NCBI GenBank assembly: GCA_030649895.1
Contig: JAUSEX010000037.1
Coordinates: 67,815-111,253, forward strand
Direction: 5' to 3'
Origin: Candidatus Omnitrophota bacterium
Lineage (GTDB): Bacteria; Omnitrophota; Gorgyraeia; Gorgyraeales; Gorgyraeaceae
Length of the DNA: 43,439 nucleotides
Numbering within the stretch: the first letter of the stretch is position 1; the number at the start of each line of letters is the position of its first letter. This document shows positions 1 to 43,439 of this stretch, in pieces. A model generated the notes under the pieces. That model was given only the letters and a program-made list of their open reading frames with translations, searched no databases and was not told the DNA's origin. A program made the translations under genes and the position numbers.

Positions 1-690
1 TACAGCGAAGACGACAGGCTTATGGAAAACAGCAAGGTTATAGACGGGGAAGACCCTTCGCTTGGGAATTTGGGATTGGGCATAAGATATGAGCTGATGG
101 AAAATCTTGCGCTGGAAAACGTATACGAAAGGACCAATGACCCGCAGGATTGCCCGCGCGGACTTCTTAACGATTCTTATGTGACTACGGAAACAAAGAA
201 TGGCATGGTGCTGGACAAAATGGTTCCATTTTTGTATGATCAGGGGTTTTTTGATCTGCCTCCATACGATTATTACGGTATTTATAAAACGAAATTGATC
301 TATAAACCGTTTTCGAGGCTTACTGGTATATTGAGTTTTACAAAAAATGACAACAAGCATACCATAGGCCTGGATGACAATATAAATCATATCGGTATGG
401 AGCTTGATTATGCGCATAATGAAAAATTATCATTCGGTTTTAAATACACATACTCGAAGGTTATCGATATTTACAGGCAGAATAAAGGAGAGGGAGTCCA
501 CTATGACGGCCATCATAACATATTTTTGAATATGAATTATTCTATAGATGAGTATCAAAACTTTATGATGGAGTTCGGAGAATTTATAGGTTATACGCCG
601 ATGGAAGGTTTATACGAACCCGGGAAATGGTCTTTGTCTACGCTGGACACGCAGCATATATTCAGGATGTATTATAATAGGAAGTTTTAA
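1..690 (+). CDS. Outer-membrane beta-barrel protein, C-terminal part (5' truncated)
   Basis: The reading frame is open from the first base of the window, so the gene begins upstream; 229 codons plus a TAA stop are visible. The protein shows alternating hydrophobic and polar residues with many aromatic positions, such as FGFKYTYSKVI and HNIFLNMNYSI, and it ends in a terminal Phe (YYNRKF). A C-terminal Phe is the usual BAM recognition residue of outer-membrane barrels. No specific porin family is recognised. It lies upstream of a ROK regulator and a sugar symporter, so a role in carbohydrate uptake across the outer membrane is possible but inferred only from position. The 83-bp gap to the next start contains a copy of the leader repeat. 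Confidence 0.6.
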   Translation, partial: YSEDDRLMENSKVIDGEDPSLGNLGLGIRYELMENLALENVYERTNDPQDCPRGLLNDSYVTTETKNGMVLDKMVPFLYDQGFFDLPPYDYYGIYKTKLIYKPFSRLTGILSFTKNDNKHTIGLDDNINHIGMELDYAHNEKLSFGFKYTYSKVIDIYRQNKGEGVHYDGHHNIFLNMNYSIDEYQNFMMEFGEFIGYTPMEGLYEPGKWSLSTLDTQHIFRMYYNRKF

Positions 691-708
691 AACTAAGTTG
701 AAGCAATA

Positions 709-767
709 GGTCCCTCGCCTGGATAAATCGAAGCTCGGGACAAATTTTGCTTCGCAAAATTTGGAGG
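709..767 (+). repeat. Leader repeat, copy A (hairpin plus ribosome-binding site)
   Basis: This is one unit of a dispersed repeat also found before four other genes. It contains ggtccctcgcc, a variable middle, then a perfect hairpin: AAATTTTGC (742-750), loop TTC, GCAAAATTT (754-762). The 3' side runs directly into the GGAGG (763-767) that serves the ATG at 773. The hairpin closes with a C-G pair (GC-TTC-GC) where copies B and C have a T-A pair (GT-TTC-AC), so pairing is kept while sequence changes. Confidence 0.75.
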
Positions 768-772
768 TAGTT

Positions 773-2011
773 ATGCCTATCAGAAAAGGCAGGATGTACG
801 ACAATTATATATTTTCAGACCACGAGAGAAAGAATTTCTCAATACTAGAACTCATACGCAGGAACGGGCCTATTACAAGGGCTGATATATCAAAGGTTAC
901 AGACCTGAATATAGTCACTGTTTCTAATTATATAAACAGCTATATTGAAAAAGGCCTGGTTTCGGAAGGCGGCATGGAAGCATCTACGGGCGGCAGAAAG
1001 CCTACCATTGTCAAACTGAACGACGACAATGTGTACGCTATAGGGATTGATCTGGGCCACATGGATGCATCCGGCGCAACTATGATAGGACTGGTTACAA
1101 ATCTGGCTGGCAAGATTATAACCAAGATTAAAAAAATCAGGACAAAAGATGCCATGGACAAGATTATAGAAAATTCACTAGAACTGATTGATGAATTATC
1201 CAAGAAAAAAGGCGTAGACAAAAACAAAATAAAAGGCGTGGGCATAGGAATAGGCGGAGTTATAGACGAGCATTTGGGCACAGTTAGGGATTCTACAAAG
1301 AACGGGATAAGAACAAGCTACCTTTCCATAAAAGGGATGATTGAGCAGAGGTTTGGCATCCCGTCTTTTATAGGAAACGACGCTACATTTGCTGCGTTTG
1401 GAGAAAAGATGCACGCTTTGCCTATGGATATACAGGATGCAATTTATATGTATTCCGACGTAGGAAGCGGCATTATTATTAAAGGCGCTATGTATTGCGG
1501 GGCGTCGGGAAGCGCGGGAGAGATAAGAATTAATTATCCGCGCAACGGAGAATACCTGCAGGCTTCGAAAAACCTCTCTTTCCTTCTTCCCACGGGCCTT
1601 GATCTAGGGCTGGTAAACCAGGTTAAAAAACTTGTAAAAGAGAACGATGTCAAAACAAAGATACTTGAGTTTTGCGATAATAAAATAGACAATCTCACAG
1701 TGGGCCATATTATAGAAGCTGCAAAGGTAGGGGATGTGCTTGCAATAGAACTTCTGGAAGACGGGGCTGTGAATCTGGGGATAAGGATTGCGTATCTTGT
1801 AAATTTATTTAATCCGGAGATAGTTGTTGTTGGCGGAGGAATTGAAAAAGCAGGGAGCTTGCTGCTGGAACCCTTAAGAAGAACTGTAAGAAAATGGGCA
1901 TTTGAAGAGCCTGCGAATGTTGTTAAAATAATTCCGGCAAGGCTTGGGGAAGATTCAGTTGCTCTTGGCGCAGCAAGCGTTGTAATAAGAGATGTTTTTA
2001 TACAGGCCTGA
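773..2011 (+). CDS. ROK-family transcriptional regulator (NagC/XylR type)
   Basis: The N-terminus carries a winged helix-turn-helix (about residues 15-65; NGPITRADISKVTDLNIVTV). A ROK sugar-kinase fold follows, with the phosphate-type loop GVGIGIGGVID, the acidic motif FIGNDATFAAFGE and the C-terminal NPEIVVVGGGIEKAG. ROK regulators bind a sugar or sugar phosphate and repress uptake and catabolic genes. Oddly, the Cys-rich zinc motif typical of ROK proteins is not apparent: the segment reads YCGASGSAGEIRINYP, with one Cys and no GH. The start is ATG 773, five bases after GGAGG; an in-frame TTG at 761 lies within the leader hairpin and is rejected. The gene precedes a GPH sugar symporter, its likely target. 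The class is confident; the ligand is unknown. Confidence 0.9.
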   Translation: MPIRKGRMYDNYIFSDHERKNFSILELIRRNGPITRADISKVTDLNIVTVSNYINSYIEKGLVSEGGMEASTGGRKPTIVKLNDDNVYAIGIDLGHMDASGATMIGLVTNLAGKIITKIKKIRTKDAMDKIIENSLELIDELSKKKGVDKNKIKGVGIGIGGVIDEHLGTVRDSTKNGIRTSYLSIKGMIEQRFGIPSFIGNDATFAAFGEKMHALPMDIQDAIYMYSDVGSGIIIKGAMYCGASGSAGEIRINYPRNGEYLQASKNLSFLLPTGLDLGLVNQVKKLVKENDVKTKILEFCDNKIDNLTVGHIIEAAKVGDVLAIELLEDGAVNLGIRIAYLVNLFNPEIVVVGGGIEKAGSLLLEPLRRTVRKWAFEEPANVVKIIPARLGEDSVALGAASVVIRDVFIQA

Positions 2012-2069
2012 GTTTGCACATTGACTTGTATTCGCTCACTAATAATATTGTGCATACCGAATTTTCTGT

Positions 2070-2075
2070 TATAAT
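2070..2075 (+). promoter_or_regulatory. Candidate -10 box for the symporter gene
   Basis: TATAAT at 2070-2075 is a perfect -10 hexamer 65 bp before the symporter start. The matching -35 is weak (TTGTGC at 2048-2053, 16-bp spacer). A TTGACT at 2021-2026 could serve a second upstream start with TAATAT at 2043-2048. Either would transcribe the symporter apart from the ROK gene. Confidence 0.45.
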
Positions 2076-2092
2076 ATAAAATTGTGTTCTTC

Positions 2093-2114
2093 ATAAGTAA
2101 AAAATATTACTTAT
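2093..2114. promoter_or_regulatory. Inverted repeat, candidate operator
   Basis: ATAAGTAA (2093-2100), a 6-base spacer AAAATA, then TTACTTAT (2107-2114): a perfect 8-bp inverted repeat. It lies between the candidate -10 box and the symporter start codon, where a bound repressor would block transcription. AT-rich dyads are usual for ROK regulators, so the adjacent ROK protein is the natural candidate ligand; that link is inference. Confidence 0.45.
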
Positions 2115-2139
2115 TTTAGAATTAGAAAGGAAGTGATTA

Positions 2140-3651
2140 ATGCAACAAAAAATGCATCAGACAGCCCGCCATGTAACATCTCCTGAAGATCGCGTTCCTG
2201 TTTTTCAAAAAGCTATATACAGCATAGGAGGGCTTGTTAATAGCCTTCAGGCTGCCGCTCTTGGAGCGATGGTCATTGTTTTGAACATTGGATTAGGCAT
2301 GAATCCCGCTTTAGTAGGCATAGTGGGGGCCCTTCCCCGCCTTGTCGACGCCATATCAGACCCTGTTACCGGTTACTTTTCAGATAATATTCGAACTCGA
2401 TGGGGGCGCCGCAGGCCTGTTATATTATTTGGAGCGATTACAGGAGGGATTTTATACGCATTGATGTTCCAACTATATAAAGGGCATAGCGAAAGTTTCT
2501 ATTTCTGGTATTTCGCGCTTTTTCAGTCGCTCTATTTCCTTGGATTTACCTGTTTTTCAATTCCATGGATCGCGCTGGGGTATGAAATGACGCCGGATTA
2601 TCATGAGCGGACACGATTGCAGGGGGTTAGCAATTTTGTCGGTCAATTTGCATGGGTGATCGCTCCATGGTTCTTCAAAATCATGGACAATAAGAGCATG
2701 TTCACAGATATTGTTCATGGAGCGCGAGTCCTTTCAATAGTCCTTGGCGCTTTTATGATGGTTGGCGGCATACTTCCAGCTATTTTCAATAAAGAGCGTT
2801 TCGGAAATTTACCGAAACCTAAAAGAGAAAAAGGGGCTTGGAACATTACTAAAGACTTCTTCAGAGGTTTTGCGGTCACTTTCAAATGCCGTCCGTTTGT
2901 TAAGCTTTGCGCGGCAACATTCTTGATCTTCAACGGATTTATGCTCGCTTCCGCTTTCTCAGCCTATGTTATCTTCTTTTATGTTTATAGGGGCGATTAT
3001 TCAAAAGGTGGAACATTGCTCGGCTGGTTTGGATCAATTAGTTCCGTGTGTACTTTCTGCGTTATCTTCATAGCCACATGGATCTCCACAAAGATCGGAA
3101 AGCGAAACACTTTTTTAATTACTGTTTCTATTTCAATCATTGGCTACGCTTTGAAATGGATAGGGTATAATCCCAATCACCCGTACTTACTACTGATCGC
3201 TGCTCCATTCATAGCGTTTGGTCTGGGATCGCTTTTCACGCTGGTCGGCTCTATGGTAGCCGATGTTTGTGATGCTGACGAACTTGAAACCGGCACGCGC
3301 AGAGAAGGAATGTTTGGCGCTGTTTACTGGTGGATGGTAAAACTAGGGTTGGCAGTTTCATCGCTTCTTTCTGGGATTCTCATTAACGCGACCGGCTTTA
3401 ATATTGCATTAGGCGCTAACCAAACAGTCAAAGCTTTATTGTATATGCGGCTCTTTGATATCTGCATTCCGATCGTAACCTCTTTAGCCGCTATTTTCAT
3501 TATTATGACCTTTGATATCTCAGAGGTTAAGGCGTATGACATTCGTAAGCAGGTCGAAAGACGAAGAGAAGAAAGGCGGAGCGAAGAAAGGCAAGAAGCA
3601 GGAAGGCGAGAAGAAGAAAGACGTAATAAAGAAAGACGAAACGAGGCGTAG
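2140..3651 (+). CDS. GPH-family (MelB-like) sugar:cation symporter
   Basis: A 503-residue membrane protein of the major facilitator superfamily. The first helices hold a GPH-type signature (LPRLVDAISDPVTGYFSDN followed by RTRWGRRRP), and a later cytoplasmic loop has the conserved ADVCDADELETGTRREGMF. These match glycoside-pentoside-hexuronide:cation symporters, which import sugars with Na+ or H+. A ribosome-binding site AAGGAAG precedes ATG 2140. The family usually ends near 440-470 residues. Here a highly charged tail of about 35 residues follows the last helix, rich in Arg and Glu (RRREERRSEERQ and similar), encoded by an almost pure purine tract (about 3555-3645). The substrate cannot be told. 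The upstream ROK gene supports a sugar operon. Confidence 0.9.
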   Translation: MQQKMHQTARHVTSPEDRVPVFQKAIYSIGGLVNSLQAAALGAMVIVLNIGLGMNPALVGIVGALPRLVDAISDPVTGYFSDNIRTRWGRRRPVILFGAITGGILYALMFQLYKGHSESFYFWYFALFQSLYFLGFTCFSIPWIALGYEMTPDYHERTRLQGVSNFVGQFAWVIAPWFFKIMDNKSMFTDIVHGARVLSIVLGAFMMVGGILPAIFNKERFGNLPKPKREKGAWNITKDFFRGFAVTFKCRPFVKLCAATFLIFNGFMLASAFSAYVIFFYVYRGDYSKGGTLLGWFGSISSVCTFCVIFIATWISTKIGKRNTFLITVSISIIGYALKWIGYNPNHPYLLLIAAPFIAFGLGSLFTLVGSMVADVCDADELETGTRREGMFGAVYWWMVKLGLAVSSLLSGILINATGFNIALGANQTVKALLYMRLFDICIPIVTSLAAIFIIMTFDISEVKAYDIRKQVERRREERRSEERQEAGRREEERRNKERRNEA

Positions 3652-3703
3652 CATAGACTTCAATAGTACGCTTCGTAAGTGTAAAGAAATTATTCAGGAT
3701 GCT

Positions 3704-3753
3704 ACCGTATCATAACCGTATCAATTGACAAAATAATAATAATATGATATACT
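3704..3753 (+). promoter_or_regulatory. Efflux operon promoter with direct repeats
   Basis: TTGACA (3725-3730), a 17-bp spacer and TATACT (3748-3753) form a near-consensus sigma-70 promoter about 20 bp before the start of the TolC-like gene. Immediately upstream are two copies of the 9-mer ACCGTATCA (3704-3712 and 3715-3723), exactly 11 bp apart, about one helical turn. A third copy lies at 3839-3847 inside the gene. The arrangement suggests regulator half-sites overlapping the -35 region. Confidence 0.65.
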
Positions 3754-3772
3754 TCTCGAAACAGGAGAAGGG

Positions 3773-5587
3773 ATGGTTATAAAGCGCGCCGTATTATTTT
3801 ATTTCTTTGTATTTATTGCAGTTACAGCAATTAGTCCTACCGTATCATCAATATACAGCCAATCTCAGGAAGATATAACCCAATACATAATAGATTTATC
3901 AAAAGATATATATAGTTCTATCCAGAAACCTGATCCATCTATTATATATAACTCAAACGGAGAGGTAAAACTTAAGCTTTTTCTATCGCCATGGGGGGAG
4001 CTTAAAGATGTTTATGTCTCAGAGTCATCAGAGAGCAGGGAGTTGGATAATTTATGCTTGAAAACAGCGTGGCTTTATAAAAGATACCAGCCATTTCCCG
4101 AGGCTCTTGGAAATGAAGATTTATGGATAGATGTGCCTATTATATTTGAGGTGGGAAGCGAAGAAACAATCGTGAAAGGCAATGGATGGAAGGCGAAAGA
4201 TGCAAAAGAGGCTGGCCCGGTAGCGACGAATCTGGGTATCAATGATGCGGTGGATATAGCGTTGGAAAATCACATGGCTAGTAAAATAGCCCAGGAAGAA
4301 ATAGAGCTGTCTAAATTAAAAATAAGAGAAGCAAAACGCGCGCTTTATCCAGCAGCTACTGCGAATTATATGGAGACTACGGGAAAGACTTCAGGGATCA
4401 CTCAGGATTTTACGGACAAGGAATACAAGCTTAAATTTGAGTACCCATTGTATTATGGATGGAGATTAAAATATGCGGTTGAGCAGGCTAGGAGCAACCT
4501 GAAGGCATCCACCTTGAATTACGATAAGGCTTTGCAGGATCTCAGAGGAGAGGTGGAGTCAGCGTTCTATGCGTATTTGGCCTGCAAGATGGATTTAAAA
4601 TTACATAAAGAGCTTTTAGAAGAGACTAGCAGCATTTTTATCAGAGGCAAGAAAAAGTTAGAGCTCGGGCTTATTATCAAAGCGGAATTTTTACAATTAG
4701 AGTCGCAGATGCAGCAGATAAGTTACCAGGTTATATCCAGCGAAAATGAATTGGCTATGGCTAAACTTGCATTGACGCAGGCGATAAATGTTAAAGACGG
4801 GGAGAGGGCTATGGAGATAATAGATAAACAGCCCGGCAAAGACCTGGAGCCTGTTATGATAGATGTGAGCCTTGAGGAATGTATTGACCTGGCTTTTCAA
4901 TCCAGGCCGGACCTCAAGTCTAAAGAATATATGCTGGAATTTAATGACTATGAGCGCAAGATTACCCAGAGCAAGAATCAGCTCAAGGTAGACCTTACCG
5001 GAACGTATGGCAAGTCCGGAGGCGCATATAAAAGTGAGACGTTAAATATGACGCCTGATTGGTATCTCGGGCTTAAGGTTACAAAGCCTCTTGGCGGCAA
5101 CACGCTTTCCAGCGCATACACAAAGGACAAGACAAGCCAGAAACACGGGCAGTCCACAAGGACTGAGTCCGTAAGTAAATCCGTAGAGTTGGGGCTGTTA
5201 GACGGGCTTCAGCATTTTTCCGAAGAAAAATCAGCGGAGATAGGATATAAAAAAGCAATGGATGAGGTGCAGCAGATAAAGGATACCGTAGTAAAAGAGG
5301 TGCAGGATGCGTATCTAAATTATAAAAAAGGCCTGGTGCAAGTAAATACAAATATGAATAAAATTAAATACAGGGAAGAGGAGCTTAAAATCACCAAGGC
5401 TCGCGCAGAATTAAATGAGGCGTCGCTATCGGAATTAGCTCAGGCTCATATGAGCTTTACGGATGAGAAGGCTTTTTACGTAGAAGCGCTCGGGGCCCTG
5501 CATCAGTCTCTGGCGAAATTAAATAAAGCCACAGGATATACGCTATTTTTGGATGACGAGAATTTTAAATTGGCGAATACAAAATAG
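3773..5587 (+). CDS. TolC-like outer-membrane efflux protein with N-terminal TonB_C-like domain
   Basis: The start ATG 3773 is preceded by AGGAG. Residues 5-27 form a signal peptide. Residues about 50-128 resemble the C-terminal domain of TonB: a GEVKLKLFLSPWGELKDVYV hairpin, an SSESRELDN helix start, PFPEAL, then WIDVPIIFEV. Residues about 150-595 are an outer-membrane efflux (OEP/TolC) domain with long coiled-coil helices in two repeats (each opening with a motif like INDAVDIALENH or SLEECIDLAFQSRPDL). Typical TolC proteins are 420-500 residues; the extra N-terminal domain accounts for the 604. It would form the outer-membrane channel for the adaptor and RND pumps encoded next. A TonB_C domain ahead of a TolC channel is unusual; it may contact peptidoglycan or the adaptor, but this is not known. 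Confidence 0.85.
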   Translation: MVIKRAVLFYFFVFIAVTAISPTVSSIYSQSQEDITQYIIDLSKDIYSSIQKPDPSIIYNSNGEVKLKLFLSPWGELKDVYVSESSESRELDNLCLKTAWLYKRYQPFPEALGNEDLWIDVPIIFEVGSEETIVKGNGWKAKDAKEAGPVATNLGINDAVDIALENHMASKIAQEEIELSKLKIREAKRALYPAATANYMETTGKTSGITQDFTDKEYKLKFEYPLYYGWRLKYAVEQARSNLKASTLNYDKALQDLRGEVESAFYAYLACKMDLKLHKELLEETSSIFIRGKKKLELGLIIKAEFLQLESQMQQISYQVISSENELAMAKLALTQAINVKDGERAMEIIDKQPGKDLEPVMIDVSLEECIDLAFQSRPDLKSKEYMLEFNDYERKITQSKNQLKVDLTGTYGKSGGAYKSETLNMTPDWYLGLKVTKPLGGNTLSSAYTKDKTSQKHGQSTRTESVSKSVELGLLDGLQHFSEEKSAEIGYKKAMDEVQQIKDTVVKEVQDAYLNYKKGLVQVNTNMNKIKYREEELKITKARAELNEASLSELAQAHMSFTDEKAFYVEALGALHQSLAKLNKATGYTLFLDDENFKLANTK

Positions 5588-5672
5588 TTCTCGACTCGGC
5601 CATTTTGTAGCCTAGCTCGAACAATATTAGTTATTCTTCGAGCGAAGACACCAAGGGCGCAGAAGTCGAGAA
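5588..5672. repeat. Long imperfect hairpin in the spacer before the adaptor gene
   Basis: The 99-bp gap between the TolC-like gene and the adaptor gene is framed by TTCTCGACT (5588-5596) and its exact reverse complement AGTCGAGAA (5664-5672). A second nested pair is GCTCGA (5615-5620) with TCGAGC (5638-5643). The 12-mer at 5662-5673 recurs in reverse complement at 43423-43434 in the comEC-like gene. It looks like a palindromic element inside the operon, not a terminator, since no T-run follows. Confidence 0.5.
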
Positions 5673-5686
5673 GATAAAGGGAGATT

Positions 5687-6895
5687 ATGAAAAATAAATT
5701 AAAGTTTTTGATTGTAGGTTTTATAGCTTTGTGGGTGGTGATTTTCGGGTTGATGTGGATGAAGGCGTTGACAAAAAAAGAAGGGGTGAAAGATATAGCT
5801 TCTTTTAAACAGGCGATGAACAAAATAGTCTCAAAAGGGACTGTTAAAGATATGGGCCAGGGTACAGAAGAACGGCAAAAAGAGACAGAGGAGGTACCTG
5901 TAAGGTGCTATAAGGTTACGCCTATGGATTTTAAAGATGATCTGCCTGTAATGGGAACAGTAAAAGGCGGGTTGGAGATACCGCTTAAATTTGAAATTAA
6001 CGGAGTTATCGAGGCTATTAATTTCAGGGAAGGCGATATGATAAGCAGAGGAGATGTGATAGCGTCTCTTAATAAAAAAGACGGCCAGTTGAAGGTTGAT
6101 TACGCAAAGGCTAAAGCGGAATCCGCCAAAACCCAGGCCCTGGCTGCAAAAAAGAAATACGAAACTCATAAGAGTCTTTATGATATCGGAGCGATAATAA
6201 AAGCAAAACTGGAAGAAGTGGAGCTTGAGGCAAAAAGCGCTGGCGAGCAGGCAAAAACAGCAGAGGTGGAGGTAAAGTCAGCTGAAGCAGAGCTTAAGAA
6301 GACAGACATGATTGCTTCGTGTGAAGGCGTTATGGGTACGAGAGAGGCAGAGGCGGGGGAATTTGTTACGCCGAACAATAAGATCGCGACTCTTTACGAT
6401 ATAAGCGAGATATTTGTAGAGCTGGGCATAGTAGAAAAGGACGTGGACAAGGTTACGATTGGCCAGGATGTCGTAGTGACGGTGGACGCGCATTCAGGCG
6501 TGACGTTTAAAGGCAAGATAGATTATCTCTATCCCGTCATAGAGGGGAAATCCAGGACGCTTACTGCTAAAGTAAGGCTTCAGAACCCTGACGTGCAGCT
6601 TTTACCAGGGATGTTTGCGAGGGCCATGATAACAGTCGCTGAATTCAAAAACGCGTTAGTGATACCCAGCCTAAGCTTGACCAAAAAAGACGAAGGATAC
6701 ACTGTGGCCGCGGTTGATGTTCAGAATAAGATAAGGATTAAACCAGTCAAAGTAGAATACATTACTACGGATTATTCCGTTATAGGCGAAGGCCTTAGCG
6801 AAGGCGAGTTAGTAGTAACAGAGACGCCTCAGGAATTAAAAGAAGAGATGCTGGTTCAAGTTATAGAAGTCCAGGAAAACACCACTGCTCAATGA
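5687..6895 (+). CDS. RND efflux periplasmic adaptor (membrane fusion protein)
   Basis: One N-terminal membrane anchor (residues 4-24) precedes a barrel-sandwich half motif (GVIEAINFREGDMISRGDVI, about residues 105-125). An alpha-helical hairpin rich in Ala, Lys and Glu (about 125-200) is followed by the second half (SCEGVMGTREAEAGEFVTPN) and beta-barrel and membrane-proximal domains ending near residue 400. This is the usual order in HlyD/AcrA-type adaptors, which join an inner-membrane RND pump to a TolC channel. The ribosome-binding site GGGAG lies before ATG 5687. The stop overlaps the start of the first pump gene by four bases (ATGA), indicating coupled translation. Confidence 0.92.
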   Translation: MKNKLKFLIVGFIALWVVIFGLMWMKALTKKEGVKDIASFKQAMNKIVSKGTVKDMGQGTEERQKETEEVPVRCYKVTPMDFKDDLPVMGTVKGGLEIPLKFEINGVIEAINFREGDMISRGDVIASLNKKDGQLKVDYAKAKAESAKTQALAAKKKYETHKSLYDIGAIIKAKLEEVELEAKSAGEQAKTAEVEVKSAEAELKKTDMIASCEGVMGTREAEAGEFVTPNNKIATLYDISEIFVELGIVEKDVDKVTIGQDVVVTVDAHSGVTFKGKIDYLYPVIEGKSRTLTAKVRLQNPDVQLLPGMFARAMITVAEFKNALVIPSLSLTKKDEGYTVAAVDVQNKIRIKPVKVEYITTDYSVIGEGLSEGELVVTETPQELKEEMLVQVIEVQENTTAQ

Positions 6896-9800
6896 AGCTA
6901 CCAGACCTTTCGATAAATAAACCTGTAACAGTAACAATGATTTTCCTTGGGATCGTGCTCATGGGATTGATCTCCCTTGGCAGGCTTCCCCAGGAACTAT
7001 TTCCTGCAATTTCCTATCCGCAGCTTACCATTGTAACCACATATGAAAATGCCGCGCCGGAAGAAGTAGAAACCCTGATAACCAAGATCATAGAAGAAGC
7101 TGTAGGCACAGTAGGAAGCCTTAAGAGGATCAGCTCCACTTCAAAAGAGGGCATTTCCCTGGTGACAACAGAATTTAACTGGGGAACTAATATGGACTTT
7201 GCTTCTCTTGGGGTAAGAGAAAAGATAGACCTTGTAAAAGAAAGATTGCCTCTGGGGTCAGCCGACCCTATTGTAATGAAATTCAACCCGTTCGAGCTGC
7301 CTGTAATGACTCTAAGCGTTACCGGGGAGAAAACGCCTTCAGAGCTTTTAAAACTTACTAGAAAATTTATAAAAGATGAGATTGAGAAAGTACCGGGCGT
7401 TGCGTCGTGCAATATAACCGGCGGATTGGAAAGAGAAATAATAGTATCGATTGACCAGGCGAGATTGAGGGCCTCGGGTGTTGCTATAAATAAAGTAGTG
7501 GACGCGCTAAAATCTTCAAACCTTAATTATCCGGCAGGCACCATAGAAGAGCATTTCTACGAGTATCTGATACGCACTATAGGAGAATTTGAAATAGTCT
7601 CTCAGATAAAGGATACGGTTGTGGGTTCCGATGAACCTGAAAATCAGAAAACGAGCTCGACGGATTCAGATGCCCAAAAGAAAAGAGAGGAAAATAAAAG
7701 GCTCGTATATCTGAAAGATATTTCAGAGGTAAAAGATACATTTCAGGAGCGCACAAGTATTTCCAGGTTTAACGGAAAGGAAAATATTTCAGTAGGTATT
7801 TTAAAACAGGCGGGCTCTAATACGCTGCAGGTGGCTGACAGGATAAAGAAGAAGTTGGGCGATATAAAAAAGGATTTACCGGGTGGCATAGAAATAAGCG
7901 TAGTTTATGACCAGTCTATTTTTATCAGAAAATCGATAAGGGATGTAGGCGACGCTGCATGGCAGGGCGGGTTATTGGCATTTTTTGTATTATGGCTGTT
8001 TCTGAAAAAATTAAAACCTGCGCTGATAGTTTCCATGTCTATCCCCATCTCTATAATGATTACATTTATGCTTATGTATTTCAGCGGGATTTCGCTGAAC
8101 ATGCTTTCTCTGGGAGGGCTTGCATTGGGCATAGGCATGCTTGTGGACGCCGGGATCGTAGTTATTGAGAATATATCAAATCATATCCAGAGTGGCAAAG
8201 AATTAAAAGAGGCTGCTAGGGTTGGCGCAAACGAAGTGGAGAACCCCATATGGGGTTCGGTTATGACTACAGTAGTTGTATTTCTACCCATGATATTTGT
8301 TACAGGTATCGCAGGTCAGCTATTTAAAGAAGTTGCTATTACTGTTACGTATTCTCTTATAGCTTCTTTATATGTATCACTGGCATTGATCCCTCTATTT
8401 GTAACTATCGGGAAAAAGAAAAAATTCAGTCTTAACGAAGAAGCGCCTATGAGCGTAGGCTCGGAATTTAAGCTAGTCAAATGGATGGGGACTATATATG
8501 GAAAGTCTTTGCCAGTAGCTCTTAAAAATAAAAAGCTGATCATATTAGGGGCGCTTGTACTATTTTTATTCAGCATGATTGTATTCAGGTTCTTGAATAA
8601 GGAGTTTATGCCCAAGATAGACCAGCGTGAATTTGTCATGAAGGTGAATCTCATGACAGGAACAAGGCTTGAGATTACAGATTCTGCTATTAAAAAAATA
8701 GAGAAAAAACTTTTAAGCAATAAAGATGTGGAGAGCGTAGCAGTAACTATCGGATCCAGCAAAGAAAAAGGCGCGGGAGATATGATTGAGACCCTGGGTT
8801 CGCATCAAGCAAGTATAATCGTAAATCTTAAAAAAGGCAGGGAGAAAGGCAAATTAAATACTTCTCAAATAATACAAAATCTGAAAAAAGAATTGGATAA
8901 AGAAAACCTCGAAGGCGCAGAGGTGGAATACATATTGCAGGAAAGCATTTTTAAGAGTGCGCTAATGGGCAGCGCGCCTATAGTTATAGAGATAAAAGGG
9001 CATGATCTTAACTTTACAAAAAAGCTTTACGAAGAACTTCGCGCCGGGCTGTCCAAGATACCAGGCGCTTATGGTATAAGGACCAGCCTTGCGCCTCCTG
9101 CGCCTGAAACAAAAGTAAATATTATTAAAGATAAGGCTGCTTTGTATAATCTTTCAGTGGGCTCCATATCCCAGGCAGCGCATGTGGCCATTAAAGGCGT
9201 TACTGCTACAAAATTTAAAGAAGAAGGCAGAGAGGTAGATATAAAAGTAAGGCTAAGGCCTGAAGACAGGAAGAAACTTTCAAGCATAAGAGGCATTTTA
9301 GTGCATTCACCGTTAGGTATAGATGTCCCGCTTTCAGAGGTTGCTTATATTTCACATGGATTAGGCCCGAGTGAAATAAAAAGGCTTGATCAGCAAAGGA
9401 TAATCTTAATGACCGCGAATGTTGCAGGCAGGCCTCTTGATAAGGTGATAGATGACGTCAATCACACCATAGATTCTGTAATGGCGCAGCACGCTGATAT
9501 TAAAAAACAGGCAGCAAGGCAGGTTGAAAAAGATTTCACAATCCAGCTCGCAGGAGAAAATCAGGAAATGAAAGAATCGTTTTTAAGCCTGATGTTTGCT
9601 TTGATATTGTCGGTGCTTCTGGTATATATGATTATGGCTAGCGAATTTGAATCATTCTGGCAGCCTTTTATTATCATGTTTACTTTGCCATTGTCTTTAA
9701 TAGGAGTTTCCTGGACGTTATTTTTGACGCATACGCCTATAAGCGTCGTGGTTATCTTGGGCGTGATTACACTCGGCGGAGTTGTTGTGGACAATGGGAT

Positions 9801-10464
9801 TGTTTTACTGGACAAGATAAATGCTCTTAGAAATGAGGGTAAGGATCTCGTGACAGCAGTAAGCCAGGCAGCGGCAAACAGGTTAAGACCAATAATGATG
9901 ACGTCATTTACTACGGTTTTAGGGCTTCTGCCTTTGGCGCTTGGTCTAGGAGAAGGTTCTGAGCTTCAGGCTCCCATGGCAATAACTGTAATGGGAGGAC
10001 TTACTATCTGTACTTTTCTTACGCTTTTTGTCATACCAGCTCTTTATACCGTGGCTGCAGAGTGGTTGGATAGGAAAAAGCTGCAGGTTGTCCCTATCGC
10101 AGTAGCTGCGCCTGTGGCTGAACCAGTTAAAGTTGACCTCTCCCGATCTCCGATCGGTACTAGTACCGATCGGAGATCGGGAGAGGTCATAATGTCTCCG
10201 AAAGTCCTAGAAGAGCTTCAAGTATTTGAAATCCAGCCTCAGCCTAAAAAACAAGACGAGCCAAATGGCCCGCAGCTCACCAAAAGGCAGATTCAACTGC
10301 TGGAGCGCATCAAAAAATCCGGAAAGATTACAAGAAAAGAATACTCTGATTTATTTAAAATATCCATACCTACTGCAGCCAGGGATTTGAGATGCCTTAT
10401 GGATAGAGGTTTTCTAAAAGCAGAAGGCCCGCTCGGCCCTGGCAGATGGTATGAGTTGAAATAA
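6892..10464 (+). CDS. RND multidrug/export pump with C-terminal winged-helix domain
   Basis: Residues 1-1060 are a full RND transporter: an N-terminal helix (INKPVTVTMIFLGIVLMGL), porter loops, the TM4 signature LALGIGMLVDAGIVVIENI with one acidic residue, the TM10 GVVVDNGIVLLDKI and a C-terminal LTLFVIPALYTV. Such pumps use the proton gradient to expel lipophilic compounds. RND proteins normally end near 1040-1060 residues. Here a linker encoded by a perfect palindrome (residues about 1081-1100) leads to a winged helix at about 1120-1190 (TKRQIQLLERIKKSGKITRKEYSDLF, then TAARDLRCLMDRGFL). The tail should lie in the cytoplasm. An internal ATG at 10192, with GGGAGAGG upstream, could also give a free 90-residue winged-helix protein. 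A hydrophilic insert (about residues 243-270) interrupts the first large loop. Confidence 0.93.
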   Translation: MKLPDLSINKPVTVTMIFLGIVLMGLISLGRLPQELFPAISYPQLTIVTTYENAAPEEVETLITKIIEEAVGTVGSLKRISSTSKEGISLVTTEFNWGTNMDFASLGVREKIDLVKERLPLGSADPIVMKFNPFELPVMTLSVTGEKTPSELLKLTRKFIKDEIEKVPGVASCNITGGLEREIIVSIDQARLRASGVAINKVVDALKSSNLNYPAGTIEEHFYEYLIRTIGEFEIVSQIKDTVVGSDEPENQKTSSTDSDAQKKREENKRLVYLKDISEVKDTFQERTSISRFNGKENISVGILKQAGSNTLQVADRIKKKLGDIKKDLPGGIEISVVYDQSIFIRKSIRDVGDAAWQGGLLAFFVLWLFLKKLKPALIVSMSIPISIMITFMLMYFSGISLNMLSLGGLALGIGMLVDAGIVVIENISNHIQSGKELKEAARVGANEVENPIWGSVMTTVVVFLPMIFVTGIAGQLFKEVAITVTYSLIASLYVSLALIPLFVTIGKKKKFSLNEEAPMSVGSEFKLVKWMGTIYGKSLPVALKNKKLIILGALVLFLFSMIVFRFLNKEFMPKIDQREFVMKVNLMTGTRLEITDSAIKKIEKKLLSNKDVESVAVTIGSSKEKGAGDMIETLGSHQASIIVNLKKGREKGKLNTSQIIQNLKKELDKENLEGAEVEYILQESIFKSALMGSAPIVIEIKGHDLNFTKKLYEELRAGLSKIPGAYGIRTSLAPPAPETKVNIIKDKAALYNLSVGSISQAAHVAIKGVTATKFKEEGREVDIKVRLRPEDRKKLSSIRGILVHSPLGIDVPLSEVAYISHGLGPSEIKRLDQQRIILMTANVAGRPLDKVIDDVNHTIDSVMAQHADIKKQAARQVEKDFTIQLAGENQEMKESFLSLMFALILSVLLVYMIMASEFESFWQPFIIMFTLPLSLIGVSWTLFLTHTPISVVVILGVITLGGVVVDNGIVLLDKINALRNEGKDLVTAVSQAAANRLRPIMMTSFTTVLGLLPLALGLGEGSELQAPMAITVMGGLTICTFLTLFVIPALYTVAAEWLDRKKLQVVPIAVAAPVAEPVKVDLSRSPIGTSTDRRSGEVIMSPKVLEELQVFEIQPQPKKQDEPNGPQLTKRQIQLLERIKKSGKITRKEYSDLFKISIPTAARDLRCLMDRGFLKAEGPLGPGRWYELK
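10134..10189. repeat. Perfect 56-bp palindrome inside the RND gene
   Basis: The two halves, 10134-10161 and 10162-10189, are exact reverse complements with no loop; the centre reads GGTACTAGTACC. The left half starts TGACCTCTCCCGATC and the right half ends GATCGGGAGAGGTCA. It is in frame, codes for residues about 1081-1100, and sits exactly between the pump and the winged-helix domain. The right arm contains GGGAGAGG, placed as a ribosome-binding site for ATG 10192. This fits a palindromic mobile element similar in concept to Rickettsia palindromic elements. Confidence 0.9.
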
Positions 10465-10481
10465 AGCGCCAAAAAATAGAT

Positions 10482-13400
10482 ATGTCCCTTTCAAATTATT
10501 CCGTCAATAAGCCTGTTAGCATAACAATGCTTTTTATAGGCATTGTTATTGTAGGGGTAGTCTCCTTGCTCAGGCTTCCCGTTGAATTAAAGCCTAATAT
10601 TTCCTACGGAGATATAAGCATTATAGTGGAGGTGAGGGGTGGTATGCCTCCGCAGGAAGTAGAAAGCATGGTAACAAAGCCTATAGAAGAGGCGGTATCT
10701 ACAGTAACGCATCTTGAAAATATCTATTCCACTTCAAAGGCGGGCGAATCCAGGATCTGGCTTGAATTCGAGCCGGGCATTAATATGGATTTTGCTGCGC
10801 TGGAAACAAGAGAAAAGTTTTCCAAAATAAAAGACAAACTTCCAAAAGAAATTGAAAAACCGATATTAGCCCAATACAAGGAATCCGATACGCCCATAAT
10901 GGTACTTGCGGTAACCAGCAAGGCTCATACAGTAGAAACTCTCAGGAGGGTTGTAGACGAGCAGATTAAGGAACGCATATTAAGGATAGAAGGAGTGGCA
11001 AACGTTGATATATACGGAGGCAGGGAAAGAAAGATCCTTGTTGAGATAGACCAGTCAAGGCTTCAGGCGCATCACGTGCCTATAGATTATGTGGTAAGTT
11101 CACTTGGGGCGAATAATTTCAGCCTTCTTTTAGGAGATCTCCCAAGGGAAAAGAATAAATATCTGATAAGGGCCATAGGTACATTTGAAAGCGTCAAAGA
11201 TATAGAGAATATAGGAGTCAGCGTAACCCCTCAAGGTTCCGTGATAAAGCTTAAAGATGTGGCTACAGTAAAAGATTCTTTTATGGAGCCTTCGAACTAT
11301 GCCAGGACGGATATAGAACCTGTTGTTTCGATATATGTCCAGAAGGAATCCACCGCTAACACCATAAAAGTGGTAAGTGGCATAAAGAAAGAACTCGATC
11401 AAATCAAAAATATAATAGACAAGAATATTTATATAAAGACCACGCTTAACCAGGCAGACGTTATAAATGACGCTATAGACGCTGTTAAAAGCTCTCTGAT
11501 GAGCGGGGCGCTCCTTTCGGTATTGATACTTTTATTTACGCTAAGAGACTTGAGGCCTACATTTATAATAGCAGTCACTATCCCCATTTCGGTTATGTTT
11601 ACATTTATCCTGATGTATTTTCAGAAACTTTCTTTGAATGTAATGACGCTGAGCGGCCTTGCGCTCGGGATAGGCATGCTAGTGGATAACTCAATAGTTG
11701 TGCTTGATAACGTGGATAAAAAAAGATCCGGGATTTTACCTCTCACGGACTGGAGAGAAAAAGATAAAAATGCGGTCATAGAAGGCGCATCAGAGATGGG
11801 TCTGGCAATAGTCGCTTCCACCGTTACCACCGTCATAGTATTTCTTCCGTTTGCATTTGTTAATAAAGAAACAAGGATGTTATGGAGCGGGCTAGCATTT
11901 ACCGTTACTTATTCTCTTTTAACAAGTTTATTCGTGGCGATGACGCTGGTGCCTACTCTATTAAGCCAGATGACGCGTAAACCGATTGAAAAGAAACAAC
12001 AAAAGACGCCAAAAAATAGCATAACCAGCAAAATAAAAACTTTATATCGTAGAAATCTGAGCATGGCTCTCAGATTCAGGTATTTATTAGTAACTGTCGC
12101 ATTTTTAATATTGGGGGTTGCTGTATTTTTCGGAATGAAAATAGATAAAGAATTTATGGTAGAAGCAGAGGAAGGCCGCTTTACAATCTTTGTTGAGCTG
12201 GAGCCAGGCGCCAAGCTGGATGTTACAGATAAAATGGTAAAGGAGCTGGAAGAGCGGCTGGCTAAAATTAAAGAAATAAAAACATTTACATCCAGGATTG
12301 AACCGTGGTCGTCCAAGATATACGTTAAATTAGTTCCTGTAAAAAACAGGACTAGTTCCACTAAAGAGGTGATGGACGCAATACGATTAGAAGGGGATAC
12401 GGTTGCGAAGAGGTATAAAGGGGGTTTTATATATTTTTCAGAATTAGAAGAGAGCGGGCTTAAAGAACTTACCCTGGACCTTTATGGGTATGATTACAAA
12501 GTATTAAAAGAAACCTCTATTTCTATGGCGACAAGACTTGGGAGCATAGACGGCCTTCAGGATATAAGGATGTCCAGGATAAGTGGCAGGCCAGAATGGC
12601 TTGTTAAAATAGATAAACAGCAAGCAGGCTCATTCGGGTTTACAACTCAGGATGTAGCAGAGACTGTGCATGGAGAAGTAAGAGGTTTAAGGGCCACACT
12701 TTTTCATACCGAAGCAAGAGAGATAGAAACTATTACAAGGCTGCAAAAACAATACAGGGAAAAACTGGATGATGTGAGAAGGCTTACTATCTATACTCCC
12801 GAGGGAGATTCGGTACTTTTGGAGCAGATTGCGGATTTCGTGCCTGATATTGGTATGAGCGAGATTATAAGAAAGAATAAAACAAGGGTCGTGCATATAA
12901 CAGCAATGGTTTCAAAAGGTTCTTTGCAGAAGGCAGTGGATAAAGTAAAGGCTAGCTTGGCTGACATGGAATTGCCTAAAGATTATTACTGGAAGGTAGG
13001 AGGAGATTTTGAGAGGAACATAAAAAATGAAGAAGAGCTGTCAGCTTTTCCTTTGTCTTTAAAAGCCCCGTATGTACAGATGCCAGGCGTTCTATGGATA
13101 ACCTTATTATTGGTTTTTATGGTGTTGGCGTCTTTATTTGAATCATTCAGCCAGCCTTTTGTAATACTTTTTTCAGTTCCGCTCGCGATAATAGGTGTAG
13201 TCTTAGGCCTTTATATAGCGCATAAACCTATATCAAGAGGAGTTATCATTGGCGCTATAATGTTGGCAGGAATAGTTGTTAATAACGCGATCATTTTAGT
13301 CGACAGAGTTAATTTTTTGAGGATAAAGGCAAACGGCGAAAAAAAAGACAAATATCCTGAAATACTGCGCGCAGCAATAATAGCGGGAGAGGACAGGTTT

Positions 13401-13667
13401 CGGCCGATATTTATGACTACTTCTACGACAATACTAGGCCTTGTGCCTATGGCGTTTGATAGAAGCGAGTCTGCAAACCTGTGGTCTCCTCTAGCGATAA
13501 CTGTTATTGGAGGCCTGATATCTTCTACAGTAATGACATTATTTTTAGTACCGAGCGTTTATATGATATTTGAAGATTTGAATAATACAGCGTTCGCCCC
13601 TAAACAATTATTAGTATTTATTCAAAGAAAGATATGTGGTATAATAAATAAAAAAGCAGCGGTTTAA
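10482..13667 (+). CDS. Second RND transporter of the efflux operon
   Basis: A 1061-residue RND pump of normal length, starting 17 bp after the first pump gene. It shows the N-terminal helix (VNKPVSITMLFIGIVIVGVV), the TM4 motif LALGIGMLVDNSIVVLDNV, the TM10 motif GIVVNNAIILVDRV and the final IGGLISSTVMTLFLVPSVY. It lacks the winged-helix tail of its neighbour. Two different RND genes next to one adaptor recall the MdtBC arrangement, where two pump proteins form a mixed trimer. Whether that applies here cannot be told from sequence. The ribosome-binding site is weak, so translation probably relies on coupling to the upstream gene. The substrate is unknown. Confidence 0.93.
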   Translation: MSLSNYSVNKPVSITMLFIGIVIVGVVSLLRLPVELKPNISYGDISIIVEVRGGMPPQEVESMVTKPIEEAVSTVTHLENIYSTSKAGESRIWLEFEPGINMDFAALETREKFSKIKDKLPKEIEKPILAQYKESDTPIMVLAVTSKAHTVETLRRVVDEQIKERILRIEGVANVDIYGGRERKILVEIDQSRLQAHHVPIDYVVSSLGANNFSLLLGDLPREKNKYLIRAIGTFESVKDIENIGVSVTPQGSVIKLKDVATVKDSFMEPSNYARTDIEPVVSIYVQKESTANTIKVVSGIKKELDQIKNIIDKNIYIKTTLNQADVINDAIDAVKSSLMSGALLSVLILLFTLRDLRPTFIIAVTIPISVMFTFILMYFQKLSLNVMTLSGLALGIGMLVDNSIVVLDNVDKKRSGILPLTDWREKDKNAVIEGASEMGLAIVASTVTTVIVFLPFAFVNKETRMLWSGLAFTVTYSLLTSLFVAMTLVPTLLSQMTRKPIEKKQQKTPKNSITSKIKTLYRRNLSMALRFRYLLVTVAFLILGVAVFFGMKIDKEFMVEAEEGRFTIFVELEPGAKLDVTDKMVKELEERLAKIKEIKTFTSRIEPWSSKIYVKLVPVKNRTSSTKEVMDAIRLEGDTVAKRYKGGFIYFSELEESGLKELTLDLYGYDYKVLKETSISMATRLGSIDGLQDIRMSRISGRPEWLVKIDKQQAGSFGFTTQDVAETVHGEVRGLRATLFHTEAREIETITRLQKQYREKLDDVRRLTIYTPEGDSVLLEQIADFVPDIGMSEIIRKNKTRVVHITAMVSKGSLQKAVDKVKASLADMELPKDYYWKVGGDFERNIKNEEELSAFPLSLKAPYVQMPGVLWITLLLVFMVLASLFESFSQPFVILFSVPLAIIGVVLGLYIAHKPISRGVIIGAIMLAGIVVNNAIILVDRVNFLRIKANGEKKDKYPEILRAAIIAGEDRFRPIFMTTSTTILGLVPMAFDRSESANLWSPLAITVIGGLISSTVMTLFLVPSVYMIFEDLNNTAFAPKQLLVFIQRKICGIINKKAAV

Positions 13668-13671
13668 AAAA

Positions 13672-13822
13672 GGTTCCTCGCCGCACAATGCTGGGTAGCT
13701 AGCGGCTCGGGATCAAATTTTGTTTCGCAGTTAAGGAGGTCCTTCGCTTCGCCTATAATGTTCCTATTTGTCGCGTTATTAGGCTTGCTCAGGATCAAAT
13801 TTTGTTTCACAAAATTTGGGAG
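13672..13822 (+). repeat. Leader repeat, copy B (decayed unit plus intact unit in tandem)
   Basis: The gap holds two units. The first (13672-13739) has lost its AT hairpin (tttgtttcgcagtt) but still ends in AAGGAGG. The second (13739-13822) is intact: stem GCCTATAATG (13751-13760) with GCGTTATTAGGC (13773-13784), then the AT hairpin AAATTTTGT (13797-13805), TTC, ACAAAATTT (13809-13817), then GGGAG. The ATG at 13832 follows. The second unit is nearly identical to the one before purH. Confidence 0.8.
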
Positions 13823-13831
13823 AATAAAATT

Positions 13832-15013
13832 ATGGATAAGACACTGCGGTCAATACTTTGGATACTGGTAGGATTGGTGGTGTTGAGCAGCTTGAGCACG
13901 GCTTGGTTTTTCTTCGCAAAAGAAAAACTCTATAATGAATATACAAATCTGGAAGAACTATTCAAATCTACTATGGATAAGCTTGGCACGGAGTTAGCTG
14001 CCACAACCAGGGAGAAGACAGAATTAAAGTCAAAACTGCAGGCTATAGAAGACAGGTTTAACGCGCTGGAAGCCAGTCACAAAAGTACGAAGGCTGAGCA
14101 CGAGGTAGTGGTTAACGAAAGGGATGATTTAAAAAGAGAACTTGTTAGTGTTAAAAAAGGTAAATCATTTCTTGAAAAAAGGCTGAAGGAAATGCAATCG
14201 GATATGTTTGTCGCAAACCTTTTAAAGCAAAAGATCGGTTTAGAGGTAGAGATAGAAGGTTTAAAAAAAGAAATGGAGCCAAAAAATCAGGAGATAGCCA
14301 GATTAAAAGCCGAGAACTTTGATAAAAACATAAAACTGGCAAAATTACAAGAAGAGAAGAACTCTATAGAACAAGGCCTGAAAAATACAGAACAAGTGGC
14401 GCAGATTTTAAGCAGCGATCTTCTGAAAGAAAAAGATATAAATAAGGGCGATAAGGCAGCGTCTGGATATATTGCAATGGAGAATAACGTGCTTAAATCC
14501 AAGATATCGGAATTCGAGGGAATAGCCAGAGAATATAATAGCCTTCTGGCTGAAAAAGAAAGCACGAGGGCGAAGATTGCAAGCCTTCAGAGCGACCTGG
14601 AGTATAAAAACCAGGAGATAAATAAATTTAAAGTTGCGCTACAGGAAAATGCGGCAAGGTCTCAGGAAATGAGGGCAGAGGCTTACGAAAGCCCAGGAGA
14701 AGTGGAATTGCCTCCTATCCGAGCGCAGAAAGTAGCGAAGCTTACGTCTCTTTCTTTGGAGAGCGTGGGCGAGACAACAGCCGGATTGAAAGGCAGGATC
14801 GTTACTATTAACAAAGAACATAATTTTGTTGTTATAGACCTTGGCAAGCAGGACGGCATTGATATAGGGAACAAGTTTAATGTTTACAGGGGAGAGCTGT
14901 TCCTGGGTTTGGTAGAGATTATACAGGCGCGCGACAGGATTGCGGCTGCTGATATAAAGGATATCAAAGAGGGTTTGAGCATGGAAATCAACGATACTGT
15001 TGTAAAAAGATGA
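13832..15013 (+). CDS. Membrane-anchored coiled-coil protein upstream of gspF
   Basis: A 393-residue protein with one N-terminal transmembrane helix (LRSILWILVGLVVLSSLSTAWFF, given here as two parts: LRSILWILVGLVV and LSSLSTAWFF). A long coiled coil of heptad-like Lys/Glu/Leu segments follows (about residues 30-285). A small C-terminal beta-rich domain covers about 305-393 (GRIVTINKEHNFVVIDLG, then GNKFNVYRGELFLGLVEI). The tail resembles beta domains found at the end of various cell-envelope coiled-coil proteins; no named family is claimed. The start is ATG 13832 after GGGAG; an in-frame TTG at 13802 lies inside the leader hairpin. Only three bases separate its stop from the gspF-like start, so it probably works with the secretion or pilus machinery. 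Confidence 0.7.
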   Translation: MDKTLRSILWILVGLVVLSSLSTAWFFFAKEKLYNEYTNLEELFKSTMDKLGTELAATTREKTELKSKLQAIEDRFNALEASHKSTKAEHEVVVNERDDLKRELVSVKKGKSFLEKRLKEMQSDMFVANLLKQKIGLEVEIEGLKKEMEPKNQEIARLKAENFDKNIKLAKLQEEKNSIEQGLKNTEQVAQILSSDLLKEKDINKGDKAASGYIAMENNVLKSKISEFEGIAREYNSLLAEKESTRAKIASLQSDLEYKNQEINKFKVALQENAARSQEMRAEAYESPGEVELPPIRAQKVAKLTSLSLESVGETTAGLKGRIVTINKEHNFVVIDLGKQDGIDIGNKFNVYRGELFLGLVEIIQARDRIAAADIKDIKEGLSMEINDTVVKR

Positions 15014-15016
15014 GCG

Positions 15017-16093
15017 ATGGATCTTCGGAAATTTTTAGCGCTATTAGATTTCAAAAAAAAGGTAAGCACAAAGGCCCTTGTTTTATTCACCAGGCAACTT
15101 GCCACGCTTATAGCGGCAGGTCTGCCTCTAGTAAAAGCCCTAAGGACGCTGCATGATCAGCTGGAGCCAGGGGCTTTAAAAAACGTCATAAAATCAATAG
15201 CCGATGAAGTAGAAGGCGGTTCCAATTTTTCAGAGGCCCTTTCGCATTTCCCCAAAGTATTCCCGGATTTTTATATAAACATGATAAAGGCAGGAGAGCT
15301 CGGCGGCATGCTGGAGGATATACTGAAACGCTTGTCCGAGTTCCTGGACAAGGCGCAGAAACTTAAAGATAAGGTAAAGTCAGCGCTGATGTATCCCATG
15401 TTTGTCATGATAGTAGCCGTGCTGATACTTATAATGTTGATGGTTTTTGTAATACCAACATTTACAAGCATGTTTTCAGAATTAGGGGGAGATCTGCCGC
15501 TTCCTACCAAGATATTGATCGTTATCAGCGATATCACCAGGCGCATATGGTTTCTTATACCGCTTTTGCCGGTTGCTGTAATAGCGATGTATAAAGCAAT
15601 TATAAAAAACCCGAACAGGAGAGTGGTAATCGATAAAATGAAACTGCGCATCCCTGTTGTAGGGAACTTAATACAGCAGATTGCAGTGGCGAGATTTTCA
15701 AGGACTCTTGGTACATTGCTTTCAAGCGGCGTCCCTATACTCGCCGCTCTTCAGACAGTGCGGGACACGATAGGAAATGAGTTTATTGCCAGGGCAGTTA
15801 TGCAGATCAAAGACAGCATTAAAGAGGGAGAAAGCGTATCAGGCCCTATGGAAGCAAGCAAGGCTTTTCCGCCGCTTGTCACAAAGATGGTCAATATAGG
15901 AGAGGAAACAGGGGATTTATCAAAGATGTTAATACAGATTGCGGATAATTTTGAAGATGAAGTGGACGTGGCTGTGAGCGGCCTTACTTCCCTTCTTGAG
16001 CCGCTTCTTATAGTTTTTATGGGATTAATGGTTGGATTTATTGTTGTTGCAATGTTTATGCCGCTTTTCTCGCTGGCAAGACTAGTCGAGTAA
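15017..16093 (+). CDS. gspF: Type II secretion / type IV pilus inner-membrane platform protein
   Basis: A 358-residue protein with two T2SSF repeats. The first (about 22-145) opens FTRQLATLIAAGLPLVKALR and contains FYINMIKAGELGGMLEDIL. The second (about 225-348) opens FSRTLGTLLSSGVPILAAL and contains KMVNIGEETGDLSKML. Each is followed by hydrophobic membrane helices. GspF/PilC proteins anchor the assembly ATPase and drive pseudopilus or pilus growth. It is shorter than the usual ~400 residues because the N-terminal cytoplasmic segment is missing. It overlaps no gene but follows its upstream partner by three bases. No GspE ATPase or GspD secretin gene lies in this window. Confidence 0.92.
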   Translation: MDLRKFLALLDFKKKVSTKALVLFTRQLATLIAAGLPLVKALRTLHDQLEPGALKNVIKSIADEVEGGSNFSEALSHFPKVFPDFYINMIKAGELGGMLEDILKRLSEFLDKAQKLKDKVKSALMYPMFVMIVAVLILIMLMVFVIPTFTSMFSELGGDLPLPTKILIVISDITRRIWFLIPLLPVAVIAMYKAIIKNPNRRVVIDKMKLRIPVVGNLIQQIAVARFSRTLGTLLSSGVPILAALQTVRDTIGNEFIARAVMQIKDSIKEGESVSGPMEASKAFPPLVTKMVNIGEETGDLSKMLIQIADNFEDEVDVAVSGLTSLLEPLLIVFMGLMVGFIVVAMFMPLFSLARLVE

Positions 16094-16134
16094 TCAAATC
16101 CAGATCGTCGAACGGGATAAGGTGGGCTGATTTA

Positions 16135-16515
16135 ATGTGTAAAAAAGGGTTTTCGCTGTTGGAATTAATTATTGCGATAGCTGTGCTGGCTATCGGACTG
16201 GTTGGGGTGCTGCAGGTATTCCCTATTGGTTTAAGGGCATCCCAGCGCGCAGGCATGCTGACAAAGGCGTCTTTCCTGGCGCAGAACAAGATAGAAGATA
16301 TAAAATTGGCTGGGTTTGACGCTATGACAGAACTTCCTCCGAAAATACCTCTCTCAGGAAAAGACGGGGATTTGGAGTGGGCTGTAAAGATAGATGATAT
16401 TTCGCTTGAAGGGATCGAATCGAACAGCAATATGAGAAAGATAGTTGTTACCATAACCTGGCCTGAACGCAACACCACAAGATCCAGAGACTTTATTACC
16501 TATGTCGCTAAATAG
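16135..16515 (+). CDS. Type IV pilin-like minor pseudopilin (GspI/PilV type)
   Basis: The 126-residue protein begins with a short positive leader (MCKKG) and the prepilin peptidase site G|FSLLELIIAIAVLAIGLVG, with the conserved Glu at position +5 of the mature protein. The globular part includes the pattern AQNKIEDIKLAGFD, often seen in GspI/PilV proteins. It would be cleaved and N-methylated by a prepilin peptidase and built into a pseudopilus tip. Its end overlaps the next pseudopilin gene by 14 bp. The exact minor-pilin type is inferred from the order gspF, gspI-like, gspJ-like. Confidence 0.85.
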   Translation: MCKKGFSLLELIIAIAVLAIGLVGVLQVFPIGLRASQRAGMLTKASFLAQNKIEDIKLAGFDAMTELPPKIPLSGKDGDLEWAVKIDDISLEGIESNSNMRKIVVTITWPERNTTRSRDFITYVAK

Positions 16516-17086
16516 GCTCAAGGGGTTTACGTTAGTAGAGATTCTCATTGCTCTTGCGATAATGGCGATGATAGTGGCTTCTACGTTTACTATTTTTAGT
16601 AGCGCTTCAAAATCATGGCAAAAAGGGGAGACGAGAAGCCAGCGTTATCAAAATGCAAGAAATGCTATATCTAGGATTAGCGCAGAGATAAGCCAGGCAG
16701 TAATAAACAACAATGCTCTTTGCAAGTTTACGGGAGATAAAAATAAGATCGGTTTTGTTTCCTTTGTTTCCACGGATTCAGGAGTATTTGAACTTAGCGA
16801 AGTAGAGTATTGGCTGGATGGCGCCAGGAAGCTTCTCATGCGGAATGATGAAGCGGACCCGGACTATGATTTTAGTACATATGACCATAGCGATATATTA
16901 AGCGACAATGTTTCAGAGCTGGAATTTTTATATTTTGACGGTTTAGAGTGGCTGGATGCCTGGAATTCAGATGGAGTCTCGGGCGTTGGTCTGCCAAAAG
17001 CAGTTGAGATAAAGATACGCGTAGAGGATAAAAAAGCTAAAGAAGGCGAAACTTTTAAAGTAATTGCCCGCCTTAGAACAGCATGA
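16502..17086 (+). CDS. Type IV pilin-like minor pseudopilin (GspJ-like)
   Basis: A 194-residue protein with a prepilin leader and cleavage motif (MSLNRLKG|FTLVEILIALAIMA) and the conserved Glu at +5. The length and the segment RYQNARNAISRISAEISQA resemble GspJ/PilW-type minor pseudopilins. It overlaps the preceding gene and is followed seven bases later by the YchF-like gene. A major pseudopilin (GspG) is not present here, so the rest of the system must be encoded elsewhere or the set serves a reduced pilus. Confidence 0.82.
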   Translation: MSLNRLKGFTLVEILIALAIMAMIVASTFTIFSSASKSWQKGETRSQRYQNARNAISRISAEISQAVINNNALCKFTGDKNKIGFVSFVSTDSGVFELSEVEYWLDGARKLLMRNDEADPDYDFSTYDHSDILSDNVSELEFLYFDGLEWLDAWNSDGVSGVGLPKAVEIKIRVEDKKAKEGETFKVIARLRTA

Positions 17087-17092
17087 TCTAAT

Positions 17093-18100
17093 ATGAAAAT
17101 AGGCATAATCGGCCCGGCGCAATCCGGCAAGACTTCCATATTTAAAGTATTACTGCAGTCTCCGAATATTACAGGAGACATAGGTATGTTTAAATTTATG
17201 GATAGCCGCATAGAAAAACTCAGCGATATTTTTTCCTCAAAGAAAAAAGTGTATCCTGAAACAGCTTTTCTGGATATTAGTTCAAGCGCAGGTTTCACCG
17301 GCAAGGAATATTCTAAGCTTCATGAGATAGACTTGTTCATATGCGTGGCAAATGCATTTTTTAGCGAAGAGCCTAAAAAAGATCTGGAAGGCTATATGAT
17401 GGACATCATACTGGCCGACCTCGAGGCCATACAGAACAGGATCAATAAGATAGAGAAGGAAAGGATGAAGATCAAGACTGACATAGAGAGCGAGATGAAA
17501 CTGTTAAAGAAATGCCAGGGGTCTCTTGAAAATTCAAAACTCTTACGCAACATAGGGTTGACCAGGGATGAGCTGAAACTTTTTTCAGGTTTTTCATTTA
17601 TAAGCCTCAGGCCTATTGTTGTTGTAATAAATATTGAAGAGGGAAAACAGGAGGACAAGATAAAAGCGGTTGAGGAATACTGTTCTTCGATGAGCATGAG
17701 AAGCATAAGATTTTTCGGAAAGACAGAACTTGAACTTTTGGAGTTGGATCCTAAAGACCAGGACCAGTTTTCCAAAGAAATGGGCTCAGGATATAATTTT
17801 AGGGAAAATATGGCAAAATTAATATCCAGGGAATTAAATCTGATCACGTTTTTTACAGCGGGTGACAAAGACACTACCGGCTGGCATCTAGAATCAGGCT
17901 TGCCTGTAATAGAGGCTAGCGGCAAGATTCATTCTGATATAAAAAGGGGTTTTATAAGGGCTGAGGTTATGAATTATGAGGATTTTATTAAGTCTAGCGG
18001 CAATATGCAAAAGGTGCGCGAGGCAGGATTATTGAAAGTAGAAGGCAAGGAGTATGTTGTAAAAGACGGAGATATGCTGAATATCCGTTTTAATGTATAG
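17093..18100 (+). CDS. YchF/OLA1-like P-loop NTPase, divergent
   Basis: The N-terminus has a P-loop GPAQSGKTS (residues 7-15), and the C-terminus has a TGS/DUF933-like domain (GWHLESGLPVIEASGKIHSD, then IKRGFIRAEVMNYEDFI and DGDMLNIRFNV). A central coiled-coil hairpin lies between. This domain order is that of YchF/OLA1, a ribosome-associated ATPase. At 335 residues it is shorter than the usual ~363. It differs from standard YchF in key motifs: the P-loop is not GxPNVGKS, the DxxG switch II motif is not apparent (FLDISSSAG), and the base-specificity motif reads NIEEGK. It may be a paralogue with a different job. It is the last gene before a leader repeat. Confidence 0.8.
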   Translation: MKIGIIGPAQSGKTSIFKVLLQSPNITGDIGMFKFMDSRIEKLSDIFSSKKKVYPETAFLDISSSAGFTGKEYSKLHEIDLFICVANAFFSEEPKKDLEGYMMDIILADLEAIQNRINKIEKERMKIKTDIESEMKLLKKCQGSLENSKLLRNIGLTRDELKLFSGFSFISLRPIVVVINIEEGKQEDKIKAVEEYCSSMSMRSIRFFGKTELELLELDPKDQDQFSKEMGSGYNFRENMAKLISRELNLITFFTAGDKDTTGWHLESGLPVIEASGKIHSDIKRGFIRAEVMNYEDFIKSSGNMQKVREAGLLKVEGKEYVVKDGDMLNIRFNV

Positions 18101-18213
18101 GATCAAATTTTATTTCACAATTAGAAAGGTCCTTTGCTTCGCCTATAATGCTCCTAGTTGTCGCATTATTAGGCTTGTTCAGGATCAAATTTTGTTTCAC
18201 AAAATTTGGGAGG
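18101..18213 (+). repeat. Leader repeat, copy C (decayed unit plus intact unit, before purH)
   Basis: A decayed unit (18101-18129, with an incomplete AT hairpin) is followed by an intact unit (18129-18213). The stem is GCCTATAATGC (18141-18151) with GCATTATTAGGC (18163-18174). The AT hairpin is AAATTTTGT (18187-18195), TTC, ACAAAATTT (18199-18207). GGGAGGT (18208-18214) then serves ATG 18218. It is almost the same as copy B, with changes that mostly keep pairing. Confidence 0.8.
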
Positions 18214-18217
18214 TAAT

Positions 18218-19795
18218 ATGCGGAAGATTAGAAGGGCGCTTATAAGCGTTTCAGACAAGGCAGGCCTGGAAGAATTGGTAAAGATATTGAATGAATTTAA
18301 AGTGGAGATATTATCCACGGGCGGAACCGCCAAGCTTATAGCGGAAATGGGCATACCTGTTAAAGCTGTTTCAGATCATACCGGCTTTCCTGAGATGCTG
18401 GATGGCAGGGTGAAGACGTTGCATCCAAAGATTCACGGGGGACTTCTTGCTATAAGGGATAAGAAAGAACATATGGAGCAGGTTAAAAAACATGATATAG
18501 GGTTGATAGATATGGTAGTGGTAAATCTTTATCCTTTTGAAAAAACAATAGCCAGGCCCGGCGTAAAATTAGAAGAGGCCATTGAGAATATAGATATAGG
18601 CGGCCCGAGCATGCTGCGTTCAGCTGCAAAAAATTCCAGAGATGTCGTGGTGGTATGTAACCCGGACAGGTATAAAGATGTGATAAAAGAATTAAAAGAA
18701 AATGACGGGATGATTTCCGACGGATTGCATTTTAAACTTGGCGTGGAGGTTTTTGAAAAGACTTCAAAATATGATGCGGCGATTTACAACTATCTGAATA
18801 AACAGATTGAGATTGAAGGCTCGAGGCTCGAGGCTGAAGGGGAAGATTTTCCGGACGCGCTGGAATTGAAATTTGAAAAGGTGCAGGGCCTCAGGTACGG
18901 AGAAAATCCCCATCAGAAAGCAAGCTTCTATAAAGATAAAAATATTAATGTAGTAGGGATAAGCAACGCCAAGCAGCTCCATGGCAAGGAGCTTTCTTTT
19001 AATAATATTATAGACCTGGATGCGGCGCTTGAGATAGTAAAGGAGTTTAGAGAGCCGGCAGCCAGCGTTATAAAACATACCAATCCATGCGGGGCCGCTA
19101 CTGCGAAAAATCTCGCGGACGCTTATAATAATGCGCTAGAGTGCGATAAGATATCCGCTTTTGGAAGTATAGTCGGTTTAAACAGAGAGGTGGATTTAAA
19201 AACAGCGGAGGCTATAATAAGCGCTGGTTTTACAGAATGCATAATAGCGCCTTCATATGAAAAAGACGCCCTGGGCGTCTTAATGGATAAAAAGAATCTC
19301 AGGCTGATAGAGGTTGGCGGATTAAAAGGGATAGAGAAGGATTATGACCTGAAAAAAGTAGTCGGGGGGCTTCTAATACAGGATAGAGATGTTTTTAACG
19401 TGGAAGAAAAAGATTTAAAGATGGTTACAAAGAAAAAGCCCGCAAAAGAGGAAATAGCGTCTTTACTTTTTGGATGGAAAATAGTTAAGCATGTCAGATC
19501 AAACGCAATAGTCCTTTCGCAGGGCACCAGGACAGTCGGGATAGGCGCAGGCCAGATGTCCAGGGTTGACTCCATGGTTATCGCTATAATGAAATCCAAG
19601 GGCCTTTCCAAAGGTTCCACGTGCGCAAGCGACGCATTCTTTCCTAAAGAAGACGCTATAGAGGAAGCCAAAAAAGCAGGGATAACGAGTATAATCCAGC
19701 CCGGCGGCTCTATACGGGACGAGCATATTATAAAAGCGTGCGATGATGCAGGAATCAGCATGGTTCTTACGGGCGCGAGGCATTTTAAACATTGA
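18218..19795 (+). CDS. purH: Bifunctional AICAR transformylase / IMP cyclohydrolase
   Basis: The enzyme carries out the last two steps of IMP synthesis: formylation of AICAR with 10-formyl-THF, then ring closure. The N-terminal cyclohydrolase domain has ISVSDKAGLEEL, LSTGGTAKLI, GFPEMLDGRVKTLHPKIHGG and IDIGGPSMLRSAAKN. The C-terminal transformylase domain has LRYGENPHQ, the catalytic KHTNPCG, RSNAIVLSQGTRTVGIGAGQ and SDAFFPKEDAI. At 525 residues it is of normal length. The start is ATG 18218 with GGGAGGT upstream. A short in-frame repeat (18824-18840) adds a hydrophilic stretch (IEGSRLEAEGED) between the two domains, and the same 17 bases recur in folC. Its need for folate cofactors fits the nearby folC and folE. 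Confidence 0.98.
   Translation: MRKIRRALISVSDKAGLEELVKILNEFKVEILSTGGTAKLIAEMGIPVKAVSDHTGFPEMLDGRVKTLHPKIHGGLLAIRDKKEHMEQVKKHDIGLIDMVVVNLYPFEKTIARPGVKLEEAIENIDIGGPSMLRSAAKNSRDVVVVCNPDRYKDVIKELKENDGMISDGLHFKLGVEVFEKTSKYDAAIYNYLNKQIEIEGSRLEAEGEDFPDALELKFEKVQGLRYGENPHQKASFYKDKNINVVGISNAKQLHGKELSFNNIIDLDAALEIVKEFREPAASVIKHTNPCGAATAKNLADAYNNALECDKISAFGSIVGLNREVDLKTAEAIISAGFTECIIAPSYEKDALGVLMDKKNLRLIEVGGLKGIEKDYDLKKVVGGLLIQDRDVFNVEEKDLKMVTKKKPAKEEIASLLFGWKIVKHVRSNAIVLSQGTRTVGIGAGQMSRVDSMVIAIMKSKGLSKGSTCASDAFFPKEDAIEEAKKAGITSIIQPGGSIRDEHIIKACDDAGISMVLTGARHFKH
18824..18840 (+). repeat. 17-nt repeat inside purH, shared with folC
   Basis: The sequence AGGCTCGAGGCTGAAGG is present here and identically at 20626-20642 in folC. 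In purH it follows another partial copy (GGCTCGAGGCTCGAGG), so it looks like a short tandem repeat expanded in frame. It codes for a low-complexity linker that is not part of any catalytic motif. Confidence 0.6.
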
Positions 19796-19800
19796 GTATT

Positions 19801-19958
19801 AAAAACCCCTGGTGCAAGTCTTAGAAAAGACGCTTGGATGCTCCAACGAGGCGTCCTTTGCTCAGCGCCAATTTTCGTTCGCCCTGCTTTAGCCTGGAGG
19901 CAGGGCACCATGCCCGCTTGAATCACCGAGGCTTTTCTTAAACTTGCCCCAGGTTTTT
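19801..19958 (+). other. Large structured element between purH and folC
   Basis: The 168-bp gap is bounded by an imperfect inverted repeat: 19801-19829 (starts AAAAACCCCTGG) pairs with 19932-19958 (ends CCCCAGGTTTTT), about 25 pairs in 27-29 bases. Inside are shorter perfect stems: GACGC (19829-19833) with GCGTC (19851-19855), GCCCTGC (19881-19887) with GCAGGGC (19900-19906), and GGGCA-CCA-TGCCC (19904-19916; this overlaps the previous stem, so only one can form). It could be a small RNA, a regulatory leader of folC or a MITE-like insertion. No known riboswitch core is recognised. Confidence 0.5.
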
Positions 19959-19963
19959 GATAG

Positions 19964-21382
19964 ATGAATCATAAAGATATCATAGAATACATCGATTCTT
20001 TTATAAATTTCGAAAAGATACCAAGATATCAGTACGCATCCTCATTTATATTGGAACGGATGGTCGCTTTCTTGGATGAATTGGGCAATCCGCATCAATG
20101 TCTGAATGTTATTCATGTCGCAGGTTCTAAGGGAAAAGGGTCTACGTGCGCTATTGCAGCTCATATATTAAAAGAAGCCGGACATAAGGTCGGGCTTTAT
20201 ACTTCGCCGCATCTTGTGGATTTCAGAGAAAGGATAAGAATATTAAACCAAGATGTTAAGCCCGAGGCTCAGGGCTTAAGGCAAATCAGTCAATCCTCCA
20301 GCCGGTTTGAGGGGATGATAGGCGAGAAAGAAATCAACGAGCTTATGGAAGAGATAAAACCTGTTGCGGAGAATTTCAGAGAACATAAGACTCTCGGCAA
20401 GATATCTTTTTTCGAAATACTAACAGCGTGCGCTTTTTTGTATTTCAAGAGAGAGAAGGTTGATGTAGCGGTTTTAGAGACAGGGCTGGGCGGGAGACTT
20501 GACGCGACTAACGTAGTAATGCCTTTGGCGTCAGGGATAACGAATATCAGTCTGGAACATACCGACAAATTAGGCGATACATTAGCTAAAATTGCATATG
20601 AAAAAGCAGGGATTATAAAGGCTCAAGGCTCGAGGCTGAAGGTTGGAGGGGTTGTAATCAGCGCGAGGCAGGAAAGAGAAGCGGCTGAAGCGATAAGAAA
20701 TGTTTGCAAAGAAAGAAACGCCAGATTGCATGAGATCGGGGAAGATATAAAGTATTCTATTGTGAATTCAGATGAAAAAGGCCAGGTTTTTGATTTAGAA
20801 GGTCCGGGGTACTGTTATAAGAATTTGGAACTAGGTTTAATAGGCGCTCACCAGGTTGAAAACGCCTCTGTCAGCATAGGCATGGTTGAAGCTATTAAGG
20901 AAAAAATTAATATAAAAGAAGAGAGCGTAAGAGAGGGGTTAAAAAAAGCAACCTGGCCAGGGAGATTGCAAATAATCCGGGAGAACCCCTATGTAATTTT
21001 AGACGGCGCGCAAAATACGGCTAGCGTATCAGCTTTAATCGCTTCCATAAAGAGCATTTTTAAATATAGAAAACTAATATGCGTATTCGGAATATCGAGC
21101 GACAAAGATATAAAAGGCGTAAGCGGTATTTTAGGCGCAGCCAGTGATATAATGATACTGACAAAGGCTAAAGACAATCCCAGGGCTGAAGATATTTTAA
21201 GATTAAAAAAATACTTCCCGGGTTCAGGGGCAGGCCTTGAAGAGAGCGATGAAACAGGCAAGGCTTTAGAGAAAGCCATGGAAGTAGCAGGTAAAGAAGA
21301 TTTAATATTGGTCACAGGATCTTTGTTTGTGGTAGGCGACGCGCTAAAGTATCTTAAGGTTGCCTTGAGGGATACAGCATGA
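19964..21382 (+). CDS. folC: Folylpolyglutamate synthase / dihydrofolate synthase
   Basis: This Mur-ligase-type enzyme adds glutamate to dihydropteroate and folates. Visible motifs are the ATP-binding loop VAGSKGKGSTCAIAAHIL, YTSPHLVDFRERIRI, VAVLETGLGGRLDATN, SLEHTDKLGDTLAKIAYEKAGIIK, and the C-terminal GRLQIIRENPYVILDGAQN. At 472 residues it is slightly longer than the usual 420-440. The extra length comes from an in-frame insert after RIRILN (residues about 96-120; contains a TTAAGCCC/GGGCTTAA dyad at 20256-20279) and a short repeat-derived insert at AQGSRLKVGG. The stop overlaps the mnmE start (ATGA). Nearby purH and folE fit a folate and one-carbon group. Confidence 0.95.
   Translation: MNHKDIIEYIDSFINFEKIPRYQYASSFILERMVAFLDELGNPHQCLNVIHVAGSKGKGSTCAIAAHILKEAGHKVGLYTSPHLVDFRERIRILNQDVKPEAQGLRQISQSSSRFEGMIGEKEINELMEEIKPVAENFREHKTLGKISFFEILTACAFLYFKREKVDVAVLETGLGGRLDATNVVMPLASGITNISLEHTDKLGDTLAKIAYEKAGIIKAQGSRLKVGGVVISARQEREAAEAIRNVCKERNARLHEIGEDIKYSIVNSDEKGQVFDLEGPGYCYKNLELGLIGAHQVENASVSIGMVEAIKEKINIKEESVREGLKKATWPGRLQIIRENPYVILDGAQNTASVSALIASIKSIFKYRKLICVFGISSDKDIKGVSGILGAASDIMILTKAKDNPRAEDILRLKKYFPGSGAGLEESDETGKALEKAMEVAGKEDLILVTGSLFVVGDALKYLKVALRDTA
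20256..20279. repeat. Palindromic insert in folC
   Basis: TTAAGCCC (20256-20263), an 8-base loop and GGGCTTAA (20272-20279) form a perfect 8-bp dyad. It lies in a segment of about 24 codons that seems extra when compared from memory with ordinary FolC proteins, where RIRI leads quickly into the helix before the IKP motif. This suggests a small palindromic insertion. Confidence 0.45.
20626..20642 (+). repeat. 17-nt repeat inside folC, shared with purH
   Basis: AGGCTCGAGGCTGAAGG is identical to 18824-18840 in purH. Here it codes for the GSRLK segment after KAGIIK, where FolC proteins usually continue directly with the next strand. It is read in the same frame as the repeat in purH (GSRL in both). 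Confidence 0.6.
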
Positions 21383-22785
21383 GAGCGGATGATACTATCG
21401 TGGCGGTTTCAACGCCTATAGGAGAGGGCGGCATAGGCATTGTGAGGCTAAGCGGACAGGACAGCCTGAAAATAGCAGACGCGATTTTTCTGGCTGCGGA
21501 CGGGAAAAGGCCATCCGGATTTAAGACGTACACAGTTCATTACGGGCATATTGTAGAAAAGTCAAAAGTCAAAAGGCAGAACGCGAAAGTAATCGATGAA
21601 GTGATTTTAACTGTGATGCGCTCGCCAGGAAGTTATACGAAAGAAGATGTGGTTGAAATCAATTGTCATAGCGGCATAGCGCCTTTAAAAAAAATATTAG
21701 ATATCTGCCTGATTAACGGAGCCAGGCTAGCGGAGCCAGGCGAATTTACAAAGAGGGCGTTTTTAAACGGGAGGATAGATATACTGCAGGCAGAGGCAGT
21801 GCTGGATATAATAAAGGCGAAGACAGAGCTTTCGCTAAGGTCGGCATTAAATAATCTGGAAGGATTTTTTTCTAAAAAGATAAACGAGATAAGAGAAAAA
21901 CTTATTCAGGTATATGCTCATATGGAGGCCTCCGTAGATTTTTCAGGAGAGGATCTCAGCGGAATCAGAAGCGGGAGTATGTTCAAAAGGCTTGATAGCG
22001 TAAAAAGTGAGATCGGAAAGCTTGTCTCGAATTCTAACCAAGGCAGGATTTTACGGCAGGGTATAAAAACAGTTATTTGCGGGAGCCCAAATGTAGGGAA
22101 ATCCAGCCTTATGAACGCCATATTAAAAGAATCCAGGTCTATTGTTACGCATATTCCAGGTACTACAAGAGATATAATAGAAGAGATTGTTAATATTAAA
22201 GGTATCGCTGTGACGCTCGTAGATACGGCAGGCATAACCGACACTAATCATCCGGTAGAAAAGGAAGGCATAAAAAGAAGCCATGCTTACCTGGAAAACG
22301 CAGATCTTATTTTACTGGTTTTAGACTGGTCCAGAAAACTGAATAAAAATGACCTGGATATAATGAAGAGAATAAGAGGCCATAAGAAAGAAATAATAAT
22401 AGTGATAAATAAAAAAGACCTGAAGAAGAGGCTGGATATTAAAAAAATCAGAGGATTTTTTTCAAAAAGCCCTTTTGTGCACATATCTGCTTTAAATCTA
22501 AAAGGCATTGATATCCTGGAAAATGAGATTAAGGGTATGGTTTGGAAAGGCAAGGCCCCGGGCAATAGTTTCATAGGGGTTTCAAATGAGAGGCAGCTGG
22601 GTATATTAAGGCGATCTTTTTTAGATATAGATGAAGCTATAAAAGCGCATAAGAGCAGGTTACCGTTGGATTGTATAAGCGTTTATGTGCGCGCTTCTAT
22701 AGAAAATCTTGGAGAAATAACAGGCCATACGATAACAGAAAAAGCGCTTGATAAGATATTTTCAGAGTTTTGCATAGGGAAGTGA
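21379..22785 (+). CDS. mnmE: tRNA modification GTPase MnmE
   Basis: MnmE works with MnmG to install the cmnm5 group on U34 of certain tRNAs. The N-terminal folate-binding domain includes DTIVAVSTPIGEGGIGIVRL and the strongly conserved PGEFTKRAFLNGRIDILQAEA. The G domain has G1 GSPNVGKSSLMNAIL, the DTAG motif and NKKD. The C-terminus is the expected FCIGK with the catalytic Cys. Length (468) is normal. A heptamer tandem repeat (AAAAGTC twice plus AAAAG, 21557-21575) lengthens a surface loop (EKSKVKRQNAK). Its use of a 5,10-methylene-THF cofactor ties it to the neighbouring folC and folE. It overlaps folC by four bases. Confidence 0.97.
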   Translation: MRADDTIVAVSTPIGEGGIGIVRLSGQDSLKIADAIFLAADGKRPSGFKTYTVHYGHIVEKSKVKRQNAKVIDEVILTVMRSPGSYTKEDVVEINCHSGIAPLKKILDICLINGARLAEPGEFTKRAFLNGRIDILQAEAVLDIIKAKTELSLRSALNNLEGFFSKKINEIREKLIQVYAHMEASVDFSGEDLSGIRSGSMFKRLDSVKSEIGKLVSNSNQGRILRQGIKTVICGSPNVGKSSLMNAILKESRSIVTHIPGTTRDIIEEIVNIKGIAVTLVDTAGITDTNHPVEKEGIKRSHAYLENADLILLVLDWSRKLNKNDLDIMKRIRGHKKEIIIVINKKDLKKRLDIKKIRGFFSKSPFVHISALNLKGIDILENEIKGMVWKGKAPGNSFIGVSNERQLGILRRSFLDIDEAIKAHKSRLPLDCISVYVRASIENLGEITGHTITEKALDKIFSEFCIGK

Positions 22786-22787
22786 AT

Positions 22788-22860
22788 GGTCCTTCGCCGC
22801 TAGATAAGAAAAACTAGGGCGTTTCGGGATCAAAATTTTGTTTTACAAAATTTTGAGAGG
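22788..22860 (+). repeat. Leader repeat, copy D (before folE)
   Basis: A single unit. Stem one is CGCC (22795-22798) with GGCG (22818-22821), plus CTAG with CTAG inside it. Stem two is a perfect 11-bp AT hairpin, CAAAATTTTGT (22831-22841), loop TTT, ACAAAATTTTG (22845-22855). GAGAGG (22855-22860) follows, then ATG 22867. The apical stem sequence differs from copies B and C but the fold is the same. Confidence 0.75.
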
Positions 22861-22866
22861 CTTTAT

Positions 22867-23424
22867 ATGGATAAAAGTAAGATTAAAAGAGCGGTAAAGA
22901 TGATTTTGGAGGCAATCGGGGAAAATGCTGACAGGGAAGACCTTAGAAAAACTCCTGAAAGGGTGGCTGATATGTACGCTGAGATATTTAGCGGTATCTC
23001 GAAAGACCCTGCTAAAGAATTAGAGGTTCTCCTGGCTGAAAAACATGATGAAATGGTGCTTTTAAAAGGTATACCTTTATATTCTGTATGCGAGCATCAT
23101 CTTTTACCATTTATAGGCAAGGTTCACATAGCTTATATACCTAAAAATAATAAGGTTACAGGATTAAGCAAGATAGCCAGAGTCGTGGAGATCCTTTCAA
23201 AGAGATTACAGGTCCAGGAGAGGCTTACTACTGAAGTAGCTGAAATACTCATGAAAAAGCTGAAACCAATGGGAGTTATGGTTATTATAGAAGCGGAACA
23301 TTTATGCATGAGCATGAGAGGGGTTAAAAAATCAGGCGTTCTCACTGTTACAAGCGCAGTAAGAGGCGTTTTTAAGGAAAACCAAAAGACCAGGCAAGAG
23401 ACATTAGCGCTCATAAAAAACTAA
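22867..23424 (+). CDS. folE: GTP cyclohydrolase I
   Basis: It converts GTP to 7,8-dihydroneopterin triphosphate, the first step of folate (or queuosine/pterin) synthesis. Family motifs are clear: RKTPERVADMYAEIFSG, the zinc-ligand segment SVCEHHLLPFIGKVHIAYIP, GLSKIARVVEILSKRLQVQERLT, and AEHLCMSMRGVKKSG with the second zinc Cys. The length of 185 residues is typical. The start ATG 22867 follows GAGAGG supplied by a leader repeat. Eleven bases separate its stop from the next gene, a polysaccharide-type kinase, which may be co-transcribed. Confidence 0.98.
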   Translation: MDKSKIKRAVKMILEAIGENADREDLRKTPERVADMYAEIFSGISKDPAKELEVLLAEKHDEMVLLKGIPLYSVCEHHLLPFIGKVHIAYIPKNNKVTGLSKIARVVEILSKRLQVQERLTTEVAEILMKKLKPMGVMVIIEAEHLCMSMRGVKKSGVLTVTSAVRGVFKENQKTRQETLALIKN

Positions 23425-23435
23425 TAAAGGAATAT

Positions 23436-24728
23436 ATGCGCAAGGCATGGCTTGTAAGTTTATTATTTTTAATCGGGATAATCCCGGTAATAAGCTTAAA
23501 TATCAGGCAAAGGCCTTTTTACATAGCCAGCTCTACGGTTATAGTGGATATTTTAAAATCCGACAAAATTGATTATCCCGCTCACGATATCTATATGGAA
23601 ACTCAGCGGGAGATAATAAAGTCCAGGCGCGTCGCGTATCATGTTATAAAAAATCTTGGCCTGATGGACAATGCCTCATTTAAGGCGGCAAATGACCCTG
23701 TAGAGGCGTTGCTTGGAAAACTGAAAATAGATATTATAAAAGGCACAGGGGTTATAAAGATAAGCGTAAAATACGAGGACCCGAAAGAAGCCAGCCGCAT
23801 GGCAAACGAGTTTGCCAGGGTGTACGTCAACCCGGATTTAAGCCATATACAGACAAGTAACAGCCGCGTGCAGGATTTCGCGAATTTTCCATTAGGGCCT
23901 GTAAACCCAAATAAGAAATTAAATATAGCCATTGCCGCGATATTGATTATGGCGGGCGGGGCATGCGCGTTTTTTTTGAGGAAGCCCAAACGCGCAGTTA
24001 TAAAAGATTCCGGAGACGTAGCGTTATTGCAGCTGCAGGTATTAGGCTCTGTCCCAAGGATAAAGCCTGACGGGAAAACCATTAAGACAAAGACAGATAT
24101 TGATATGGTAGTAAAAAGAGATCCTTTATGTATGGCCTCCGAGGCGTATCATTCTATAAGGGCCAGACTTTTGTTTTCATCAAATGTTTACGGTTCTACG
24201 GTGAAAAGCATGGTTATAACAAGCCCGCGAGGCGGAGAAGGAAAGACAATCAGCGCCGTAAATCTGGCTATAATGATAGCGCATAGCGGGGAAGGAGTGC
24301 TTCTTGTGGATGTCCACAGGAAAAGGCCCAGGGTTCACTCAGTGTTCAATATAAGTAATGAAGCAGGTTTTTCTAATTATATTTCCGGAGAGGCTGATTT
24401 TTACGGCGTAGTCAAGTATCCGGGCATAGATAACCTGTCTGTAGTAACCTCCGGGGATTCGTCTTGCGAGCCTGTTGAATCAATTTCTTCAAAGAATATC
24501 AGGGTTTTTCTGGAAAAGGCGAGCGCTGTATTTTCAAAAATAATATTTGACGCACCGCCGGTATCTTCTCTGGGCGGCATGTCTGTATTGCTGGATATAT
24601 GCGATGGCGCAGTGCTTGTAGCCGAAAGCGATAAGACCCAGAAAGATATTTTGAATGATTCAAAAGAATTGTTGCTTGGAAGGGGCGTGAATATAATAGG
24701 GGTGATATTGAACCAAGTATCGTTTTAA
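23436..24728 (+). CDS. Wzz/BY-kinase-like polysaccharide co-polymerase protein
   Basis: An N-terminal membrane helix (residues 5-22) leads to a short Wzz-like periplasmic region (RPFYIASSTVIVDIL, with KISVKYEDPKEASRMANEFA). A second helix (AIAAILIMAGGACAFFL) follows, then a cytoplasmic P-loop ATPase domain. That domain has Walker A SPRGGEGKTISAVNLA, the A' motif VLLVDVHRKRPRVH and Walker B IIFDAPPV. This is the layout of bacterial tyrosine kinases and ParA-like partners that control capsule or exopolysaccharide chain length. It is shorter than usual (430 residues), lacks the long coiled coil and has no C-terminal tyrosine cluster. The usual A' Asp (DADLRRP) is replaced by DVHRKRP, so kinase activity is uncertain. 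Confidence 0.82.
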   Translation: MRKAWLVSLLFLIGIIPVISLNIRQRPFYIASSTVIVDILKSDKIDYPAHDIYMETQREIIKSRRVAYHVIKNLGLMDNASFKAANDPVEALLGKLKIDIIKGTGVIKISVKYEDPKEASRMANEFARVYVNPDLSHIQTSNSRVQDFANFPLGPVNPNKKLNIAIAAILIMAGGACAFFLRKPKRAVIKDSGDVALLQLQVLGSVPRIKPDGKTIKTKTDIDMVVKRDPLCMASEAYHSIRARLLFSSNVYGSTVKSMVITSPRGGEGKTISAVNLAIMIAHSGEGVLLVDVHRKRPRVHSVFNISNEAGFSNYISGEADFYGVVKYPGIDNLSVVTSGDSSCEPVESISSKNIRVFLEKASAVFSKIIFDAPPVSSLGGMSVLLDICDGAVLVAESDKTQKDILNDSKELLLGRGVNIIGVILNQVSF

Positions 24729-24747
24729 AAATGAAAAAGGGGGCAGC

Positions 24748-25302
24748 ATGAGATTATTTTTGCTGATAGCGCTAGCTTGTTCTGTTGCAGGATGTTCGTC
24801 CGGAAATAATAATACAGGGAATGAGATTATCGCGCAGATAAATAAATACAAGATGACGACGGAGGATTTCAGGTATGAGCTTAAAAATGTGCCGTACGAT
24901 GAAGCAGCGTCTTTAAAAACAGAAGACGGAAGAAAAAGATATCTGGGCGGCCTTATAGAAAAAGAGGTGCTGTTGCAGGAAGCGCAGCGCCAGAACATAG
25001 ACAGGGAAAAAGACTTTATGAAAAGTATAGAGAATTACTGGGAACAGGCGCTTCTCAGGACGCTTCTCGAAAGAAAAAGTAAAGAGATCTCAGGCCTGAT
25101 CCATGTTTATGATAATGAGATAGAGGAGTACTACAAGAGCTCAGGGGAAGACATGTCTTTTTCAAAGGTTAAAAATGAGATAAGGGATATAATAAAACAG
25201 AGTAAAGAGACCGAAGCAATGGCCGCATGGATAGATGATTTGAAAAAGAATTCTTATATAAAAGTGAATGAAACAGTTTTGAAGTCTCTGGCCGCAGAAT
25301 AA
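24748..25302 (+). CDS. Lipoprotein with SurA-N-like helical domain
   Basis: The signal peptide ends in a lipobox (VAG|C at residues 14-17), so the mature protein should be a lipoprotein. The rest (about 30-184) is alpha-helical with the pattern of SurA/EpsD-type chaperone N-domains: a short strand EIIAQINKYKMTTEDF, then RKRYLGGLIEKEVLLQEAQR, ending in helices around IRDIIKQSKETEAMAAWIDD. No PPIase domain is present. Such lipoproteins are found in exopolysaccharide loci next to Wzz-like proteins, which matches the upstream gene. The function is inferred only at the level of periplasmic chaperone or assembly factor. Confidence 0.65.
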   Translation: MRLFLLIALACSVAGCSSGNNNTGNEIIAQINKYKMTTEDFRYELKNVPYDEAASLKTEDGRKRYLGGLIEKEVLLQEAQRQNIDREKDFMKSIENYWEQALLRTLLERKSKEISGLIHVYDNEIEEYYKSSGEDMSFSKVKNEIRDIIKQSKETEAMAAWIDDLKKNSYIKVNETVLKSLAAE

Positions 25303-25315
25303 CAATAGAAAGGGC

Positions 25316-25434
25316 GGTTCGGGATTAAATCGTTTCGCAAGTAAAAGAGGTCCTTCGGCGTCTACAATGCCCCCTATTCGTCGCATTGTCTTACGCCGCC
25401 TCAGGATCAAATTTGCTTTGCAAATTTGGGAGGG
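25316..25434 (+). repeat. Leader repeat, copy E (decayed unit plus intact unit)
   Basis: The first, decayed unit is 25316-25350 (ggttcgggattaaatc, then aagaggtcc). The intact unit (25349-25434) has stem GGCGTCTACAATGC (25357-25370) with GCATTGTCTTACGCC (25383-25397), then the AT hairpin CAAATTTGC (25408-25416), TTT, GCAAATTTG (25420-25428), then GGGAGGG. ATG 25442 follows. Compared with copy C, both sides of the apical stem have changed while pairing is kept. Confidence 0.8.
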
Positions 25435-25441
25435 TATTTAT

Positions 25442-26035
25442 ATGGGTTATAAGCGGAAAAATTATTTCATAAGCAAGGCGTTTCAATCCGAGTTTATATT
25501 GAAGTTCTGTGGTCTTGTGATAGCCGGTTCAGTAGTGTTCGGAATAATATTGTATGTATTCTCCAAAAATACGCTTACAACATCTTTTGAGAACTCCAGG
25601 CTTGTGATCAAAAGCACGGCTGATTATATTTTCCCGGGGCTTTTGTTTGGCGGGCTATTGGTGGCGGTATTTACAGCTATTGCAGCCGGGGTGACCGTGA
25701 TGTTCATGACTCATAGGATAGCCGGCCCTATGTACAGATTCGAGAAATATATAAGCGAAATAGGTTCAGGCAAACTTTATTGCGATCTAAAGATCAGACA
25801 GAAGGATCAGCTTCAAAATATGGTCGGCGCTTTGAACAAAATGACGGATGATATTAAGCTCGGACTTAGCGAGATAAATATAGTTTCTGCAAAATTAGAT
25901 AGACTTATCGAAGAGCTTTCGGACAGCTCAAGCAGGGAGATACTTTTAAAAGAGGACATAAAAAGGATAGTCGGCGAACTTAAGAAAGATAAGCAGAATC
26001 TATCAAGGGCGTTGGGATATTTTAAAATTAAATAA
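25442..26035 (+). CDS. Membrane protein with HAMP-like domain, no output domain
   Basis: A 197-residue protein with two transmembrane helices (FILKFCGLVIAGSVVFGIIL, and LLFGGLLVAVFTAIAAGVTV). A HAMP-like segment follows (THRIAGPMYRFEKYISEIG, then DQLQNMVGALNKMTDDI), and the C-terminus is a helical coiled coil. There is no kinase, cyclase or chemotaxis-signalling domain, so it may act by protein contact. The start is ATG 25442 with GGGAGGG upstream; the in-frame ATG at 25367 falls inside the repeat and is rejected. It follows an exopolysaccharide-like pair. Confidence 0.7.
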   Translation: MGYKRKNYFISKAFQSEFILKFCGLVIAGSVVFGIILYVFSKNTLTTSFENSRLVIKSTADYIFPGLLFGGLLVAVFTAIAAGVTVMFMTHRIAGPMYRFEKYISEIGSGKLYCDLKIRQKDQLQNMVGALNKMTDDIKLGLSEINIVSAKLDRLIEELSDSSSREILLKEDIKRIVGELKKDKQNLSRALGYFKIK

Positions 26036-26074
26036 AACCAGCTGTGAGGCTTAATATGTCAGTCGGTTTTATTT
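26030..26074 (+). terminator. Terminator-like hairpin at the end of the HAMP gene
   Basis: AAATAAAACC (26030-26039) pairs with GGTTTTATTT (26065-26074), extended inward by GCTG/CAGT-type pairs with one mismatch. It overlaps the stop codon. The 3' side is T-rich, so it could end transcripts; AT-rich stems of this kind are weak evidence. Confidence 0.35.
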
Positions 26075-26109
26075 ATCCTGAGGAGCCGAAGGCGACAAAG
26101 GATCTCAAG

Positions 26110-26670
26110 ATGAAGGTTATAAAATATTTAATTTTAATAGCTATAATATGTTTGTCTATTTCTGCAAAAAGCGCTTATTCTCAGGAAGAAGACAGGAGCT
26201 TTTTTTCTTCTAAATACTGTTCTGTATTTTACGGGAACGACGTGGATCTAAGGAAGGTAAACAGGCGGTTAAATCTAGGTTTTTCTAATTTTTACAACCC
26301 AAGGGGCCATAAAGAAAGCCCTGGTATTTCAACGGCTGACATTATAGCTGACAAGCTTGACGCTATTTTCAACAAGGCAGAAGAGATACTTGATATGCAT
26401 CCTGCCAGGATCCACGTTGCCATTAATATATATAAAACTCAGAAAGAACTGGATCAGGTATACGAAGAATTTTTTAACGAGCCGAACAAGGCTGTTTCAT
26501 TCTATATATATAAAACAAACACTATTTATACCGTAGAATCCCAATTGACAGAAAATATACTTGCCCATGAAATGGCGCATTGTATCATAGACTGTTACTT
26601 TGTAATGCTGCCTCCCAGAAAGATCCAGGAAATGCTGGCTGTTTACGTGGATGTTCATCTAAAAGATTAA
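26110..26670 (+). CDS. Exported HExxH (gluzincin-like) small protein
   Basis: ATG 26110 begins a clear signal peptide (MKVIKYLILIAIICLSISAK, cleaved near SAYSQ), with AAAGGA upstream; longer in-frame starts at 26044 and 26056 would bury it and are rejected. The 186-residue protein has a metallopeptidase-like motif HEMAH (residues 153-157) in the helix ENILAHEMAHCIIDCYF. It then has an E in QEMLAVYVDVH that could be the third zinc ligand, as in peptidase MA-like proteins. The catalytic region is at the very end, so the protein is short for a protease and may be a binding or regulatory variant. A related, larger HELTH protein is encoded at 40099. Confidence 0.65.
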   Translation: MKVIKYLILIAIICLSISAKSAYSQEEDRSFFSSKYCSVFYGNDVDLRKVNRRLNLGFSNFYNPRGHKESPGISTADIIADKLDAIFNKAEEILDMHPARIHVAINIYKTQKELDQVYEEFFNEPNKAVSFYIYKTNTIYTVESQLTENILAHEMAHCIIDCYFVMLPPRKIQEMLAVYVDVHLKD

Positions 26671-26718
26671 TGAAAAAAAGTTTACAAAATAATATAATTA
26701 TTTAGTTTGCTTCGCTTC

Positions 26719-26747
26719 TTGAAGAGATATATTTAATATGGTAGAAT
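26719..26747 (+). promoter_or_regulatory. Promoter of the sensor kinase gene (leaderless transcript predicted)
   Basis: TTGAAG (26719-26724), a 17-bp spacer and TAGAAT (26742-26747) match sigma-70 boxes. The start codon ATG is at 26754, six bases past the -10 box. Transcription would begin at or within a base or two of the A of the ATG. No ribosome-binding site precedes the start, in agreement with a leaderless mRNA. Confidence 0.6.
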
Positions 26748-26753
26748 TCTTAT

Positions 26754-29417
26754 ATGCGCATAAGTAGAAAAATAGGCCTGAGTTTTTTTATAACGTTCCT
26801 ATTGGTAATACTTTTAGGAGCGCTTTCCATTTACAGCCTTAGACACGTATATAAAGGCCTGGACCAGGTTTTTTCAAAAGAACTCCCTGCTTCTAGGATA
26901 ACATACCAGATAGCCATCTCAATGGAAGACAGCTTGTCGGAATTAAATAAGTTCCTTGTGACAAAGAATGAAAATTTTAAAACAGATTACGAGCGTTCTT
27001 ATAACCAGATGCAGGATAATATAAGAGGCCTTAAGAGTTTTATTGTCCTGGAAGAGGAAAAGGCGCTTTTTGAAAAGGTAAAAGAGCTGGCTGCGGATAT
27101 AAATAATATTTCCAGCGCCATATTCAGCGACACATTGAAGACAAAAGACCTGATCAAAGACCTTGTAAGGTTTGAGATGAAATACAGAGGCAATCTTTAT
27201 AAGCTTTTTGATTTCGAAGAGGATAAAATGTTTTCAGAAAAAGATCTCCTGCTGGTCAACGCCCAGCACATCCCGGCATCCCAGCTTATCATAGAAGCGA
27301 AGTCTAAGATTTCAGATATTATGGACAGCCTGATGAGATACGCTCTTTCAGACAAGGAAAAAGAACCGGCGTTTTTTGCAGACAAACTTTCAAGTCTTGA
27401 TAAATATATAAAAGATTACAAGAACTATCATGGGTATGCGCTTTCTGAAAAGGAGCGTTTAATAGCATCGGAGCTTTTGGGCCTATCGGAGAATATTAAG
27501 TCTAAAGCAGAAGCCATCGTGGAACTTAAGAAGGATACAAAGGTCCAGCTGGAGGATCTTTTTATAAAGGAAAAAGAGATTATGGATACGCTGGATAGCG
27601 CCATAAATTCAAGAAAGGTCAGGATTTCTTCCAAACTAGGGCTGGGCAATGCCCTGACAGAAGATATCCCGGCAGTCCATAGTATTTCCAAGATAGAGAA
27701 AGATGTCACCCAGTCGTGGAGATTGAGCGGCAAATATATACTTACAGGAGACGATGCGTATAAAAGCTCATACTACGCTTTGAGGCAGGCTATAGAAAGG
27801 GAGCTTAAGGATTACGAGGTGCATGCAAGACTCAGGTCCAGGGATAAATTTTTAGAAACAATCATGCAAGCTGATAAGGGGATAGCGGAAAACATAGATT
27901 CCGATATGGATATGTTTAATATCAGGGAAAAAGGCTATAACGATATAGTATCGATGAAATTAGATTTGCAGAAGAAGATAGCAGGGTTATCCGCCAAAAA
28001 TGACAGCATAATAAAAGAAGCCAGAGAATCAGGGGAGGTCTTCAGTCAGCTGGTTTCCGTAAGATGGATCCTGGCCAGGATTGACTCCGAGATATCTGAT
28101 GCAGAGAGGCTGGTTATGAATTATCTCTCCGATCAGGAGAAGACATACAAGAGTCTTTATTCGGAATTATATTTTAGTATGAAAAAGCGTATAAATACTT
28201 ACAGAAATTCAAGCGCGCCTGACAAAGATATAGTGTCTATAAATGAAATAGAATCGAGCCTGGACAAGTTTAATTCTCTGATACTGAATGTCATGGACAG
28301 CCACGATAAAATTATAAAAGAAAGAGGATGGGATATCGTAAAACTGGAAGATGAGTTAAAATCCGATCTCCATAAGGAAGTCGAGAATGAACTAAAACAG
28401 ATAGAGAAGAATAAAATAGATATCAGGAACAGGATCGCGACTATAAACACGCTGATATTTCTTATAATGGCAGCCGTAGCTTTTATAGCCGGATTTGTAG
28501 TTTTTTATACAACCAAATCCATAACAAATCCTATACAGGAACTGCATAACGGCGCTGAATTAATAGGCCGCGGCAACCTGGATTACAGGCTAAACATAAA
28601 GACAGGAGATGAAATAGAAGAACTCGCAGAAGGGTTTAATAAGATGGCGGGTGAATTAAAAGGCCTTTATACTAATTTGGAGAATAAGGTTAGGGAGAGG
28701 ACAGAGCAGCTGGCTGAGGCCAATGAAGCCCTTGGAAGGACAAACAAAGAATTGGATGATTTTACTTATATAGTGTCGCATGATTTGAAAGAGCCGTTGA
28801 GAGGCGTGAAGGCATTCTCGAAACTTCTCGTAGAAGATTATTCCGGCAAGCTGGACGACGAAGGCAGGGAATATTTGAAGACAATATCCGATTCCAGCGT
28901 AAGGATGACGAGGCTGATAGAAGATCTTCTGAGCCTATCTCGCATAGGAAGGATTAAAAACGTAGAATCCGACATAGACCTTAACGAGGTGCTATCGGAT
29001 GTTAAGAAAAATCTGGTATACGCCCTTGAAGAAAGAAAGGTAGAGCTGACTGTTAATCCAGGTTTTCCGAAGGTTACATGCGACAAGATAAGGATATCAG
29101 AGGTTTTTTCAAATCTGGTTTCAAACGCCATTAAATATACCAAGAAAGATATAAAGCCAGTTATCGAAATCGGCTGGTCTGATAAAAAAGATTTCTATGA
29201 GTTTTATGTAAAGGACAATGGCATAGGCATAGAAAAGCAGTATTATGATAAAATATTCCAAATATTCCAGAGGCTGCATGCCAAAGGCGAATATGAAGGT
29301 ACCGGCGCAGGCCTTACTATTGTAAAAAAGATAGTGGAGAATCACAGCGGCAAGATATGGGTGGAATCAGAAGTCGGCGCAGGCAGCAAATTTTATTTTA
29401 CGTTGCCTAAAACATAA
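26754..29417 (+). CDS. Large transmembrane sensor histidine kinase
   Basis: An 887-residue kinase. TM1 (about 8-28) leads to a long helical extracytoplasmic region (about 30-560) made of at least two four-helix-bundle-like segments. TM2 is about 563-587, and a HAMP domain follows (SITNPIQELHNGAELIGRGN). The HisKA motif is FTYIVSHDLKEPLRG with phospho-acceptor His676. The HATPase has an N box (SNLVSNAIKYTKKD), G1 (VKDNGIGIE), an F box (IFQRLHAK) and G2 (GTGAGLTIVKK). The HDLKEPLR form is usual in phytochrome-like kinases. The signal is unknown. The next gene starts directly after its stop and codes for a receiver-kinase partner. It has no ribosome-binding site. Confidence 0.95.
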   Translation: MRISRKIGLSFFITFLLVILLGALSIYSLRHVYKGLDQVFSKELPASRITYQIAISMEDSLSELNKFLVTKNENFKTDYERSYNQMQDNIRGLKSFIVLEEEKALFEKVKELAADINNISSAIFSDTLKTKDLIKDLVRFEMKYRGNLYKLFDFEEDKMFSEKDLLLVNAQHIPASQLIIEAKSKISDIMDSLMRYALSDKEKEPAFFADKLSSLDKYIKDYKNYHGYALSEKERLIASELLGLSENIKSKAEAIVELKKDTKVQLEDLFIKEKEIMDTLDSAINSRKVRISSKLGLGNALTEDIPAVHSISKIEKDVTQSWRLSGKYILTGDDAYKSSYYALRQAIERELKDYEVHARLRSRDKFLETIMQADKGIAENIDSDMDMFNIREKGYNDIVSMKLDLQKKIAGLSAKNDSIIKEARESGEVFSQLVSVRWILARIDSEISDAERLVMNYLSDQEKTYKSLYSELYFSMKKRINTYRNSSAPDKDIVSINEIESSLDKFNSLILNVMDSHDKIIKERGWDIVKLEDELKSDLHKEVENELKQIEKNKIDIRNRIATINTLIFLIMAAVAFIAGFVVFYTTKSITNPIQELHNGAELIGRGNLDYRLNIKTGDEIEELAEGFNKMAGELKGLYTNLENKVRERTEQLAEANEALGRTNKELDDFTYIVSHDLKEPLRGVKAFSKLLVEDYSGKLDDEGREYLKTISDSSVRMTRLIEDLLSLSRIGRIKNVESDIDLNEVLSDVKKNLVYALEERKVELTVNPGFPKVTCDKIRISEVFSNLVSNAIKYTKKDIKPVIEIGWSDKKDFYEFYVKDNGIGIEKQYYDKIFQIFQRLHAKGEYEGTGAGLTIVKKIVENHSGKIWVESEVGAGSKFYFTLPKT

Positions 29418-30587
29418 ATGGCGCGTGACGCCAGGAAAAATATGGCTAAAGAAAAATTAAGAGTATTGATGGTAGAGGATAATCCCACAGACGCGCTTAT
29501 TTCAAAAAAGAGGCTTCAGAAAGACGAAGCGTTTGAGTATGAAATCGCGCATTTTGTTTCAGGAGAAGACGCGCTTTTGAATCTGGAAAATAATTCCTAT
29601 GATATAATGCTTTTGGATTATAATCTTCCCAAGAGAAGCGGGTTAGATACGTTGAGGGAAATAAAGGCCAAAAATATAGAGATGCCTATCATAATGATTA
29701 CAGGCCAGGGCGATGAGCAGGTGGCGGTCACGCTTATAAAAGAGGGGGCGTTTGATTATCTGCCAAAAAGAGACGGGTATGAAGATTCCATACCTCTCAT
29801 GATAAGAAAAACAATAGCTGAATTCAGGGCAAAATCAGAGAGGGAAAGGCTGCAGAAAGAAATCGCCTTGAAAAAAGAAGAGCTTGAAAAGACAAACGCC
29901 CAGCTTATGGAATTAGACAGGATGAAATCAGATTTTGTCTCCAATGTGGTGCATGAATTAAGGACGCCTCTTACCATAATAAAAGGCAACCTGGATAATA
30001 TCGATAAGGGTTTTGCAGGAGAGGTTCAGCCAAAACAGAAAGAGATCTTGGAGGATGTTTTTAAGGTGATAAACAGGCTCTCCAGACTGACCAATGATCT
30101 GCTGGACCTTTCTAAGATAGAGTCAGGAAGGATGGAGCTTAATATAGAGGGCCTGGATATAATTGCGCTGGCCAGTGAGGTCATGAAGACATTTGAGACA
30201 TTGGTCGAGAGTAAACATATAGGCCTTGTTAAGGAATTTTCAGAAAAGGCGGTAACCGTAAACGCTGACAGAGATAAACTAACGCAGGTTTTTATAAATC
30301 TAATGGGCAATGCCATAAAATTTACCGATAAAGGTAGCGTGACTGTAAGGATAATTGAGCTTCAGGAAGAGGTGCAGGTAGAGATACAGGATACAGGGCC
30401 TGGCATACCGCATGACCAGATAGATAAGATTTTTGATAAGTTTGTAAGGGTGGTTGCTGAGAAAAAAGAAGGGACAGGACTAGGCTTACCGATAGCAAAA
30501 GATATTGTAGTCCTCCATAAAGGCCGTATAAGGGTAGAGAGCGAAAGCGGTAAAGGTTCCAAGTTCATTTTTACAGTCCCAAAGTAG
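29418..30587 (+). CDS. Receiver-domain histidine kinase (hybrid, REC-HisKA-HATPase)
   Basis: A 389-residue cytoplasmic protein. A receiver domain (about 14-135) carries the acidic pair in MVEDNPTDA, the phospho-acceptor Asp67 (MLLDYNLPKRSG), the Thr in ITGQGDE and the Lys in LPKRDG. A coiled linker (about 135-170) leads to HisKA with His179 (FVSNVVHELRTPLTIIKGN). The HATPase has MGNAIKFTDKG, IQDTGPGIP and GTGLGLPIAKDIV. The receiver at the N-terminus suggests it takes phosphate from the upstream sensor kinase and then controls its own kinase. The start ATG directly follows the TAA of the previous gene; a second ATG at 29442 is possible. No DNA-binding output is encoded here. Confidence 0.95.
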   Translation: MARDARKNMAKEKLRVLMVEDNPTDALISKKRLQKDEAFEYEIAHFVSGEDALLNLENNSYDIMLLDYNLPKRSGLDTLREIKAKNIEMPIIMITGQGDEQVAVTLIKEGAFDYLPKRDGYEDSIPLMIRKTIAEFRAKSERERLQKEIALKKEELEKTNAQLMELDRMKSDFVSNVVHELRTPLTIIKGNLDNIDKGFAGEVQPKQKEILEDVFKVINRLSRLTNDLLDLSKIESGRMELNIEGLDIIALASEVMKTFETLVESKHIGLVKEFSEKAVTVNADRDKLTQVFINLMGNAIKFTDKGSVTVRIIELQEEVQVEIQDTGPGIPHDQIDKIFDKFVRVVAEKKEGTGLGLPIAKDIVVLHKGRIRVESESGKGSKFIFTVPK

Positions 30588-30646
30588 ATATTTTATTTTT
30601 TTGTCGTATTTATTTAGACTTTTAATAAGATGAAAAAAAGTTTGTT

Positions 30647-30676
30647 TTTACAGGTTTTATAGGGCATACTTATAGT
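30647..30676 (+). promoter_or_regulatory. Weak promoter candidate before the first paralogue gene
   Basis: TTTACA (30647-30652) and TATAGT (30671-30676) are separated by 18 bp. The ribosome-binding site AAGGAG (30680-30685) lies close to the expected start of transcription, so a slightly earlier start may be used. The rest of the gap from 30588 is AT-rich without other clear signals. Confidence 0.35.
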
Positions 30677-30694
30677 GAGAAGGAGTATAGCTGT

Positions 30695-31069
30695 ATGAAG
30701 GTTAAAAATGTCGCAATTTTAGCTTGCGTAGCTGTTATTCTGCTCTATTATGCTGCAGGGAACTCTTTTGCGGATTCTGCGAAAATAAAAAGCGTTATGA
30801 AAATAAACAGGATGAACAGTTATATAATACTGATAAATTATGAGACACGCGAAACCTGGACAGATAGCCTTCTTTTTAAAATTTATTGTAAATTCGATGG
30901 AGGAGATTTTGTATTTACAAGCGCATCTCTCAGCAATGTCCAACAGGGGTGGCATAAGACAGAGATAGGCATAGCGGATGTCATGAGAAAAAGATACGGC
31001 TCTTTAAGGGAGTACAAGATAGAGCTATACTGTAAAGGCATATTAATAGACACCAAGAGCGGTTACTAA
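30695..31069 (+). CDS. Small exported protein, unknown family (paralogue 1 of 2)
   Basis: A 124-residue protein with an N-terminal signal peptide (AILACVAVILLYYAAGNSFA). The mature part shares a clear pattern with the next gene: (I)NYETxxxWTDxLxxKxxCxF, FTS, GWHKxEI, RxRYG, YxxExYxKGIL. The spacing of beta-like strands suggests a small beta-sandwich. No known family is recognised. AAGGAG precedes ATG 30695. It is the first of a tandem duplicate pair after the two-component genes; a link to that signal system is only positional. Confidence 0.65.
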   Translation: MKVKNVAILACVAVILLYYAAGNSFADSAKIKSVMKINRMNSYIILINYETRETWTDSLLFKIYCKFDGGDFVFTSASLSNVQQGWHKTEIGIADVMRKRYGSLREYKIELYCKGILIDTKSGY

Positions 31070-31111
31070 TACGCTTTTCTATTGATCGATTCAAAAATCG
31101 ATTCAAAAATC

Positions 31112-31140
31112 TTGACTAATTTAAAATTTGGCAGTATAAT
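31112..31140 (+). promoter_or_regulatory. Strong sigma-70 promoter before paralogue 2
   Basis: TTGACT (31112-31117), a 17-bp spacer and TATAAT (31135-31140): one mismatch to consensus in total. The start codon is at 31154, so the leader would be only about 5-8 bases with no ribosome-binding site. Just upstream, ATCGATTCAAAA is repeated in tandem (31085-31109, with one partial repeat), a possible regulator site. Confidence 0.75.
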
Positions 31141-31153
31141 TTTAATATAAAAT

Positions 31154-31522
31154 ATGCGTAAGATAAAATGCGTCGTAATATTAGTATTGATTTTGTCTTT
31201 TTTGGGTATAGATTTTTGCCTGGCTGCAAGTTCTTTTATACAAAATATATCGAAGATACGCAAGTCAGACGGTTATGCATTCAAGATTAATTACGAGACT
31301 ACACAAGAATGGACAGACGGCTTGATTCTAAAACTTTTCTGCGTATTCTCTAAAGGCGCGGAACTTTCTTTTACAAGCACGGTGGGCAATAACCTTAAAA
31401 GTGGCTGGCATAAAATAGAGATAAAAGTCCCGAAAGTCTACAGGGAAAGGTATGGGTATGTAAAGGATTACCGCGTGGAAATGTATTCGAAAGGCATTCT
31501 TGTTTCTATAAAAAGTATGTAA
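31154..31522 (+). CDS. Small exported protein, unknown family (paralogue 2 of 2)
   Basis: A 122-residue protein with a signal peptide (CVVILVLILSFLGIDFCLA). It aligns along its whole length with the protein encoded at 30695: INYETTQEWTDGLILKLFC, FTSTV, GWHKIEIKV, RERYGYVKDYRVEMYSKGIL. About half of the shared positions look identical or similar. It has its own strong promoter and a nearly leaderless start, unlike paralogue 1, so the two copies may be expressed under different conditions. Function unknown. Confidence 0.68.
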   Translation: MRKIKCVVILVLILSFLGIDFCLAASSFIQNISKIRKSDGYAFKINYETTQEWTDGLILKLFCVFSKGAELSFTSTVGNNLKSGWHKIEIKVPKVYRERYGYVKDYRVEMYSKGILVSIKSM

Positions 31523-31543
31523 GCGGGGGGCGTAAGCTACAGA

Positions 31544-31580
31544 GCCCTTTTAGTAAACTTTCTCAGCTTGCTAAAAGGGC
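31544..31580. repeat. Hairpin after paralogue 2
   Basis: GCCCTTTTAG (31544-31553) pairs exactly with CTAAAAGGGC (31571-31580) around a 17-base loop. No T-run follows, so it is an uncertain terminator. The gap after it (31581-31652) contains a faint remnant of the leader repeat (gggattaattcgcag, then tttcgtaagtctaaggag). Confidence 0.5.
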
Positions 31581-31652
31581 GGGATTAATTCGCAGACGGT
31601 TTTTGGCCTACAATTTACGTCACTTTGTTTCGTAAGTCTAAGGAGATTCAAT

Positions 31653-31727
31653 ATGTCAATGACTAGAAAGAACAGAAGGGCAGATCAAAAGAGAAAGAGA
31701 AAAGGCAAGCGGCATGCAAGGAAGTAG
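31653..31727 (+). CDS. Very short, highly basic ORF (24 codons)
   Basis: ATG 31653 follows a strong ribosome-binding site (AAGGAG, eight bases upstream). The frame codes for 24 residues, over half of them Lys, Arg or His (starts MSMTRKNRRADQKRKRKGKR), and ends at TAG 31725-31727. The charge recalls tiny ribosome-bound basic proteins, but no family is recognised. Its end overlaps the pfk start at 31714 by 14 bp, so it could couple translation to pfk. Being short, it might be only a leader peptide or chance. Confidence 0.45.
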   Translation: MSMTRKNRRADQKRKRKGKRHARK

Positions 31728-32871
31728 GCCCTGTTCCACTCGCTCGTCCAGCGCTCAAGCGAAGCGGGTAGCGCTGGGTTGTGCTCGGGCGCGGGGCAAG
31801 AAAAGAATAGGCATTCTTACCGGAGGAGGAGATTGTCCGGGGTTGAATGCCGGTATCAGGGCGATCGCGAAGACAGCCATCCTTAATTACGATATGGAAG
31901 TTGTCGGTATAAAGGATGGCTTTTTAGGTTTAATAGAAAACAGGTTCCTGCCTATTTCTTATGAAGATGTTTCAGGTATCCTCGCTTTAGGCGGCACTTT
32001 TTTGGGAGCCTCAAACAAAGCAAATCCTTTCAGACACCCTGATCCTAAAGGTAGATTCAGAGATGTTTCTGATATGGCTGTAGAAAATTATAAGGCTATG
32101 GGTCTGGATGGACTGATCTGCATAGGAGGAGACGGCACTCTTAATATTGCCTATAGATTGCTTAAAAAAGGCGTTAGGCTGGTCGGGGTTCCTAAAACCA
32201 TAGATAATGATCTAAAGCAGACAGATACAACAATCGGTTTTGATTCCGCCTTGATTACAACTACCCAGGCAATAGACAAGCTTCACACTACTGCGCAGTC
32301 TCATCACAGGGTCATGGTTATAGAGGTCATGGGCAGGTATGCGGGATGGCTTGCTTTATATTCAGGCCTGGCAGGCGGGGGGGATATAATATTATTGCCA
32401 GAGATTCCTTACGATATTAAAAAGGTGTGCGAGGTTGTTTTAAAGAGAAATCAAAGCGGCAAGAGGTTTAGTATTGTGGTTGTAAGCGAAGGCGCCAGGC
32501 CGAAAGCCGGCAAAGTGGTTGTAAGAAAGATGGTAAAAGATTCTACAGATCCTGTCAGGTTAGGCGGGATAGGCAATAAATTAGCCAATGATATAGAAAA
32601 TATGACAGGTTTGGAAGCAAGGGTCACTGTTCTAGGCCATCTTCAAAGGGGAGGAGAGCCTTCACCTTTTGACAGGATACTGGCAACCAGATTTGGGGTA
32701 GAAGCCTGTAAATTAACAGTTAAAGGCGATTTTGGAAAAGTAGTTGTCCTGAAAGCAGGACAGATTCGGAAAGTGGATTTAGAGAAAGCTGTAGAAGATA
32801 TTAAGAGGGTAAGCTTAAATGAACCTGTTATCGATGTGGCAAGGGCGGTAGGGGCTACTTTTGGTATTTAG
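31714..32871 (+). CDS. pfkA: 6-phosphofructokinase (group III-like)
   Basis: The enzyme phosphorylates fructose 6-phosphate in glycolysis. Motifs: KRIGILTGGGDCPGLNAGIRA, ICIGGDGTLNIAYRL, VGVPKTIDNDL, TDTTIGFDSAL, VMVIEVMGRYAGWLA, LGHLQRGGEPSPFDRIL. The two residues that usually decide the donor are Gly (GGDG, next to Asp140) and Lys161 (PKTIDND); this Gly/Lys pair is known from ATP-using group III enzymes, so ATP is favoured over PPi. The first ~29 residues (before KKRIGIL) are extra: a Cys/Arg/Ser-rich stretch coded by a GC-rich segment with a perfect hairpin at 31748-31777. No better start lies near KRIGIL, so the extension is probably translated or the real start is non-standard. Confidence 0.93.
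   Translation: MQGSRPCSTRSSSAQAKRVALGCARARGKKRIGILTGGGDCPGLNAGIRAIAKTAILNYDMEVVGIKDGFLGLIENRFLPISYEDVSGILALGGTFLGASNKANPFRHPDPKGRFRDVSDMAVENYKAMGLDGLICIGGDGTLNIAYRLLKKGVRLVGVPKTIDNDLKQTDTTIGFDSALITTTQAIDKLHTTAQSHHRVMVIEVMGRYAGWLALYSGLAGGGDIILLPEIPYDIKKVCEVVLKRNQSGKRFSIVVVSEGARPKAGKVVVRKMVKDSTDPVRLGGIGNKLANDIENMTGLEARVTVLGHLQRGGEPSPFDRILATRFGVEACKLTVKGDFGKVVVLKAGQIRKVDLEKAVEDIKRVSLNEPVIDVARAVGATFGI
31748..31777. repeat. GC-rich hairpin in the 5' end of pfk
   Basis: CCAGCGCT (31748-31755), a 14-base loop and AGCGCTGG (31770-31777) form a perfect 8-bp stem. The segment from about 31728 to 31800 is far more GC-rich than its surroundings. It separates the apparent start codon from the first conserved residues of the enzyme, as expected for a small inserted element. 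Confidence 0.55.
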
Positions 32872-32899
32872 CAGGGTCAATGCATCGTGGCATCTCTAC

Positions 32900-32928
32900 T
32901 TGACACAGTGGTATTTCTATGATATAAC
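32900..32928 (+). promoter_or_regulatory. Sigma-70 promoter of the predicted small RNA
   Basis: TTGACA (32900-32905), a 17-bp spacer and TATAAC (32923-32928). Transcription should start near 32935-32936, exactly where the first stem of the predicted RNA begins. Confidence 0.7.
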
Positions 32929-32935
32929 TAATAAT

Positions 32936-33034
32936 GGCAACTGAATCGAGTGTCTTTTCGGCAGCTCGGTTACCTTGTCGGAGAGGTTGTTGCCTTTTAG
33001 CCCTGTGCCTTAAATGGCGCAGGGCTAATTTTTT
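32936..33034 (+). ncRNA. Predicted ~100-nt structured RNA with three-way junction
   Basis: The transcript from the promoter above would begin GGCAAC, which pairs with GTTGCC (32936-32941 with 32989-32994) as a closing stem. Inside are two hairpins: ATCGAG with CTCGGT (32945-32950 with 32965-32970; includes a G-U pair) and ACCT with AGGT around 32972-32987. A strong terminator ends the RNA. The 206-bp gap between pfk and the next gene holds no ORF of note. It may be a free small RNA, or a riboswitch or attenuator for the membrane protein and helicase downstream. No known RNA family is recognised; similarity to purine riboswitches is only in the three-way shape. Confidence 0.6.
32998..33034 (+). 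terminator. Strong Rho-independent terminator
   Basis: A 12-bp stem (32998-33009 with 33016-33027, containing GCCCTGTGCC and GGCGCAGGGC, one G-U pair) with a 6-base loop TTAAAT, followed by six T residues (33029-33034). It ends the predicted small RNA, 43 bp before the next gene. Confidence 0.9.
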
Positions 33035-33052
33035 GACCCTTCTATTCTAGCT

Positions 33053-33070
33053 GACTCACGGAGTCGGATA
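33053..33070. repeat. Dispersed palindromic repeat, intergenic copy
   Basis: GACTCACGGAGTCGGATA contains the dyad GACTC-ACG-GAGTC. All 18 bases recur in reverse complement at 43276-43293 inside the comEC-like gene. It sits just before the start of the small membrane protein gene. Confidence 0.65.
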
Positions 33071-33077
33071 AGGTTAT

Positions 33078-33434
33078 ATGAAGTATAAACATAAAGCTTA
33101 TGGCAGCATATTAGGCACAATAGGATTTTTACTATCCCCTCTCTCGTGGTGGAACGATCTAATTGTAAATTTTCCAATAGCTTATGCCTGCGCTTGTATG
33201 GTCAATCTGATATACAGAGGGGCGTTCCTGGCGGCATTTATTGTCTCCTACTGGATGACAAATGTCCTGGGATTTGTATTGTTGCAAAAAGGCCTGGAAG
33301 GCGTATTAAAAAATAGCAAAGAAAAAAAGAAATATTTATGGAAGAATTTTCTGAGAGATGTGCTGTTATCCCTTGCTTATACTTTATTGATAATATTGCT
33401 GGTAAGGTTTAGGATAATTAAGCCGGTAATATGA
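33078..33434 (+). CDS. Small integral membrane protein, unknown
   Basis: A 118-residue hydrophobic protein with about three transmembrane segments (YGSILGTIGFLLSPLSWW, GAFLAAFIVSYWMTNVLGFV, DVLLSLAYTLLIILLVRF) and a short Lys-rich loop (KNSKEKKKYLWKN). No family is recognised. It follows the predicted small RNA terminator and precedes the helicase gene by 32 bp. The ribosome-binding site is weak (AAGG). A regulatory link to the upstream RNA is possible. Confidence 0.65.
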   Translation: MKYKHKAYGSILGTIGFLLSPLSWWNDLIVNFPIAYACACMVNLIYRGAFLAAFIVSYWMTNVLGFVLLQKGLEGVLKNSKEKKKYLWKNFLRDVLLSLAYTLLIILLVRFRIIKPVI

Positions 33435-33466
33435 TCAGGGCTGGCGAATAGAAACGTTATAAATAT

Positions 33467-35365
33467 ATGATAGACCTCAAGAAATATCTTAACCCATCCC
33501 AATTTTTAGCTGCTACGACTATAGACGGGCCTGTGCTTGTTATCGCAGGCGCAGGCTCCGGCAAGACAAGGGTTATAGAGTATAGGGTTACGAATCTTGT
33601 TCAAAACGGAGTGGATCCGGCTACTATACTGCTTTTGACTTTTACCAGAAACGCCTCCAGGGTTATGCTTTCGCGAGCCAGCGTTCATGACCCAAGGTGC
33701 GCAATGGTGGAAGGCGGGACATTTCATTCGTTCGCATACAAGGTATTGAAACATTACGGTAAGGCGCTTGGCTTTACCGGGGCATTTTCCATACTTGACG
33801 AAAATGACGCCATAGAAGCGGTTAAAAAATGTTCAGGAGATATTAATATTTCTGAACGGGACAGGAAATTTCTTAAAAAAAATACTATAAGAAGCATTAT
33901 AAGCATGTCTATAAACAAACACAATTCCGTGGAAGATATTATTGAAAAAGAATATCCGCATCTGGCAGAGCATAGCGAATATATAAAGAACGTAAAATTG
34001 AAGTATACTAAATATAAAACGGAAAAAAATTACCTGGATTACGATGACATGCTGGTTTATCTCAAGAAGCTGCTTGAAGATGATGGCATCAGGAAGGCTG
34101 TCGCGTCAAAATATAAATACATAATGGTGGATGAATACCAGGATACGAACAGGCTTCAGGGCGATATCAGCTATTTATTGGCCAAAGGCCACAGAAATAT
34201 CATGGTTGTGGGAGATGACGCCCAGAGCATATATGGCTTCAGGGGAGCCACTCATAAGAATATAATGGATTTCCCGGCGATGTTTCCAGGGTGCGTGATA
34301 ATCAAGCTGGAGGAGAATTACAGAAGCACCCAGCCTATCTTGGACGCGGCTAATTCAGTGCTTTCCGAGATGGCCAGCAAGTACGATAAAAGGCTTATAT
34401 CCGGCCTGAAACATATAGGCTCAAGGCCTGAAATGTGGTTTTTTAATGACGGATATGAAGAGGCGGAGTGGATCACGAATAAAATGATAGAACTGAAAAC
34501 TAACGGCATACCGCTTGATAAACAATGCGTGCTTTTCCGCTCTGGTTATATCTCGATAGCTTTGCAGGCAGAACTAAATAAGAAAGGCATATCTTATCAG
34601 CTTATGGGCGGCATGAGATTTTACGAAAGCGCGCATGTAAAAGATGTCGTTGCGCATTTAAAAGTTGTGGCGAATCCGAAAGATGAGCTATCCTGGCATA
34701 GGGCGTTGGAACTGATAGAAGGCATAGGGCCTAAAACAAGCGGGAAGATTTCGAAAGACATTATAGCCGGGCATATTGCAAAATATGAAAAAGGTTTTAA
34801 GTATTCTAACAGCGTCCAGAGGTTTAAATTATTGATAGAAAGCCTTTCGGATGAAAAGGCCGGGGTGGGGGAAAAGTTTGAGGCAGCTTTTGATTATTAT
34901 AGCCCTTTGATGAAAACAAAATTTGATGATTGGAATACCAGGGTGAATGACCTGGAGACATTGAAGAAGATAGCTTACAGATATGATTCGCTGCAGGACT
35001 TATTGACAGATTTTGCAATAGAGCTTCCTGATTCTCACGGAGGCCATCAGCACTCAGAGCATAAAAAACAACCTACGCTTTCAACTATTCACTCTGCAAA
35101 AGGCATGGAATGGGAAGCGGTGTTTCTGATAGGGCTTATTGATGGAGTTTTTCCTGTGAGTTTTTCTTTAGGGGACGAGGAAGGGATAGAAGAAGAGCGC
35201 AGGTTATTTTACGTGGCGCTTACAAGGGCTAAAAATCATTTGTTTATTACATTCCATCATGAGAATAACCGGGGCCCTATGAATCAGTTCAACAAGATCT
35301 CAAGGTTTATTGATAATTCCAGCATAATGTCCAGGCTGGAGCAGAAATTATTAAGGGATATATAA
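33467..35365 (+). CDS. UvrD/PcrA-family (superfamily I) DNA helicase
   Basis: A 632-residue 3'-5' helicase of the UvrD/Rep type, used in DNA repair and in clearing stalled forks. Motifs in order: N-terminal Q-motif region LNPSQFLAAT, Walker A IAGAGSGKTRV, Ia LTFTRNASRVMLSRA, motif II VDEYQDTN, III GDDAQSIYGFRGA, IV LEENYRST, V TIHSAKGMEWEAVFLIGL and VI EERRLFYVALTRAK. It is somewhat shorter than PcrA (about 720 residues), mainly in the 2B domain and C-terminus. It cannot be told whether this is the main UvrD or a paralogue. No ribosome-binding site of strength is seen before ATG 33467. Confidence 0.95.
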   Translation: MIDLKKYLNPSQFLAATTIDGPVLVIAGAGSGKTRVIEYRVTNLVQNGVDPATILLLTFTRNASRVMLSRASVHDPRCAMVEGGTFHSFAYKVLKHYGKALGFTGAFSILDENDAIEAVKKCSGDINISERDRKFLKKNTIRSIISMSINKHNSVEDIIEKEYPHLAEHSEYIKNVKLKYTKYKTEKNYLDYDDMLVYLKKLLEDDGIRKAVASKYKYIMVDEYQDTNRLQGDISYLLAKGHRNIMVVGDDAQSIYGFRGATHKNIMDFPAMFPGCVIIKLEENYRSTQPILDAANSVLSEMASKYDKRLISGLKHIGSRPEMWFFNDGYEEAEWITNKMIELKTNGIPLDKQCVLFRSGYISIALQAELNKKGISYQLMGGMRFYESAHVKDVVAHLKVVANPKDELSWHRALELIEGIGPKTSGKISKDIIAGHIAKYEKGFKYSNSVQRFKLLIESLSDEKAGVGEKFEAAFDYYSPLMKTKFDDWNTRVNDLETLKKIAYRYDSLQDLLTDFAIELPDSHGGHQHSEHKKQPTLSTIHSAKGMEWEAVFLIGLIDGVFPVSFSLGDEEGIEEERRLFYVALTRAKNHLFITFHHENNRGPMNQFNKISRFIDNSSIMSRLEQKLLRDI

Positions 35366-35371
35366 AGATAC

Positions 35372-36625
35372 ATGGTTTTTCGCGCGCTAAAATATAGAAA
35401 TTTCAGGATTTTTTTCTTTGGCCAGGGCATTTCTCTTATGGGTACCTGGATGCAATATGTTGCGATGAGCTGGCTTGTCTACAGGATGACAAATTCCGCG
35501 TTTATGCTGGGCGTGGTGGGATTTTCCACCCAGATCCCGACTTTTATTTTGTCGCCTTTTACAGGAGTTCTCGCTGATAGGCATAACAGGCATAAGATAC
35601 TTCTTTTTACGCAGGCGCTTTCGTTATTGCAGGGCCTGGTTCTGGCAATCCTTACAATGACGGGAAATATCCAGGTGTGGCATATAATAATTATGGGTAT
35701 ATTTTTAGGGTGCGTAAATTCGCTTGATATACCTGCCAGGCAGTCTTTTATATTACAGATGATAGAAGAAAAAGAAAATCTTGGGAATGCAATTGCGTTG
35801 AACTCGATGATGTTTAACATGGCCAGGCTCATAGGCCCTTCGATAGCGGGGGTGCTTATAGCTATTGCGGGGGAAGGCGTGTGTTTTCTTATTAATGCTA
35901 TAAGTTATGTGGCTGTTATAATTTCGCTGGTTGCAATGGACAAAGGTATTAAAATCAGAAAAGACAGAAAAGAAGAGTATGATATTTTGAAAGATTTAAA
36001 AGAAGGGTTTAATTATGCTTTTGGGTTTCAGCCGATCAGGGCAATTCTATTATTAATAGGCGTTATAAGCTTGATGGGGATGTCCTATGCGGTCTTGATG
36101 CCTGTTTTCGCAAGAGATGTTCTGGGCGGCGGACCGCATACGCTGGGCTTTTTAATGGCAGCCGTAGGCCTGGGGGCATTAGCCGGGACAGCTTATCTTG
36201 CGTCTAAGAAGAAGGCAATAGCGCTTGGCAATCTATTACCTGTTTCAGCAGGCGTGTTCGGGCTGGGCATAACCGCGTTTTCTTTTTCGCATAATATATG
36301 GATATCGCTTTCAATGTTATTTGTTTCAGGATTTGGTATTATGGTTCAGATGGCGGCAAGTAATACGATATTGCAGACTATCGTTGATGACGATAAACGC
36401 GGCAGGGTGATGAGCATCTATACGATGGCATTTATGGGCATGGCCCCCTTAGGGAGCCTGTTAACGGGGATTATAGCGACAAGATTTGGCGCTGGCAATA
36501 CATTGATATTTAGCGGGTTATGCTGCGTAATAACTTCCGTTATATTTGCCTGCAGGGTCCCTTCCCTAAGAAAATTAATTCAACCTATATATGTTAAAAT
36601 GGGGATAGTTCCAGAGATTGAGTAG
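35372..36625 (+). CDS. Major facilitator exporter (DHA3/MFS_3 type)
   Basis: A 417-residue 12-helix transporter, starting seven bases after the helicase stop. It opens with the MFS_3 type pattern FRALKYRNFRIFFFGQGISL, then GTWMQYVAMSWLVYRMT and the loop motif GVLADRHNRHKIL. It later has DIPARQSFI and NSMMFNMARLIGPSIAGVL. These fit the DHA3/EntS group, which export drugs or siderophores. The substrate is not evident and nearby genes give no clue. Confidence 0.88.
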   Translation: MVFRALKYRNFRIFFFGQGISLMGTWMQYVAMSWLVYRMTNSAFMLGVVGFSTQIPTFILSPFTGVLADRHNRHKILLFTQALSLLQGLVLAILTMTGNIQVWHIIIMGIFLGCVNSLDIPARQSFILQMIEEKENLGNAIALNSMMFNMARLIGPSIAGVLIAIAGEGVCFLINAISYVAVIISLVAMDKGIKIRKDRKEEYDILKDLKEGFNYAFGFQPIRAILLLIGVISLMGMSYAVLMPVFARDVLGGGPHTLGFLMAAVGLGALAGTAYLASKKKAIALGNLLPVSAGVFGLGITAFSFSHNIWISLSMLFVSGFGIMVQMAASNTILQTIVDDDKRGRVMSIYTMAFMGMAPLGSLLTGIIATRFGAGNTLIFSGLCCVITSVIFACRVPSLRKLIQPIYVKMGIVPEIE

Positions 36626-36634
36626 GAGGTAATT

Positions 36635-37381
36635 ATGAAAAAGATGAATTGGAAAATATCGTTAAGCATAGGTCTTATCGGGCTTTCTTCGGCAGTATAC
36701 TTTATAAATTATGAAATATTTCATAATTTTCCACAGACTTTTTATTATTTCCTTATAGACCTGGCTTTTCTGCCAATAAGCGTGTTGCTGGTTACCTTGA
36801 TTGTAGAGCAGGTAATAGAGAAGCAGCAGAAGCGCACTATGTTCAAAAAATTGAATATGGTGATAGGGGCATTTTTTAGCGAAGCAGGAACCGAGCTATT
36901 GAAAGTGTTCCGGGAATTTGACAGTAACCCAGAATACCTGGAAGGTCATCTCGTTTTTAATAAAGACTGGAAGCAGGCCGAATATTACCAGCTTAAGAAA
37001 AAATTCAACAGCCATAAGCCTGAGATAAATATACATAAAGGCAATGTAGAGCGTTTAAAAAATTTTTTGAATGAAAAACGCGGATTCCTGCTAAGGCTTC
37101 TGGAGAATCCGAATCTGTTAGAGCACGAGACATTCACTGCTTTGTTATTGGCTGTGTTTCATCTTACAGAAGAGTTATGCGCCAGGCGTGATTTTATAAA
37201 TTTGCCGGAGCCTGATTATGAACATTTGACAGTGGACATAAAAAGGGCGTACAGCCTGTTGATTGTCGAGTGGATTATTTATGCGAGGCATTTGCATAAC
37301 AATTATCCATATCTTTTTTCCCTTGCCCTGAGAACCAATCCGTTTGACATCAAGGCCTCGGCGATTATTAAGAGCAAATAG
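36635..37381 (+). CDS. Membrane protein of unknown function
   Basis: A 248-residue protein with two N-terminal transmembrane helices (ISLSIGLIGLSSAVYFI and YFLIDLAFLPISVLLVTLIV) and a helical cytoplasmic region of about 180 residues. That region is rich in charged and aromatic residues (KRTMFKKLNMVIGAFFSEAG, then ETFTALLLAVFHLTEELCAR, and SLLIVEWIIYARHLHNNYPY). No family is recognised. A good ribosome-binding site (TAGGAGGT) lies before ATG 36635. It is nine bases after the MFS gene and so probably in the same transcript. Confidence 0.7.
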   Translation: MKKMNWKISLSIGLIGLSSAVYFINYEIFHNFPQTFYYFLIDLAFLPISVLLVTLIVEQVIEKQQKRTMFKKLNMVIGAFFSEAGTELLKVFREFDSNPEYLEGHLVFNKDWKQAEYYQLKKKFNSHKPEINIHKGNVERLKNFLNEKRGFLLRLLENPNLLEHETFTALLLAVFHLTEELCARRDFINLPEPDYEHLTVDIKRAYSLLIVEWIIYARHLHNNYPYLFSLALRTNPFDIKASAIIKSK

Positions 37382-37427
37382 AAGTCCGCGGCTTGTCTAG
37401 TTTATCCTTTATCATGCAGTTGTTTTA

Positions 37428-37436
37428 TGCTATAAT
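37428..37436 (+). promoter_or_regulatory. Extended -10 promoter of the tRNA gene
   Basis: TGCTATAAT is an extended -10 element (TGN followed by a perfect TATAAT). No good -35 box is seen, as is common for extended -10 promoters. The tRNA begins 25 bp downstream. Confidence 0.6.
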
Positions 37437-37461
37437 TCTTGTTTAATAGCATAATTATGAT

Positions 37462-37537
37462 GGGGCAGTAGCGAAGTTGGTATCGCGCCGCAATGGCATT
37501 GCGGAGATCACGAGTTCAAATCTCGTCTGCTCCACCA
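37462..37537 (+). tRNA. tRNA-Ala (anticodon GGC)
   Basis: All arms can be folded. Acceptor GGGGCAG pairs with CTGCTCC and includes the G3-U70 wobble that identifies alanine tRNAs. The D stem is GCGA/TCGC. The anticodon stem is CCGCA/TGCGG with loop ATGGCAT, giving anticodon GGC after U33. The T stem is ACGAG/CTCGT with loop TTCAAAT. The discriminator is A73 and the CCA end is encoded (ends at 37537). It would read GCC and GCU codons. Confidence 0.97.
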
Positions 37538-37557
37538 AATCCGCTTTAGGCGGATTT
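37537..37557 (+). terminator. Hairpin directly after the tRNA
   Basis: AAATCCGC (37537-37544), loop TTTAG, GCGGATTT (37550-37557): a perfect 8-bp stem that begins at the last A of the encoded CCA. The T-run after it is short, so it may be a weak terminator or a processing signal between the tRNA and leuS. Confidence 0.4.
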
Positions 37558-37621
37558 GATCCTGAGACTGCGACTGAATAAGGAGCAGTTGAAGGACCTG
37601 AATAAATTTATAAAAGTTAAA

Positions 37622-40102
37622 ATGGCGCAAGAATTTTATCCATTTAAAGATATAGAGGCAAAGTGGCGTAAAAGATGGGAGGAAACCGGCCTGTTTAAAA
37701 TGGACCAGAATTCTCTTAAAAAGAAATATTACTGCCTCATGATGTTCCCTTATCCTTCAGCAGCGCTTCATGTGGGCCATGGCAGGAATTATATAATAGG
37801 CGATTCAGTAGTGCGCTACAAGATAATGCGCGGATATAATGTGCTTTCGCCTATGGGTTTTGATGCCTTTGGCCTTCCAGCAGAGAACGCCGCAATAAAA
37901 AACGGGATCCACCCTGAAATATCAACCCTTAATAATATAAAAACCATGAGAAGGCAGTTTGACTCCTGGGGCGCAGGCTATGACTGGGACAGGGAGGTCG
38001 TATCGTGTCTTCCTGAGTATTATAAATGGACGCAATGGATATTTCTGCAGCTTTATAAAAAAGGCCTTGCCTATAAGAAAAAGGCGCCTGTGAACTGGTG
38101 CCCTTCGTGCCAGACAGTGCTTGCCAACGAACAGGTAATAGACGGAAAATGCGAGAGGTGTTCTTCGCAGGTTATATTGCGGGATTTAGAACAGTGGTTT
38201 TTTAAAATTACCGATTACAGTCAGCGTCTTCTGAATGACCTGGAATCGTTGGAAGACTGGCCTGAGCGAGTAAAACTGATGCAGAAGAATTGGATAGGGA
38301 GGAGCCAGGGCGTTGAAATAGATTTTAAGGTCAGGGATTCAGATATTATCCTCAGGTGTTTTACCACAAGGGTAGACACTATTTATGGCGTAACCTATAT
38401 GGTAATAAGCAATGAACATCCGGCTATACGGGAATTGGTAAAAGGCGCGTCTAATAAAAAAGAAATAGAAAAATTCATAGAAGAGACAAAGAAAGAAAAT
38501 GCCGCTGACAGGATCGGGGCTGATATTGAAAAAAGAGGTGTCTTTACGGGAAGATTTGTCGTTAACCCGGTTAATAACAAGGCTGTGCCTCTATGGGTGG
38601 GAAACTATGTTGTAACAGAGTATGGCACTGGAGCGGTAATGGCGGTGCCGGCTCATGATCAAAGGGATTTTGAATTTGCAAAAAAATATGGCCTGGGCAT
38701 AGAAGTCGTGATTGATAATCCAAAAGAGCCGATGGACGCCAGCAAGATGAAGGAGGCGTATGCAGAAGAAGGCGTGATGGTGAATTCAGGAAAATTTAAC
38801 GGCCTCCCCAGCCTTGAAGCGATAAGAAAAATCGCTGATTTCATGGAAGAAAATAAAATCGGGAAAAGAAAAGTGCATTATAAATTAAGAGACTGGCTTA
38901 TCTCAAGGCAGAGATACTGGGGCGCGCCTATACCCATGATTTATTGCGATAAATGCGGGATACAGCCTGTCGACGAAAAAGACCTTCCGGTTTTATTGCC
39001 AAGGAATATTAAATTCAAACCTCACGGAGAATCTCCTTTAAAAGATGCGCCAGAATTCGTGAAAATAAAATGCCCTAAATGCAGCGGAAACGCCAAGCGC
39101 GAAATAGACACCATGGATACATTTGTGGACTCCAGTTGGTATTTTCTGAGATACTTATCCCCCAGAGACGACAAGGGACCTTTTAATAAAGATCTTGTAA
39201 ATAAATGGCTTCCCGTAGACCAGTATATCGGAGGAGTGGAACACGCCATACTTCATTTATTATATTCCAGATTTATCGTCAAGGTTTTGTACGACATGGG
39301 GCACGTAGGCTTTAAAGAGCCTTTTGCGAAACTTTTTACCCAGGGCATGATTACCAAAAACGGAATAAAGATGTCAAAATCAAGAGGCAACGTAGTAAGT
39401 TCCGACGACCTGATAGAAAAATATGGCGCAGATACAGTGAGGCTTTACACATTGTTTATAAGCCCGCCCGAAAAAGACGCAGAATGGGGCGATAGAGGCG
39501 TTGAAGGGGCGTGGAGGTTTTTAAATAGAGTATGGAGATTAATAGAAGATAATGCTCACGCTGGTGGATGGTGGAGCGTGGAGGGCGGAGAAAAAGACAG
39601 TACAGAAAAAGATAAAAAATTGAAGCAAAAAACGCATTATACTATAAAGAAAGTTACCGAAGACATGGAAGAAACTTTTCATTTTAACACCGCGATCAGT
39701 TCTATCATGGAACTGGTGAACGAGATATATGAATATATCGGCCTTAAGCATGGAGCCTCCGGCCCTCAGCTAAAAGAGGCTGTTCAGACGGTTGTTATTT
39801 TGCTAGCTCCTTTTGTGCCGCATATTGCCGAGGAGATGTGGGAAAAGCTGGGCAACAAAGAAAGCGTATTTAATGCCGAGTGGCCTGAGTGCGACAAAAG
39901 CGCATTGAACCAGAGCACGATTGAATTGCCTATCCAGATAAATGGGAAATTGAGGTCAAAGATAAAAGCGCCTTCCGCAGCAGGCGAGGACGAAATTAAA
40001 AAGTTAGTTTTAAACGATTCTCTGGTTAATAAATGGCTGGAAGGCAAAGAGCCTAAAAAGATCATAGTGGTGAAGGGCAAACTGGTAAACCTGGTCATAT
40101 GA
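37622..40102 (+). CDS. leuS: Leucyl-tRNA synthetase
   Basis: Class I synthetase for leucine. The start is placed at ATG 37622 (MAQEFYPFKDIEAKWRKRWE), where the family normally begins; an upstream in-frame TTG at 37556 lies in the hairpin after the tRNA. Motifs: HIGH form PYPSAALHVGHGRNY; zinc-type CPSCQTVLANEQVIDGKCERC; CP1 editing motif with TRVDTIYGVTYMV and GTGAVMAVPAHDQRD; RQRYWGAPIPMIYC; second zinc-like CPKCSGNAKREIDTMDTF; and MSKSRGNVVSS. It has 826 residues, which is normal. A low-complexity insert (AHAGGWWSVEGGEKDSTE, about residues 643-660) precedes the anticodon-binding domain. It overlaps the following gene by four bases. Confidence 0.98.
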   Translation: MAQEFYPFKDIEAKWRKRWEETGLFKMDQNSLKKKYYCLMMFPYPSAALHVGHGRNYIIGDSVVRYKIMRGYNVLSPMGFDAFGLPAENAAIKNGIHPEISTLNNIKTMRRQFDSWGAGYDWDREVVSCLPEYYKWTQWIFLQLYKKGLAYKKKAPVNWCPSCQTVLANEQVIDGKCERCSSQVILRDLEQWFFKITDYSQRLLNDLESLEDWPERVKLMQKNWIGRSQGVEIDFKVRDSDIILRCFTTRVDTIYGVTYMVISNEHPAIRELVKGASNKKEIEKFIEETKKENAADRIGADIEKRGVFTGRFVVNPVNNKAVPLWVGNYVVTEYGTGAVMAVPAHDQRDFEFAKKYGLGIEVVIDNPKEPMDASKMKEAYAEEGVMVNSGKFNGLPSLEAIRKIADFMEENKIGKRKVHYKLRDWLISRQRYWGAPIPMIYCDKCGIQPVDEKDLPVLLPRNIKFKPHGESPLKDAPEFVKIKCPKCSGNAKREIDTMDTFVDSSWYFLRYLSPRDDKGPFNKDLVNKWLPVDQYIGGVEHAILHLLYSRFIVKVLYDMGHVGFKEPFAKLFTQGMITKNGIKMSKSRGNVVSSDDLIEKYGADTVRLYTLFISPPEKDAEWGDRGVEGAWRFLNRVWRLIEDNAHAGGWWSVEGGEKDSTEKDKKLKQKTHYTIKKVTEDMEETFHFNTAISSIMELVNEIYEYIGLKHGASGPQLKEAVQTVVILLAPFVPHIAEEMWEKLGNKESVFNAEWPECDKSALNQSTIELPIQINGKLRSKIKAPSAAGEDEIKKLVLNDSLVNKWLEGKEPKKIIVVKGKLVNLVI

Positions 40103-41283
40103 TTAGAAAAATTTCTTTACTCATTGTTTTATTGATAGTATTTTCTGCGCAGCAGATCTTTGCAGACATTGTTTATCTAAAAAACGGCAACAGGCTCAGA
40201 GGTATTGTTACTAAAGAAACTGAAAAATCAGTGGAGTTGAAGATAAATCCAGGGGCCAAGGTTACGTTTTCCAAGGATGATGTAAAAAGTATAGATAAAG
40301 AAACCGAAGAACAGCGCGCAAGGCTGGAAGAGGAGTGGGACGCGGGGAGGAATAAGGCAGAGGTCAAAGAGATTACGAAAGATGTTTTCGAGGAAGAGCA
40401 GTTAAAAAAAGGGCTTGTTAAGTATAATGAAAAATGGGTATCGCCGGAAGAAAGAGAAAGGCTGCAGGTTGCAAATCTTGCAAGGGATGCGGATAAGGAC
40501 TCCAGGGAGAGACGGTTTTCCTTGAAAGAAGATAATATTGTCAGATCGGATATCGCCAAGAAGCTTTTATCCAGAGGAAACTGGTTTCTGCGCGAGAGCG
40601 AACATTTCTCTGTTTTTTACAGAGATCTGGCGCAGGCGAAAATAGTAGGGGACAAGGCGGAGTATTATTTTGAAAAAATTTTATATGACATTGGCAGGGA
40701 AAAAGATCTGAAGTGGGATAGGAAATGTCAGGTATTTATAGTCGAGAATCCTGACAAGTGGAAGGTTTTTTTAAAAAGCATAGGGTTTAATGCAGATTTA
40801 ATAGGCGGATTCGTGCCTAACTATGGAGAGAAAGAGATGTTCTTATGCGCAATATCAGAAGGGTACCTGGCGCTAACGTTTCCTCATGAATTGACGCATC
40901 TTATTTTCAAGGAAATTGCAGGTAAAAATACCATACCGTTGTGGCTGAATGAAGGGCTGGCGAATTATGAAGCAAACCTTACAAGTATTTCAAATGAACT
41001 GCTCATGAAAAACATAAAACAAGGCACGCACATACTTTTAGGGGATCTATTGCGCATATCAGCTTATCCCGAAGGAAAAGAATCCAGGGAGCTTTTTTAC
41101 GCGCAATCAGAAAAATTAGTGGAGTTTTTGATAACGCAATGCGGCAGGGAAAAATTCAAAAAATTCTGCGATCTTTTGCTTAAAGATAAGTCATTCAAAG
41201 AGGCTGTTTTCAGTATTTATGCCAAGGATTTCAAGGACATAGAGGATTTCAACATAAAGCTGGTCGAATATATAGTAAAATAG
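40099..41283 (+). CDS. Exported gluzincin-like (peptidase MA family) protein
   Basis: A 394-residue protein with a signal peptide (SLLIVLLIVFSAQQIFA). A small beta domain follows (DIVYLKNGNRLRGIVTKE, VELKINPGAKVTFSKDDVKS), which resembles SHD/RNA-like 'gene product' folds seen in secreted proteins but is not assigned. A charged linker leads to a C-terminal metallopeptidase domain with HELTH (263-267) and the Glu285 of PLWLNEGLANYEA, the usual zinc ligands of peptidase MA. The zinc site is complete, so activity is plausible. It is translationally coupled to leuS (ATGA), which says more about operon structure than function. A smaller HExxH relative is encoded at 26110. Confidence 0.82.
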   Translation: MIRKISLLIVLLIVFSAQQIFADIVYLKNGNRLRGIVTKETEKSVELKINPGAKVTFSKDDVKSIDKETEEQRARLEEEWDAGRNKAEVKEITKDVFEEEQLKKGLVKYNEKWVSPEERERLQVANLARDADKDSRERRFSLKEDNIVRSDIAKKLLSRGNWFLRESEHFSVFYRDLAQAKIVGDKAEYYFEKILYDIGREKDLKWDRKCQVFIVENPDKWKVFLKSIGFNADLIGGFVPNYGEKEMFLCAISEGYLALTFPHELTHLIFKEIAGKNTIPLWLNEGLANYEANLTSISNELLMKNIKQGTHILLGDLLRISAYPEGKESRELFYAQSEKLVEFLITQCGREKFKKFCDLLLKDKSFKEAVFSIYAKDFKDIEDFNIKLVEYIVK

Positions 41284-41306
41284 TAATTACGGAACTACTG
41301 CGGAAG

Positions 41307-41657
41307 ATGAAGATAAGATCTTTGCTTATTTTTTGTGTTTTTATTTTATCAGGATGCGCGGACGTTAAAGTGCCTACAGCGCATTATGCTATTACTCATC
41401 CTCTCAGCACCAGGACAATGGTGGTTCAGGGCACTAGCAAACCGGAGGTTATTGAAAAATGGGGGGAGCCTAGCGAAATACAGGAACTAGGATATGATGA
41501 TGTGGGGCTCAAAAAAGAAGCATGGACATACAACGCCTGGTTTCACAACGCCCCTCTTGATTTCAGGCATTTCTCAAGAAAAAAATGCATATATTTCACA
41601 GGAAATTTTGTAACAGGTTTTAAGGATATAGAGGAAGCGGACGATGGCTACAACTAA
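41307..41657 (+). CDS. Small lipoprotein, BamE/SmpA-like pattern
   Basis: A 116-residue protein with signal peptide and lipobox (LSG|C at residues 14-17). The mature part has TSKPEVIEKWGEPSEIQELG, similar to the SmpA/BamE helix-strand pattern (GxxxxxVxxxxGxP) found in small envelope lipoproteins; the match is partial and the assignment is tentative. Its end overlaps the next gene by 14 bp. Confidence 0.6.
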   Translation: MKIRSLLIFCVFILSGCADVKVPTAHYAITHPLSTRTMVVQGTSKPEVIEKWGEPSEIQELGYDDVGLKKEAWTYNAWFHNAPLDFRHFSRKKCIYFTGNFVTGFKDIEEADDGYN

Positions 41658-42087
41658 AATCGCATTAGTTATGTTAATCATGGTATTTGCTTCAAATGGC
41701 GTAAGTTACTCGGCTGATAAAAATGAAGAGATGCGGCAGTATATGATTAAAATTGATCCAGTATTAACTAATATACAGATTACCTCAAGGAGCATAAGCC
41801 AGAAAATACTTTCTCTTGAAGCGGCAACTAAGCATATAAAAGAGTATATTGTTCAGTTACGAGCGATAGAACCTCCTGCCTTTATGGCAAAACAGCATAA
41901 AATGATTCTATTGTCATTTTATAAGATGAAGGCGGGTTTTATTATTCTGTCGAAAGGCGATAGGCCCGGATCCATGCCGCTAGTGAAAAAAGGAGCGGAA
42001 CTTTTAAAGATAGCGGCAAATGATATAGTTGATTTTGCGAAAAAAGAAGGGCTTGTGAAAGCGAAAGCCGAGGAGAAGAAAAAATGA
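41644..42087 (+). CDS. Small exported helical protein, unknown
   Basis: A 147-residue protein with a signal peptide (IALVMLIMVFASNGVSYSA) and a mature part that is alpha-helical (DPVLTNIQITSRSISQKIL, then IEPPAFMAKQHKMILLSFYK). The C-terminus is Lys-rich (KAKAEEKKK). No family is recognised. It overlaps both neighbours (14 bp upstream, four downstream), so it belongs to one operon with the lipoprotein and the Pro-rich protein. Confidence 0.65.
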   Translation: MATTKIALVMLIMVFASNGVSYSADKNEEMRQYMIKIDPVLTNIQITSRSISQKILSLEAATKHIKEYIVQLRAIEPPAFMAKQHKMILLSFYKMKAGFIILSKGDRPGSMPLVKKGAELLKIAANDIVDFAKKEGLVKAKAEEKKK

Positions 42088-42815
42088 AAAGAATACCCAT
42101 GGTTTTATCATTAGCTGTATTTTTCAGCGCATTTTCTGTTATTGTCTGTTACCCAGCTGATAGAAACGAGACAAAGACTCATGCGTCTCCTGAAGATATT
42201 CAGAAAGCTCAGCAGGCCTCTCAACAAAGGCCAATATTATCTACGGTTGTTCCTCAGCCAGGGCCTATGGTACCTATGCCTTCGCCGCACATCGCATCGC
42301 CTCAGATTCAGAATCAGGTTATGAGCCAGCCTTCGCCTGCCTCGCATATACCACAGCCTTCAGGCATGCAAAATATGCCAAGCGTTCCTACGCATGCAGT
42401 TCCGCCAAGCGTGCCCGGTTTTATCGAAGGGCCTAATATTCCTACAATAGGCAATGCAATAGGCAAGGTGGCGGAAATAGGTTCAGAAAAAGATGGAAGT
42501 TATTTCCTGGATGTGAACGATGACGTGTTCGGAGAGATTATAAAAGTAAAAATAAGAAACCTGAGAAGCGTCCCCGTAGTAAAGCAGATAGTTATGTATG
42601 ATTTTAACAAGATCAAGATAGGCGATACCGTTAATGCGATGTATCACACTGAAAACGAAGAAAATATTGTAGATTTTATAAGCGTTCTCACTGAGGAAGA
42701 GATAGAGATGAGAAATCAAATGCCAGATCAGGGATTGACAGTAACTACAAACGATCCAGAAGAGTTGCAAGAGCCTGCTGCGCAAGCGCAAAACAGCGCC
42801 CAGCCTGAAAAATGA
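42084..42815 (+). CDS. Exported Pro/Gln-rich protein, unknown
   Basis: A 243-residue protein with a signal peptide (MVLSLAVFFSAFSVIVCYPA). A long Pro/Ser/Gln-rich linker (about 28-120; for example MVPMPSPHIASPQ) leads to a small beta domain (about 125-205; GKVAEIGSEKDGSYFLDVND and KIKIGDTVNAMYHTENEENI). The tail is rich in Glu, Gln and Ala. The linker suggests it spans part of the envelope. No family is recognised. It overlaps the previous gene by four bases. Confidence 0.65.
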   Translation: MKRIPMVLSLAVFFSAFSVIVCYPADRNETKTHASPEDIQKAQQASQQRPILSTVVPQPGPMVPMPSPHIASPQIQNQVMSQPSPASHIPQPSGMQNMPSVPTHAVPPSVPGFIEGPNIPTIGNAIGKVAEIGSEKDGSYFLDVNDDVFGEIIKVKIRNLRSVPVVKQIVMYDFNKIKIGDTVNAMYHTENEENIVDFISVLTEEEIEMRNQMPDQGLTVTTNDPEELQEPAAQAQNSAQPEK

Positions 42816-42833
42816 TAGCGTAGGCTTTGCTAT

Positions 42834-43439
42834 ATGATGAATAAAAGGCCTGTTGCAGTAATCTGTATTTTTTTTATTGTAGGTATAGTTTTGGCAGCGC
42901 GCTTTTCAGAGTTATTAAATCTTACCAGTGCATTTACACTAACCTCGATATGTATTTCAGCGTGTTTATTTCTTTCCCTGATTAGCTGTGGGACAGGTTT
43001 AAATCTGGGCTACAGTTTGGATAACAGGGCGCAGAGCCTGCTAGCGCCAGTTCCGCTACTCCATACTTTTTTATTTTTATCAATAATTTCCCTGGGGTCG
43101 CTTTTATATCTAAATTCTAACATATTTCCGCCAGGCCATATTGGTAATTTTTTGGGCAATGAACGTCTTAAGGCGGATATAACCGGAATTATAAAAAGCC
43201 CTGCCGAGGCGAGAGGCGTATATTTTGGTAAAATTAGTTCGAGATATCTATTTGAAATAGAAACAATGTCAAACCTATCCGACTCCGTGAGTCGCAGTGG
43301 TATGGCGACTCACGGAGTCAATGGCCTGGCGCTTGTCAGGATACAGACGGAAAAGGATTATCAGTACGGGGACAGGCTGCTTGTGAAAGGGACGATAATG
43401 AGGCCGGGGCTACCTAATGATGCTTCTCGACTTCGTCCC
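42834..43439 (+). CDS. comEC: ComEC-like DNA uptake protein, N-terminal part (3' truncated)
   Basis: The frame opens at ATG 42834 and stays open to the window end (202 codons). The N-terminal part has several hydrophobic helices (AVICIFFIVGIVLAARF, FTLTSICISACLFLSLIS, LLHTFLFLSIISLGSLLYL). A DUF4131-like beta region follows (RLKADITGIIKSPAEARGVY, then YQYGDRLLVKGTIMRPGLPN). This is the layout of ComEC/Rec2, the inner-membrane DNA channel of competence, before its competence and beta-lactamase-like domains. An in-frame palindromic repeat codes for DSVSRSGMATHGV. Naming rests on the N-terminus alone. Confidence 0.65.
   Translation, partial: MMNKRPVAVICIFFIVGIVLAARFSELLNLTSAFTLTSICISACLFLSLISCGTGLNLGYSLDNRAQSLLAPVPLLHTFLFLSIISLGSLLYLNSNIFPPGHIGNFLGNERLKADITGIIKSPAEARGVYFGKISSRYLFEIETMSNLSDSVSRSGMATHGVNGLALVRIQTEKDYQYGDRLLVKGTIMRPGLPNDASRLRP
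43276..43319. repeat. Palindromic repeat inserted in frame in comEC
   Basis: GACTCCGTGAGTCGC (43281-43295), a 9-base loop and GCGACTCACGGAGTC (43305-43319) form a perfect 15-bp stem; each arm contains its own dyad. The first 18 bases (43276-43293) match the intergenic copy at 33053-33070 in reverse complement. Confidence 0.8.

Follow-up and report, generated by a model that had tools for sequence, protein, structure and literature searches.

The gap between a phosphofructokinase gene (pfk) and a small membrane protein gene in DNA from a Candidatus Omnitrophota bacterium raises the question of whether it encodes an RNA in its own right or a leader for the gene behind it and, if the former, what that RNA might act on. 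Omnitrophota is a phylum for which no isolate is reported in PMC10066038. The whole stretch of DNA analysed, hereafter the window, spans 43,439 nt; the original prediction, made from its sequence, placed in this gap an RNA of ~100 nt that was either a small RNA or an attenuator.

Promoter, Fold, and Conservation of the Small RNA Gene

The promoter, described in the original prediction as near-perfect, consists of TTGACA, a 17-nt spacer, and an extended -10 TGA-TATAAC (TTGACA-17-TGATATAAC), of which the -35, the spacer, and the TG are kept in nearly all aligned relatives. It was not listed by a consensus promoter scan because its -10 hexamer ends in C. The 5′ end probably lies, as proposed, at the first base of the closing stem, the G of GGCAAC, 8 nt past the -10. 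For the RNA so delimited, the minimum free energy (MFE) and centroid predictions agree on a single fold (−49.7 kcal/mol versus −29.0 ± 3.5 for shuffles; z = −5.85), in which the two expected internal hairpins sit within a closed three-way junction and the terminator forms independently of that junction. The terminator, which was also picked up by a pattern scan, carries the anticipated six T residues, its stem being computed as 13 bp rather than the 12 bp first counted. The RNA contains no open reading frames of ≥60 aa, and the small membrane protein encoded downstream has no Pfam match. Coordinates are collected in Table 1.

Table 1. Features of the small RNA locus and its predicted target (window coordinates unless stated otherwise).
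Feature	Position	Strand	Remarks
pfk (phosphofructokinase)	31714..32871	+	Constant upstream neighbor; PF00365, E 3.6e-106; synteny
-35 element TTGACA	32900..32905	+	Read from sequence; kept in relatives
Extended -10 TGA-TATAAC	32920..32928	+	Read from sequence; TATAAA in relatives
Small RNA gene, predicted	32936..33034	+	~99 nt; probable 5′ end at G32936
Three-way junction, closing GGCAAC/GUUGCC	32936..32994	+	32936-32941 pairs with 32989-32994; fold and relatives
Hairpin 1	32944..32971	+	Fold; CGAG/CUCG portion retained in relatives
Antisense segment, predicted, ~37 nt	32953..32989	+	Complementary to both outer halves of the G000 class-D c-di-GMP-I riboswitch
Hairpin 2, ACCUU-GUCGGA-GAGGU	32972..32987	+	Stem invariant in 15 genomes
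Intrinsic terminator	32997..33034	+	13-bp stem 32997-33028, then TTTTTT 33029-33034
Small membrane protein gene	33078..33434	+	Downstream neighbor within the genus only; synteny
Class-D c-di-GMP-I riboswitch	G000:C38:5199-5282, outside the window		Predicted target of the small RNA

The proposed Rfam check (4227 families) returned no match at the gathering threshold, strict or lax, and the best sub-threshold matches were those of chance. The transcribed strand does not match the covariance model of the c-di-GMP-I (GEMM) riboswitch, RF01051, and only its complement resembles the outer parts of that riboswitch. The earlier statement that no familiar riboswitch core is visible holds for the strand that is transcribed, but it missed that this core, read in reverse complement, corresponds to a known type of riboswitch carried by the same genome.

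By DNA search, the small RNA was recovered from every one of the 12 genomes in the genus and from G013, G014, G015, and G018, which represent four other genera in the same Omnitrophota family, for a total of 16 genomes. A covariance-model search of the 292 genomes of the class gave, outside the family, only weak matches (E ≥ 6.8e-5, ≤32.7 bits) that were regarded as chance. Scanning 84,980 species genomes for the exact pattern gave 14 places, comprising 12 in genomes named as Omnitrophota, one in an “uncultured bacterium,” and one in Mycobacterium that is taken as chance. Promoter, closing stem, core, and terminator are conserved across the family. The covariation check suggested at the outset gave 98.3% of pair cells retained across 15 relatives, with changes on both sides of seven pairs (six in the terminator and one in the closing stem), a count reached by one of 500 shuffles. 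The inner hairpins hardly vary, with no change at all in hairpin 2 and at most core positions, and covariation is therefore no evidence for or against them. This near-invariance of the core, as opposed to a terminator stem that varies with compensation, suggests recognition by another molecule. We hold with high confidence that the small RNA gene is real, previously undescribed, and specific to this family.

Complementarity to a c-di-GMP Riboswitch

A first DNA search returned two weak matches that were not orthologues but GEMM riboswitches on the opposite strand. The G000 genome carries four GEMM (c-di-GMP-I, RF01051) riboswitches, and only one orthologous group, a c-di-GMP-I subgroup labeled class D here, fits the small RNA. 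When the 62-nt core was used as a whole-genome BLAST query at a relaxed threshold, and orthologues of the small RNA were set aside, class D on the opposite strand ranked first in G017 (E 1.8e-4), G002 (0.003), and G010 (0.16) and second in G007 (0.15). In the 10 genomes with both elements, the predicted pairing comprises 10–12 bp at the 5′ P1 strand and ~19–28 bp at the 3′ half, with P2 looped out; the 3′-half pairing spans ~24–28 bp in a fixed register in nine of the 10 and is shorter in G006, whose RNA carries a deletion. Substitutions on either side leave the pairing intact, namely AG to GA in G014, U to G facing A to C in G018, and U to C in G007. The G006 small RNA (L012, G006:C65:420-503) is missing ~25 nt in the 5′ half, with a GGCA repeat on either side, by true loss or assembly error, and its promoter, antisense core, and terminator remain.

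Binding energies were calculated by RNAcofold as the complex minus the separate folds, each RNA being compared with the GEMMs of its own genome and with sequence windows from the same genome. Class D reached z-scores of −2.9 to −6.9 against these windows in nine genomes, and in seven genomes no window was equally good; in G018, two of 250 windows were as good as class D, and because the background included the RNA’s own locus, the z-score is not usable. With larger backgrounds, none of 5,786 windows equaled the better class-D copy in G014, and nine of 5,300 were as good as class D in G000, which places it in the top 0.2% and not as unique. Shuffled small RNAs paired worse with class D, clearly so (z = −2.3 to −6.7) in all genomes except G002 (−1.2), and an RNA and the class D of its own genome paired better than swapped combinations (permutation P = 0.011, eight genomes, mainly G014 and G018), although the compared genomes are related and do not represent independent trials. 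Together, these comparisons indicate complementarity between the small RNA and a distant RNA beyond chance, and the small RNA gene can be read as a class-D GEMM without P2 on the opposite strand.

Other candidate partners were also considered. A general anti-GEMM RNA was ruled out, as the other GEMM classes lay mostly at background level (z between −2 and +1 by RNAcofold); single non-class-D copies scored well in G004 (−11.1), G005 (−14.2), and G018 (−13.0). RNAduplex energies were discarded because the program allows huge bulges and all GEMMs scored high. In three genomes, an exact match of 17 nt falls inside a gene coding for an ATPase-like protein, but in the sense orientation, and is thus not a pairing site, and the leaders of other giant genes showed no pairing with the small RNA.

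Class-D Riboswitches and the Giant Genes Behind Them

The class-D sequence reads AACCUCUCCGAUAAUAGCAAACC...CAAGGAUAGCCGAGUUGCCGAAAAGAGG, with a terminator after it in which GGCGAUUCGGCUAU forms the arm paired to AUAGCCGAGUUGCC. It precedes genes that start with MLDWQ and encode giant proteins (>2,300–3,273 aa), the open frames reaching up to 3,273 aa and still running off their contigs; the one in G000 matches peptidase C39. Class D, like the small RNA, was found in this one family only among the 292 genomes of the class. Enzymes of c-di-GMP are encoded, with eight GGDEF domains in G000. Giant proteins of Omnitrophota have been proposed to serve cell-cell adhesion, predation, or symbiosis (PMC10066038).

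Two still larger frames, of 10,989 and 8,190 aa (G005:C29 and G005:C5; loci L190 and L183), have the same MLDWQ signal-peptide-like N-terminus as the genes under class-D control. Another conserved type of leader, which contains no GEMM, lies ~300 nt before MLDWQ giant genes at L183, L185, L189, L192, L193, and L195 (G005, G010, and G011), with the sequence CATGGGAACCTC...AAGCCAGGT...ACCTGGCTT...CTCTCCCATGGCAGGCCTAT...AGACATGCCCTGGAT; it is possibly an undescribed structured leader.

Proposed Mechanism

On sequence comparison, the locus would be a free-standing, trans-acting antisense small RNA directed against the class-D c-di-GMP-I riboswitch, a reading to which we assign a probability of roughly 0.5. 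The class-D leader alone is predicted to fold with its terminator, and since this terminator shares a strand with the aptamer, c-di-GMP binding should turn the gene on. In the predicted complex, a long duplex covers both outer aptamer halves and the riboswitch terminator is gone, so the small RNA should turn the gene on independently of c-di-GMP.

A tentative model, possible rather than probable in its full form, is that a dedicated small RNA overrides the c-di-GMP riboswitch by zipping both P1 strands, extruding P2, and blocking the terminator, thereby activating the genes for giant surface proteins in the absence of the second messenger. Pairing would start between loop 2 (GUCGGA) and loop 1 (UUUUCGGC) of the small RNA and the P1 strands of the riboswitch, CCUCUCCGA and GCCGAAAA, the predicted contact sites on the class-D leader including CCUCUCCGA and GCCGAGUUGCC; the duplex would zip to ~35 bp with the P2 hairpin looped out, the small RNA would capture AUAGCCGAGUUGCC, the strand needed by GGCGAUUCGGCUAU for the riboswitch terminator, and giant-gene transcription would read through with c-di-GMP bound or not. 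The pairing is computational, we infer both the kinetics and the sign of the effect, and activation rather than repression would be the least certain step. No match to Hfq (PF17209) was found in G000, G014, and G018 by a search that recovered Hfq from five control genomes; a ~35-bp duplex may need no Hfq.

Co-occurrence and Alternative Targets

Among the 19 genomes of the family, 10 carry both the small RNA and class D, six carry only the RNA, two carry only class D, and one carries neither. The RNA-only genomes are G003, G004, G005, G011, G013, and G015, three of which are ≥90% complete; their RNAs mostly keep the complementarity and pair with the class D of other species. G017, in turn, carries class D twice and has lost the RNA from an otherwise intact pfk locus, and in G012 pfk lies at a contig end. 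With six RNA-only genomes and G017, the co-occurrence is not significant. Giant genes break assemblies, and an apparent decayed class-D remnant is present at locus L190 of G005.

These exceptions lend weight to the leading alternative, that the locus encodes a trans-acting small RNA with a conserved core directed at a different target or at a protein, the class-D match being a relic (an inverted copy without P2) or partly chance: the core is conserved in species without detectable class D, and G017 kept class D without the RNA. We nevertheless consider it rather unlikely, since whole-genome searches gave no other consistent target of the small RNA, the RNAs fit their own class D better than swapped ones, and the paired core is interrupted by a mismatch or an indel in three of the six RNAs from genomes without class D (G011, G013, and G015) and in none of the cores retained alongside it. 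The last pattern hints at relaxed constraint in the class-D-less genomes, in small numbers and across differing genera.

Complementarity is symmetric, and terminated leaders of ~110–150 nt are expected at low c-di-GMP, so that class-D leader fragments might instead act on the small RNA as a sponge or decoy. This appears improbable, as it requires another regulated target of the RNA, of which the genome searches gave none, and the RNA persists where class D is absent.

Synteny and the Cis-Acting Alternatives

In the 15 relatives, which span five genera, pfk always lies upstream of the small RNA, at a distance of 34–100 nt, whereas the gene on its 3′ side is the small membrane protein within the genus and a different gene in G013, G015, and G018. 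A constant upstream gene combined with a changing downstream gene points to a small RNA gene within the pfk 3′ region, not to a cis leader. For most of the species in the genus, the ATG of the membrane-protein gene falls directly behind the U-tract, within a few bases, where read-through could matter, and the RNA might accordingly be viewed as a cis attenuator or leader for the small membrane protein and for the uvrD-like helicase that follows. We regard this as improbable too, given the variable downstream gene, a terminator that is strong in every relative, and the lack of any visible alternative antiterminator fold; as a general role, it is rejected on the synteny. Of the two roles originally offered, that of a small RNA thus stands, with its conserved promoter and terminator and its fixed place behind pfk, and that of an attenuator does not stand as a general one. 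A pfk terminator alone, accompanied by a spurious site that resembles a promoter, is a very improbable reading of the element, for although no other terminator lies between pfk and that of the small RNA, conservation of the promoter, closing stem, junction, and core goes far beyond the needs of a terminator.

Comparison With Known Systems

Trans-encoded antisense small RNAs with their own promoter in a 3′ untranslated region include DapZ and MicL. The locus described here resembles these in its sigma-70-type promoter behind the upstream gene, its length of ~100 nt, a terminator shared with that gene, and exposed loops in a conserved core, but differs in that the predicted target is a riboswitch and not a ribosome-binding site, the pairing extends to ~35 bp, and no Hfq was found; it has no sequence relation to DapZ (16.9 bits in Rfam, cut-off 56). 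Unlike the c-di-GMP-I riboswitch itself (RF01051), the small RNA corresponds to the complement strand and has no aptamer core.

Trans-acting riboswitches such as SreA carry the riboswitch in the regulating RNA. Antisense-acting riboswitches similarly place it within the RNA that regulates (PMC9943018). Both link a riboswitch to an antisense RNA; the arrangement proposed here is the converse, with the riboswitch as the target. Among the papers searched, the closest case described is that of OmrA and OmrB, which act on the btuB mRNA bearing an AdoCbl riboswitch, the small RNAs and the riboswitch using different regions (PMC11162775). A small RNA and a riboswitch would likewise meet on one mRNA here, but the RNA is predicted to cover the P1/P3 strands of the aptamer and the terminator arm.

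What appears to be new is the near-invariant core of a small RNA that is antisense to class-D c-di-GMP-I riboswitches. The papers searched contained no described case of a conserved RNA targeting both the aptamer and the expression platform of a riboswitch, and none of them joins Omnitrophota and riboswitches, an absence that is not proof of novelty. Riboswitches are usually viewed as self-contained sensors. If the proposed interaction is true, a c-di-GMP switch would receive a second input through an RNA aimed at both aptamer and expression platform in a single subgroup of riboswitches, and it would offer a first handle on the control of Omnitrophota giant-protein genes.

Further Observations on GEMM Riboswitches and the Window

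Several other GEMMs have distinctive features. Two from different species, L050 (G009:C125:3440-3570) and L135 (G014:C10:86073-86230), contain a similar insert of ~70 nt directly past GGGACG that forms two hairpins, TCATGAACCAC..GGTTCATGA and GTAC..GTAC. Another c-di-GMP-I copy, L063 (G000:C20:18140-18275), has an extra domain of ~50 nt, GACAAGCCGTAACC...GTTAGTGAGGCAGTC, in the P3 region and has orthologues in at least nine genomes. At L075 (G004:C43:3591-3690) and L137 (G018:C121:543-650), a GEMM leads the operon upstream of the small RNA, which comprises pfk and the genes for two small proteins of secreted type; in the window species, none was found at this position. The window also contains a tRNA gene at 37462-37534 (66.8 bits), directly upstream of leuS.
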